Assembly (NCBI GenBank): GCA_019115085.1
Contig: DXEF01000013.1
Span: 1 to 40,916 of the forward strand
Origin: Candidatus Agathobaculum pullicola
GTDB lineage: Bacteria; Bacillota; Clostridia; Oscillospirales; Butyricicoccaceae
Length of the DNA: 40,916 nucleotides
Reading direction: 5' to 3'
Part shown: positions 1 to 40,916 of the stretch, in pieces
Numbering within the stretch: position 1 is the first letter of the stretch
Layout: each line of letters begins with the position of its first letter
The notes under the pieces: model-generated
What the model was told of the DNA's origin: nothing
Databases searched by the model: none
Seen by the model: the letters and a program-made list of their open reading frames with translations, nothing else
Program-made: the position numbers and the translations under genes

Positions 1-1035
1 GTCTGCGCCGAGCGCCTTGGCCACGCCCACGGCCATCTGTTCGGCCACCTCGGGCGAAACCGCGCCGACCGTGTCGAGCGTTTGTTTCTGAACGCCCAAT
101 ACCTTCATTTTGACCTCGTTTGCATAGGAGCACACGCCGCCCAGATAGTAATCCGAGCATCCGGGTACATCGGTGATGCGCTTGGACAACAGGCCGCCCG
201 TGCAGCTCTCCGCCACAGCAAGGGTCATGCCGCGCGCGCGCAGCCCGTCGCCGACCACTTGTTCAAGCGAATCCACGTCCACGCCGTATACATCCTCGCC
301 AAGCAGGCCGCAGATTTTCTCGACCACCGGCGCAAGCAGCTTTTCGCACGCCTCGGGCGTGTCCGCCTTGGCGGTCACGCGCGCAAAGCACTCTGAGGTC
401 TTGGCGTAAGGCGCAATGGTCGGATTGGTGCTTTCTGCCATCATGTCGTGGAGAATGGTCTCCATATTGCTTTCTCCCAGACCAAAAATACGGATATTGC
501 GCGAAACGATGCAGCCGCCCGCGAGCTTATAGAGATACGGCATCGCGCATTGCTTCCACATCGGGTTGCACTCGCGCGGGGGGCCGGGCAGCATGATAAC
601 GTGCTTGCCGTAGGCCTCAAACGCGCAGCCGGGCGCGGTGCCCCACTCGTTTACGAACACCGTGCAGCCCTCGGGCAGCCACGCCTGCTTTTCGTTGTTT
701 GGGGTCATTTCGCGGCCGATGGTCTGGAAAAAGCCCTTGATGCGGTCGAGCGAGGGCTGATGCAGCGCCATTTTGCGACCGAATACGGTCGCCAGCGTCT
801 CCTTGGTCAGGTCGTCGAGCGTGGGGCCGAGGCCGCCGGTCGTGATGATGATATCCGCGCGGTCGCGCGCAGTCTCGATGACGTGGCGCAGGCGCGCCGG
901 ATTGTCGCCCACGACCGTCTGGTAAAACACATTGATGCCCAGCTCACGCAGGCCCTGCGAGATGACTTGCGCGTCCGTATTGACAATGTCGCCCAGCAGG
1001 ATTTCCGTGCCGACGGCAATGAGTTCTGCGTTCAT
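1..1035 (-). CDS. cinA: CinA-family protein (competence/damage-inducible), 3' end outside window
   Basis: 345 codons are visible from the ATG at 1035; the stop lies beyond the left edge. The N-terminal MoCF-binding-like domain (about residues 1-170) carries TTGGLGPTLDDLTKE near residue 65. The C-terminal CinA/PncC-type domain begins around residue 265 with the AESCTGG motif and continues to the edge. In characterised relatives the C-terminal domain deamidates nicotinamide mononucleotide and the N-terminal domain acts as an ADP-ribose pyrophosphatase in pyridine nucleotide salvage; the competence name is historical. AAGGAA lies 8 nt before the ATG. It is the last gene of a minus-strand run, 19 nt after thiI, so it is probably co-transcribed with the cysteine desulfurase and thiI. 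Confidence 0.93.
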   Translation of the reverse strand, partial: MNAELIAVGTEILLGDIVNTDAQVISQGLRELGINVFYQTVVGDNPARLRHVIETARDRADIIITTGGLGPTLDDLTKETLATVFGRKMALHQPSLDRIKGFFQTIGREMTPNNEKQAWLPEGCTVFVNEWGTAPGCAFEAYGKHVIMLPGPPRECNPMWKQCAMPYLYKLAGGCIVSRNIRIFGLGESNMETILHDMMAESTNPTIAPYAKTSECFARVTAKADTPEACEKLLAPVVEKICGLLGEDVYGVDVDSLEQVVGDGLRARGMTLAVAESCTGGLLSKRITDVPGCSDYYLGGVCSYANEVKMKVLGVQKQTLDTVGAVSPEVAEQMAVGVAKALGAD

Positions 1036-1054
1036 GAAAGTGTTTCCTTCTTTC

Positions 1055-2224
1055 TTATGGCAAATGGATGATTTCTATGCCTTCAACCGCCTCGTTCACA
1101 AGACTTTCTACATCCAGATGACTTTCGGCCTCGAGAATTTTTGGCATCTTGGGCTTGGTGTTCGGATGCTTGGGGGTGAACACGGTGCAGCAGTCCTCAT
1201 AGGGCAGGATAGAGGTTTCAAATGTGTCGATTTTGCGGGCGATGGTGACGATTTCCTCCTTGTCCATGCCGATGCACGGCCGGAAGATGGGCAGCTCGCA
1301 CACCGCGCCGGTCACGCCCATGGCGGGCATGGTCTGGCTGGCGACCTGACCGAGCGACTCACCGGTAATCAGCGCGCCGCAGCCGTATTCGACCGCGACC
1401 CGCTCGGCAATGCGCATCATAAAGCGCCGCATGATGAGCGTGAACAGTTCCTCGTGGCACTTCTCACGGATTTCCTCCTGAATTTTGGTGAACGGCACGA
1501 CCATGACGCTCATGCGACCGCACCATGCGGTCAGCTTGCGGCCCAGCTCGAGTACCTTCTCCTTGGCGCGTTCCGAGGTATAGGGATAGCTGAAAAAGTG
1601 TACGCCAACCAGCTCCAGACCGCGCTTTGCCATCATCCAGCCTGCAACCGGGCTGTCGATGCCGCCCGAGAGCAGCAGCGCCGCCCGACCGTTCGAGCCG
1701 ATGGGCATGCCGCCCGCGCCCGGTTCGGGGCCTGCGTGGACAAAGGCGTACTTTTCGCGGATTTCGACATGGACCGTTAGGTCCGGGCCGTGCATGTAGG
1801 GGCGCACGTCCGGGAAGCGGTCGGCCAGCTCGCCGCCGACGTGCTGGCTGATTTCAGTCGAGGTCCTCGGGAACTTTTTGTCCCCGCGCTTGGTCTCGAC
1901 CTTGAAGGTCTTTGCCTGCGCAAAGCGCGGCGCAAGATAGCGCTGCGCGGTGTCAATGACGCTTTCGAGCGTCTTTTCCGGGCAGACCGCCGCGCGCGAA
2001 ATGGTCGCAAAGCCAAATACATGGCGCGCGCAGTCCATGACCGCGTCTGCGTCCGCGTCCTCGGGTACTTCGACGTATACGACCGACTGGCGCATCGTGA
2101 TATTGCAGTCCGCCACGTGCTTCATGCGGCGGGACAGGTTTTTGAGCAGGCGGTCTTCAAAGGTTTTGCGGTTGAGTCCCTTCAGGACAATCTCTCCGCA
2201 TTTGAGCAGCAATACTTCTTTCAT
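1055..2224 (-). CDS. thiI: tRNA 4-thiouridine sulfurtransferase ThiI
   Basis: 389 aa. An N-terminal ferredoxin-like/THUMP region (about residues 1-165) binds tRNA. A PP-loop ATP pyrophosphatase domain follows, with SGGIDS at 186-191. The enzyme adenylates U8 of tRNA and inserts sulfur from a cysteine desulfurase persulfide; it can also feed thiamine thiazole synthesis. The length fits the short form without the C-terminal rhodanese domain found in E. coli, which is the usual form in Bacillus and Clostridia, where a dedicated desulfurase sits next door. That partner is present 21 nt upstream. The ATG at 2224 is preceded by an AAGGAGA-type site in the 21-nt gap. Confidence 0.96.
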   Translation of the reverse strand: MKEVLLLKCGEIVLKGLNRKTFEDRLLKNLSRRMKHVADCNITMRQSVVYVEVPEDADADAVMDCARHVFGFATISRAAVCPEKTLESVIDTAQRYLAPRFAQAKTFKVETKRGDKKFPRTSTEISQHVGGELADRFPDVRPYMHGPDLTVHVEIREKYAFVHAGPEPGAGGMPIGSNGRAALLLSGGIDSPVAGWMMAKRGLELVGVHFFSYPYTSERAKEKVLELGRKLTAWCGRMSVMVVPFTKIQEEIREKCHEELFTLIMRRFMMRIAERVAVEYGCGALITGESLGQVASQTMPAMGVTGAVCELPIFRPCIGMDKEEIVTIARKIDTFETSILPYEDCCTVFTPKHPNTKPKMPKILEAESHLDVESLVNEAVEGIEIIHLP

Positions 2225-2245
2225 AACGTCTCCTTTATAATAAGG

Positions 2246-3373
2246 TCATCGAACCAGCATTTTACGGCCTTTTTGCGCGGCGGCAAGAAAAGCGTCCACA
2301 TCTTCGGTGGTATTGGATGGGCAGAAGGACACGCGCAGCGCGCTGTCCGTGCGCGTTTTGGGCAGACCGAGCGCTTTCAAAACGCCGCTCTGCTTGCCCT
2401 TGGAGCAGGCCGAGCCACTCGAAACATAGACCTCGTCGCTCTCGAGCACGCGCAGCATGACCTCGCTTTTGCAGCCGGGCAGGGACAGATTGACCACATG
2501 CGGGATGTCGCCTACGCCGTTGAAGGCTGCCTCAGGCAAAAACGCCCCCACCTGCTGATGCAGGTAGTCCGCAAGGCTCTGCACATGCTGAAAATCCTCG
2601 TCAAAGTGCGCCATGCGGATTTCGCACGCCTTGGCGAACGCCGCGATGTTCGGCAGCGGCTCGGTGCCCGGGCGAATGCCTTTCTCCTGTCCGCCGCCGA
2701 ACATGAGGGGCGGCAGGCGCAGCCCCTTTTTGACATAGAGTGCGCCGATGCCCTTGGGCGCGCCGATTTTGTGGCCGGACACGCTCATCAAATCGCAGTT
2801 CCACTTCTTGGGTGTGAGTTTGATACGAGCCAGCCCCTGTACCGCGTCAATGTGGAACAGCGCGCGCGGCGCTTTGGCTTTGAGCAGTGCGCCGAGTTCG
2901 TCCACCGGCTGCACCGTGCCGATCTCGTTGTTGACCAGCTGGCAGGACAGCAGCACGGTATCTTCGGTCAGCGCATCCATAAGCGCCGCAGGCGTGATGT
3001 GCCCGGTCGCGTCCGGCGCAAGGAACACCACGTCAAAGCCTTCGGCGGCAAGCTGCTTGCAGGTGTTGAGCGTTGCCGCGTGCTCGATTTCGGTGGTGAT
3101 GATGCGCCCCTTCTGATGGCGGTTCAAGTGCGCGGCGCCGCGCAGGCTGATGTTGGTACTCTCCGTGCCGCAGGAAGTGAAATATGTCTCCTCCGGCAGG
3201 CAGCCGAGCGCGCAAGCCACCGTTTTCCGACTGTCCTCTAAAAGATGCGAGGCATCTATTCCCATTTTATGCAGGCTTGACGGGTTGCCAAAGCAGGTGC
3301 ACATGGCGTGCATGGCCGCCTCGGCCGCTTCGGGCAGCACTGCCGTCGTCGCCGCATTGTCCAGATAGTGCAT
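2246..3373 (-). CDS. Cysteine desulfurase (NifS/IscS family, ThiI partner)
   Basis: 375 aa from the ATG at 3373, chosen because GAAGGAGACG lies just upstream and homologs start at the MHYLDNAATT motif. An in-frame upstream extension to 3448 has no ribosome site. PLP-dependent enzyme converting cysteine to alanine plus an enzyme-bound persulfide. The PLP-lysine motif SGHKIGAPKG has Lys202, and the persulfide loop SSGSACSKGK has Cys323. The short direct Cys-loop is typical of group I-like, NifZ-type desulfurases located beside thiI in Firmicutes, which supply sulfur for 4-thiouridine. First gene of the desulfurase-thiI-cinA unit, divergent from purA. A promoter is proposed at 3406-3434. Confidence 0.94.
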   Translation of the reverse strand: MHYLDNAATTAVLPEAAEAAMHAMCTCFGNPSSLHKMGIDASHLLEDSRKTVACALGCLPEETYFTSCGTESTNISLRGAAHLNRHQKGRIITTEIEHAATLNTCKQLAAEGFDVVFLAPDATGHITPAALMDALTEDTVLLSCQLVNNEIGTVQPVDELGALLKAKAPRALFHIDAVQGLARIKLTPKKWNCDLMSVSGHKIGAPKGIGALYVKKGLRLPPLMFGGGQEKGIRPGTEPLPNIAAFAKACEIRMAHFDEDFQHVQSLADYLHQQVGAFLPEAAFNGVGDIPHVVNLSLPGCKSEVMLRVLESDEVYVSSGSACSKGKQSGVLKALGLPKTRTDSALRVSFCPSNTTEDVDAFLAAAQKGRKMLVR

Positions 3374-3405
3374 TTTTTCCGTCTCCTTCAATGCGTTACA
3401 CGGAT

Positions 3406-3434
3406 ATTTTACAACGGACGGGGGGCTTTTACAA
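3406..3434 (-). promoter_or_regulatory. Promoter of the desulfurase-thiI-cinA operon
   Basis: On the minus strand TTGTAA (3429-3434) and TAAAAT (3406-3411) are separated by exactly 17 nt, about 35 nt upstream of the desulfurase ATG. The -35 matches 4/6 and the -10 5/6 of the sigma-A consensus. It lies back to back with the purA promoter, 21 nt away. Confidence 0.5.
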
Positions 3435-3455
3435 GTCAAAAGACGCAAATCAGGA

Positions 3456-3484
3456 TTGAAAAGCGCGGCCTGCTATGCTATACT
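3456..3484 (+). promoter_or_regulatory. purA promoter (extended -10)
   Basis: TTGAAA (3456-3461), 17-nt spacer, TATACT (3479-3484), with TG at 3476-3477 forming an extended -10. The predicted start is about 45 nt before the purA ATG. No purine riboswitch fits in so short a leader. Confidence 0.75.
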
Positions 3485-3538
3485 TTAATTGTATGACATG
3501 CTGAAAGCGTGTCCGAGAGCAGAAAGGAAGGAAAACCT

Positions 3539-4822
3539 ATGCCAGGAAAGGTAATTCTCGGCGCTCAGTGGGGCGACGAAGGCAAGGGCAAGTTCATTGA
3601 TATTTTCGCGGGCAAGGCTGATTTGGTCGTCCGCAGTCAGGGCGGCAACAATGCCGGCCATACGGTCGTGGCAAACGGTGTCAAATACAAGCTGCAGCTC
3701 ATCCCCTCGGGCATCCTGTATCCGGACTGTACGAATGTGATAGGCCCGGGCGTGGTGGTCAATCCCAAGGCGGTATTGGGCGAAATCGACGGCCTGCACG
3801 AAAAGGGCGTTTCGACCGAAAAGCTGTTTATCGACGCGCGCTGCCACTGCATTCTGCCGTGGCATCTTGAGCTGGACGCGCTGAGCGAGGCGGAAAAGGC
3901 CAAGGAAGGCACGGCTATCGGTACAACCAAGAAGGGGATCGGCCCGACCTATATGGATAAATCCGAGCGCAGCGGTGTGCGCATGCACGATTTTGTCGAC
4001 GCCGAGCGCTTTGAAACCGTCATCCGCGAGGCGTGCGCGCACAAAAACCGCGTCATCACAGGCGTATATGGCGGCGAGGCCATCGACGCGGACACGGTCA
4101 TCGCGGAGTATCGGGAGTATGCCGAGCGGCTGCGTCCCTATGTGTGCGACACCTCTATCCTGACGTGGAATGCGGTCAAGGAGGGTAAGGAAGTCCTGTT
4201 CGAGGGCGCGCAGGGTACGCTGCTGGATCTGGATATGGGTACATATCCGTTCGTCACCTCCTCGCATCCGGTGGCGGGCGGCTGCTGCATCGGCTCGGGC
4301 GTCGGCCCGACGGCGGTGAGCAGCATTATGGGTATTTTCAAGTCCTACACCACCCGCGTGGGCGAAGGTCCGTTCCCGACCGAGCTGTTTGACGAGACGG
4401 GTGACTATATCCGTAATGCCGGCGGCGAGTTCGGCACGGTTACCGGCCGTCCGCGCCGCACCGGCTGGTTCGACGCGGTGGTGGCGCGCTATGCTGTGCG
4501 CGTCAACGGAATGACCGAGGTCGTTATCAATAAGATCGACCCGCTGCGCGGCCTGCCAAAACTCAAGGTCTGTGTGGGCTACAAGCTGAAAAACGGTCAG
4601 ACCGTTACCGAGTTCCCGGCAAACTTCATGGATCTGGTGGATTGTGAGCCGGTTTACGAAGAATTCCCCGGCTTTGACGAGGACATTACGGCCTGCCGTT
4701 CGTTTGATGAACTGCCGCAGACTGTGCAGGCGTACATCCGCGAGCTCGAGCGTATCATCGAGTGTCCGATCACCATGTTGGGCGTCGGCCCGGCGCGCGA
4801 CCAGGTGATGACCATTAAGTAA
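3539..4822 (+). CDS. purA: Adenylosuccinate synthetase
   Basis: 427 aa, the usual length. It catalyses the GTP-dependent first step from IMP to AMP in the cytoplasm. The N-terminal GTP/IMP loop GAQWGDEGKGK, followed by GGNNAGHT, is diagnostic, and the protein stays collinear with PurA to its C-terminus (GVGPARDQV). The start at the ATG at 3539 is preceded by AGAAAGGAAGG; an in-frame GTG at 3509 has no site and adds ten non-conserved residues. It is monocistronic: its own promoter lies upstream and a strong terminator follows directly. Confidence 0.98.
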   Translation: MPGKVILGAQWGDEGKGKFIDIFAGKADLVVRSQGGNNAGHTVVANGVKYKLQLIPSGILYPDCTNVIGPGVVVNPKAVLGEIDGLHEKGVSTEKLFIDARCHCILPWHLELDALSEAEKAKEGTAIGTTKKGIGPTYMDKSERSGVRMHDFVDAERFETVIREACAHKNRVITGVYGGEAIDADTVIAEYREYAERLRPYVCDTSILTWNAVKEGKEVLFEGAQGTLLDLDMGTYPFVTSSHPVAGGCCIGSGVGPTAVSSIMGIFKSYTTRVGEGPFPTELFDETGDYIRNAGGEFGTVTGRPRRTGWFDAVVARYAVRVNGMTEVVINKIDPLRGLPKLKVCVGYKLKNGQTVTEFPANFMDLVDCEPVYEEFPGFDEDITACRSFDELPQTVQAYIRELERIIECPITMLGVGPARDQVMTIK

Positions 4823-4828
4823 CGGAGA

Positions 4829-4868
4829 AAAGGGCGCAAAGCGACCGCTTTGCGCCCTTTGTTCTTTT
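4829..4868 (+). terminator. purA intrinsic terminator
   Basis: An 11-bp GC-rich stem, GGGCGCAAAGC (4832-4842) paired with GCTTTGCGCCC (4847-4857), is extended by three A-T pairs. The loop is GACC and a T-rich tail follows. It sits 7 nt after the purA stop. Confidence 0.9.
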
Positions 4869-4889
4869 GCTGGCAGAAAGGAGCACCCC

Positions 4890-5510
4890 ATGACGCTGAT
4901 GACCGAACGATTGACGCTGCGCCCCTTTCGGGAGGACGACGTAGAGGCGCTGTATGCCTATTCCAAGGATGAAGCTGTGGGCCGTAATGCAGGCTGGAAG
5001 CCACACGAAAGCCTGATGGAGTCGAATGATATCCTGCATCTGGTATTTTTGAACCAGTCGAGCGTCTGGGCAATCGAGCGACAGGAGGATCGCCGCCTGA
5101 TGGGGTCTATCGGACTGATTACCGATTCGACACGGCAATACGGCTCGTCGCGTTCACTCGGGTATTCGCTGGGCGTGGATTACTGGGGACGAGGCTACAT
5201 GACCGAGGCGGTGCGTGCGGCGGTGGGCTTCGGCTTTGGGAGGATGGGGCTAGATCTCATCAGCGCAACCTGCTATCCGGACAATCCCGCTTCGCGCCGC
5301 GTACTGGAGAAATGCGGGTTCCGATATGAGGGGACACTGCACCGCGCGGAGCTGCTGTACAACGGGCAGGTAAAGGATCATCTTTGCTTTTATCTGCCGC
5401 ATGAAATCGCGGAAAATCTGGACTGGTATGTAAAAAATAAATTTTTTCTTACATTTTCCTGTAGATTGCGCTATGATTATTTTATCAGAGAGCGGGAGGC
5501 GGCAGCGTGA
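4890..5510 (+). CDS. GNAT-family N-acetyltransferase (RimJ/RimL-like)
   Basis: 206 aa, ATG with GAAAGGAG 7 nt upstream. The opening MTERLTLRPFREDDVEALY is typical of RimJ/RimL-type GNATs. The acetyl-CoA region reads YSLGVDYWGRGYMTEAVRA near residue 95-115, followed by NPASRRVLEKCGFRYEG. These enzymes transfer acetyl from acetyl-CoA to a protein N-terminus or a small amine; the substrate here cannot be read. The last ~25 residues (after NLDWYVKN) are unlike the family and are encoded by AT-rich DNA that also contains the next gene's promoter. This tail may be a late stop rather than functional protein. Confidence 0.88.
   Translation: MTLMTERLTLRPFREDDVEALYAYSKDEAVGRNAGWKPHESLMESNDILHLVFLNQSSVWAIERQEDRRLMGSIGLITDSTRQYGSSRSLGYSLGVDYWGRGYMTEAVRAAVGFGFGRMGLDLISATCYPDNPASRRVLEKCGFRYEGTLHRAELLYNGQVKDHLCFYLPHEIAENLDWYVKNKFFLTFSCRLRYDYFIREREAAA
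5449..5477 (+). promoter_or_regulatory. Promoter of the CarD-type gene, inside the GNAT 3' end
   Basis: TTACAT (5449-5454), 17-nt spacer, TATGAT (5472-5477), about 80 nt before the CarD-like ATG. A hairpin GGCAGCGT-GAAA-ACGCTGCC (5501-5520) follows in the leader and spans the GNAT stop. It lacks a T tail, so it is not a clear terminator. Confidence 0.6.
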
Positions 5511-5555
5511 AAACGCTGCCCGCCGTCATATTTCGGCATAGTAAGGAGGAGTACC

Positions 5556-6053
5556 ATGTATCAAACGGGGGAATTTATCGTTTACGGAACCAGCGGTGCC
5601 TGCCGGGTGGAGGCGGTCGGTAAACCGCCCTTTGACGCGGAGGAGGGCAAGCTGTATTACACGCTCACACCCGTCTCCGGAACGGAAACCATCTATGTCC
5701 CGGTTGATTCATCGGTATTTACGCGGCCGGTCATCTCGCGCGCGCAGGCGGAGCAGCTGATCCGAACCATTCCGACCATCGAAGAGGACGGGTTTACCTC
5801 GCATAGTATGCGAATGGCCAGCGAGCACTATCAGGCGGTGCTGCAAAGCCATGACTGTCGGGAACTGGCGCAGCTGATTAAGACGGTTTATGCCAAGTCC
5901 CGCCGCAATGGACGCAGGGTCAGTCAGGTAGATCAGCGTTACCGCAAGCGCGCGGAGGATTTGCTGCACGGGGAGTTGGCGGTTGCGTTGGGTATTCCGC
6001 TGGGCGACGTGCAGCCGTATATTGTAAATGCCATTGCACAGTGCAAGAAATAA
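5556..6053 (+). CDS. CarD-family transcriptional regulator
   Basis: 165 aa, ATG 5556 with TAAGGAGGAG 5 nt upstream. The N-terminal ~65 residues match the CarD/TRCF RNA-polymerase-interacting domain (start MYQTGEFIVYGTSGACRVE, then YYTLTP, then TIYVPVD). A helical C-terminal domain (residues about 75-165) follows, as in Firmicutes CarD-like proteins. The family binds RNA polymerase beta and modulates open-complex stability at promoters. The gene has its own promoter and terminator, so it appears to be an independent unit. Its target genes cannot be inferred from this context. Confidence 0.88.
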   Translation: MYQTGEFIVYGTSGACRVEAVGKPPFDAEEGKLYYTLTPVSGTETIYVPVDSSVFTRPVISRAQAEQLIRTIPTIEEDGFTSHSMRMASEHYQAVLQSHDCRELAQLIKTVYAKSRRNGRRVSQVDQRYRKRAEDLLHGELAVALGIPLGDVQPYIVNAIAQCKK

Positions 6054-6070
6054 GAGAAAAAGCATAACAT

Positions 6071-6104
6071 AACAGGGGAGCGAACCATGTCCGCGCCCCT
6101 GTTT
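6071..6104 (+). terminator. Terminator between the CarD-type gene and the holin gene
   Basis: AACAGGGG (6071-6078) pairs with CCCCTGTT (6096-6103), with inner GCG/CGC pairing and a following T-run. It lies between convergent genes and is near-symmetrical, so it may serve both strands, with the better T-run on plus. Confidence 0.8.
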
Positions 6105-6112
6105 TGCTGTTT

Positions 6113-6382
6113 CTACAGCTCAAGCGGCTTTTCATACTGCCGCGCGCGGTCGGAATCGGTCAGACCGCTTGTGGTCGGGTCGTTGAGCGCATTCCAGACG
6201 TTGGATGCGACCAGAAATAAACAGTACGGGTTGGTCAGCGCCTTGCGGACGACATCCCATACTGCGCCCCAACTGGTCATATCCGCGGCGGTCAGACCGG
6301 CATAGGCCAGTACGGTAGCGCATACACCCAGTAAAAGCTGCACCCAGAACACCGGATTTTTGATGCGGACACGCAGATTCAT
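6113..6382 (-). CDS. Phage holin of the phi-LC3 type (solitary)
   Basis: 89 aa. The start at the ATG at 6382 follows AGGAGG with 10-nt spacing; an ATG at 6403 overlaps that Shine-Dalgarno sequence and is unlikely. One strong hydrophobic segment (about residues 10-32, PVFWVQLLLGVCATVLAYAG) and a second weaker one are followed by the family signature DPTTSGLTDSDRARQYEKP near the C-terminus. This matches phi-LC3/Phage_holin_1 proteins, which form membrane lesions that release endolysin. No endolysin, tail or other phage gene is adjacent. It is a lone, apparently intact gene on the strand opposite its neighbours; it could be domesticated or a prophage remnant. Confidence 0.87.
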   Translation of the reverse strand: MNLRVRIKNPVFWVQLLLGVCATVLAYAGLTAADMTSWGAVWDVVRKALTNPYCLFLVASNVWNALNDPTTSGLTDSDRARQYEKPLEL

Positions 6383-6403
6383 GGACGGAAAACCTCCTTT
6401 CAT

Positions 6404-6630
6404 TCACTCGGACCGCCGCCGACGGGACGGCCTCTCATAGAAACCGCGTGGGGCGCCGTTTTTTGACCGCAAATGGCCAAACGGCGCACCGGCGACTACT
6501 ATCATACTATGAAGGGATGGGTGCAAATGTCCGTGATGCGTTAGGACCGCATCATCAAGGAAACAGTTCGGAAAAGCCGTTTTTTGTTTACCTTGCGGAC
6601 AGTTCGTGCTATACTGTATAAAGAGTTTTT
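6404..6630. other. Intergenic region between holin and amylase
   Basis: About 225 bases with no convincing gene. It holds a long imperfect hairpin, GCGCCGTTT (6453-6461) with AAACGGCGC (6479-6487), which would lie in the holin leader if the minus strand is transcribed, and the amylase promoter at its right end. I could not find a good minus-strand promoter for the holin here. Confidence 0.6.
6587..6615 (+). promoter_or_regulatory. Promoter of the amylase gene (extended -10)
   Basis: TTTACC (6587-6592), 17-nt spacer, TATACT (6610-6615), with TG at 6607-6608. The predicted start near 6622 leaves only ~9 nt before the ATG at 6631 and ~27 nt before the TTG at 6649, which favours the TTG start. 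Confidence 0.7.
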
Positions 6631-6648
6631 ATGTTTGGGGGAAATTAT

Positions 6649-8553
6649 TTGAATACCATTCCCGATTGTGTGTTTCACTCCCGCAGCCTGGCCTGCAAAG
6701 CGCCGTATGGCGCGGTGCCCGCCGGGCAGACGGTTGAGTTTTCCACTTATCCTAAGCGCGAACACGGCACCGAACATATCACCCTATGGGTGGAGGAGGA
6801 CGGTAAGGAGCCGGAGGCCTTCCCGATGCGTTGGTACGGCCTTGCCGGTGCGCGCGATCACTATACAACCAGCTTTACGCCGCCGCATCCGGGCCTGTAT
6901 TGGTACTATTTTACCATGGATACTGCGGACGGCCCACGATACTGCGCACGCGGCTATGCCGGACGGGCGGAGATTATCGATACGCTGGGGGACAAATATC
7001 AGTTGACCGTATATGACCCGAACTATCAGACGCCGCGCTGGTTTGGGCGAGGCATCACCTATAACATCTTCCCCGACCGCTTCTGCCGGGAGAAAATGCC
7101 CGTCCAGCCCGAAGGGGAAGGGGTTGCGCCGCGTGTGCTGCACGAAAACTGGGACGATATTCCGGTTTATCAGCCGAATGAGAACGGTGAAATTCTCAAT
7201 AATGACTTCTTTGGCGGCACGCTGCGCGGGATCATCAGCAAGCTGGACTATCTGGAAAGCCTGCATGTGACCACCATTTATTTCAATCCGATATTTCAGG
7301 CGTATTCCAATCACCGGTATGACACGGGCGATTATAAGCGCATCGACCCACTGTTCGGCAGCGAGGAGGATTTCCGTACGCTGTGTGAGCAGGCCGCGGC
7401 GCGCGGCATGCGCGTGGTGCTGGACGGCGTGTTCAATCATACCGGTTATGACAGCCGCTATTTCAACGCGCGCGGCCGGTATAACAGTGTTGGGGCGCAC
7501 CAATCCAAGGATTCGCCCTATTATCGCTGGTATGATTTTCAGGAATGGCCGGACAAATACGGCTCATGGTGGGGGATCTACACGCTGCCGCAGGTGCGCG
7601 AGATGGACGAAAGCTATCTTGACTATATCATCGAAAGTGAGGACAGCGTCGTGCGTCGCTGGCTACGGCTGGGCGCGTCCGGCTGGCGGCTGGACGTGGC
7701 CGACGAGCTGCCTGATGCGTTTATTCAGAAACTGAACGCCGCAGCCAAGCGGGAAAAGCCGGATGCACTGGTCATCGGTGAGGTTTGGGAGGATGCTTCC
7801 AACAAAATCGCCTATTCCGAGCGTCGCAGGTATTTTCAGGGCGGTGAGCTGGACAGCGTGATGAACTATCCGCTGCGCGACGCGATTTTGTCGTTCTTAA
7901 ACGGCGGCACAGCGGAGCATTTTGCCGAAAGCATAGAATGTATCCGTGAAAATTATCCCCGAGATGTATTTTATAATCTGATGAACATTATCGGAACGCA
8001 TGATACGGCGCGCGCGCTGACGCTTCTGGGCGTGACCGACGAGGAATGGAAGATGGACCGTGACGGGCGCGCGCACTATCAGCTGCCGCCCGACCGGCTG
8101 GCCACCGCGTTGCGCAAGCTGCGTCTGGCGGCGGTCATCCAGTTCACCATACCGGGGTCTCCCACCATTTATTATGGCGACGAGGCGGGCCGACAGGGGT
8201 TTGAGGACCCGTTCAACCGCCGGACGTATCCGTGGGGACAGGAGGACCGGGAGCTGCTCGCGTTTTATCGCCGTCTGTGCACGCTGCGCGCGGACAGCAA
8301 TACGCTGGCGGATGGCGAGCTGCATTTCGTGCGTTGTCACGGCGCGCTGCTGCAATATGAGCGCGTGAGTGACACCTCCCGCCTGATGGTGGTGATCAAC
8401 CGCGGCCATCATCATATTCGCACCTGTGTGCAGGCGGTTTACGCGGTGGATGTGATGACCGGAGAAGGATTTGAGGATGCGGACAGCCATGGCGTGCATA
8501 TTTCGGTGCCGCCCGAGACCGCCTATGTGCTGCGCTGCTTCGGCACGCCGTAG
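6649..8553 (+). CDS. GH13 alpha-amylase family protein (neopullulanase / cyclomaltodextrinase-like)
   Basis: 634 aa from the TTG at 6649, chosen because GGGGGA lies 6 nt upstream; the ATG at 6631 has no ribosome site. A CBM34-like N-terminal domain (about 1-120) is followed by the (beta/alpha)8 domain with all four GH13 regions: DGVFNHTG (I), GWRLDVADE with the nucleophile Asp (II), VIGEVWED with the acid/base Glu (III) and NIIGTHDTAR (IV). A small C-terminal beta domain ends the protein. There is no signal peptide, so it is cytoplasmic and likely hydrolyses imported malto-oligosaccharides, cyclodextrins or pullulan fragments. The Nudix gene follows after 17 nt, so the two are probably co-transcribed. 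Confidence 0.92.
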   Translation: MNTIPDCVFHSRSLACKAPYGAVPAGQTVEFSTYPKREHGTEHITLWVEEDGKEPEAFPMRWYGLAGARDHYTTSFTPPHPGLYWYYFTMDTADGPRYCARGYAGRAEIIDTLGDKYQLTVYDPNYQTPRWFGRGITYNIFPDRFCREKMPVQPEGEGVAPRVLHENWDDIPVYQPNENGEILNNDFFGGTLRGIISKLDYLESLHVTTIYFNPIFQAYSNHRYDTGDYKRIDPLFGSEEDFRTLCEQAAARGMRVVLDGVFNHTGYDSRYFNARGRYNSVGAHQSKDSPYYRWYDFQEWPDKYGSWWGIYTLPQVREMDESYLDYIIESEDSVVRRWLRLGASGWRLDVADELPDAFIQKLNAAAKREKPDALVIGEVWEDASNKIAYSERRRYFQGGELDSVMNYPLRDAILSFLNGGTAEHFAESIECIRENYPRDVFYNLMNIIGTHDTARALTLLGVTDEEWKMDRDGRAHYQLPPDRLATALRKLRLAAVIQFTIPGSPTIYYGDEAGRQGFEDPFNRRTYPWGQEDRELLAFYRRLCTLRADSNTLADGELHFVRCHGALLQYERVSDTSRLMVVINRGHHHIRTCVQAVYAVDVMTGEGFEDADSHGVHISVPPETAYVLRCFGTP

Positions 8554-8570
8554 AAAAGAGGAATAATACA

Positions 8571-9113
8571 ATGGATATGCGGGAAAAACAGCTTTCCCAT
8601 CGATATTTTTTTGAAGGGAAAATCATGAAGGCACGGCTGGACGAGGCGCTGCTCCCCAACGGAAAGACCGCACTGCGCGAGGTGTGTGAGCATGTCGGCG
8701 GCGTGGGCGTGCTGCCGATTGACCGGGATGGCAATGTGATTCTGGTGCGGCAGTTCCGCTATCCGTATGATACGGAGCTGCTGGAAATTCCGGCAGGCAA
8801 GCTGGACCATGGCGAAGGGGAGAGCATCGCAGACTGCGGTGCGCGCGAGCTGAAGGAGGAAACCGGCTGCACGGCGGCGCGTCTGGTGCCGCTCGGGTGT
8901 GTCTACCCGTCGCCCGGTTTTCTGACCGAGGTCGTGCACCTGTTTGCCGCGCTCGACCTGACGGAAGGCGAAATGCAGCCGGATGAGGATGAATTTGTCG
9001 AACTGGTGCGGCTGCCGCTGGCCGAGGTGGAGGCCATGGTCGAGCGCGACGAGATTCGAGACGCCAAAACCGTGGTAGCACTGTACCGTGCCAAACTCAA
9101 GGGGCTGTATTGA
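8571..9113 (+). CDS. Nudix hydrolase (ADP-ribose pyrophosphatase-like)
   Basis: 180 aa, ATG with AGAGGAATAATACA before it. The pattern PAGKLDHGE...RELKEETG (residues about 74-99) is the Nudix box of NudF/ADPRase-type enzymes, which split ADP-ribose to AMP and ribose-5-phosphate. QFRYPYDTELLEIPAGK just before the box is typical of this subgroup. One oddity: if the first Glu of HGEGES is the box Glu, nine residues rather than seven separate it from REL. If the second Glu is used, the usual box Gly is replaced by Leu. It sits between the amylase and walR with short gaps and no terminator visible on either side. Confidence 0.92.
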   Translation: MDMREKQLSHRYFFEGKIMKARLDEALLPNGKTALREVCEHVGGVGVLPIDRDGNVILVRQFRYPYDTELLEIPAGKLDHGEGESIADCGARELKEETGCTAARLVPLGCVYPSPGFLTEVVHLFAALDLTEGEMQPDEDEFVELVRLPLAEVEAMVERDEIRDAKTVVALYRAKLKGLY

Positions 9114-9154
9114 CTGAAAACAGCACCTGTTCCTCGCTTGGGAAGGAGGCAATT

Positions 9155-9847
9155 ATGGAGAAGAAAAAAATTCTGGTCGTTGAGGACGAAAAGGCAATCG
9201 CGGACATTCTGGTATTTAACCTCCAGCGAGAAGGATATGATACGCTGGTCGCCTATGACGGCGCGGACGGTCTGCGGGCCGCACTGGAGCAGACACCCGA
9301 TTTGATTTTACTGGATGTAATGCTGCCCTCGATGGACGGTTTTGAAGTGCTTGGGCATATTCGCGACAAGCAGGATACCCCGATTATCATGCTGACCGCC
9401 CGCGAGGAGGAGACCGACAAAGTGCTCGGCTTGGAGCTGGGCGCAGACGACTACATCACCAAGCCGTTTTCCATGCGCGAGCTGATGGCGCGCGTCAAGG
9501 CGAACATGCGGCGCACGCTGTCCGGAGAGGAGCGGGAAAAGCCTGCCGTGCCGTCGGGCGGCGGACTGCGCATTTCGCGCGATAACGGCATGGTGTACAA
9601 AAATGGGCGGGCGCTCGAGCTGTCCGCGCGCGAATTTGATATTCTGTGCTTTCTGTCCGCCGCGCCCGGCCGCGTGTTTTCGCGCGAGGAGCTGATGGAG
9701 CAGGTCTGGGGCTATGATTATTACGGCGATCTGCGCGCGGTCGACGTGGCGATTCGCCGCCTGCGTGAAAAGGTCGAAGATCAGCCCGCCAGTCCGCGCT
9801 ACATCATGACCAAGCGCGGCATGGGTTATTATTTCAGCGACGAATGA
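9155..9847 (+). CDS. walR: WalR (YycF)-like response regulator
   Basis: 230 aa from the ATG at 9155, with GGAAGGAGG 5 nt upstream. The receiver domain (1-120) has the acidic pair E10/D11, phosphoacceptor D54 (LLDVMLPSMDGFEV) and K103 (ITKPFSMRE). The OmpR/PhoB winged helix occupies ~135-228 (SAREFDILCFL, VDVAIRRLREKVE). WalR regulates cell-wall hydrolase and envelope genes in Firmicutes and is usually essential. The following walK-walH-walI-(murA)-yycJ order identifies it better than sequence alone. I found no promoter between the Nudix gene and walR, so transcription may come from upstream or from within the Nudix gene. Confidence 0.93.
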   Translation: MEKKKILVVEDEKAIADILVFNLQREGYDTLVAYDGADGLRAALEQTPDLILLDVMLPSMDGFEVLGHIRDKQDTPIIMLTAREEETDKVLGLELGADDYITKPFSMRELMARVKANMRRTLSGEEREKPAVPSGGGLRISRDNGMVYKNGRALELSAREFDILCFLSAAPGRVFSREELMEQVWGYDYYGDLRAVDVAIRRLREKVEDQPASPRYIMTKRGMGYYFSDE

Positions 9848-9922
9848 CCAGTGAAGCCGTGTCCTGTGCACGGAATACAGAAAAAACGGCGCGGCTGCGC
9901 TGAGCACGCCGGAGGTGTTTGT

Positions 9923-11701
9923 TTGTTTCGTTCCTTACACATGAAGCTGGTGCTGATTCTGGTGCTGATGATCATATCGGTCATGGCAGTGGTGGGCACG
10001 TTCCTCATCAACAGCGTCAACACGTTTTATCTGGACAGCTTCTATGAGCAGATGCAAAACGTGTTCAACCAGTCGAGCACAATGGATTCCCTCAAGGATG
10101 CGGCGGCCGAGCAGGGCGCGCCCGGCTTGCAGACCGTGATTGAAGCGCGGGAAAGCGCGCTGGGGATCGACGATTATCGCAATTATTATATTTTGGATGC
10201 CGAGGGACGGTATCTGGAAGGCTCCAACCCGAACATTACGCTGACCCGGACAAGCAACATCGTTGCCGCGATGGCCGGTGAGCTTGGCGCGCGCTCGTCC
10301 GTGTCCGACAGCACCATGGATATTGCCGTGCCCATCGATAAGGAAGGGGATGGCGGCGTGGACTATATCGTATACATCACGGACGATAAAAGCGAAATTT
10401 CCGACCTGTCATGGCGCTTTTTCCAGATTGTCATGCAGGCGATGATGTTCGGCCTGCTCGCAGCGATTCTGCTGTCCTTTTTGCTCAGTAAAACCATCAC
10501 CACCCCGATTGAGCGCATCACCGAAGGCGCACGGTCGATCGCGGAGGGAAATTTCGATCAGGATTTGGGCGTGCAGTCATCCGACGAGATTGGCGAGTTG
10601 ACGCGCTCATTCAACTACATGGCGCGGCGGCTCAAAAGCACAGTGGGAGAGGTGCAGGGCGAACGCGACAAGCTGAGCACGCTGTTCCTGCATATGACAG
10701 ACGGTGTCGCCGCCTTTACGACCGAGGGGCGCCTCATCCATATGAACCCGGCAACCGAAAACCTGCTGGGTGTGCGCATGGAGGATCATCTGACCTTCGA
10801 TGAGATGTTTGCCGACCTAGACATGCTGGGCTCGGACGAGACGGCCATGCGCAGCTTTCTGACCAGCGAGATCACACGGCGCGACCGTGTGCTGTCGGTC
10901 ACGCTTGCGCCATACGGCGCGCTTGACGGAGAGGGCGGCGTCATCGCGGTCATCCATGACATCACCGAGCAGCGCCGTCTGGACGATGCGCGGCGCGAAT
11001 TTGTCGCCAACGTGTCGCACGAGCTGCGCACACCGCTGACCAATATCCGCTCCTATACCGAAACGCTGCTGGATGCTGCGGGAGATATTCCGATTGACAC
11101 GGAAAAGCAGTTCTTGGGCGTTATTTCAAGCGAGTCCGAACGCATGGCGCGCATCGTGACCGACCTGTTGACGCTGTCCAAGCTGGATTATGGCCGGATG
11201 GAGCTGCGTATGACGCGCTTTTCGCTGTCTGAACTGCTCCAAAAGGTGGCAAACGCGATGAAATTGACCGTGCAGGACAACGGTCACGAGATGGTTGTAG
11301 ACGCACCGGATACGCTGCCGTCCATTGTGGGCGACCGCGAGCGTATCGAGCAGGTGGTCGTCAATATTCTATCCAACGCGGTCAAGTATACGCCGTCAGG
11401 GGGGCACATCCGTCTGTCGGCCTGCGTGCCGGCGGAAAACCGCGTGCGCATTACGGTACAGGATGACGGCGTGGGCATTCCGGCGGCCGACGTGCCGCGC
11501 CTGTTTGAGCGTTTTTATCGTGTGGATAAGGCGCGCAGCCGCGCGGCCGGCGGCACGGGCCTCGGTCTGGCAATCGCCAAGGAGATTGTCGAGCAGCATG
11601 AGGGCAAGATTGCGCTGGCCAGTGAGTACGGCAAGGGCACGACCGTGACCATCACCCTCCCGACCAACCTGACCCCGAACAGGGAGGAGGGGCCGGTATG
11701 A
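9923..11701 (+). CDS. walK: WalK (YycG)-like sensor histidine kinase
   Basis: 592 aa from the TTG at 9923, supported by GGAGGT 7 nt upstream; an upstream in-frame GTG adds unlikely residues. Order: TM1 (~residues 9-33), extracytoplasmic sensor region, TM2 (~170-195), HAMP (SKTITTPIERITEGARSI), PAS-like domain, HisKA with VSHELRTPL (phospho-acceptor near His366), and HATPase with NILSNAVKYTPSGG, DDGVGIP and GGTGLGLAIAKE. This is the full WalK layout. It autophosphorylates and passes phosphate to WalR. The stop overlaps the next gene's ATG (ATGA), so walK and walH are translationally coupled. Confidence 0.94.
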   Translation: MFRSLHMKLVLILVLMIISVMAVVGTFLINSVNTFYLDSFYEQMQNVFNQSSTMDSLKDAAAEQGAPGLQTVIEARESALGIDDYRNYYILDAEGRYLEGSNPNITLTRTSNIVAAMAGELGARSSVSDSTMDIAVPIDKEGDGGVDYIVYITDDKSEISDLSWRFFQIVMQAMMFGLLAAILLSFLLSKTITTPIERITEGARSIAEGNFDQDLGVQSSDEIGELTRSFNYMARRLKSTVGEVQGERDKLSTLFLHMTDGVAAFTTEGRLIHMNPATENLLGVRMEDHLTFDEMFADLDMLGSDETAMRSFLTSEITRRDRVLSVTLAPYGALDGEGGVIAVIHDITEQRRLDDARREFVANVSHELRTPLTNIRSYTETLLDAAGDIPIDTEKQFLGVISSESERMARIVTDLLTLSKLDYGRMELRMTRFSLSELLQKVANAMKLTVQDNGHEMVVDAPDTLPSIVGDRERIEQVVVNILSNAVKYTPSGGHIRLSACVPAENRVRITVQDDGVGIPAADVPRLFERFYRVDKARSRAAGGTGLGLAIAKEIVEQHEGKIALASEYGKGTTVTITLPTNLTPNREEGPV

Positions 11702-13014
11702 GAGGCGCGCAGCGTTCGGTTAAAAACACGGCGAAAAATGTGTCGCTGATTGTGCTGGTGGTGGTGCTGCTGACGCTGTGCGCCGCCAATTGGATGACTG
11801 GGCTGAATGTGGCGCAGATGCCGGCGGACAGCCTGATGCGGCGTGCGCACGACCATCTGTTTGGCGGCGCGGTGGGCTATGAGCTGCGCTCGTCGGGCGT
11901 AGCCGCAGCAGAACCGGTACAGCTTGCGCTCACGGTGGACGGGCAGCTGTACGGTGTGCAGTATAACGTGACGGATATGGATGCGGCGGTCGCCGCTGTG
12001 CGCGACCTATGGGCGCAGGTGCTGACGGGCGATGAACTGGTTTCTGCCGGAGCGGATGAACTGAACGCAGCGCTGCGCGCGGGCGACTGTGCTGAATTGC
12101 GCTATCACGGCGCGATTCCACTGGGCGCGGTCGCGGGCTGGATGGGCGGCACATGGAAGGACGGCAGCGACATATATGTGGAGACACTGGTCTACGCGGC
12201 GGGTGTGGAGCGCCTGTTTGTGCGCACTTCGGATGGCGCACTGTATGCGGCAGCGGCAAAAGCGGATAAAAACGTGCTGGAAAGCGCGCAGGATGCTTTT
12301 CGCGGCCTGTCCTGTAAGTTTTCGGGCGAGGCGTATGCGGTGTATCCGGAAACGTTGCTGTTTGACAGCGAAGTCCTGTCCTTGCCGCTGCTCAACAACG
12401 AGCCAATCGACCTGTTTTCTACACAGAACGGTACCGGCTTGGAGGCATTGCTGCAAGCGTTCGGATTTACGGCATACGCGGATTTTTATACCGAGCAGAA
12501 CGATCAGGTGCGCGTGTTCGTGGATAATGTCAGCACGCTGCGCGTGAGCGCTGCGGGTTTGCTGCAATATGCTGCTTCCGCGGAAAATACCGCGGTGCGC
12601 GCGTATGAGGAGGGCGAGGTTGGCGGACAGTCCGCGCTTGACGCGCAAATGGACTGCGTCCGGCTGATTCTGGATGCGGCGCTGCGCGTGGGCGAGACCA
12701 ATACACATGCGTCTCTGTATGCGGCTGGGCAGCAAAACGGGCAGACAACACTGGTCTTTTTACAGATGTACGGCGGTGTGCCGGTGCTGGGCGAAAATGA
12801 CTTCGCCACCTTCACGTTTGAGGGCGGCGCGCTGGTTTCCGCGACGGTTCGCCTGCAGCGTTTTGCCTCGCAGGATACAAACCGCATCGTCCTGCCTGCA
12901 AGGCAGGCGGCCGCGGGCGCGATGGGAGAGGCGAGCGGCCTGATGGTCGCGTATCGCGCACAGGGCGACAAAGGTTATGTCCCTGCACGCTTTTATTGGA
13001 AAGGCAACGACTGA
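11698..13014 (+). CDS. YycH-like (WalH) membrane regulator of WalK
   Basis: 438 aa, overlapping the walK stop by ATGA. One N-terminal membrane anchor (about residues 15-35, VSLIVLVVVLLTLCAANW) is followed by a ~400-residue extracytoplasmic region. The sequence itself is weakly recognisable; the call rests on position between walK and a YycI-like gene, topology and length (B. subtilis YycH is of similar size). In Bacillus, YycH and YycI sit in the membrane with WalK and dampen its activity. The C-terminal part (FLQMYGGVPVLGENDFATF) resembles YycI-type domains, in line with the common fold of YycH/YycI. Confidence 0.78.
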   Translation: MRGAQRSVKNTAKNVSLIVLVVVLLTLCAANWMTGLNVAQMPADSLMRRAHDHLFGGAVGYELRSSGVAAAEPVQLALTVDGQLYGVQYNVTDMDAAVAAVRDLWAQVLTGDELVSAGADELNAALRAGDCAELRYHGAIPLGAVAGWMGGTWKDGSDIYVETLVYAAGVERLFVRTSDGALYAAAAKADKNVLESAQDAFRGLSCKFSGEAYAVYPETLLFDSEVLSLPLLNNEPIDLFSTQNGTGLEALLQAFGFTAYADFYTEQNDQVRVFVDNVSTLRVSAAGLLQYAASAENTAVRAYEEGEVGGQSALDAQMDCVRLILDAALRVGETNTHASLYAAGQQNGQTTLVFLQMYGGVPVLGENDFATFTFEGGALVSATVRLQRFASQDTNRIVLPARQAAAGAMGEASGLMVAYRAQGDKGYVPARFYWKGND

Positions 13015-13030
13015 CAGGAGGTGAGGCCGC

Positions 13031-13855
13031 TTGCAATGGGATAAAGTAAAAAATGTGCTGATTGTGATTTTGCTGGTGGTCAATCTGTTTCTTGTCGGCA
13101 ATTTTGGCGCGAAGATATGGCAGAATTATCAAAGAAGCGAAGAATTGGAAACCGATCTGCGCACGCTGACGCAGGAATACGGCAGGCAGCTGGATGACAG
13201 TTTCCGCCTGCCCAAGGATAAGGTGCTGCCCATACTGTCGATTGACCGAAGCCGCGCGGATGAGGAAGCGGTGGCGCAGGCGATGCTGGGCGAGGAACTT
13301 GAGCGTACCGAGCAGGAGGACGGCACAGTGCTGTTCCAAAGCGAGAGCGGCAAGGTTGAGTGGCACGCGGACGGTACGGTGCGGGCGGAATGTTTGACCG
13401 GTGAAGATGTGCCCGACGAGGCATCTGCGGCGCTGCGCCTGACGCGGCGGCTGCTCTCCGACTGGGGCTTGCAGGCGGAGGATGAGTCGCTTTGCGCAGA
13501 TGGCCGGACCGTGACACTGACCGGCACGGTCGCGGGGCAGCCGGTGCATAACCGCCAGTTGACCCTGCGATTCGATGAGAACGGCGGTGTTGCCGTAACC
13601 GGCTTATGGAGCTTTGGTACGCCGTATACCACCGTGCGGGGCAGCGGTGTATCCTGCAATGCGGCGGATGCGCTGCTTGAATTTGCCGCGCGGGCGCAGG
13701 AGGTTGGGAGGATTGACGCAATGACAGCCGGCTATCGTATGGAGATGGACAGCAATCGCCGCCTACAGCTTACGCCAACTTGGAAGATCACGACGGATTC
13801 GGGCGAATATTTGGTGGATTGTGCCAAAAAAACGATTGTAGACCAGGAAAACTGA
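13031..13855 (+). CDS. YycI-like (WalI) membrane regulator of WalK
   Basis: 274 aa from the TTG at 13031, with AGGAGGTG about 8 nt upstream. The start MQWDKVKNVLIVILLVVNLF gives a short cytoplasmic tip and one TM helix, as in YycI. The extracytoplasmic domain ends with LTPTWKITTDSGEYLVDC, a typical YycI ending. Length matches B. subtilis YycI (~280 aa). It is predicted to act with the preceding YycH-like protein to restrain WalK. It closes the first half of the wal operon; murA with its own promoter follows after 150 nt. Confidence 0.82.
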   Translation: MQWDKVKNVLIVILLVVNLFLVGNFGAKIWQNYQRSEELETDLRTLTQEYGRQLDDSFRLPKDKVLPILSIDRSRADEEAVAQAMLGEELERTEQEDGTVLFQSESGKVEWHADGTVRAECLTGEDVPDEASAALRLTRRLLSDWGLQAEDESLCADGRTVTLTGTVAGQPVHNRQLTLRFDENGGVAVTGLWSFGTPYTTVRGSGVSCNAADALLEFAARAQEVGRIDAMTAGYRMEMDSNRRLQLTPTWKITTDSGEYLVDCAKKTIVDQEN

Positions 13856-13880
13856 AAAAAATCTTTCCTTTATCAAAAAT

Positions 13881-13891
13881 TGTGGTACAAT
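13881..13891 (+). promoter_or_regulatory. Extended -10 promoter upstream of murA
   Basis: TACAAT (13886-13891) is preceded by TG at 13883-13884, an extended -10. The region at -35 (CTTTCC or TTTCCT) is poor. It lies in an AT-rich 150-nt gap after the YycI-like gene, about 115 nt before the murA start, so a sizeable leader would be made. Confidence 0.5.
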
Positions 13892-14005
13892 AGATTGGTG
13901 AGAAAATTTGCGGGTGCACGCATGTGTGCGTCCGGTCATAGAATACAGTAGCAAGACAGTTCACGCGGCGGTTACGCGTATTGCAATAGTGAGGAGTAGG
14001 TAGGT

Positions 14006-15301
14006 TTGACCAAATATGTAATCAACGGCGGTAAAACGCTCAATGGAGAGGTCATGATCTCCGGCGCAAAGAACGCGGCGGTTGCAATCGTCCCGGCAGC
14101 GCTGCTGGCGGACGGCCCGGTTCGCATTGAGAATGTGCCCAAGATTATTGATGTGACGCTGCAGCTGGAGATCATGCGCGAATTGGGTACGCAGATCCGG
14201 TTGCTCAACGCAACAACGGTGGAAATCCAGAATACACAGCATCCCAGCCTCAAGCCGCATGAGCTGGAGCGCAAGCTGCGCGCCTCCTACTATTTGCTCG
14301 GTGTGCTACTGGGTAAATACGGCTATGCCGAGGTCGCTATGCCGGGCGGCTGCAATTTTGGCGGCGTGCGTCCGATTGACCAGCATATCAAGGGCTTTGA
14401 AGCGCTGGGCGCCAGAGTCACATTGCCCAAGGGCGGATATATCCGCGCCGAGGCCCCTGAAGAGGGCCTGCACGGCGCACATATCTATTTTGACGTGGTG
14501 TCTGTCGGCGCGACCATGAATATCATGCTCGCGGCAGTACTGGCCAAGGGCCAGACGGTCATGGAAAACTGTGCCAAGGAGCCGCATATCGTCGATTTGG
14601 CGAATTTCCTCAACGCGATGGGCGCAAATGTCAAGGGCGCGGGTACGGACGTCATCAAGATCCGCGGCGTCGAGCGTCTGCACGGCGGCACCTATTCCAT
14701 CATTCCCGACCAGATCGAAGCCGGTACGTTTATGGCGGCGGTCGCGGCCTGCGGCGGTTCGGTGCTGGTGAAGAACGTTATCCCGAAGCACCTCGAGTGC
14801 ATTACGGCAAAGCTCAAGGAGATGAGCGTTGAGGTGACCGAGTTTGACGATGCGGTGCTGGTGCGCCGCGAGGGCAAGCTGACCAAAACCAACATCAAAA
14901 CCATGCCTTATCCGGGCTTTCCGACCGATATGCAGCCGCAGATGACGACCGCGCTGTGCCTTGCGGAAGGCACGAGCATCATCACCGAAGGCGTGTGGGA
15001 TAGCCGTTATCGCTATACCGAGGAGTTGGCGCGCATGGGTGCGAACATCCATGTTGACGGCAAGATTGCGGTGATTGAGGGCGTGGAGGAATTCAAAGGC
15101 GCACCGGTGCGCGCGCATGACCTGCGTGCGGGCGCAGCCATGGTTATCGCAGGCCTTGCGGCCAAGGGCGTGACCGAGGTCGAGCAGGTGCAGAATATCG
15201 AGCGCGGCTATGAGACACTGGTGGAGAAATTCGTGGCACTGGGTGCGGATATGTACCGCTCCGAGATTCCGGATTCCATGGGTGCGGCTGAGCGCGCGTA
15301 A
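14006..15301 (+). CDS. murA: UDP-N-acetylglucosamine 1-carboxyvinyltransferase
   Basis: 431 aa from the TTG at 14006, preceded by GAGGAGTAGG. It transfers enolpyruvate from PEP to UDP-GlcNAc, the first committed step of peptidoglycan synthesis. The opening INGGKTLNGEVMISGAKNAA is diagnostic. The catalytic loop carries Cys116 in PGGCNFGGVRPIDQH, so the fosfomycin-target Cys is present. This loop appears one residue longer than the common GCxxGxRP form. Its place between the YycI-like gene and yycJ is unusual and ties wall synthesis to the WalRK locus. Confidence 0.97.
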   Translation: MTKYVINGGKTLNGEVMISGAKNAAVAIVPAALLADGPVRIENVPKIIDVTLQLEIMRELGTQIRLLNATTVEIQNTQHPSLKPHELERKLRASYYLLGVLLGKYGYAEVAMPGGCNFGGVRPIDQHIKGFEALGARVTLPKGGYIRAEAPEEGLHGAHIYFDVVSVGATMNIMLAAVLAKGQTVMENCAKEPHIVDLANFLNAMGANVKGAGTDVIKIRGVERLHGGTYSIIPDQIEAGTFMAAVAACGGSVLVKNVIPKHLECITAKLKEMSVEVTEFDDAVLVRREGKLTKTNIKTMPYPGFPTDMQPQMTTALCLAEGTSIITEGVWDSRYRYTEELARMGANIHVDGKIAVIEGVEEFKGAPVRAHDLRAGAAMVIAGLAAKGVTEVEQVQNIERGYETLVEKFVALGADMYRSEIPDSMGAAERA

Positions 15302-15314
15302 AAAAGGAACATAT

Positions 15315-15345
15315 ACAGCGGAGGGGGCAACCTCTCCGCTGTTTT
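15315..15345 (+). terminator. Terminator/attenuator between murA and yycJ
   Basis: CAGCGGAG (15316-15323) pairs with CTCCGCTG (15334-15341), followed by TTTT. The T-run is short, so read-through to yycJ-rlmH is likely. Confidence 0.6.
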
Positions 15346-15367
15346 GGAAAGCAAAGGAGTTTCAGCA

Positions 15368-16177
15368 TTGGCAGAGCGGTATTATTACAGCATTGCAAGT
15401 GGGTCGTCGGGTAATTGCGGCCTGTACATGGCGGACGGGACGGCAATTCTGATGGATTTGGGCGTGTCTCTGCGCAAGATCACCACAGCACTGGCCGGAA
15501 TCGGTCTGGGCTTGGACGATGTTTCCGCCGTGCTGCTCACACATGAGCATATCGACCATGTCAAGGGCTTGCCGATGTTTCTAAAAAAGGCGAAAGCACC
15601 CGTGTTCGCTTCGCGCGGCACGGCCGAGGCACTGGCGGAAAAAGACCCGTCCTGTGCCGACCGCTTGAATGAGTTTGACAGTGGAGAGGGCTTCTGGGTG
15701 CGCAATGTGGACATTGCAACCTTTGCTACGCCGCATGACGCGGCGGACAGCGTCGGTTACATATTGGAACACGGCAGCCATCGCTTCGGGTTTGCCACTG
15801 ATCTGGGCTTTGTGCCCCGGGAGGCGGCAGACCTGCTGCGCGGATGTGAGACGGTCGTGCTGGAGAGCAACCATGACCCGCACATGCTGCAGGCAGGCCC
15901 GTATCCGTATGCGCTCAAGATGCGCGTGGCAGGCCCGGCGGGACACCTCTCTAATCCGGACTGCGCGGTGTTCGCGGCCGATTTGGTGCGGCATGGCACA
16001 CGCAATCTGGTATTGGCGCACCTGAGCGAAAAGAACAACATGCCGGCGCTCGCCTTGCAGCAGACGGTGAGTGCGCTGCACGGCCTGCCGGACTGCACGG
16101 TACAGGTTGCGCCGCGTGAGCGCATGGAAACGCCGGTTTTGTTTGGGGAGGAAACGATATGCTCGCTGTCCGGCTGA
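15368..16177 (+). CDS. YycJ (WalJ) metallo-beta-lactamase-fold protein
   Basis: 269 aa from the TTG at 15368, with AAAGGAG 9 nt upstream; the in-frame TTG at 15344 lacks a site. SIASGSSGNC at the N-terminus and the metal motif THEHIDH (His59, His61, Asp63, His64) are typical of YycJ/WalJ, a predicted dinuclear-metal exonuclease-like MBL protein. Bacillus relatives affect mismatch repair and cell-division coordination. Length matches B. subtilis YycJ (264 aa). The rlmH start lies 19 nt before its stop, so the two genes are coupled. Confidence 0.92.
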   Translation: MAERYYYSIASGSSGNCGLYMADGTAILMDLGVSLRKITTALAGIGLGLDDVSAVLLTHEHIDHVKGLPMFLKKAKAPVFASRGTAEALAEKDPSCADRLNEFDSGEGFWVRNVDIATFATPHDAADSVGYILEHGSHRFGFATDLGFVPREAADLLRGCETVVLESNHDPHMLQAGPYPYALKMRVAGPAGHLSNPDCAVFAADLVRHGTRNLVLAHLSEKNNMPALALQQTVSALHGLPDCTVQVAPRERMETPVLFGEETICSLSG

Positions 16178-16641
16178 TTTGCGTGGGTAAGCTCGGAGAA
16201 AAATTCTGGGCGCAGGCCGTACAGGAATATGTCAAGCGCCTCGGCGCATATTGTAAATTGGAAATGGTAGAGCTGCCCGAGCAGCGTCTGCCGCAGACGC
16301 CATCGGAGGGAGAAACCCGGCAGGCGCTGGACAAAGAGGCGGCGCTCATTGCGGATAAGATTCCGCAGGGCGCGGCGGTGATTGCGCTATGCGTGGAGGG
16401 GAAAGAAATGTCCTCCGAGCAGCTGGCGGACTACCTCGGCCGCCTGACCGTGAGCGGTACAAGCCGCCTGTGTCTGGTGATCGGCGGGTCGTGCGGACTG
16501 TCCGACCGAATCAAAGGGCGGGCCGGACTGCGGCTGTCCATGTCGCCTATGACCTTCCCGCACCATCTTGCGCGCGTGATGGTGCTCGAGCAGCTGTACC
16601 GCGCGCTGAACATTGCCGCAGGGGGCAAATACCACAAATGA
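16159..16641 (+). CDS. rlmH: 23S rRNA (pseudouridine1915-N3)-methyltransferase RlmH
   Basis: 160 aa; ATG 16159 with TTGGGGAGGAAACGAT upstream. SPOUT methyltransferase acting on pseudouridine 1915 of 23S rRNA in assembled 70S ribosomes. Diagnostic parts: N-terminal VGKLGEKFW, the SAM-binding knot with VIGGSCGLSD, and the C-terminal ending YRALNIAAGGKYHK, close to the classical YRA...YHK end. It overlaps yycJ by 19 nt and its stop overlaps the next ATG (ATGA). The yycJ-rlmH order is common in Firmicutes wal loci. Confidence 0.96.
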   Translation: MLAVRLICVGKLGEKFWAQAVQEYVKRLGAYCKLEMVELPEQRLPQTPSEGETRQALDKEAALIADKIPQGAAVIALCVEGKEMSSEQLADYLGRLTVSGTSRLCLVIGGSCGLSDRIKGRAGLRLSMSPMTFPHHLARVMVLEQLYRALNIAAGGKYHK

Positions 16642-17426
16642 GCCGGAAACCGGACTGCAAAACCCGTTACCCCATCCTGCTCGCGCATGGCTTGGGTGTC
16701 ACCGAGCACGGCGGGCTGTACGTGCCGTGGGGGCGCGTGCCCGATGTGCTGCGCGCACATGGCGCGCAGATCTGCTTTGGCGGACAGGACGCTTGGGGCA
16801 GCATCGAAACCGGCGCGGCACAGCTGGCCGAAACGGTACGCAATATGCTGCGTCTGTACGACTGTGGACGCATTAACATCATCGCGCACTCCAAGGGCGG
16901 GCTGGAAGCACGTCATCTGATTTCAGCGATGGGGTACGGCAAATATGTCGCGTCGCTGACAATGCTGTCCACCCCCAACCACGGTTCGCGTGTGGCTGAG
17001 CTGCTGCTGTATGCACGGCCGGGCATTGCGGTTTGGGCACGCGGCAACGACGCATGGTGGCGGCGCGGCGGTGATCAAAAACCGGATACGCTGCGCGCGG
17101 GTCAGCAGCTTACGCCTGCCTATCTGGAGACGTTTAACCGCACGCATCCGGATGCGAACTGCGTTTACTACCAAAGCTGGGGCGCGCGGCTGGGCAAAAA
17201 CAATACGGATGCCGCGATGCGTCTGACGCATGCCTTGTTTTATCCCACGCATGGCGACAGCGACGGGCTGGTAACGTCGCAGTCTGCCCGCTGGGGCCGA
17301 TACCGCGGCACGCTTGTGGGTGTCAGCCATCAGCAGTTGGTGGATGCGCAGGGCGTGGATTGTGGTTTTGATGTACGCGGCTTTTATGTGCGGCTTGTGC
17401 AGGAATTGGTACAGCAGGGATTTTGA
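16638..17426 (+). CDS. Alpha/beta-hydrolase, lipase-like (class I bacterial lipase fold)
   Basis: 262 aa from the ATG at 16638, overlapping the rlmH stop. YPILLAHGLGVTEHG is the oxyanion-hole strand of triacylglycerol lipases. AHSKGG (Ser85) is the nucleophile elbow, in the form AHSxGG, followed by LEARHLIS and TMLSTPNHGSRVAELL, which are typical of Pseudomonas/Staphylococcus-type lipases. A late DGLVTSQSA segment likely contributes the catalytic Asp, and a following SHQQLVDA the His. There is no signal peptide, so an intracellular role is likely, unlike most members. The natural substrate cannot be read from sequence. Confidence 0.83.
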   Translation: MSRKPDCKTRYPILLAHGLGVTEHGGLYVPWGRVPDVLRAHGAQICFGGQDAWGSIETGAAQLAETVRNMLRLYDCGRINIIAHSKGGLEARHLISAMGYGKYVASLTMLSTPNHGSRVAELLLYARPGIAVWARGNDAWWRRGGDQKPDTLRAGQQLTPAYLETFNRTHPDANCVYYQSWGARLGKNNTDAAMRLTHALFYPTHGDSDGLVTSQSARWGRYRGTLVGVSHQQLVDAQGVDCGFDVRGFYVRLVQELVQQGF

Positions 17427-17469
17427 GAGAGCGCGCGCAGAGCTTTTGCATGAAACTTTACAAAAAGCA

Positions 17470-17498
17470 TTTACATTACGCGCGCGATTCGGTAAAAT
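17470..17498 (+). promoter_or_regulatory. Promoter of the PfkB-family kinase
   Basis: TTTACA (17470-17475), 17-nt spacer, TAAAAT (17493-17498), about 33 nt upstream of the start codon. Confidence 0.75.
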
Positions 17499-17537
17499 AA
17501 AAAGCAAGAGGAAAAGATACAACAGGAGGGGCGCCCC

Positions 17538-18479
17538 ATGATTATCACGATAACGCTTAACGCCGCGTTGGACCGCACTTTGCGGATTGAGCATCCGCTG
17601 GCAGTCGGCAAGCTCAATCGTGCGGTATCCAGTTATCTGGAACCCGGCGGAAAGGGCATCAATGTATCGCGCGCAATCAAGGCGCTCGGCGGCAACAGCG
17701 TTGCGCTGGGCTTCTGCGGCGGCACAAACGGCCGTATTGTCAAGGATATGCTGACATCCGGCGATATTCATCATGATTTTGTTGATATTTCGGGTCAGAT
17801 GCGTGTCAACACCCAGATTATTGACGCACAGGGCGGGCACACCGAGGTCAACGAACCCGGCAGCAAAATTGAGGATGCGGACTTTCTGCGTCTGCTCGAC
17901 CGCATGGAAATGTACCTGCATGAGGGGAACATTTTCGTTTTGACCGGCTCCACTCCGCCGGAATTCCCACTGAAGAACTATCGCAAACTGTGCAAGCTCA
18001 TCAAAAAGCGCGGCTGCAAGCTGGTTATCGACGCACAGGGCGAGCTTTTGCTCGAAGCGCTCAAATGTGAGCCGGACTTTGTTAAGCCCAACATTTTCGA
18101 GCTGGCTGAGGCCGTGGGTGACAAGCCCTCCGCCGACCCTGAGGTGGTCGTGGTTTCCGCGCGCAAGATGCTCGAGATGGGTGCGCGCGCGGTATGCGTT
18201 TCGATGAGTCAGGAGGGGGCGGTGCTGGTTTCCAAGGACGAGTCCGAGGCGCTGTACGTCAACACCAACCCGAAAATTTACGACGAAGGTTCGGTCGGCA
18301 CGGGCGACGCAATGGTCGGCGCGATTGCAAACTCGATGAACAACAAGCTCAAGTTTGATGAGATGGCGCGCTATGCGGTGGCGACCGCGCGTGCGTGCAG
18401 CCGCCTTGCGGGTACCGAGATGGCGACGCTCAAAAAGGTATACGAGGTGTACGAGACCACGCAGGTCTACATACTGTAA
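17538..18479 (+). CDS. PfkB-family 1-phosphofructokinase / tagatose-6-phosphate kinase
   Basis: 313 aa, ATG with ACAGGAGG upstream. MIITITLNAALDRTL is the characteristic start of the FruK/LacC group. The N-terminal signature GGKGINVSRAIKALGG and the C-terminal ATP/anion-hole motif GSVGTGDAMVGA with catalytic Asp are intact. The product phosphorylates a hexose monophosphate (fructose-1-P or tagatose-6-P) with ATP. Neither a fru PTS nor lac/tagatose genes are adjacent, so the exact substrate stays open. It has its own promoter and terminator. Confidence 0.9.
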   Translation: MIITITLNAALDRTLRIEHPLAVGKLNRAVSSYLEPGGKGINVSRAIKALGGNSVALGFCGGTNGRIVKDMLTSGDIHHDFVDISGQMRVNTQIIDAQGGHTEVNEPGSKIEDADFLRLLDRMEMYLHEGNIFVLTGSTPPEFPLKNYRKLCKLIKKRGCKLVIDAQGELLLEALKCEPDFVKPNIFELAEAVGDKPSADPEVVVVSARKMLEMGARAVCVSMSQEGAVLVSKDESEALYVNTNPKIYDEGSVGTGDAMVGAIANSMNNKLKFDEMARYAVATARACSRLAGTEMATLKKVYEVYETTQVYIL

Positions 18480-18484
18480 GACAA

Positions 18485-18515
18485 AAAAGCCGGACGGTTC
18501 AGCCGTCCGGCTTTT
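18485..18515. terminator. Shared terminator between pfkB-type gene and trmD
   Basis: GCCGGACGG (18489-18497) pairs with CCGTCCGGC (18103+400 = 18503-18511), flanked by A- and T-runs on both sides, so it can terminate both convergent transcripts. The right arm lies inside the last trmD codons. Confidence 0.88.
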
Positions 18516-19233
18516 CGATTTTGTCGAGGATTTTTTTGTCCTGCTTGTCGCGCGGGACAAAATGCGCGTATAGGTCGGGACGATCAGCCTTGGTGCGGCG
18601 CAGGCTCATTTCCCGTCGCCACGCCTCGATGTTGGCATGATGGCCGGAGAGCAGCACCTCGGGTACCGCGCGTCCGCGCCAATTTTCCGGGCGGGTATAC
18701 TGCGGATGCTCAAGCAGTCCGTCCCAGTGGCTTTCGGCGGTGAACGCCTCTTCGTCAGGCAATACGCCCGGCACCATGCGGCACACCGCATCCGCGACCG
18801 CCATCGCGGGGATTTCGCCGCCGGTCAGCACAAAGTCGCCAATGGAAATTTCCTCATCCACGCAGGCGTCAATAAATCGCTGGTCGATGCCTTCGTAATG
18901 TCCGCAGACCAGAATGATATGCTCGTGCGCGAGTAATTCGCGCGCCTTGGCCTGATCAAACGGCTTCCCTTGCGCGGACAGGAACACCGTGTGCACATGG
19001 CTGCCTGCACACAGGGCCTCATGGCACAGATAGAGCGGCTCGGCCAGCATGACCTGTCCTCGGCCGCCGCCGTAGGGCGCGTCGTCCGCCTTGTGGTGCT
19101 TGTCAAGCGCATAGTCGCGGATGTTGGTCGCGCGCACCTCGACCAGCCCCTTTTCCTGCGCGCGGCCGATGATGCTCTCTCGCATGACCGCGTCGATCAT
19201 CTCGGGAAACAGCGTCATGATATCGATTTTCAT
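18499..19233 (-). CDS. trmD: tRNA (guanine37-N1)-methyltransferase
   Basis: 244 aa. It methylates G37 of tRNAs with G36, preventing +1 frameshifting. SPOUT knot motifs are visible: PYGGGRGQVMLAEP, LVCGHYEGIDQRF and SIGDFVLTGGE. The start MKIDIMTLFPEM is canonical. Its ATG overlaps the rimM stop (ATGA), so the two are coupled. The last four codons are built from the left part of the shared terminator stem. In many genomes rplS follows trmD; here the unit ends at trmD. Confidence 0.97.
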   Translation of the reverse strand: MKIDIMTLFPEMIDAVMRESIIGRAQEKGLVEVRATNIRDYALDKHHKADDAPYGGGRGQVMLAEPLYLCHEALCAGSHVHTVFLSAQGKPFDQAKARELLAHEHIILVCGHYEGIDQRFIDACVDEEISIGDFVLTGGEIPAMAVADAVCRMVPGVLPDEEAFTAESHWDGLLEHPQYTRPENWRGRAVPEVLLSGHHANIEAWRREMSLRRTKADRPDLYAHFVPRDKQDKKILDKIEKPDG

Positions 19234-19736
19234 TCCAGCAATCCCTCAATGCTTTGAATATAGATCACGCCTGCCTGCATGTCGATCTCCTGTAAAAAGG
19301 GCTTGGCGGCCGGTACATAGACCAGACGGCCTTCGGCAGTCTTGATTTCATACATATCGTGTGCCGGATTGGTGGTCAGCACATCGCGCAGCTTGCCGAC
19401 CTCGCTGTTCGTGCGGCGGTCGTGTACGGTAAAGCCGAGAATGTCCTGAATGAATACCAAATCGTCCGGCAGGTCCACGTCCTCCCGATCGAGATGTAGT
19501 ACGCGGCCGCGCAGGGCCTCGGCGGCTTCGACCGTGTCAATGCCTTTCAGGTGCATCAGTACGACGTTCTTATGCACCTGCGCCTTTTCCACAGCCACTG
19601 GGGTTTGCTCGTCCAGATACAGGGTGTCGAAGTCGCAGAGCACCTCGGGGCTGTCGCACCAGCTCTGCACCTTCAGGTCGCCGCGCACGCCGTGCGTGCC
19701 GACAATTTTTCCGGCCTCTAAAAATTGTTTGGGCAT
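19230..19736 (-). CDS. rimM: Ribosome maturation factor RimM
   Basis: 168 aa from the ATG at 19736, with GGAGGAGG 4 nt upstream; the longer in-frame start adds 19 low-value residues. The N-terminal RimM domain has AGKIVGTHGVRGDLKV and the C-terminal PRC-barrel has VPAAKPFLQEID. It binds S19 and assists 30S head maturation. Here it is separated from khpA by a terminator-like hairpin and a second GC hairpin, so its level may be set by read-through. Confidence 0.95.
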   Translation of the reverse strand: MPKQFLEAGKIVGTHGVRGDLKVQSWCDSPEVLCDFDTLYLDEQTPVAVEKAQVHKNVVLMHLKGIDTVEAAEALRGRVLHLDREDVDLPDDLVFIQDILGFTVHDRRTNSEVGKLRDVLTTNPAHDMYEIKTAEGRLVYVPAAKPFLQEIDMQAGVIYIQSIEGLLE

Positions 19737-19766
19737 GTTGCCTCCTCCGCTTTCGTTGGGGGAATG

Positions 19767-19784
19767 GCGCGCGGAAACGCGCGC
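19767..19784 (-). promoter_or_regulatory. GC hairpin in the rimM leader
   Basis: GCGCGCG (19767-19773) pairs with CGCGCGC (19778-19784) around a 4-nt loop (GAAA on plus, TTTC on the transcribed strand). It lies about 30 nt before rimM and just after the terminator-like stem on the transcript. A role in attenuation is possible but unproven. Confidence 0.4.
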
Positions 19785-19792
19785 GGATAACA

Positions 19793-19819
19793 AAAAATCG
19801 CCGCGCTGCGGCGATTTTT
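19793..19819 (-). terminator. Terminator between khpA and rimM
   Basis: A perfect 12-bp stem, AAAAATCGCCGC (19793-19804) with GCGGCGATTTTT (19808-19819), has a 3-nt loop and a T-run on the minus strand. No clear promoter lies between it and rimM, so it probably acts as a partial terminator inside the operon. Confidence 0.82.
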
Positions 19820-19857
19820 ATACGGCGTTATTCGTCGGAAATCGGATTTCCGTCGAT

Positions 19858-20088
19858 TCAGTCGAGAATATCGACTGTTACACGCTTGTTTTCGCGATTG
19901 CCTGCCGCTTTCATGAGTGTGCGGATTTCCTTTGCGATGCGGCCGTGACGACCGATGACGCGGCCCATGTCCCCAGGCGCTACGCGCAGGGAAAAGGTGA
20001 CATTATCGCCGTCGATCTCCTCGGTGATGGCAATCGCATCCGGCTCGGAAACCAGATTTTTGACAATATAGGTCAATAACTCTTTCAT
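19858..20088 (-). CDS. khpA: KH-domain RNA-binding protein KhpA
   Basis: 76 aa from the ATG at 20088, with GAGGCGAG upstream. MKELLTYIVKNLVSEPDAI is the standard KhpA start. The KH motif VIGRHGRIAKEIRTLM (GxxG loop GRHG) is intact. KhpA pairs with KhpB/EloR to bind RNA and influences cell elongation and small RNA function in Gram-positives. The place directly after rpsP (14 nt) is conserved across Firmicutes. Confidence 0.95.
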   Translation of the reverse strand: MKELLTYIVKNLVSEPDAIAITEEIDGDNVTFSLRVAPGDMGRVIGRHGRIAKEIRTLMKAAGNRENKRVTVDILD

Positions 20089-20102
20089 TTTGCTCGCCTC
20101 AC

Positions 20103-20345
20103 TCAATTCAGCACACCGGCCTTCTTCAGGATGCCGCGGACCGTATCGGTCGGCTGAGCGCCCTTCTTGATCCACTCCTGAGCACGGTCAGCGTCAACAT
20201 TGACGGTAGCCGGGTCGGTCAGCGGGTTATAGGTGCCGATCTCCTCGATGAAACGGCCGTCACGCGGGTAACGGGAATCAGCGACAACGATACGGTAGAA
20301 CGGAGCCTTCTTCGCGCCCAGACGGCGCAGTCTGATCTTTACCAT
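20103..20345 (-). CDS. rpsP: 30S ribosomal protein S16
   Basis: 80 aa. [20 protein letters not shown] and [19 protein letters not shown] are diagnostic of S16, which is needed for 30S assembly. The ATG at 20345 has GGAGGAGGTG upstream. It follows ffh after 65 nt, a gap that contains an AT-rich inverted repeat TTGTAAA-tttc-TTTACAA (20382-20399). I found no well-spaced promoter in that gap. Confidence 0.98.
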
Positions 20346-20381
20346 GGATGATTCACCTCCTCCAAAATAGAAATTGATCTA

Positions 20382-20399
20382 TTGTAAATTTCTTTACAA
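20382..20399 (-). repeat. AT-rich inverted repeat between ffh and rpsP
   Basis: TTGTAAA and TTTACAA, 7 bp, separated by 4 nt, in otherwise GC-rich surroundings. It could be an RNA hairpin in the rpsP leader or a weak operator. It lacks a T tail as a terminator. Confidence 0.5.
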
Positions 20400-20410
20400 A
20401 CAAATGAGGG

Positions 20411-21772
<1,362 letters not shown>

Positions 21773-21773
21773 G

Positions 21774-22145
21774 TTAAGCCTCCTGCCTGAGCTGGTCGAG
21801 CAGCGCCGCTATGCGGGAGAGAATGTCCTCCGCTTCGCGGCTGTGCAGTTTGTCGGCGTTGAGCGCGGAGAGCAATGCGACCTGACGGGAAAGCTCCTCC
21901 GCGCACCGTTCGGTGCCGCCGTAGCGCGCGACCAGACCGAGCTTTTCCTCCATCTCGCGCAGCGCATGTTCCGCGCGTTTGATGCTGTCGCGCACCCCCT
22001 GACGGGTGATGCCCGCGTGCTCGGCAATTTCGGCCAGCGAAAGGTCTTCATTATAATACAGGTCGAACAGCTCGCGCTGCTTTTCTGTGAGCGTCTCGCC
22101 GTAAAAGTCGAACAGCAGGCTCATTTCGAGCGGTTTGCCTCTCAT
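21774..22145 (-). CDS. ylxM: YlxM-family putative DNA-binding protein (UPF0122)
   Basis: 123 aa, ATG 22145 with GGGAGG upstream. SLLFDFYGETLTEKQRELFDLYYNEDLSLAEIAEHAGITRQGV is the YlxM sigma-70 region-4-like helix-turn-helix; the family always sits upstream of ffh and is thought to affect SRP assembly. The C-terminal ~40 residues (EEDILSRIAALLDQL) are helical. A consensus promoter lies upstream. Confidence 0.93.
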   Translation of the reverse strand: MRGKPLEMSLLFDFYGETLTEKQRELFDLYYNEDLSLAEIAEHAGITRQGVRDSIKRAEHALREMEEKLGLVARYGGTERCAEELSRQVALLSALNADKLHSREAEDILSRIAALLDQLRQEA

Positions 22146-22199
22146 CGGCGGGCCTCCCTAAATAGTGTAAAGTGTTTTGCCTTTACATCGAACGTGATT

Positions 22200-22228
22200 A
22201 TTCTACCGTATATTTGGCGTGGTGTCAA
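22200..22228 (-). promoter_or_regulatory. Promoter of the ylxM-ffh-rpsP operon
   Basis: On the minus strand, a perfect TTGACA (22223-22228), 17-nt spacer, then TAGAAT (22200-22205). It is about 55 nt before the ylxM ATG and divergent from the yfmF promoter. Confidence 0.88.
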
Positions 22229-22273
22229 GGGAAAAATAGGGGAGAACACGAATTTTGTTCACATAATCTTTGT

Positions 22274-22302
22274 TTGCTTCACACCTCCAATGATGCTATA
22301 AT
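22274..22302 (+). promoter_or_regulatory. Promoter of the yfmF-yfmH-lgt-folD operon
   Basis: TTGCTT (22274-22279), 17-nt spacer, perfect TATAAT (22297-22302), TG at 22294-22295. Just downstream lie two overlapping palindromes (22312-22330), near the expected transcription start. Confidence 0.88.
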
Positions 22303-22311
22303 AATGCCCAT

Positions 22312-22330
22312 GGAAAAATTTTTCCGGAAA
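22312..22330. repeat. Overlapping palindromes at the yfmF transcription start
   Basis: GGAAAAATTTTTCC (22312-22325) and TTTCCGGAAA (22321-22330) are perfect palindromes overlapping by five bases, placed 10-28 nt after the -10 box. The position suits an operator or a 5'-end hairpin. Confidence 0.5.
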
Positions 22331-22341
22331 TGAGGGAAATC

Positions 22342-23625
22342 ATGCAACAAGTAACGCGGAAAAAGCTGGCCGCAGGGGTCAATCTTACCTGTGTGACCAC
22401 GCCGAAATTCAAGCGTGCGGTTTTGCGGGCGGTGCTGCTGCTGCCGCTGGGCGGACCGGACGCGGCACTGCGCGCCTGTCTGCCGCATGTGCTGCGGCGC
22501 GGCACAAAGCGACTGCCCGACCTGCGGGCGATCGGCGCAGCGCTCGACGATCTGTACGGCGCGCGCATTGAGGCGGTCGTGCGCAAGGAAGGCGAACATT
22601 TGGCGGTAGGCTTTTTGTCCGACTGTATTGATGAAAGCTGCGTGCCGGGCGCGGACGGCCTGACGGCGGGCGTGATCGATCTGCTGGCTGAACTGCTGTG
22701 CGACCCGTACACGCAGGACAGCGTGTTCTGCCCGGACTACACAGCGGGCGAACGTGAAAACCTGATAGACCGCATCGCGGCGCAGAAAAATGACCCGCGC
22801 GCATGGGCGCCGCTTCGCCTGATGCAGCTGATGTGCGTGGACGAGGCATATGGCCAGCCGGTGTACGGCACCAAAGAGCAGGCTGAGAAAATCACCGAGA
22901 AAAAGCTGTACGCGGCCTACCGTCGCGCGTTGAGCGAAGCGCAGCTTGAACTGTTTTACTGCGGGCCGCTTGCGCCGGAAGCGGTGGAAGCTATGTTTGC
23001 GCAAACGCCGCTGGCGCAGGCGCGTACCGATGCGGGTACGTTGCCGCAGACCCAAGTGCTGGCGCAGCCGGAGGGTGCGGCGCGCGAAATCATCGAGGAA
23101 GAAGCGGTCACGCAGGGCAAGCTGTCGCTTGGCTTTCGCACGGGCGGGGCGAGCCTGACAGGTGGAAACGCGGCCGCGTACTGGATGTTTCAAACGCTGT
23201 ACGGCGGCTCGACCAGCTCTAAGCTGTTTCTCAATGTGCGCGAAAAGCAATCGCTCTGCTATTATGCAAGCGCGCAGTTTATCGCGCCCAAGGGCATTAT
23301 GATGGTGAACTCCGGCATTGAAAACGATAAGTTCACGGTCGCGCGGGACGAGATTCTGCGCCAGCTGGATGCCTGCCGAGAAGGAGACATCTCGGATGCG
23401 GAGATTGACGGCGCACGGCGCACGTTGACCACCAACTGGGGCGCCATGCTGGACGATCCGCTGACGCTCGAGCGGTACTGGCTCGGACAGGCCGCCGCGG
23501 GTACGATGGTATCGGCAGAGGAGCGCATCGCACAGGTACAGGCGGTCGACCGCGCGCGCATTGTCGCGGCGGCACAAGCGACCGCACTCGACACGGTATA
23601 TTTTATGAAGGGGGCGGCGCAATGA
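22342..23625 (+). CDS. yfmF: M16-family peptidase-like protein, non-catalytic partner (YfmF-like)
   Basis: 427 aa from the ATG at 22342, with GAGGG 6-8 nt upstream; the ATG at 22330 has no site. It has the two-lobe M16 layout (YASAQFIAPKGIMMVNSGIEN in the C-terminal lobe) but lacks HxxEH; the corresponding place reads LPHVLRRGTKR. Such zinc-less subunits pair with a catalytic M16 partner, here encoded by the overlapping next gene (ATGA). In B. subtilis the YfmF/YfmH pair is linked to 5-aminopentanol modification of elongation factor P. That function is carried over by homology. Confidence 0.88.
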   Translation: MQQVTRKKLAAGVNLTCVTTPKFKRAVLRAVLLLPLGGPDAALRACLPHVLRRGTKRLPDLRAIGAALDDLYGARIEAVVRKEGEHLAVGFLSDCIDESCVPGADGLTAGVIDLLAELLCDPYTQDSVFCPDYTAGERENLIDRIAAQKNDPRAWAPLRLMQLMCVDEAYGQPVYGTKEQAEKITEKKLYAAYRRALSEAQLELFYCGPLAPEAVEAMFAQTPLAQARTDAGTLPQTQVLAQPEGAAREIIEEEAVTQGKLSLGFRTGGASLTGGNAAAYWMFQTLYGGSTSSKLFLNVREKQSLCYYASAQFIAPKGIMMVNSGIENDKFTVARDEILRQLDACREGDISDAEIDGARRTLTTNWGAMLDDPLTLERYWLGQAAAGTMVSAEERIAQVQAVDRARIVAAAQATALDTVYFMKGAAQ

Positions 23626-24884
23626 GCAAGGTTTGGACCGCCCTGCGCGAGCGCGCGGAGGAGCGCACGTTGGACAACGGGCTGCGTGTGTGCTATCTGC
23701 CTAAGGAGGGCTTTGGCAAGACATTTGCGATACTCGCAACCAACTTTGGTTCGGTCGATGCGTCTTTCACATTTGAAGGGACGCGTTATGATACGCCTGC
23801 GGGGGTCGCGCATTTTCTTGAGCACAAAATGTTCGAGGACGAGGACGGCAACGCGCTGCAAAAGTTTGCACGCACGGGGGCAAGCCCCAATGCGTTCACC
23901 AGCCACACGATGACGGCCTATCATTTTTCCTGTACCGAGCGGTTTGAGGAAAATCTGGAAATCCTGCTGAAATTTGTGTTTACGCCATATTTTACTGAGG
24001 AAAACGTCGCCAAGGAGCGCGGCATCATCGGGCAGGAAATCGGCATGATGGACGATACGCCCGGTTGGCAGCTGTTTTGCGGCGTGCTCAAAGGGCTGTA
24101 CCGCAACCATCCGGTGCGCGTGCCGATTGCGGGCAGCGTGGAGAGTATCGCGCGTATCACGCCCGAGGTGCTCTATACCTGCCACCGTGCATTTTACAGC
24201 CCGAAAAACATGGTGCTGATCGTCTGCGGTACGGCGGATTTTGACGAGGTTTGCCGCATGGCGGCGCAGTATTCGCCCGCTGACGCGCCGGAAATCGGGC
24301 AGCGGCATTACGGTGAACGTCGTCAGGCGGTCAGTGAGCTGACCGTTACGCGGCGCATGCTGGTGTCGCGGCCGCAGTTCATGCTGGGCTTTAAGGATAT
24401 GCCGCTGGAGGCGGGCGAAAGCCGTCTGCGCCGTTCGCTGCTGGGTGAGCTGGCAGTGCGCATCCTGTGCGGCGACACCGCGCCGCTGTATGCGGAGCTA
24501 TACGAAAAGAGGCTCATTGGCCGCGATTTCGACACGGATTATACGCTCATTCCGGAAGGCGCGATGGCGCTGCTGGGCGGCGAGGGCCGCGACCCGGAAG
24601 CTGTGCGTGCGGCAATCGAGGGGGAAGTCGCGCGTCTGGCGCGCGAAGGCGTGGAAAGGCCGCTGTTCGACCGCATGAAAAAGGCGCTTTATGGTCTGCG
24701 TCTGCGCGTGCTGGACGTGCCGGAGGCTTATGCGCGGCAAGAGGCTGCGGCCTTGTTAGCGGGCGAACACTATGCGGATTTTGCCGCGCTGTTCGACACC
24801 ATCGCGCCTGAGGACGTGCAGGCGGTATTTGCCCGCTGGGCGCAGCGCGACCGGTCAAGTTTGTCGGTCGTTTTGCCCGGGTAA
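23622..24884 (+). CDS. yfmH: M16-family zinc peptidase (YfmH-like)
   Basis: 420 aa. The inverted zinc motif HFLEH (His64, Glu67, His68) is intact, with the distal Glu expected in the following ERGIIGQEIGMMDD segment. GNALQKFARTGASPNAFTS is typical. It likely forms the active half of a heterodimer with the YfmF-like protein. The start overlaps the previous stop by 4 nt. Substrate unknown from sequence; the B. subtilis pair is associated with EF-P modification. lgt follows after 31 nt. Confidence 0.9.
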   Translation: MSKVWTALRERAEERTLDNGLRVCYLPKEGFGKTFAILATNFGSVDASFTFEGTRYDTPAGVAHFLEHKMFEDEDGNALQKFARTGASPNAFTSHTMTAYHFSCTERFEENLEILLKFVFTPYFTEENVAKERGIIGQEIGMMDDTPGWQLFCGVLKGLYRNHPVRVPIAGSVESIARITPEVLYTCHRAFYSPKNMVLIVCGTADFDEVCRMAAQYSPADAPEIGQRHYGERRQAVSELTVTRRMLVSRPQFMLGFKDMPLEAGESRLRRSLLGELAVRILCGDTAPLYAELYEKRLIGRDFDTDYTLIPEGAMALLGGEGRDPEAVRAAIEGEVARLAREGVERPLFDRMKKALYGLRLRVLDVPEAYARQEAAALLAGEHYADFAALFDTIAPEDVQAVFARWAQRDRSSLSVVLPG

Positions 24885-24915
24885 CTCATTTCTGACAGCA
24901 AAGGAAGCAAACATC

Positions 24916-25830
24916 ATGGAACATGCAATTTCTTTCCCGGCGCTTGGACTGGATTTTCAGATAAACCGTGTCGCCGTGAACGTATTTGGTAAGGATATCT
25001 ACTGGTACGGCATCATCATCTGCATCGGCTTTGTGCTGGCGGCGCTGTATGTGAACGCGCGGGTCAAGGAATTTGGCTGTATGTCGGACAATCTGATGGA
25101 TTGTCTGATTATCTGTGTGCCGGTTGGTATTATCTGCGCGCGCATCTATTATGTGGCCTTTGAATGGGAGTACTACAGCCAGCATCCGAATGAGATCATC
25201 GCGGTTTGGAACGGCGGCATTGCCATTTACGGCGCGGTGATCGGCGTGGTAATCGCGCTGTATGGATACAGCCGCGTCAAAAAAATTCCGTTTGCCAGCC
25301 TGTGCGATTTAGCGGCCTTCGGCTTGCTCATCGGCCAGTGCATCGGGCGCTGGGGCAATTTCGTCAATGGCGAGGCGCACGGCGGCCCGACTGACCTGCC
25401 CTGGGGGATGTCGATTGACGGCGCCGCGGCCGTGCATCCAACCTTTTTGTACGAATCACTCTGGAACTTGGTGGGTTTTATCGCGCTGCATTTTTACTCA
25501 AAAAAGCGCAAATTCCCGGGCGAGATAGCGCTGCTGTACGTCGCGTGGTACGGTCTGGGCCGCGCGTGGATCGAAGGTCTGCGCACGGACAGCCTGTATA
25601 TCGGCACGGTGCGTGTCTCACAGGGACTTGCGGCGGTTAGCTGCATCGTAGCTGTCGCGCTGCTGGCGCGTGGGTATCGCCGCCTGAAGGTCGCCAAAGC
25701 GTTTTACGCGCCGCCTACGGCGGAGCCGGAACGGACCGCATCAGTGGAAAAACCGGCGGAAACGACAGAAAAAAGTGCGGATAACACACAATCGGCGACG
25801 ACCGAATCGGAAAAACAGACAGAAAATTAA
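24916..25830 (+). CDS. lgt: Prolipoprotein diacylglyceryl transferase
   Basis: 304 aa from the ATG at 24916, with AAGGAAGC upstream. Integral membrane enzyme that transfers diacylglycerol to the lipobox Cys of prolipoproteins. The Lgt signature GRWGNFVNGEAHGGPTDLPW is present, followed by HPTFLYESLWN, and about seven TM helices. The last ~45 residues (TAEPERTASVEKPAETTEKS onward) form a hydrophilic, Thr/Glu/Lys/Ser-rich tail not needed by the family. Co-transcribed with folD, 13 nt downstream. Confidence 0.96.
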   Translation: MEHAISFPALGLDFQINRVAVNVFGKDIYWYGIIICIGFVLAALYVNARVKEFGCMSDNLMDCLIICVPVGIICARIYYVAFEWEYYSQHPNEIIAVWNGGIAIYGAVIGVVIALYGYSRVKKIPFASLCDLAAFGLLIGQCIGRWGNFVNGEAHGGPTDLPWGMSIDGAAAVHPTFLYESLWNLVGFIALHFYSKKRKFPGEIALLYVAWYGLGRAWIEGLRTDSLYIGTVRVSQGLAAVSCIVAVALLARGYRRLKVAKAFYAPPTAEPERTASVEKPAETTEKSADNTQSATTESEKQTEN

Positions 25831-25843
25831 GGGGGAACGCAGT

Positions 25844-26695
25844 ATGAGCGCAGTAAGAATGGACGGTAAGGCACTGTCGGCCAAGGTGCGCGGCAGTATT
25901 CTGGCCGAGACGGAAGAACTGAAAAAGCAAGGGATCACGCCCGGTCTTGCGGTTATCATTGTGGGCAACGACCCGGCGAGCGAAATCTATGTGCGCAATA
26001 AGGAGCGCGCGTGCGCCGAGTGCGGTATTTACAGCGAAAAATATGCGCTGCCTGAGGAAACCACGCAGGAGGAACTGCTCGGCCTGATTGCACAGCTCAA
26101 TGAAAGCACGCAGATTTCGGGCATCCTGTGCCAGATGCCGGTGCCGCGGCACATCTCCGAGCAGGCGGTCATCGACGCCATCGACCCGAAAAAGGATGTC
26201 GATGCGTTCCATCCGGTCAACGTGGGCAAGATTATGACCGGAAATTTCGACTTTGTGCCCTGTACGCCTGCGGGCGTCATGGAGCTGCTCGACGAATACG
26301 GCATTGACCCAAAGGGCAAGGAATGTGTCGTGGTCGGCCGCTCGAATATTGTCGGCAAGCCGATGAGCATGCTGCTGCTGCACCGTCACGGTACGGTGAC
26401 CATATGCCACAGCCGCACGCAGCACCTCGACGAGGTCTGCCGCCGCGCGGATATTCTGGTCGCGGCAATCGGCAAGGCCGGATTTATCACGCCCGATATG
26501 GTGAAAGAAGGCGCGGTGGTCATCGACGTGGGTATCAACCGCAACGCCGAAGGAAAGGTCTGCGGCGACGTGGACCCCGCCGTGGCGGAAAAGGCGTCGT
26601 ACATGACGCCGGTGCCGGGCGGCGCAGGCCCCATGACCATCACCATGCTGATGAAAAACACGCTCAAAGCAGCCAAGCTGCAAAATCGCACATAA
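25844..26695 (+). CDS. folD: Bifunctional methylenetetrahydrofolate dehydrogenase / methenyl-THF cyclohydrolase
   Basis: 283 aa; ATG 25844 with AAGGGGGAACG upstream. It interconverts methylene-, methenyl- and formyl-THF for one-carbon metabolism. Active-site Lys53 in YVRNKERACAECGI, the cyclohydrolase-side QMPVPRHI, the NADP-binding GRSNIVGKPM, and the closing TPVPGGAGPMTITMLM are all present. The usual DVDGFHP reads DVDAFHP, a small change. No strong terminator follows; rpiA has its own promoter. Confidence 0.97.
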   Translation: MSAVRMDGKALSAKVRGSILAETEELKKQGITPGLAVIIVGNDPASEIYVRNKERACAECGIYSEKYALPEETTQEELLGLIAQLNESTQISGILCQMPVPRHISEQAVIDAIDPKKDVDAFHPVNVGKIMTGNFDFVPCTPAGVMELLDEYGIDPKGKECVVVGRSNIVGKPMSMLLLHRHGTVTICHSRTQHLDEVCRRADILVAAIGKAGFITPDMVKEGAVVIDVGINRNAEGKVCGDVDPAVAEKASYMTPVPGGAGPMTITMLMKNTLKAAKLQNRT

Positions 26696-26721
26696 ACCGC
26701 CCTGCTTTTGCGCGGAAATCA

Positions 26722-26750
26722 TTGACCTTTTTTACCAACCACTTTATAAT
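26722..26750 (+). promoter_or_regulatory. rpiA promoter
   Basis: TTGACC (26722-26727), 17-nt spacer, perfect TATAAT (26745-26750), about 55 nt before the rpiA ATG. Confidence 0.85.
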
Positions 26751-26804
26751 AAAGGTAATAAAGGTGGCCGGGGAGAATCGGCGCGGACGGCAGGGAGGAA
26801 AACA

Positions 26805-27482
26805 ATGGATATGAAAAAACTGGCGGGTGAAAAAGCCGCAGAATATGTAAAGGACGGTATGGTCGTCGGTTTGGGTACCGGCTCCACCGCGCATCATATG
26901 GTCAACGCGGTGGGTGAGATGGTAAAAAACGGTCTCAAGATTCAGGCCATTCCGACCTCCAAGGCCACAGAAGCGCAGGCACGCGAACTCGGCATCCCGC
27001 TGCTGACGATTGATGAGGTCGAGTACATTGATCTGGCCATTGACGGCGTGGATGAGATCGACCCGCAGTTTAACGCCATTAAGGGCGGCGGCGGCGCGCT
27101 GTACCGCGAGAAGGTTGTGGCAACCCTTGCCAAGGAAGTCATTTGGATTATGGACGAAAGCAAGCTGGTCGATAAGCTCGGCGCGTTCCACCTGCCGGTT
27201 GAGATTGCGCAGTACGGCTCCAAGCAGGCGATGGCCAAGATGGAGGAATACGGGTTTCACCCGGTGCTGCGTGTGCGCGATGGCAAGACCTTTGTAACCG
27301 ATAACGGCAATTTTATTGCCGACCTTCACCTTGGCGCGGGCTTTGATATTCAGGATGTCCGCGAAAAGATCAGTGGTATTGTGGGCGTGCTGGAGCACGG
27401 CCTGTTCCTCAACATGTGCAAACGGATGATTGTTGGCTGCGCTTCGGGCGAGGTCAAGGTCATCGAGAATTCTGCCATATGA
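26805..27482 (+). CDS. rpiA: Ribose-5-phosphate isomerase A
   Basis: 225 aa, ATG with AGGGAGGAAA upstream. It interconverts ribose-5-P and ribulose-5-P in the pentose phosphate pathway. GLGTGSTAHHMV (phosphate loop), AIDGVDEID and KGGGGALYREKVVA (catalytic Asp/Glu/Lys region) are complete. The end LEHGLFLNMCKRMIVG fits RpiA. It heads a short unit with the following membrane protein gene (56-nt gap). Confidence 0.97.
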   Translation: MDMKKLAGEKAAEYVKDGMVVGLGTGSTAHHMVNAVGEMVKNGLKIQAIPTSKATEAQARELGIPLLTIDEVEYIDLAIDGVDEIDPQFNAIKGGGGALYREKVVATLAKEVIWIMDESKLVDKLGAFHLPVEIAQYGSKQAMAKMEEYGFHPVLRVRDGKTFVTDNGNFIADLHLGAGFDIQDVREKISGIVGVLEHGLFLNMCKRMIVGCASGEVKVIENSAI

Positions 27483-27538
27483 TGGGGGAGAGACGTACAT
27501 CCGGACACCGGATTGGGGACCGAATTGGAGGGACTCCT

Positions 27539-28141
27539 ATGGAGCGGACGCCGGCACGCCGTCGCTCATCTGCAAAGCCGATAAAGCTCAACTATCGTAT
27601 GCTGCTGTGCATTGCGGTTTTGGCATTTTTCCTGTTGGCATTGCTGTTTTTCATTCTATTTTTGTCGCGCGGCGGCAAGATAGGCGAACTGAATAAGCAG
27701 GTGGAAACGCTCAATGGGGAAAAAGCCGCCCTGTCCGAGCAGGTCAATGCCCTGACGCAGGACAACCAGACCATGCTTGCGGGGTTGACAGCTGCTTTGC
27801 CTGACCCGACCACAGCGCAGACCGATGATCTCACCGCCCTCATCCCGCAGTTGACCGAGGGCGTGTATGTGGTGCACAGCACAGGTACGCAATACCAGTA
27901 TCTGAGTGTGCCCACCGGATATTTACAGGATAAGCTGACCGCTTATCGTGATAATGTGGAAGGATATACCGTTGTGGAAGGCGATGCGCCTGCCTGCACC
28001 TGCTGGGTGCTGTTTCCTGACCGCGTGGTTGGTCTGGCAGAGGGGGATAAAGGCTTTGTCAGCATGGACCGCGCCGCTACAGGCAGCGCAACCACCGTAC
28101 CGAGCGGTATGTACGCCTTTGTGGCGAGCTTCTTTGCGTAA
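27539..28141 (+). CDS. Uncharacterised membrane protein with coiled coil
   Basis: 200 aa from the ATG at 27539, preceded by GGAGGG; the longer in-frame start overlaps rpiA and is unlikely. A basic N-terminus (residues 1-19) is followed by one TM helix (~20-44, LLCIAVLAFFLLALLFFILF), then a heptad-like coiled coil (~48-80, IGELNKQVETLNGEKAALSE). A ~110-residue extracytoplasmic domain completes it. The topology resembles FtsL/DivIC-type or sporulation membrane proteins, but I do not recognise the family. Its ribosome site can fold into a small GGAG-GGA-CTCC hairpin. Confidence 0.75.
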   Translation: MERTPARRRSSAKPIKLNYRMLLCIAVLAFFLLALLFFILFLSRGGKIGELNKQVETLNGEKAALSEQVNALTQDNQTMLAGLTAALPDPTTAQTDDLTALIPQLTEGVYVVHSTGTQYQYLSVPTGYLQDKLTAYRDNVEGYTVVEGDAPACTCWVLFPDRVVGLAEGDKGFVSMDRAATGSATTVPSGMYAFVASFFA

Positions 28142-28156
28142 AAATGCAAAAAGCGC

Positions 28157-28187
28157 GCGGCAGGACTTGACATGGTCCTGCCGCTTG
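28157..28187 (+). terminator. Stem-loop after the coiled-coil gene (probable terminator)
   Basis: A 10-bp stem, GCGGCAGGAC (28157-28166) with GTCCTGCCGC (28175-28184). The T tail is poor (TTGTGTT). The loop contains the TTGACA proposed as the rplU -35. Confidence 0.6.
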
Positions 28188-28196
28188 TGTTATGCT
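28167..28196 (+). promoter_or_regulatory. Promoter of the rplU-prp-rpmA-obg operon
   Basis: Perfect TTGACA (28167-28172), 18-nt spacer, TATGCT (28191-28196). It predicts a ~95-nt leader before rplU. Confidence 0.6.
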
Positions 28197-28202
28197 ACTA
28201 AA

Positions 28203-28296
28203 AGCCGCATTGTGCATTGGCTTTCGTTAAGTGCGTCCGAACCCGGTCGCCGCCGTGCCAAGCGTGACTCTACAACGAAAGAGAGGGAAAACCAAT
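28203..28296 (+). promoter_or_regulatory. rplU leader, putative L21 autoregulatory leader
   Basis: In this ~95-nt leader CTTTCGTT (28221-28228) can pair perfectly with AACGAAAG (28274-28281), closing a larger structure just before the GAGAGGG ribosome site. Firmicutes rplU mRNAs carry a known L21 leader; the place and pairing fit, but I could not compare with its covariance model. Confidence 0.45.
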
Positions 28297-28608
28297 ATGT
28301 ATGCCATTTTGAAAACTGGCGGCAAGCAGTACAAGGTATCTGAGGGCGACGTGATCTACGTGGAGAAGCTCGGCGTAGAGGACGGCGCGACCGTTACGTT
28401 TGACGAGGTTCTGGCCGTAGGCGAGGGCGACGCGCTGACCGTCGGCGCTCCTTACGTTTCCGGCGCCGCTGTAACCGGCACGGTGGAAAAGACCGGCAAG
28501 GGCAAGAAGATCAATATCTTCAAGATGAAGCCCAAGAAGGGTTACCGCAAGCGTCAGGGCCATCGCCAGCCGTACACCAAGGTGACCATCGCGTCCATCA
28601 AGGCGTAA
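28297..28608 (+). CDS. rplU: 50S ribosomal protein L21
   Basis: 103 aa, ATG with GAGAGGGAAAA upstream. [19 protein letters not shown] and the end [20 protein letters not shown] are diagnostic. It binds 23S rRNA in the 50S subunit. First gene of the conserved rplU-prp-rpmA-obg operon; prp begins 4 nt after the stop. Confidence 0.98.
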
Positions 28609-28612
28609 GGCT

Positions 28613-28951
28613 GTGACGAAGGTCACATTTTTGTCGCGGGGGGACAAACTCCTTTCGGTGGATATCCTCGGTCACGCGGGATACGCGGACGAGGGGGAGG
28701 ACATCGTTTGCGCGGCGATTTCCAGCGCGGTCATGCTGACCCATGCTTTGCTGTTTGACGTACAGCGCATCCCGGTCGATACGTTGATCGAGGATGACGG
28801 CGCACACATCCGCATTACCCTGCCCGAAGGCGCGGGGGTGGAACGCGGACAGGACGCGCTTGAGGCGCTCCAGCTGCATTTTACCGAGCTGGAACAGAAC
28901 TATTCGGAATTTTTGAGCGTAATGGAGGTGCACACAGATGCTGAAGATTAG
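28613..28951 (+). CDS. prp: Ribosomal-processing cysteine protease Prp
   Basis: 112 aa, GTG start, with TAAGG just upstream. The catalytic pair is visible: His21 in [20 protein letters not shown] and Cys33 in the same segment. Prp removes the N-terminal extension of L27 in Firmicutes, an essential step for 50S function. The substrate is encoded by the next gene, whose start lies 14 nt before this stop. It is usually annotated as YsxB-family. Confidence 0.94.
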
Positions 28952-29216
28952 CTTACAGTTTTTCGCTCATAAAAAGGGCGTAGGTTCGACCAAGAACGGC
29001 CGTGACTCCGAGGCAAAGCGCCTTGGCGTCAAGCGCGCGGACGGCCAGACCGTTCCGGCGGGCAACATTCTCGTCCGTCAGCGCGGCACGAAGATCCATC
29101 CGGGTCTGAACGTGGGCCGCGGCAAGGACGACACGCTGTTTGCAAAGGTCGAGGGCGTTGTTCGTTTCGAGCGCCTGGGCAAGGACCGCAAGCAGGTTTC
29201 CGTTTACCCGCAGTAA
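28938..29216 (+). CDS. rpmA: 50S ribosomal protein L27 with cleavable N-terminal extension
   Basis: 92 aa; ATG 28938 with GGAGGTG upstream. The N-terminus [20 protein letters not shown] has the LQFF-A motif cut by Prp, here after Phe9, exposing the AHKKG end that reaches the peptidyl-transferase centre. The body ([31 protein letters not shown]) is standard L27. A strong terminator follows. Confidence 0.98.
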
Positions 29217-29230
29217 ACAATTGAGTATAG

Positions 29231-29264
29231 ACAAAATCCCAGACGGTTGTCTGGGATTTTGTTT
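29231..29264 (+). terminator. Terminator after rpmA
   Basis: A 14-bp stem, ACAAAATCCCAGAC (29231-29244) with GTCTGGGATTTTGT (29249-29262), loop GGTT, then TTT. No promoter is evident before obgE, so partial read-through is expected. Confidence 0.9.
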
Positions 29265-29293
29265 TAACAACCACATGAAAGGAGGACTTCCCT

Positions 29294-30568
29294 GTGTTTA
29301 TTGATATTGCCAAGATCAAAATTGTGTCCGGCAAAGGCGGCGACGGCAAGGTCGGCTTTCACCGTGAGAAGTATGTCGCGTCCGGCGGACCGGACGGCGG
29401 CGACGGTGGCCGCGGCGGCTCGGTCATCTTCAAGGTGGACGATAACTTGTCCACGCTGCTGGATTTCCGCTATAAAAAGAAATATGTTGCCGGCGCGGGT
29501 GAAAACGGCGGCAGCAAGCGCTGCAAGGGCAAGGACGGCGCGGATTTAATCATCCGTGTGCCGCGCGGTACGCTCATTCGCGACCAGAAAACCGGACAGG
29601 TGATCAAGGATCTGTCGGATGACGAGCCGTTCGTCGCGGCCAAGGGCGGCAACGGCGGCTGGGGCAACACGCATTTTGCCACCCCAACCCGTCAGGCGCC
29701 GCGCTTTGCCAAGCCCGGACAGCCGGGTGTGGAGCGCGACATCATTTTGGAGCTCAAGCTGCTCGCGGACGTGGGTCTGGTCGGCTTCCCGAATGTCGGC
29801 AAGTCGACGCTGCTTTCTATGGTTTCCGCTGCGCGTCCCAAGATCGCAAACTACCACTTCACCACGCTGGTGCCCAATCTGGGTGTGGTGTCGGTCGGAG
29901 AAGAACAGAGCTTCGTCATGGCTGATATTCCCGGTATCATTGAGGGCGCGGCCGAGGGCGCGGGACTGGGGCATGACTTTTTGCGCCACATTGACCGTTG
30001 CCGCCTGCTGCTGCATCTGGTGGATGCGGCGGGCAGCGAGGGCCGCGATCCGCTCGACGACATCGAAAAAATCAACGCGGAGCTGGCCGGTTACAGCGAA
30101 TTTCTCGCCGCGCGTCCGCAGATTATCGTGGCCAATAAGGTCGACCTGCTGGGCGATGACCGCGCACCGGTCGAAAAGCTAAAAAAATACGCCGAGGAGC
30201 ACGGCTGTCTGTTCGCGGAGTTGTCCGCGGCCACCAATCAGGGCGTGGCGGAGTTGATGCGCCTGACGTGGAACGAATTGAAGGAGTTGCCGCCCGTATT
30301 CGTATACGAGCCGGAGTTTGTCGATACCCCTGAGGACACAACGGGCGAGCGCGACTGGACGGTCGAAAAGGTAGACGATTATTATGTTGTCTCGGGCGCA
30401 TGGGTGGACAAAATCATGGGCTCGGTCAATATTGATGACTACGAATCCCGCCAGTATATGGACCGCATGCTCAAGAGCGCGGGCGTATATGACAAACTCG
30501 AGCAGATGGGCGTGCAGGAGGGCGATTTTGTTGTTATCGGAGACTTGGAATTCGAGTACGTTTATTGA
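29294..30568 (+). CDS. obgE: GTPase Obg (ObgE/CgtA)
   Basis: 424 aa, GTG start with AAAGGAGG upstream. The glycine-rich Obg fold (1-158, GKGGDGKVGFHREKYV; KGGNGGWGNTHF) is followed by the G domain with GFPNVGKST, DIPGIIEGA and NKVDLLG, and by the C-terminal OCT domain, as in Firmicutes. It acts in 50S assembly and in stress and growth control. Canonical neighbour of rplU-prp-rpmA. Confidence 0.98.
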   Translation: MFIDIAKIKIVSGKGGDGKVGFHREKYVASGGPDGGDGGRGGSVIFKVDDNLSTLLDFRYKKKYVAGAGENGGSKRCKGKDGADLIIRVPRGTLIRDQKTGQVIKDLSDDEPFVAAKGGNGGWGNTHFATPTRQAPRFAKPGQPGVERDIILELKLLADVGLVGFPNVGKSTLLSMVSAARPKIANYHFTTLVPNLGVVSVGEEQSFVMADIPGIIEGAAEGAGLGHDFLRHIDRCRLLLHLVDAAGSEGRDPLDDIEKINAELAGYSEFLAARPQIIVANKVDLLGDDRAPVEKLKKYAEEHGCLFAELSAATNQGVAELMRLTWNELKELPPVFVYEPEFVDTPEDTTGERDWTVEKVDDYYVVSGAWVDKIMGSVNIDDYESRQYMDRMLKSAGVYDKLEQMGVQEGDFVVIGDLEFEYVY

Positions 30569-30620
30569 TGACCTTGCGGATTTTCGGTAAAACGGAATCG
30601 TAAAAAGTGGACATGGAAAA

Positions 30621-30638
30621 TTGTTAAATTTTCTACAA
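30621..30638. promoter_or_regulatory. Candidate Rex (NADH/NAD+ redox) operator
   Basis: TTGTTAA-ATTT-TCTACAA matches the Rex consensus TTGTGAA-N4-TTCACAA at 11 of 14 defined positions. It lies 8 nt upstream of the proposed -35. Rex represses fermentation and hydrogenase genes in Clostridia. The match is imperfect and no rex gene is in the window. Confidence 0.4.
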
Positions 30639-30646
30639 TTTATATC

Positions 30647-30675
30647 TTTACAAGATTCCCGCTTTGCGGTATCCT
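30647..30675 (+). promoter_or_regulatory. Hydrogenase gene promoter
   Basis: TTTACA (30647-30652), 17-nt spacer, TATCCT (30670-30675), leaving a ~70-nt leader. The -35 matches 5/6 and the -10 4/6. Confidence 0.55.
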
Positions 30676-30753
30676 GATTATAGGTATGGATAGCCCTATC
30701 AAGGGGCAGTATACCGCCCTGCATCCAATAATCGACGTGAATACAAGGGGGAT

Positions 30754-32286
30754 ATGAAAATTATGAGAGGCGTAGAGACCCGCATTCAGGAGATCCGCCG
30801 TCGTATTTTCCGCGAGGTGGCCCGCATGGCTTACCATACGGAGTGGCCGACGGACAAGCGAATCGAAGCGCTCCCGTATGAAATTATTCCGGGCGAAATC
30901 GGCAATTTCCGCAATGATATTTTCCTCGAGCGCGCCATTGTCGGTGAACGCTTGCGTCTGGCGATGGGCCTGCCCTGCCGCAGCGCAGCGGAGCATTCGC
31001 CGGTATCGGATAACATTGAAGCGGCAACGCGTGAGGAAACCTACTACACGCCGCCGCTGGTGAATATCATCAAATTTGCCTGCAATGCCTGTAAGGAAAA
31101 TGAGGTCATGGTGACCGACGGCTGCCAGGGCTGCTTGGCGCATCCGTGCGTTGAGGTCTGCCCCAAGGACGCCATTACGCTCGATCGCTATAACGGCCGT
31201 TCCCATATCGATCAGGAAAAGTGCATCAAGTGCGGCCGTTGCGTGGAGGTTTGCTCGTATCATGCCATTATCCATCAGAAGCGTCCGTGTGCTACAGCCT
31301 GTGGAGTGGACGCTATCGGCAGCGATAAGAACGGCAAAGCGGATATCGACTATAGCAAGTGCGTTTCCTGCGGCATGTGTCTGGTCAACTGCCCGTTCGG
31401 CGCCATTGCGGATAAATCTCAGATTTTCCAGATGATTCGTGCCATTCAGGCGGGTGAGCGCGTATATGCAGCCGTTGCGCCGGCTTTTGTCGGCCAGTTT
31501 GGCCCCAAGGTGACGCCGGGCAAGCTGCGCGCTGCAATGAAGCAGCTCGGCTTTGCCGATATTCTGGAGGTAGCCATCGGTGCGGACCTGTGCGCAGCGC
31601 AGGAGGCGGAGGACTTCGTCAAGGAAGTGCCGGAAAAGCTGCCGTACATGGGCACATCCTGCTGCCCGGCATGGTCGGTAATGGCAAAGAAGATGTTCCC
31701 CGATCAGGCGGAGTGCATTTCCATGGCGCTGACGCCCATGACGCTGACCGCGCGCCTGATCAAGCACCATCATCCGGACGCGAAGGTTGCGTTTATCGGT
31801 CCGTGCGCAGCGAAAAAGCTGGAAGCAATGCGCAAGGATGTGCGCAGCGAGGTCGATTTCGTGCTGACCTTCGAGGAAATGACCGGTATTTTCGACGCGC
31901 GTCATGTTGATCTGGAGTCCCTGCCGGAAGACCCGCACGGTGTTAACGACGCCTCCACCGACGGTCGTAATTTTGCCGTTTCGGGCGGTGTCGCGCAGGC
32001 GGTTGTCAACGTCATCAAGGAGAAATATCCGGAGCGCGAGATCAAAGTGGTCAACGCAGAGGGCTTGCGCGAATGTCGCAAGATGCTGCAGGCGGCCAAG
32101 GCTGGTAAGTACGACGGCTATCTGCTGGAAGGCATGGCCTGTCCGGGCGGCTGTGTGGCCGGTGCGGGCACCATGCAGGCAATCAAGAAGTCGGCGGCTG
32201 TGGTTGGGCTGTACGCCAAGCAGGCGGAGCATAGGACTGCAACCGGTACCGAGTATGTCAAGGAGCTGGACAAACTCGTCGACTAA
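30754..32286 (+). CDS. Monomeric [FeFe] hydrogenase, group B-like
   Basis: 510 aa. Cys-rich N-terminal half: C110/C113 with C124-x2-C127-x4-C132-x3-C136, a 4Fe-4S set C157-C160-C163-C167, C179/C183, and C203-C206-C209-C213. The H-cluster domain has TSCCPAW (301-307), GPCAAKKLE (349-357) and EGMACPGGCVAG (459-470). The PAW and GPCAAKK forms point to group B rather than group A (TSCCPGW, MPCxxKK). It reduces protons or oxidises H2 with ferredoxin-type electrons in the cytoplasm. Maturases HydE/F/G are not in the window. A promoter and a Rex-like site precede it and a strong terminator follows. Confidence 0.92.
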   Translation: MKIMRGVETRIQEIRRRIFREVARMAYHTEWPTDKRIEALPYEIIPGEIGNFRNDIFLERAIVGERLRLAMGLPCRSAAEHSPVSDNIEAATREETYYTPPLVNIIKFACNACKENEVMVTDGCQGCLAHPCVEVCPKDAITLDRYNGRSHIDQEKCIKCGRCVEVCSYHAIIHQKRPCATACGVDAIGSDKNGKADIDYSKCVSCGMCLVNCPFGAIADKSQIFQMIRAIQAGERVYAAVAPAFVGQFGPKVTPGKLRAAMKQLGFADILEVAIGADLCAAQEAEDFVKEVPEKLPYMGTSCCPAWSVMAKKMFPDQAECISMALTPMTLTARLIKHHHPDAKVAFIGPCAAKKLEAMRKDVRSEVDFVLTFEEMTGIFDARHVDLESLPEDPHGVNDASTDGRNFAVSGGVAQAVVNVIKEKYPEREIKVVNAEGLRECRKMLQAAKAGKYDGYLLEGMACPGGCVAGAGTMQAIKKSAAVVGLYAKQAEHRTATGTEYVKELDKLVD

Positions 32287-32323
32287 TATTCGATGGAAAA
32301 GGCACGTCCCTTCCATCAGCGCA

Positions 32324-32354
32324 AAAAAGAACCGCCAGAGGCGGTTCTTTTTGT
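32324..32354 (+). terminator. Hydrogenase gene terminator
   Basis: A 13-bp stem, AAAAAGAACCGCC (32324-32336) with GGCGGTTCTTTTT (32340-32352), is nearly symmetrical and may also end the convergent alcohol dehydrogenase transcript. A second weaker hairpin (GATGGAA/TTCCATC) lies at about 32292-32317. Confidence 0.9.
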
Positions 32355-32367
32355 TTTATGAGACGAT

Positions 32368-33402
32368 TCAGGTTGTGATAGCGACTTTGCAGACCTCATC
32401 GCGCCGTGCTTCAAACAACGCATAGGCGGCGTCAATTTCGGAAAGTGGGAAAATATGTGTGATAAGCGGGGTCGTGTCCAGCTCGTCTGCTGCAATCAGA
32501 CGCAGGATTTCAGCACAATCGCAGCCGTCCACGCCGCCGGTCTTGAAGGTCAGGTTTTTGCCGTACATATCGGGCAGCGGCAGTATCTGCGGACGGTCAT
32601 ACAGCGCAACAATGGTGACAATTGCGTTGGGACGCGCACATTCCCATGCCAGTCGGAAACTGTCCTCGGTACCTGCTACCTCAAGTACTACATCCGCACC
32701 GCCGTGGCCGCTGTTGTGCCGCACAAACTCAAGCGCATGTGCGGGCGAGACGGTCAGCACATCGGGATAGTGCTCCTGCACAAAGCGTCGCCGCACAGGG
32801 TCGCTTTCGCACATGATGATGCGGCGCGGGCGGCGCAGCAAGGTACAAAGCAGTGTGCAGATGCCGGTCGGACCGGCGCCGATGATAAACACCGTATCAC
32901 TGGGACGAATTTCCGAAATACGGGCGGCCCAGAAGCCGGTGGCGAGGATATCTCCCGTGAACAGCGCTTGCCGATCGGAAACACCGTCGGGAATGCGGTT
33001 CAGACCCTGGTCGGCATAGGGTACCCGGACGTATTCCGCCTGTCCGCCGTCAATGCGGCAGCCGAGCGCCCAGCCGCCGTCCGGGTCCTCACAGTTGTTG
33101 ACAAAGCCATTCTGACAGAAAAAGCAGTGTCCGCAAAAGGTTTCGACATTGACCGTTACCCGGTCGCCGGGCTTTACGGTCTGCACGGCCTCGCCGACCT
33201 GCTCAACCACGCCGACCATTTCATGCCCAACCGTTACGCCGGGGACGGCGCGCGGAACCGAGCCGTGCTTGATGTGCAGGTCTCTGGTGCAGATGCTGGA
33301 GAGGGTGACACGAACAATGGCGTCGCGTACATCGCGCAGAACCGGTTTGGGTTTGTCGAGCAGGGCAAAGCGCCCCGGTTCTACATAGGTGTATGCAAGC
33401 AT
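32368..33402 (-). CDS. Zinc-dependent medium-chain alcohol dehydrogenase
   Basis: 344 aa from the ATG at 33402, with GGAG 6 nt upstream. MDR family: catalytic-zinc ligands in SICTRDLHI and VGHEMVGVV, a structural-zinc lobe CGHCFFCQNGFVNNC, and the nucleotide-binding GAGPTG in VFIIGAGPTGICTLL. It oxidises an alcohol or reduces an aldehyde/ketone with NAD(P)(H); the substrate is unknown. Divergent from the EFR1-type gene, convergent with the hydrogenase. Confidence 0.93.
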   Translation of the reverse strand: MLAYTYVEPGRFALLDKPKPVLRDVRDAIVRVTLSSICTRDLHIKHGSVPRAVPGVTVGHEMVGVVEQVGEAVQTVKPGDRVTVNVETFCGHCFFCQNGFVNNCEDPDGGWALGCRIDGGQAEYVRVPYADQGLNRIPDGVSDRQALFTGDILATGFWAARISEIRPSDTVFIIGAGPTGICTLLCTLLRRPRRIIMCESDPVRRRFVQEHYPDVLTVSPAHALEFVRHNSGHGGADVVLEVAGTEDSFRLAWECARPNAIVTIVALYDRPQILPLPDMYGKNLTFKTGGVDGCDCAEILRLIAADELDTTPLITHIFPLSEIDAAYALFEARRDEVCKVAITT

Positions 33403-33432
33403 GCTTTTCTCCGCCCCTTTCCGATTGCATTT

Positions 33433-33461
33433 ATTATAGAGCACAGCGCGAATAAAGTCAA
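33433..33461 (-). promoter_or_regulatory. Alcohol dehydrogenase promoter
   Basis: On the minus strand TTGACT (33456-33461), 17-nt spacer, perfect TATAAT (33433-33438), about 30 nt before the ATG. Confidence 0.88.
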
Positions 33462-33498
33462 ATGCAGGCGGTTTTTAGCAAAGGGAAATGGCAGGCGG

Positions 33499-33527
33499 CT
33501 GACAGGATACGGCTTTCATGGTATAAT
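33499..33527 (+). promoter_or_regulatory. EFR1-type ferredoxin promoter (extended -10)
   Basis: CTGACA (33499-33504), 17-nt spacer, perfect TATAAT (33522-33527), TG at 33519-33520. About 40 nt separate it from the divergent alcohol dehydrogenase promoter. Confidence 0.85.
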
Positions 33528-33558
33528 AGTGCAATCAAACGGAAAAGGAAGGATGGAT

Positions 33559-34320
33559 ATGCGGGATAAGATAACCGTGCTTCACTTCAGCCCCACAGGC
33601 GGAACGCGGCGCGCCGCATTGCTGCTTGCGAGACAGATTGCATCACAGGTGGAGGAAATCGACCTGACGCTGTCGCAGCCTCAGAGAAAGGCCTTCACAC
33701 CGCAGGACGTGGTGCTGGTGGCCGGACCAGTTTACGGCGGGCGGCTGCCCGGGCTGATGGTCGAGCGGCTACGGCACTATACCGGTGGCGGCGCATGCGC
33801 GGTGTCCGCAGTGGTTTACGGCGGTCGCGCCTATGAGGACGCGCTGGTCGAACTGGATGACCTGCTGGAAGTGCAGGGCTTTTGCGTGATAGCAGGGACG
33901 GCGCTGCTGGCCGAGCACTCAATTGCACATACGCTGGAAGTCGGACGGCCGGATGCACAGGACGCGGCACAGTTGGCTGAATTTGGCGGGCGTATCGCGC
34001 AAAAACTCGAAAAGGGAGACATGGACGCGCCGCAGGTGCCGGGCAATCGTCCGTACCGGGAGTGGGCCGGTATGCCGGTCGCCCCCATGGCGAGCGATAT
34101 CTGCGTGGAGTGCGGCGAATGTGCCAAAGTCTGCCCTGCGCAGGCCATTCCATGCGAGAATCCGTCGCAAACAGACAAAGCGCGGTGCATCGCCTGCATG
34201 CGGTGTGTGGCAGTCTGTCCGGTGAAGGCGCGTGCGCTGCCTGTGCAGGTGCGGGACATGCTGGCGCAAAAACTCGCGCCGTTCATGGAGCGGCGACCGG
34301 AAAATGAACTCTATCTGTAA
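33559..34320 (+). CDS. EFR1-type flavodoxin/ferredoxin fusion
   Basis: 253 aa from the ATG at 33559, with GGAAGG 6 nt upstream; an ATG at 33553 is also possible. A flavodoxin-like domain (1-160) has the FMN phosphate loop FSPTGGTRRAA and a GPVYGGRLPG loop. Two 4Fe-4S motifs follow: CVECGECAKVCPAQAIP and CIACMRCVAVCPVKARAL. This fusion is common in anaerobic Clostridia and is thought to carry low-potential electrons; the redox partner is unknown. Confidence 0.92.
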   Translation: MRDKITVLHFSPTGGTRRAALLLARQIASQVEEIDLTLSQPQRKAFTPQDVVLVAGPVYGGRLPGLMVERLRHYTGGGACAVSAVVYGGRAYEDALVELDDLLEVQGFCVIAGTALLAEHSIAHTLEVGRPDAQDAAQLAEFGGRIAQKLEKGDMDAPQVPGNRPYREWAGMPVAPMASDICVECGECAKVCPAQAIPCENPSQTDKARCIACMRCVAVCPVKARALPVQVRDMLAQKLAPFMERRPENELYL

Positions 34321-34364
34321 AAAGGCAAACGAGGCTGACCCGTATCGGGTGCAGCCTCGTTTGC
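34319..34364 (-). terminator. Terminator of the Dlt-like operon (long hairpin)
   Basis: GCAAACGAGGCTG (34325-34337) pairs with CAGCCTCGTTTGC (34352-34364), with an inner ACCCG/CGGGT stem. On the minus strand the stem is followed by CCTTTTT, so it ends the minus-strand operon; it may also stop plus-strand transcription without a T tail. Confidence 0.85.
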
Positions 34365-34379
34365 TGTAAGGGGGAGAGA

Positions 34380-35339
34380 TTAACCGCGCACAATGTTGCG
34401 GTAGCGGCCGAGCGCATCGTTCCAGCTGCTGTCGTGCGCAGTGTCACGGTGATCGGGCAGCGAATAGGTTTCCTGTAGGTATTTTCCAAGGAAAGCCGAA
34501 ACCTTAACCGCGCCCGTATAGTTGAGATGGTCGCCGCGGTCGCGCGTATCGCGCGACCAGTCAATCGGCACCTCTTGGGGCATGGTGTTGAGGTCGAGAT
34601 AGGTCAAATTGTTTTCCTGCGCGAAAGCGGCAATGCTGTTATGCCGCGCGTGATTCCAGTTGATGGTGCTCGGTGTACTGACCAGAATCAGTTCGGCATT
34701 GTTTTCCTCGCACAGCGCAATCATATCCTGCAAACAGGATTCGTTGAGCGCGGGAATCGGAGCGGTCGCGTCGGATGGCACCATGTAATTTGTGGTGCTC
34801 GCGGCCGCGACGGCGGAATTGTAGCGAAAGCCTTTGAGATCGTCCGTCCAGGTGTACTCCACCGGACGGCCGAAGTCGTTGACCTTGAGCGCTTTCCAGC
34901 GGTCATGGTAGCGCAGCACGGAAAACAGGTTTTTCGCGCGGGAAAGCAGATAATCGTTGAGCTTATATGGGCGGAAAATGGCGTTAGTCTCCAGCACAAC
35001 GACCGAGGGGCTTTGCCGCTCGAGCGCCTGCCGCAGAAAGCGATAGGAGTCATAAAGCGGCTGGGCAGGGGTGCTGCACAGATAGGAGCGAAAACCGCGC
35101 TCTGACCATATCTGCATGGGAGAAATCGAGCTGTATGCCTCGCTGTCGCCCACGACCAGCACGTCGATAGAGTTTTCTTTTTCGCCCAATATGCCACTGG
35201 CCAGCATTTCGGCGTCATTTACGCCGAATGCCTTGTGGTTGTTCTTGGGCATGAACAGATAGGAGGCGGCCAGCATAAGTGCGCATAGCAGCGTCAGAAA
35301 ACAGGCGCCTTTGGCAAAGAGCGCAATATGTTTTTTCAA
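34380..35339 (-). CDS. SGNH-type surface acyltransferase/hydrolase (DltD-like role)
   Basis: 319 aa from the TTG at 35339: AGGAGG lies 10 nt upstream, whereas the GTG at 35348 is only a base or two from it. One N-terminal TM/anchor (about residues 8-30), then an extracytoplasmic SGNH domain with GDS (Ser66 in VVGDSEAYSS) and the C-terminal DHLNYTG (Asp270/His271), giving a Ser-Asp-His type active site. It is the last gene of the operon, after the MBOAT. In dlt systems DltD follows DltB and hands D-Ala to teichoic acid; in alginate-type systems an AlgJ/AlgX-like protein plays this role. The start and true DltD homology are inferred. Confidence 0.82.
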   Translation of the reverse strand: MKKHIALFAKGACFLTLLCALMLAASYLFMPKNNHKAFGVNDAEMLASGILGEKENSIDVLVVGDSEAYSSISPMQIWSERGFRSYLCSTPAQPLYDSYRFLRQALERQSPSVVVLETNAIFRPYKLNDYLLSRAKNLFSVLRYHDRWKALKVNDFGRPVEYTWTDDLKGFRYNSAVAAASTTNYMVPSDATAPIPALNESCLQDMIALCEENNAELILVSTPSTINWNHARHNSIAAFAQENNLTYLDLNTMPQEVPIDWSRDTRDRGDHLNYTGAVKVSAFLGKYLQETYSLPDHRDTAHDSSWNDALGRYRNIVRG

Positions 35340-35354
35340 GTGGAACACACCTCC

Positions 35355-36947
35355 TTAAAATGCGGCATAAATCGGGTCAACCGGCACATAGCCGATACCG
35401 TATGCGCCGAAAATGACCAGAAAGAAAAATGCGGCGTAATAAACCGACCAGCGCAGTACGAGCGGACGGCGCGCGATGGATTCGCGTAGGGAAACGCCGC
35501 ACTCGCGCAGGATACCAACCAGCAGTACCAGGCCGACGGCAACGATAATGATACCGAAATCCATCTTGTCCATGCCGAGCGTCAGAAAGCTGCGGTCGAC
35601 AAAAGCGTCAAGGGAGAAATCCGTGACCATGGAGCGGAACATCGCAAGCCCGGCGCGCAGACCGTTGGCGCGGAAGAACAGCTCGCCCACACAGACCAGC
35701 AGTGCGGTGCGCACGATTTGGAAGATACGGTAGGGCATGCAGTTGCGGTCGATGTGCAGCAAACCGGTCAAACGCTGCGCAATGGGGTCAAACAGGTTGC
35801 CCGTCAGGATAAGCGCGAAGTGATACAGGCCGAAAAAGATGTAGTGCCAGCCCGCGCCGTGCCACAGGCCGTTGCACAGCCAGACTACGCCCAGCGCGAG
35901 GGAGCCGGAGAGCAGCGGGCCGTAGTGGTTGCCCAGACGGCGGCGTGCCGCACCCGTGAGCTTTTTCAGCGGGCCGGACATGGACAGCGGATAGAACACA
36001 TAATCCTTAAACCATGTGCCCAGTGTGATATGCCAGCGCATCCAGAACTCGGAGATGCTGCGGGAGAAAAACGGCTGACGGAAGTTTTCGGGCAGGCGCA
36101 CACCGAAAATTTCGGCGCTGCCGATGACCACATCCATCGTGCCGGAGAAGTCCATGTAAAGCTGACAGGTGTAGCACACCATCGCCAGCGCAATGATACC
36201 GCCGTTATATACGGCGTAATCGTTGAAAACGGTTTTGATGAGCAGATTGAGACGGTCGGCGATAACGATTTTTTTAATCAGACCGAACAGAATCCGCTGC
36301 ATGCCGAAGGTCAGGCCCTGCCAGGTGACCGGACGGCCTTCCCAGAGCTGGTGCGCGGTCTGCCCATAGCGACAGATCGGCCCTTCCATGATCTGCGGGA
36401 AAAAGCCGAGGAAGAGTGCGAGGCGCGCCAGATTGCGGTCGGCGCGGATCGTGCCGCGGTAGACATCGAGCAGATAGGAAAGGGCCTGCAGCGTATAAAA
36501 TGAGATGCCGATGGGCAGTAAAAACGCGGGCACGGGCAGCGAAACCGGAAGGCGCAGCGCGTGCAGCAGTGTGTTGAGATTGGTGCTGAAAAAGGCCGCG
36601 TATTTGAGCGTGACGAGCATGCCGACATGCAGCAGCGACGCTAACAGAAGAATCCGCCGCTGCCGCCGTGTAAAACGCTGCCGAATGGCTTTGCGTTCGG
36701 CAGGAGCGGCAGCGGCAAGACAGCGGTCGCGGTCCTGCTGCTCGGCGGTCAGCCAGAGACCGAAATGGTGAATGGATACGGTGGAAAACAGCAGAAACAC
36801 CAACAGCTTGCCGCTGACCGACCAGAAAAACGCATAGCTTGCCGCAAGAAGCGCGATCCAGCGCAGACGCTGCGGCAGGATACGGTAAACGAGCACCGCT
36901 GCCGGCAGAAAAACGGCCAGATACAGCAGCGAGCAGTAGGATGTCAT
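35355..36947 (-). CDS. MBOAT-family acyltransferase (DltB/AlgI-like)
   Basis: 530 aa, about 11-12 predicted TM helices. Conserved MBOAT elements: EFWMRWHITLGTWFKDYVFY (His306) and the catalytic NGLWHGAGWHY (His363). MBOATs move an acyl or aminoacyl group from a carrier across or at the membrane to an acceptor. GGAGGAAGG 6 nt before the ATG lies in the end of the carrier protein gene; the genes are 3 nt apart. It is expected to take the aminoacyl group from the carrier protein upstream. Confidence 0.93.
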   Translation of the reverse strand: MTSYCSLLYLAVFLPAAVLVYRILPQRLRWIALLAASYAFFWSVSGKLLVFLLFSTVSIHHFGLWLTAEQQDRDRCLAAAAPAERKAIRQRFTRRQRRILLLASLLHVGMLVTLKYAAFFSTNLNTLLHALRLPVSLPVPAFLLPIGISFYTLQALSYLLDVYRGTIRADRNLARLALFLGFFPQIMEGPICRYGQTAHQLWEGRPVTWQGLTFGMQRILFGLIKKIVIADRLNLLIKTVFNDYAVYNGGIIALAMVCYTCQLYMDFSGTMDVVIGSAEIFGVRLPENFRQPFFSRSISEFWMRWHITLGTWFKDYVFYPLSMSGPLKKLTGAARRRLGNHYGPLLSGSLALGVVWLCNGLWHGAGWHYIFFGLYHFALILTGNLFDPIAQRLTGLLHIDRNCMPYRIFQIVRTALLVCVGELFFRANGLRAGLAMFRSMVTDFSLDAFVDRSFLTLGMDKMDFGIIIVAVGLVLLVGILRECGVSLRESIARRPLVLRWSVYYAAFFFLVIFGAYGIGYVPVDPIYAAF

Positions 36948-36950
36948 AGC

Positions 36951-37181
36951 TTAGCCTTCCTCCTGTAGACGGACGATCATAGCCCACATATCCTCGGCGG
37001 AATTGAAGTTGGCAGGAATGATCTCAACGGTTGGGATGATGATGTCAAACGCCTCCTCCAGCTCGGCGACCAGTGCAAGGATAGTCAGCGAATCCAGACA
37101 GTGCGAATCGATCAGCGTACGGCAGGTGGTGTAATCCACGCCGGGCTGAAGTTCCTCCAGAATTGCAAGCAGTTGTTCCAT
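36951..37181 (-). CDS. Stand-alone acyl/aminoacyl carrier protein (DltC-like)
   Basis: 76 aa from the ATG at 37181 (AAAGGA 9 nt upstream). The phosphopantetheine site is Ser31 in HCLDSLTIL. The four-helix carrier pattern (LELEEAF-like helix, VEIIPANF, SAEDMWAMIV) and the length match DltC/BtrI-type stand-alone carriers. Its start lies inside the 3' end of the decarboxylase reading frame (137-nt overlap). It would hold the activated amino acid made by the operon's ligase. Confidence 0.9.
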   Translation of the reverse strand: MEQLLAILEELQPGVDYTTCRTLIDSHCLDSLTILALVAELEEAFDIIIPTVEIIPANFNSAEDMWAMIVRLQEEG

Positions 37182-38370
37182 GATAATCCGTCCTTTCATA
37201 AGCGGGTGAGTTGATTTCATCGGTGGGCAGCGCGTCGCGCACGAGGAGCGAACGGCCGTCCGGCATCAGCAGTACAATGCGCGGCAGTGCACGGCTGAGG
37301 AAAAGGGAAATGCCTTCGGTCATGCAGTAGGCGCCGGTGCTGGAAAAAGCGAACAGATCGCCGCACTTGAGGTCGGGCACCGGCAGCTGCTTGACCAGAA
37401 TATCGTTGACGGTGCACAGTGAGCCGCACAGATTCCACGGCGCGGCCTCGCCCAGACGCGGCGGATACAGCCGATAAGGGGGGATCTGCATGGCCATGCG
37501 CTGGCCGTAATAGACCAGATGATGGATGCCGCCGTCCAGAATGGCGTAATTCTGGCCCTTGTTGCGCTTGACGTCTACTACGCGGGTCAGATACGTGCCG
37601 CAGCTGGCGGCAATGCTGCGGCCAAGTTCCAGTGTAACATGCGCTTTGCAGCGCAGACCCGTCAGCATGGCGGAGAAACCGGACAGAAACGCGGCTTCGT
37701 CAAAACTCTCGGACGAGAAATACTGCACCGGAAAGCCCGGGCCGAATTCCAGCTCGTGCACGATAAAGCCCAGCTTTTCCATAAGCGAGCAGGCAAAGTT
37801 ATCGAGCATGTCCAGCTCGCGCTGCAGGCGCTTGAGCGAGGCCTTCTGCGTGCCGGAGAAGTATTGCAGGCCGCGGATGAGAATAAAGGGATGGTCGGCG
37901 CGGTTGCGGATGATCCGAATGATCTCCTCCTCCTCCAGACCGAACTGGCTGCCACTGGTCAGACGCAGCAGCACATGAATGGTGACGCGATAGCGCGCAG
38001 ATAACTGGCTGAGCAGCGTAAACTGGCGGGCCGATTCAACGGTAAACAGACGCGGGCCGTTTTTGTGCGCAATCATCCGTTCGATATCCGCCGGGGTCTT
38101 GTATACGCCTGAGATGACCTGCGCTTCGGCAGGGATATGCAGGCGGCGGCAGATTGCGGCTTCGCCGGGGGAGCAGACCTCAAAGCGCTCTACCTGACCG
38201 CACAGCTCGCGCAGCAGAAAGGGATTGGCTTTGATCGCATAGCACAGGCCGACGCCGGTCGGCAGGCTGCGCCGCAGCAGTGCCACGCGCTGGTGCAGGG
38301 CCTGCACATCGAACACATACAGCGGGGAGCCATATTGTGCAGTGAGGTTTTCGATTTGATGTTCGGTCAT
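37045..38370 (-). CDS. Fold-type III PLP decarboxylase (BtrK-like rather than LysA-like)
   Basis: 441 aa if read to its first stop; the last ~46 residues overlap the carrier gene out of frame and look non-native, so the functional end is probably near residue 395 (RDALPTDEINS). PLP Lys47 lies in CYAIKANPFLL. Other sites: GLQYFSGTQ, EFGPGFPVQYF at the phosphate-binding loop, LELGRS, CTVNDIL (catalytic Cys, but T-x-x-D instead of the LysA C-E-S-x-D), and STGAYCM. The CTxxD and GTQ features resemble BtrK, which decarboxylates glutamate on a carrier protein. The ATG overlaps the ligase stop (ATGA), with GAAAGGAG upstream. Substrate inferred, not seen. Confidence 0.86.
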   Translation of the reverse strand: MTEHQIENLTAQYGSPLYVFDVQALHQRVALLRRSLPTGVGLCYAIKANPFLLRELCGQVERFEVCSPGEAAICRRLHIPAEAQVISGVYKTPADIERMIAHKNGPRLFTVESARQFTLLSQLSARYRVTIHVLLRLTSGSQFGLEEEEIIRIIRNRADHPFILIRGLQYFSGTQKASLKRLQRELDMLDNFACSLMEKLGFIVHELEFGPGFPVQYFSSESFDEAAFLSGFSAMLTGLRCKAHVTLELGRSIAASCGTYLTRVVDVKRNKGQNYAILDGGIHHLVYYGQRMAMQIPPYRLYPPRLGEAAPWNLCGSLCTVNDILVKQLPVPDLKCGDLFAFSSTGAYCMTEGISLFLSRALPRIVLLMPDGRSLLVRDALPTDEINSPAYERTDYHGTTACNSGGTSARRGLHHLPYADRFALSGFADYPCTGRRAGGGV

Positions 38371-39884
38371 ACGATCTCCTTTCTTGCCATGGCAAGCAAT
38401 CGCTTGCGGTCGGTTTTGCCGTTTTCGGTCAGCGGTAGGCTGTCCAACGGCTCGAGCGTGCGCGGCAGCATGAAAACGGGCAGCCGCTGCGTGAGCGCGG
38501 TGCGTACCGCAGCCTTATCGGCCGCGCCGGTGTAAAAGCCGTGCAGCCGTTCTTTCTGCGCGTCGTATACACAGCAGCACCGGCTGACGCCGTCGACCTC
38601 CTGCACCGCGCGTTCGATTTCCTCCAGCTCGATGCGGTGGCCCATGTGTTTGATTTGAAAATCCTTCCGGCCGAGGAAGTACAGCTCGCCTTCGGCGCTC
38701 CATCGCCCGAGGTCGCCCGTGCGGTAGATCGGCTGTAAATAGCGGCTGTGGCCGGGGTGTTGTAAAAATACGGTTTGCGTCTGCGCGGGATTGTTATAGT
38801 ACCCGAGCGCAAGCGCCGCGCCGCTGACACAGATTTCGCCCGCCTGATCCGGCGTATGTATTTCCTGTCCCGCCTCGTCCAGCAGGAATACCCGCTCGTT
38901 CGGAAACGCTGTCCCGAGCGGGATCCCCGCTGTATAATCTCTATCACTCTCTATCCTATGGTACGTGCAATTGCACGTGATCTCGGTGGGGCCGTACAGG
39001 TTGACGAAATCCGCATGCGGCAAATGCTCCATCCAGCTTTTCAGGTGTTTAGGCGGCATGACTTCGCCGCTGAACAACACCTTGTTTACCGTTTCCGGCG
39101 TGCGGTAGTCCAGACCGTGGAAGGAGGACACCAGACACAGCGCGGAGACAGCCCAGATGAGCGTGGTAACCCGGTGCGCGCAGAGCGCATCCATCAGCGC
39201 GGACGGTTGGGAGAACAGCCGCCGCGGCAGCAGCACGAGCGTGGCGCCGGTGTACAGAGCGGAATATATATCCTTGACCGAAACATCAAAGTCGAGCGGT
39301 GCTTGATTGCCGATGATGTCATCCGGACCAATCCGGAACAGTTCGGTGAAGGGCAAAATGAAATCCAGCACGGAGCGGTGGCTGACAACCACGCCCTTGG
39401 GCGTGCCGGTCGAGCCGGAGGTAAAATTACAGTACAGCGGGTCGCCGTCGATAGCGCCGAGGCGAATCCTCGTCAGCAGGGCATCGTCGGGCTGCGTTTG
39501 CAGCAGATCTTCGACCAGCAGAATATGTCCCGCGCCGGGCAACTGCGCGGCCAGCGCCGCGTGTTCCCGATCGGTCACGATGCAGGGGGCTTGCAGGACC
39601 GAGAGAATCTGCGCCAGCCGCGGCTGCGGCAGCGCGGGAGAGAGCGGAACATAAAAGCATCCTGCGTACGCCGCGCCGAAAAAGGCATAGAGCGCTTCAC
39701 GGCTCTTGTCCAGCAGCACCGGAACCGGTGCGGTGGGGGAGAGGCGCGCGGCAAGCGCGGTGCCGCAGCGGCGGCTGCGGTCAAGCAGCGCGTCAAAACG
39801 GTCTGCGCCGTTTTCATCAATGACAGCGGTTTTATCCGGTCGTGCGGCGGCGGTATGCTCTAAAAGTTCCAGGATGTTGTTCAT
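38367..39884 (-). CDS. Amino acid adenylating ligase (DltA-like A-domain)
   Basis: 505 aa, the DltA length. Adenylation motifs: FTSGSTGTPKGVV (A3, ~154-166), LDFDVSVKDIYSAL (A4), NLYGPTEITCNCTYH (A5), YRTGDLGRW (A7), GRKDFQIKHMGHRIELEEIE (A8) and the Lys of NGKTDRKRL (A10). It activates an amino acid as its AMP ester and loads the carrier protein. At ~residue 272 it reads LFSGEV where DltA has LFCGEV; that Cys contacts D-Ala, so a different substrate is likely. ATG 39884 with ATGAGG upstream. First enzyme of the five-gene operon. Confidence 0.9.
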   Translation of the reverse strand: MNNILELLEHTAAARPDKTAVIDENGADRFDALLDRSRRCGTALAARLSPTAPVPVLLDKSREALYAFFGAAYAGCFYVPLSPALPQPRLAQILSVLQAPCIVTDREHAALAAQLPGAGHILLVEDLLQTQPDDALLTRIRLGAIDGDPLYCNFTSGSTGTPKGVVVSHRSVLDFILPFTELFRIGPDDIIGNQAPLDFDVSVKDIYSALYTGATLVLLPRRLFSQPSALMDALCAHRVTTLIWAVSALCLVSSFHGLDYRTPETVNKVLFSGEVMPPKHLKSWMEHLPHADFVNLYGPTEITCNCTYHRIESDRDYTAGIPLGTAFPNERVFLLDEAGQEIHTPDQAGEICVSGAALALGYYNNPAQTQTVFLQHPGHSRYLQPIYRTGDLGRWSAEGELYFLGRKDFQIKHMGHRIELEEIERAVQEVDGVSRCCCVYDAQKERLHGFYTGAADKAAVRTALTQRLPVFMLPRTLEPLDSLPLTENGKTDRKRLLAMARKEIV

Positions 39885-39926
39885 AATTACCTCATTTTTA
39901 CTTCGTGCCGCGTTTCGGCGGAATGT

Positions 39927-40412
39927 TTACTTCTTGTTGGCAACCGATGTAGAGGCGGCCTTTTGGGTGGATGCAGTCTTATCGGAGGCCTTTGCAGTAT
40001 TCTTGGTGGAAGCTGTCTTGGAGGACTTTGCAGTCTTGCTCGTGGACGCGGTCTTGCCGGAGGACTTCTTCGTGCTCTTCTTGGCGGCTTTGGTGCCACC
40101 GGACTGCTTGACCGCTGCCTTCTTCTGCGTGGTGGAGCTGGACTTGCTCTTGGTCTTTGTGTCAGACTTGTCCGTAGCGGTGTCGGATGTGTTCTTGTTT
40201 TCCGTGCTGGACTTGTCCGCGGCAGTATCCGATTGGTCCTTAGCGGTGGCGGTGGTGGTCGTCTGCGTCTGAGAGGTCGCCTCCTGCTCGGGCTCAGCGT
40301 TCTGGTCGGATTTGACAAGCGAAGAACAGCCGGTTAGCGCGGGCAGTGCCATCATCATGGCCAGAGAAATAGCGGCAACGCCTTTGGCGTTTTTATGATT
40401 GATTAATTTCAT
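39927..40412 (-). CDS. Lipoprotein with Lys/Ser/Thr-rich low-complexity tail
   Basis: 161 aa from the ATG at 40412 (AAGGAG 10 nt upstream). N-terminal signal with hydrophobic stretch and lipobox LTGC (cleavage before the Cys, about residue 29). The rest is low complexity: first Gln/Thr/Asp/Glu-rich and near-neutral, then strongly basic with recurring KTAST/KTAKSS-like units (residues ~95-160), resembling a histone-H1-like or wall-spanning tail. No folded domain is evident. It lies 42 nt upstream of the ligase with no terminator between, so it may belong to the same transcript. Function unknown; binding to anionic wall polymers is one possibility. Confidence 0.85.
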   Translation of the reverse strand: MKLINHKNAKGVAAISLAMMMALPALTGCSSLVKSDQNAEPEQEATSQTQTTTTATAKDQSDTAADKSSTENKNTSDTATDKSDTKTKSKSSSTTQKKAAVKQSGGTKAAKKSTKKSSGKTASTSKTAKSSKTASTKNTAKASDKTASTQKAASTSVANKK

Positions 40413-40440
40413 GTTTTCAGATCTCCTTTGGTGTTTGGTG

Positions 40441-40456
40441 AAGAGCACTTGCTCTT
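40441..40456 (-). repeat. Inverted repeat in the lipoprotein leader
   Basis: AAGAGC-ACTT-GCTCTT, a perfect 6-bp inverted repeat about 30 nt before the start codon. It could form a hairpin near the ribosome site or be an operator. An AT-rich -10-like TATAAA lies just upstream on the minus strand (40483-40488), with no good -35. Confidence 0.45.
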
Positions 40457-40522
40457 GATGATGTTAAGATACTACGGCAGTATTTATAGACTCTTCAGCA
40501 AACCTTAAAAAATCTAAAGAAA

Positions 40523-40560
40523 GCAAAAAAATAAGACAGGCTGCCAAAACAGCCTGCCTT
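40523..40560 (-). terminator. Histidine kinase gene terminator
   Basis: CAGGCTG (40537-40543) pairs with CAGCCTG (40550-40556), with flanking AAG/CTT pairs. On the minus strand it is followed by a run of seven T. It separates the kinase from the lipoprotein gene. Confidence 0.85.
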
Positions 40561-40577
40561 ATGGAATATATTCGGTT

Positions 40578-40916
40578 TTACTGCGGCGGTTTGGGCAGCG
40601 TCAGCTCAAATTCGGTGTGCCAGCCGTTATGCGGCGGATGCACCAGCCGGATAGAGCCACCATGCAGTTCCGCTACCTTTTTGGCGATCGCCATGCCAAG
40701 GCCCGTGCCGCCGCCCGAGGTCCTGGCCTGGTTTCCAGTGACGAACGGCTCAAACAGCGTATCCGCCAGCTCGGGAGGAATACCGACGCCGCTGTCCGCC
40801 ACCGTCAGCCGAACGGCGTCGGGGGTATCCGTCAGCCCGAAAAAGAGCGTCGTTCCGGCGGGGTTGTATTGCAGGGCATTGCTGGTCAGGTTCTCCAGCA
40901 GCCGCCGCAGCAGACG
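40578..40916 (-). CDS. Sensor histidine kinase, C-terminal HATPase domain (5' end outside window)
   Basis: 113 codons to the edge. The N box reads ENLTSNALQYNPAG. G1 is VADSGVGIPPEL, then LFEPFVTGNQART, and G2 is GGGTGLGMAIAKKVAELHGG. This is the ATP-binding half of an OmpR-group type kinase, ending in TLPKPPQ. Its sensor and His box lie beyond the right edge, as does any cognate regulator. It is encoded upstream of, and on the same strand as, the lipoprotein and Dlt-like operon, separated by a terminator. Confidence 0.93.
   Translation of the reverse strand, partial: RLLRRLLENLTSNALQYNPAGTTLFFGLTDTPDAVRLTVADSGVGIPPELADTLFEPFVTGNQARTSGGGTGLGMAIAKKVAELHGGSIRLVHPPHNGWHTEFELTLPKPPQ

Follow-up and report, generated by a model that had tools for sequence, protein, structure and literature searches.

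A Dlt-like operon of Candidatus Agathobaculum pullicola that appears to add decarboxylation on the carrier protein to a wall-decoration system

The window, as the whole 40,916 nt stretch of DNA analysed is termed here, carries on its minus strand, from 39884 to 34380, five genes encoding a ligase, a PLP decarboxylase, a carrier protein, an MBOAT protein and an SGNH-like protein (Table 1). This is the gene set named in a sequence-only reading of the same DNA, and the dltA, dltC, dltB and dltD roles it had assigned to four of them stand, with ligase, carrier, MBOAT and SGNH-like protein encoded in one operon. In other genera, the operon is linked to a homologue of the sensor kinase encoded upstream here (Table 1). 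A promoter scan returned three promoter-like sites where 2.4 were expected. The operon, together with a small gene upstream of it, is flanked by terminator-like sites at 40562-40531 and 34343-34329, a weak signal, with 11 such sites found against 6.9 expected.

Table 1. Features of the operon and its upstream flank, in window coordinates
Feature	Position	Strand	Basis and remarks
Sensor histidine kinase, C-terminal part, cut by contig end	40578..40916	-	upstream of operon
Stand-alone amino-acid adenylation enzyme / carrier-protein ligase, DltA fold	38367..39884	-	domain, profile and fold comparisons
Fold-type III PLP decarboxylase, BtrK/SbnH-like, K47, C319 in CTVND	37045..38370	-	domain, profile, fold, tree
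Carrier protein, 76 aa, probable phosphopantetheine serine S31 in CLDSL	36951..37181	-	domain, conservation
Long (530 aa) MBOAT, DltB-related	35355..36947	-	domain, conservation; His363, C-terminal PIYAAF (Tyr527)
SGNH-like protein, DltD role	34380..35348	-	GDS Ser69, His274

All five genes are present in the same order in 78 of the 86 distinct loci at which this decarboxylase was found, hence the survey of relatives suggested by the sequence-only reading argues that the arrangement is not due to chance. The other loci comprise five that are cut by contig ends, two with another gene order (L036 and L105), and one (L119) that has the ligase, decarboxylase and carrier genes and no match to an MBOAT or SGNH protein within 9.6 kb downstream. 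The hosts are Clostridia, Traorella and Coriobacteria, mostly gut-dwelling bacteria. The median intergenic gaps over the 78 loci are -4 (76 counted), 4.5, 3 and 12 nt.

The decarboxylase matches the Orn/DAP/Arg decarboxylase domains and has a core of some 395 aa. Lys47, Cys319 and the aspartate of the motif are invariant in all 86 orthologues, with the cysteine followed by threonine in 62 and serine in 24, which agrees with the BtrK-like CTxxD context noted in the sequence-only reading. The motif C[T/S]x[N/A]D is found in 20/20 aligned rows as well as in the 86 orthologues; by contrast, ten of ten LysA sequences have CExxD, and BtrK and SbnH have CTPxD. When ranked by PDB profile, BtrK comes first (174.9 bits), followed by SbnH (164.7) and the first LysA (158.0), and the Foldseek order is the same (E values of 6.7e-32, 1.8e-29 and 3.3e-29, respectively), although TM-scores fail to separate them, with 0.83-0.85 for BtrK and up to 0.85 for LysA entries. 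In an unrooted tree the ten LysA sequences are split from the decarboxylase, BtrK and SbnH at 99/97, where BtrK and SbnH form long branches rather than one clade, a kind of join that the tree program warns may be false. These sequence and model comparisons suggest, by a modest margin (175 against 158 bits), that the enzyme groups with BtrK rather than LysA. A role as LysA in lysine synthesis was rejected on the basis of the profile score (151 bits for TIGR01048, against a cut-off of 298), the motif, the tree and the presence in the same genome of a separate LysA-like gene, itself at 277 bits and below the cut-off. A position within LysA, which the sequence-only reading had named as telling against it, was thus not found by profile, fold ranking or tree, and the alternatives it had offered, an enzyme making free lysine or a racemase, are disfavoured.

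The ligase has an AMP-binding domain (8.5e-64) and scores above the cut-off for TIGR01733. The closest fold match of its model is DltA (TM 0.90), yet by sequence it is closer to NRPS adenylation domains, such as that of linear gramicidin synthetase, than to DltA. The pocket residues are D200, V201, K204, I243, L270, S272, L296, C304, N305 and K490, which we take to be, in order, GrsA positions 235, 236, 239, 278, 299, 301, 322, 330, 331 and 517. The available text of PMC8972799 describes the D-Ala pocket of DltA as an aspartate, a hydrophobic position occupied by methionine and a selectivity cysteine. Mapped onto this pocket, the aspartate is kept, the methionine becomes K204 and the cysteine S272, and 83 of the 84 orthologues that could be read (81 plus L064 and L082) show this replacement; the one exception, L036, has the decarboxylase and a pocket with I at 235 and R at 239. 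By contrast, all six canonical-order DltA proteins of the same taxonomic order have a hydrophobic residue or cysteine at the first place and cysteine at the second. At the level of the pocket, the D-Ala loading that had been named as a counter-indication is thus not what the residues predict. The position of Lys204 suits an acidic substrate, and a basic residue facing the substrate fits loading before decarboxylation, not the loading of free beta-alanine or GABA. As K239 also occurs in ligases with no decarboxylase alongside (types C and D), it is better regarded as a marker of an acidic substrate than of decarboxylation itself. The role of K239 in NRPS glutamate codes is in activation of the alpha-carboxyl; were the ligase to act in this way, decarboxylation on the carrier would not be possible. 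For VinN, the residues Asp230, Ser299 and Arg331 are given in the accessible part of PMC7756342.

The carrier matches PP-binding at 20.2 bits, just below the cut-off of 20.8; a further ATG lies upstream of its gene at 37220. The MBOAT domain is matched at 2.5e-12, and its His363 is conserved at 97% or more. All 87 closed MBOAT genes (from 93 rows, duplicates kept) end in Y-x-x-F or Y-x-x-Y, with the first F of the (F)xYxxF motif mostly replaced by P, and six canonical-order DltB proteins (377-381 aa) are without such a C-terminal ending. A C-terminal tyrosine motif of this type is described, in the portion of PMC12148441 available, as an acyl shuttle working with a partner SGNH protein, and by analogy the tyrosine here may be part of an acyl-shuttle-like motif. 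The SGNH-like protein has no family match above cut-off, the best being GDSL at E 0.02, and its putative assignment comes from the GDS motif, the conserved histidine and the position of the gene. In one genome carrying the operon (G078), no sulfatase-domain (LtaS-type) match was detected at 1e-20.

The operon appears to be a relative of the D-alanine wall-decoration system, to which decarboxylation on the carrier has been added. With the Dlt system (DltA, DltB, DltC, DltD and DltX, for teichoic acid D-alanylation) it shares a DltA-fold ligase, a stand-alone carrier, a DltB-related MBOAT and an SGNH-like protein in one operon. It differs in having a decarboxylase between ligase and carrier, in the lysine and serine replacing D-Ala pocket residues, in the 530 aa MBOAT with its own C-terminal tyrosine motif, and in a gene order of ligase-decarboxylase-carrier-MBOAT-SGNH, where canonical-type loci of the same taxonomic order have ligase-MBOAT-carrier. 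In the butirosin pathway, BtrJ is the loading enzyme for BtrI, and a protecting residue is added. According to the parts of the published accounts available, BtrK converts glutamyl-BtrI to the GABA-carrier. The decarboxylase fold, the CTxxD motif and the free-standing carrier are common to both systems, and BtrK is the closest profile match; that of butirosin serves an antibiotic and has no MBOAT or SGNH protein. The same available accounts describe an Asp-type substrate placed on a free-standing carrier for VinN/VinL/VinO (vicenistatin), FlvN (fluvirucin) and BolO/BolC/BolN (bolagladin), followed by PLP decarboxylation as shown for Vin and proposed for Bol, but there the product primes a PKS or NRPS and no envelope transferase is involved. 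Acyltransferases of the PatA/PatB type share the MBOAT with a C-terminal acyl-shuttle tyrosine and the separate SGNH protein, but PatA uses acetyl-CoA and the system is without ligase, carrier or decarboxylase. The exosortase A-associated ligase and PLP decarboxylase families are matched by both enzymes far below their cut-offs (TIGR03098, 209 against 592 bits; TIGR03099, the best NCBIfam match of the decarboxylase, 168 against 478 bits). These comparisons also draw on the accessible text of PMC11284099, PMC7857480 and PMC11405602. Among the matches listed by a literature search, outside which most subscription journals lie, there was no paper on a decarboxylase in a dlt-like operon.

From the gene content, linkage, conservation, family matches, pocket replacements and conserved catalytic-type residues computed here, we infer the chemical steps, substrate, product and polymer as follows. 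The ligase would adenylate the side-chain carboxyl of an acidic amino acid, for which L-aspartate is the most likely candidate and glutamate the second choice, with Asp200 holding the alpha-amine and Lys204 and Ser272 the alpha-carboxylate, and would then attach the activated residue to the carrier's phosphopantetheine arm. There the BtrK-like enzyme would strip the alpha-carboxylate, giving a beta-alanyl-carrier (or GABA-carrier). The C-terminal tyrosine of the MBOAT would then accept the residue from the carrier, a transfer that would bring it across the membrane; the SGNH protein would take it over from the tyrosine on its own serine and esterify a surface polymer. The outcome would be an amine-bearing ester like that of D-Ala, except that its amine would sit one or two carbons farther from the ester. 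We lean towards aspartate to beta-alanine, with glutamate to GABA a credible second and a small share left to other conversions, because GABA thioesters cyclise easily (as stated in the available text of PMC4737276) and no N-protecting enzyme is encoded among the five genes. It is considered likely that the operon specifies envelope aminoacylation of the Dlt type by these steps, with the decarboxylase acting in line. The chain of loading, decarboxylation on the carrier and MBOAT/SGNH transfer outlined by the sequence-only reading hence emerges as the best supported, given the BtrK-like decarboxylase, the changed pocket, the conserved linkage and the enzyme found in the corresponding slot of sister operons.

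The same end product would be reached in another order if the decarboxylase acted on free aspartate or glutamate and the ligase loaded free beta-alanine or GABA for MBOAT/SGNH transfer. This requires the same genes, the order of steps being unreadable from sequence, and has a parallel in IdnL3 of incednine biosynthesis, which in the accessible description turns beta-glutamate into 3-aminobutyrate, the substrate of IdnL1. It is nonetheless improbable: the closest solved enzymes use conjugates, carrier-bound glutamate for BtrK and a citryl conjugate for SbnH, and the pocket, with both lysine and aspartate, points to a ligase that recognises an amine as well as a carboxylate next to the carboxyl being activated. 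Slightly less probable again is the transfer of an alpha-linked amino acid, acidic or other, with the decarboxylase contributing a side activity, acting as a racemase or supplying some other metabolite. The decarboxylase-less sister ligases with K239 and the racemase-family genes near three of 13 type C ligases fit this explanation, as does L165, which has the decarboxylase-type pocket and no decarboxylase in the operon, nor any match to one in its 72%-complete genome. However, the identity of the pocket in 83 of the 84 readable decarboxylase loci, the gaps of a few nucleotides and the invariance of the decarboxylase-typical lysine and cysteine argue against it.

A secreted natural product or a lipid, in place of a wall polymer, seems very unlikely as the acceptor to which the MBOAT passes the aminoacyl group made on the carrier. 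In the sections of the literature available, load-decarboxylate trios serve antibiotics and lipopeptides, and L119 has the trio with no recognised MBOAT, but the operon ends in an MBOAT and SGNH pair of the kind described for envelope polymers (available portion of PMC12148441). The least probable of the alternatives is an ordinary D-alanine Dlt operon with a chance copy of lysA, despite the fold match of the ligase to DltA and the appearance of DltA, DltB and DltC among the family matches of ligase, MBOAT and carrier. The scores are far under the NCBIfam equivalog cut-offs (275 of 560 bits for DltA, 165 of 375 for DltB and 26 of 68 for DltC), which the six canonical-order DltA proteins of the same taxonomic order also miss (476-503 against 560), and the decarboxylase, which is conserved across 86 loci, is distinct from LysA. 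Canonical D-Ala Dlt was rejected on the basis of the replaced pocket and the ligase tree, in which the canonical-order DltA proteins lie across a branch with an SH-aLRT of 100.

Sister operons have the same gene order without the decarboxylase, and other ligase pockets. A GNAT gene is situated between ligase and carrier in all four sister loci with the code D[L/A]KxxxxVDK, and no match to it was found in the other 36 loci fetched. An Asp/Glu-racemase-family gene adjoins two of the 13 type C ligases, and for a third it is found some 5 kb downstream; a pairing of every type C ligase with such a racemase was therefore rejected, three nearby cases in 13 being a hint only. Some sister ligases have serine at position 235. 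Tentatively, these loci may represent a class of modular Dlt-like systems in mostly gut-dwelling Clostridia and Coriobacteria, in which the amino acid, prior to export, undergoes tailoring on the carrier or originates from another substrate pool. It would be decarboxylated (as proposed here), N-acylated by a GNAT, possibly D-acidic, or without the amine anchor (Ser 235). In that case beta-alanyl or GABA esters, or other acyl groups, would take the place of D-alanine on the envelope, partly under the control of the linked sensor kinase.

Gram-positive bacteria use D-alanylation as a main means of adjusting envelope charge and of withstanding cationic peptides of the host. If the proposal is true, the envelope chemistry of commensals including Ruminococcus bromii and Agathobaculum has been partly missed so far, and beta-alanyl or GABA esters would differ from those of D-alanine in charge geometry, stability and host recognition. 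The operon would join two known chemistries, carrier-bound decarboxylation from antibiotic pathways and envelope decoration by MBOAT and SGNH proteins, which suggests that ligase pocket and tailoring-slot gene may form a readable code for surface chemistry.

The decarboxylase frame extends 137 nt into the carrier gene, such that its last 45 codons overlap the carrier in another frame, a feature not mentioned in the sequence-only reading. The overlap is 137 nt in seven Agathobaculum loci and 65 nt in five more, and at most 17 nt in the remaining loci of the same gene order. A programmed frameshift or decarboxylase-carrier fusion was rejected, as long overlaps are confined to these seven and five loci; given this sparse distribution, a tail extended after loss of the old stop codon suffices as an explanation.

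The five-gene operon that the sequence-only reading had placed at 39884-34380 is borne out, lying on the minus strand with its genes almost abutting (see table), and it is a real and conserved unit. When the best 80 of the 118 decarboxylase relatives from one scan of 84,980 species genomes were combined with 12 decarboxylase loci from the Oscillospirales and that of the window, the resulting 93, less 7 duplicates, gave 86 distinct decarboxylases, and all five genes are found in the same order at 78 of these loci. Five others are cut by contig ends, and the order differs in two: ligase-carrier-decarboxylase-MBOAT-SGNH in L036 and ligase-decarboxylase-SGNH-carrier-MBOAT in L105. No description of a decarboxylase-bearing dlt-like operon was found in the literature searched.

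Features of the operon and its upstream flank
Feature	Coordinates	Strand	Length (aa)	Family match or remark
Sensor histidine kinase	40578-40916	minus		C-terminal part only; gene cut by contig end
Lipoprotein-like protein	39927-40448	minus		Small, Lys/Ala/Ser/Thr-rich; family search returned none
Ligase	39884-38367	minus	505	AMP-binding and amino-acid adenylation subfamily TIGR01733, above cut-off (Pfam, NCBIfam)
PLP decarboxylase	38370-37045	minus		Orn/DAP/Arg decarboxylase domains (Pfam, NCBIfam)
Carrier	37181-36951	minus	76	20.2 bits against a cut-off of 20.8 (Pfam/NCBIfam)
MBOAT	36947-35355	minus	530	MBOAT family
SGNH-like protein	35348-34380	minus	322	Sole match weak: GDSL, E 0.02

Within the order, a decarboxylase search of 295 genomes at 1e-20 returned 22 matches, of which 13, including the window's genome, score at least 286 bits at 38-100% identity; the next nine are LysA-like and lie below a clear gap, at 74-84 bits. 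The best 80 of the 118 relatives include Agathobaculum, Pseudoflavonifractor, Ruminococcus bromii, Lachnospiraceae and Faecousia, as well as Traorella (Erysipelotrichia), Enorma (Coriobacteriia, another phylum) and an Eggerthellaceae MAG. The distribution of the decarboxylase is patchy, as 4 of 398 genomes in a phylum-wide sample, the window's own counted, contain it.

The resemblance of this enzyme to BtrK, proposed earlier from Lys47 and a catalytic cysteine in a CTxxD-type context, stands up to wider comparison, with Lys47, Cys319 and Asp323 invariant in all 86 sequences. Searching a 27-row profile against all solved structures places BtrK top (174.9 bits), ahead of SbnH (164.7) and LysA (158.0), and the fold of the AlphaFold model (mean pLDDT 88) ranks them alike (E 6.7e-32, 1.8e-29 and, for a LysA, 3.3e-29), although TM-scores do not discriminate between BtrK (0.83-0.85) and LysA (up to 0.85). 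In a 32-row tree, 20 of the operon's decarboxylases fall on one side of a branch with support of 100/100, and ten LysA sequences are separated from these, BtrK and SbnH at 99/97; BtrK and SbnH themselves sit on long branches and do not come together as a single clade, and according to a warning from the tree program joins of this kind may be artefacts. The motif divides the sequences similarly, being CExxD in all ten LysA, CTPxD in BtrK and SbnH, and C[T/S]x[N/A]D in the 20 operon enzymes. Besides the operon's enzyme, the window's genome encodes a separate LysA-like protein (277 bits against a cut-off of 298) and, more distantly, a third family match (53 bits).

The ligase model (pLDDT 89) has DltA as its nearest structure (3e7w, TM 0.90), and at the sequence level linear gramicidin synthetase domains resemble the protein more closely than DltA does. 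In DltA, according to PMC8972799, the amine of D-Ala is held by Asp197 and other residues, and the methyl cavity is lined by a Leu, Met200 and Cys268, the last of which selects D-Ala. Mapping the pocket through L182, a DltA locus of canonical gene order from the same order of bacteria, onto solved DltA (3fcc) aligns Lys204 with the Met of FDLSVMD and Ser272 with the Cys of FLFCGE; these are residues 201 and 269 along the 3fcc chain, one higher than the published numbers. Lys204 and Ser272 correspond to positions 239 and 301 of the ten-residue code in GrsA numbering, which reads DVK[I/V/T][L/M/I]S[L/V]CNK in 83 of the 84 fully readable ligases of decarboxylase loci (81 rows together with L064 and L082). 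The single exception, L036, has I at 235, R at 239 and S at 301, while the partial ligases of L040 and L068 agree with the code where present. As regards a ligase loading D-Ala, the case that the sequence-only reading had set against its own proposal, the pocket differs from that of DltA, with Lys and Ser replacing Met and Cys. Furthermore, none of the operon's proteins reaches the NCBIfam cut-offs for Dlt equivalogs. Lacking both the D-Ala pocket and Dlt-level family scores, the operon is a variant beside Dlt rather than Dlt proper.

The operon is probably best read as a Dlt-like system to which a BtrK-like step has been added. The ligase would load an acidic amino acid onto the carrier via its side-chain carboxyl, decarboxylation would occur on the carrier, and the residue would then move to the MBOAT tyrosine, the SGNH serine and finally a surface hydroxyl. 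For the loading and decarboxylation half, the literature gives BtrI/BtrK and VinN/VinL/VinO as shown precedents and BolO/BolC/BolN as a proposed one. The lysine in the pocket speaks for a ligase substrate that has a carboxylate, a group that would be missing after decarboxylation. Conversion of aspartate to beta-alanine is somewhat favoured, because the abstract of PMC4737276 refers to a GABA starter unit that cyclises easily and there is no protecting enzyme among the five genes. A rival, in which the operon belongs to a small-molecule pathway and the MBOAT transfers the aminoacyl group made on the carrier to a secreted natural product or lipid, seems very improbable. In its favour, and counting against the Dlt-like reading, is L119, where ligase, decarboxylase and carrier are present but no MBOAT or SGNH match is found in the 9.6 kb downstream.

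The membrane components are compatible with the transfer half of the Dlt-like reading. All 87 closed MBOAT genes (duplicates included) end in Y-x-x-F or Y-x-x-Y, mostly as P[I/M/L]YAxF, and the complete long MBOATs of sister operons have similar ends; the motif is absent from the six canonical-order DltB proteins. According to PMC12148441, DltX bears an FxYxxF acyl-shuttle motif, which other MBOATs have at their own C-terminus, and PatA acetylates the motif tyrosine before the group passes to a PatB serine. The operon's MBOAT differs in usually having P at the first F position. The SGNH-like protein has a GDS (Ser69) and a conserved His274.

A DltA-family search found matches at 1e-60 in 82 of the 295 genomes of the order, none exceeding the family cut-off. 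Forty of the listed places, chosen to span stand-alone ligases of upper and middle scores, were fetched, and none has a decarboxylase match. Six have the canonical order of ligase, MBOAT of about 380 aa and carrier; in these, position 239 is V, L or C and position 301 is C. In type B (seven loci, L158-L163 and L167; code SMxYL[A/C]LD[I/V]K) the Asp that binds the amine is replaced by Ser, so the substrate may be one without an alpha-amine. Five of the seven include carrier, long MBOAT and SGNH, and L163 and L167 have no recognised MBOAT. All 13 type C loci (DAKCAGLGMK or close) have a long MBOAT, and an Asp/Glu-racemase-family gene, confirmed by Pfam in L168, adjoins L168 and L180 and lies 5 kb from L175, which hints at a D-acidic residue in these three. 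In type D (L156, L164, L193 and L195; D[L/A]KxxxxVDK, long MBOAT) each of the four operons has its ligase and carrier separated by a GNAT gene, confirmed by Pfam in L156, L195 and L193 and unmatched in the other 36 sister loci. The downstream protein of these GNAT operons is 609-663 aa long; that of L156, the sole one tested, has a polysaccharide deacetylase domain behind an apparent SGNH part. The remaining ten loci fall outside these classes. The ligase tree resolves types B, C and D cleanly (SH-aLRT 100, 99 and 97); of the 16 decarboxylase-type ligases sampled, L036 is placed beside type C and the other 15 cluster with a support of 99. Sister to these 15, at 82, is the ligase of L165 (genome 72% complete), which has a decarboxylase-type pocket in an operon without the decarboxylase. 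Gene contents, codes and tree together imply that the ligase-carrier slot can hold different tailoring enzymes, the pocket changing with it.

Known dlt operons are under envelope-stress control. Of the 69 decarboxylase loci that have 2.5 kb or more of upstream sequence, 23, including those of Agathobaculum, Traorella and Enorma, encode a homologous sensor kinase 5' of the operon and in its orientation; four matches are weak (27-30% identity) and 19 are long (33-100%, one being the query locus itself). The kinase is absent from most decarboxylase loci, and the 40 loci fetched from the DltA-family search, 38 of them having 2.5 kb of 5' sequence, gave one far, weak match. By analogy, this linkage fits, if indirectly, envelope-stress control of the operon. 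Regarding the putative acceptor, the window's genome has ORFs with a sulfatase domain (628 and 652 aa) that are long enough for LtaS, yet the operon-bearing genome G078 gave no sulfatase-domain match at 1e-20.

The lipoprotein-like gene directly 5' of the operon is likewise found 5' of the ligase in all six other Agathobaculum loci examined (L041, L042, L043, L046, L047 and L049). In the 12 distinct Agathobaculum loci (the window, L025, L026, L040-L043 and L045-L049) the decarboxylase frame extends into the carrier gene, by 137 nt in seven (37045-37181 in the window) and 65 nt in five; loci of the same gene order outside this genus show an overlap of no more than 17 nt.
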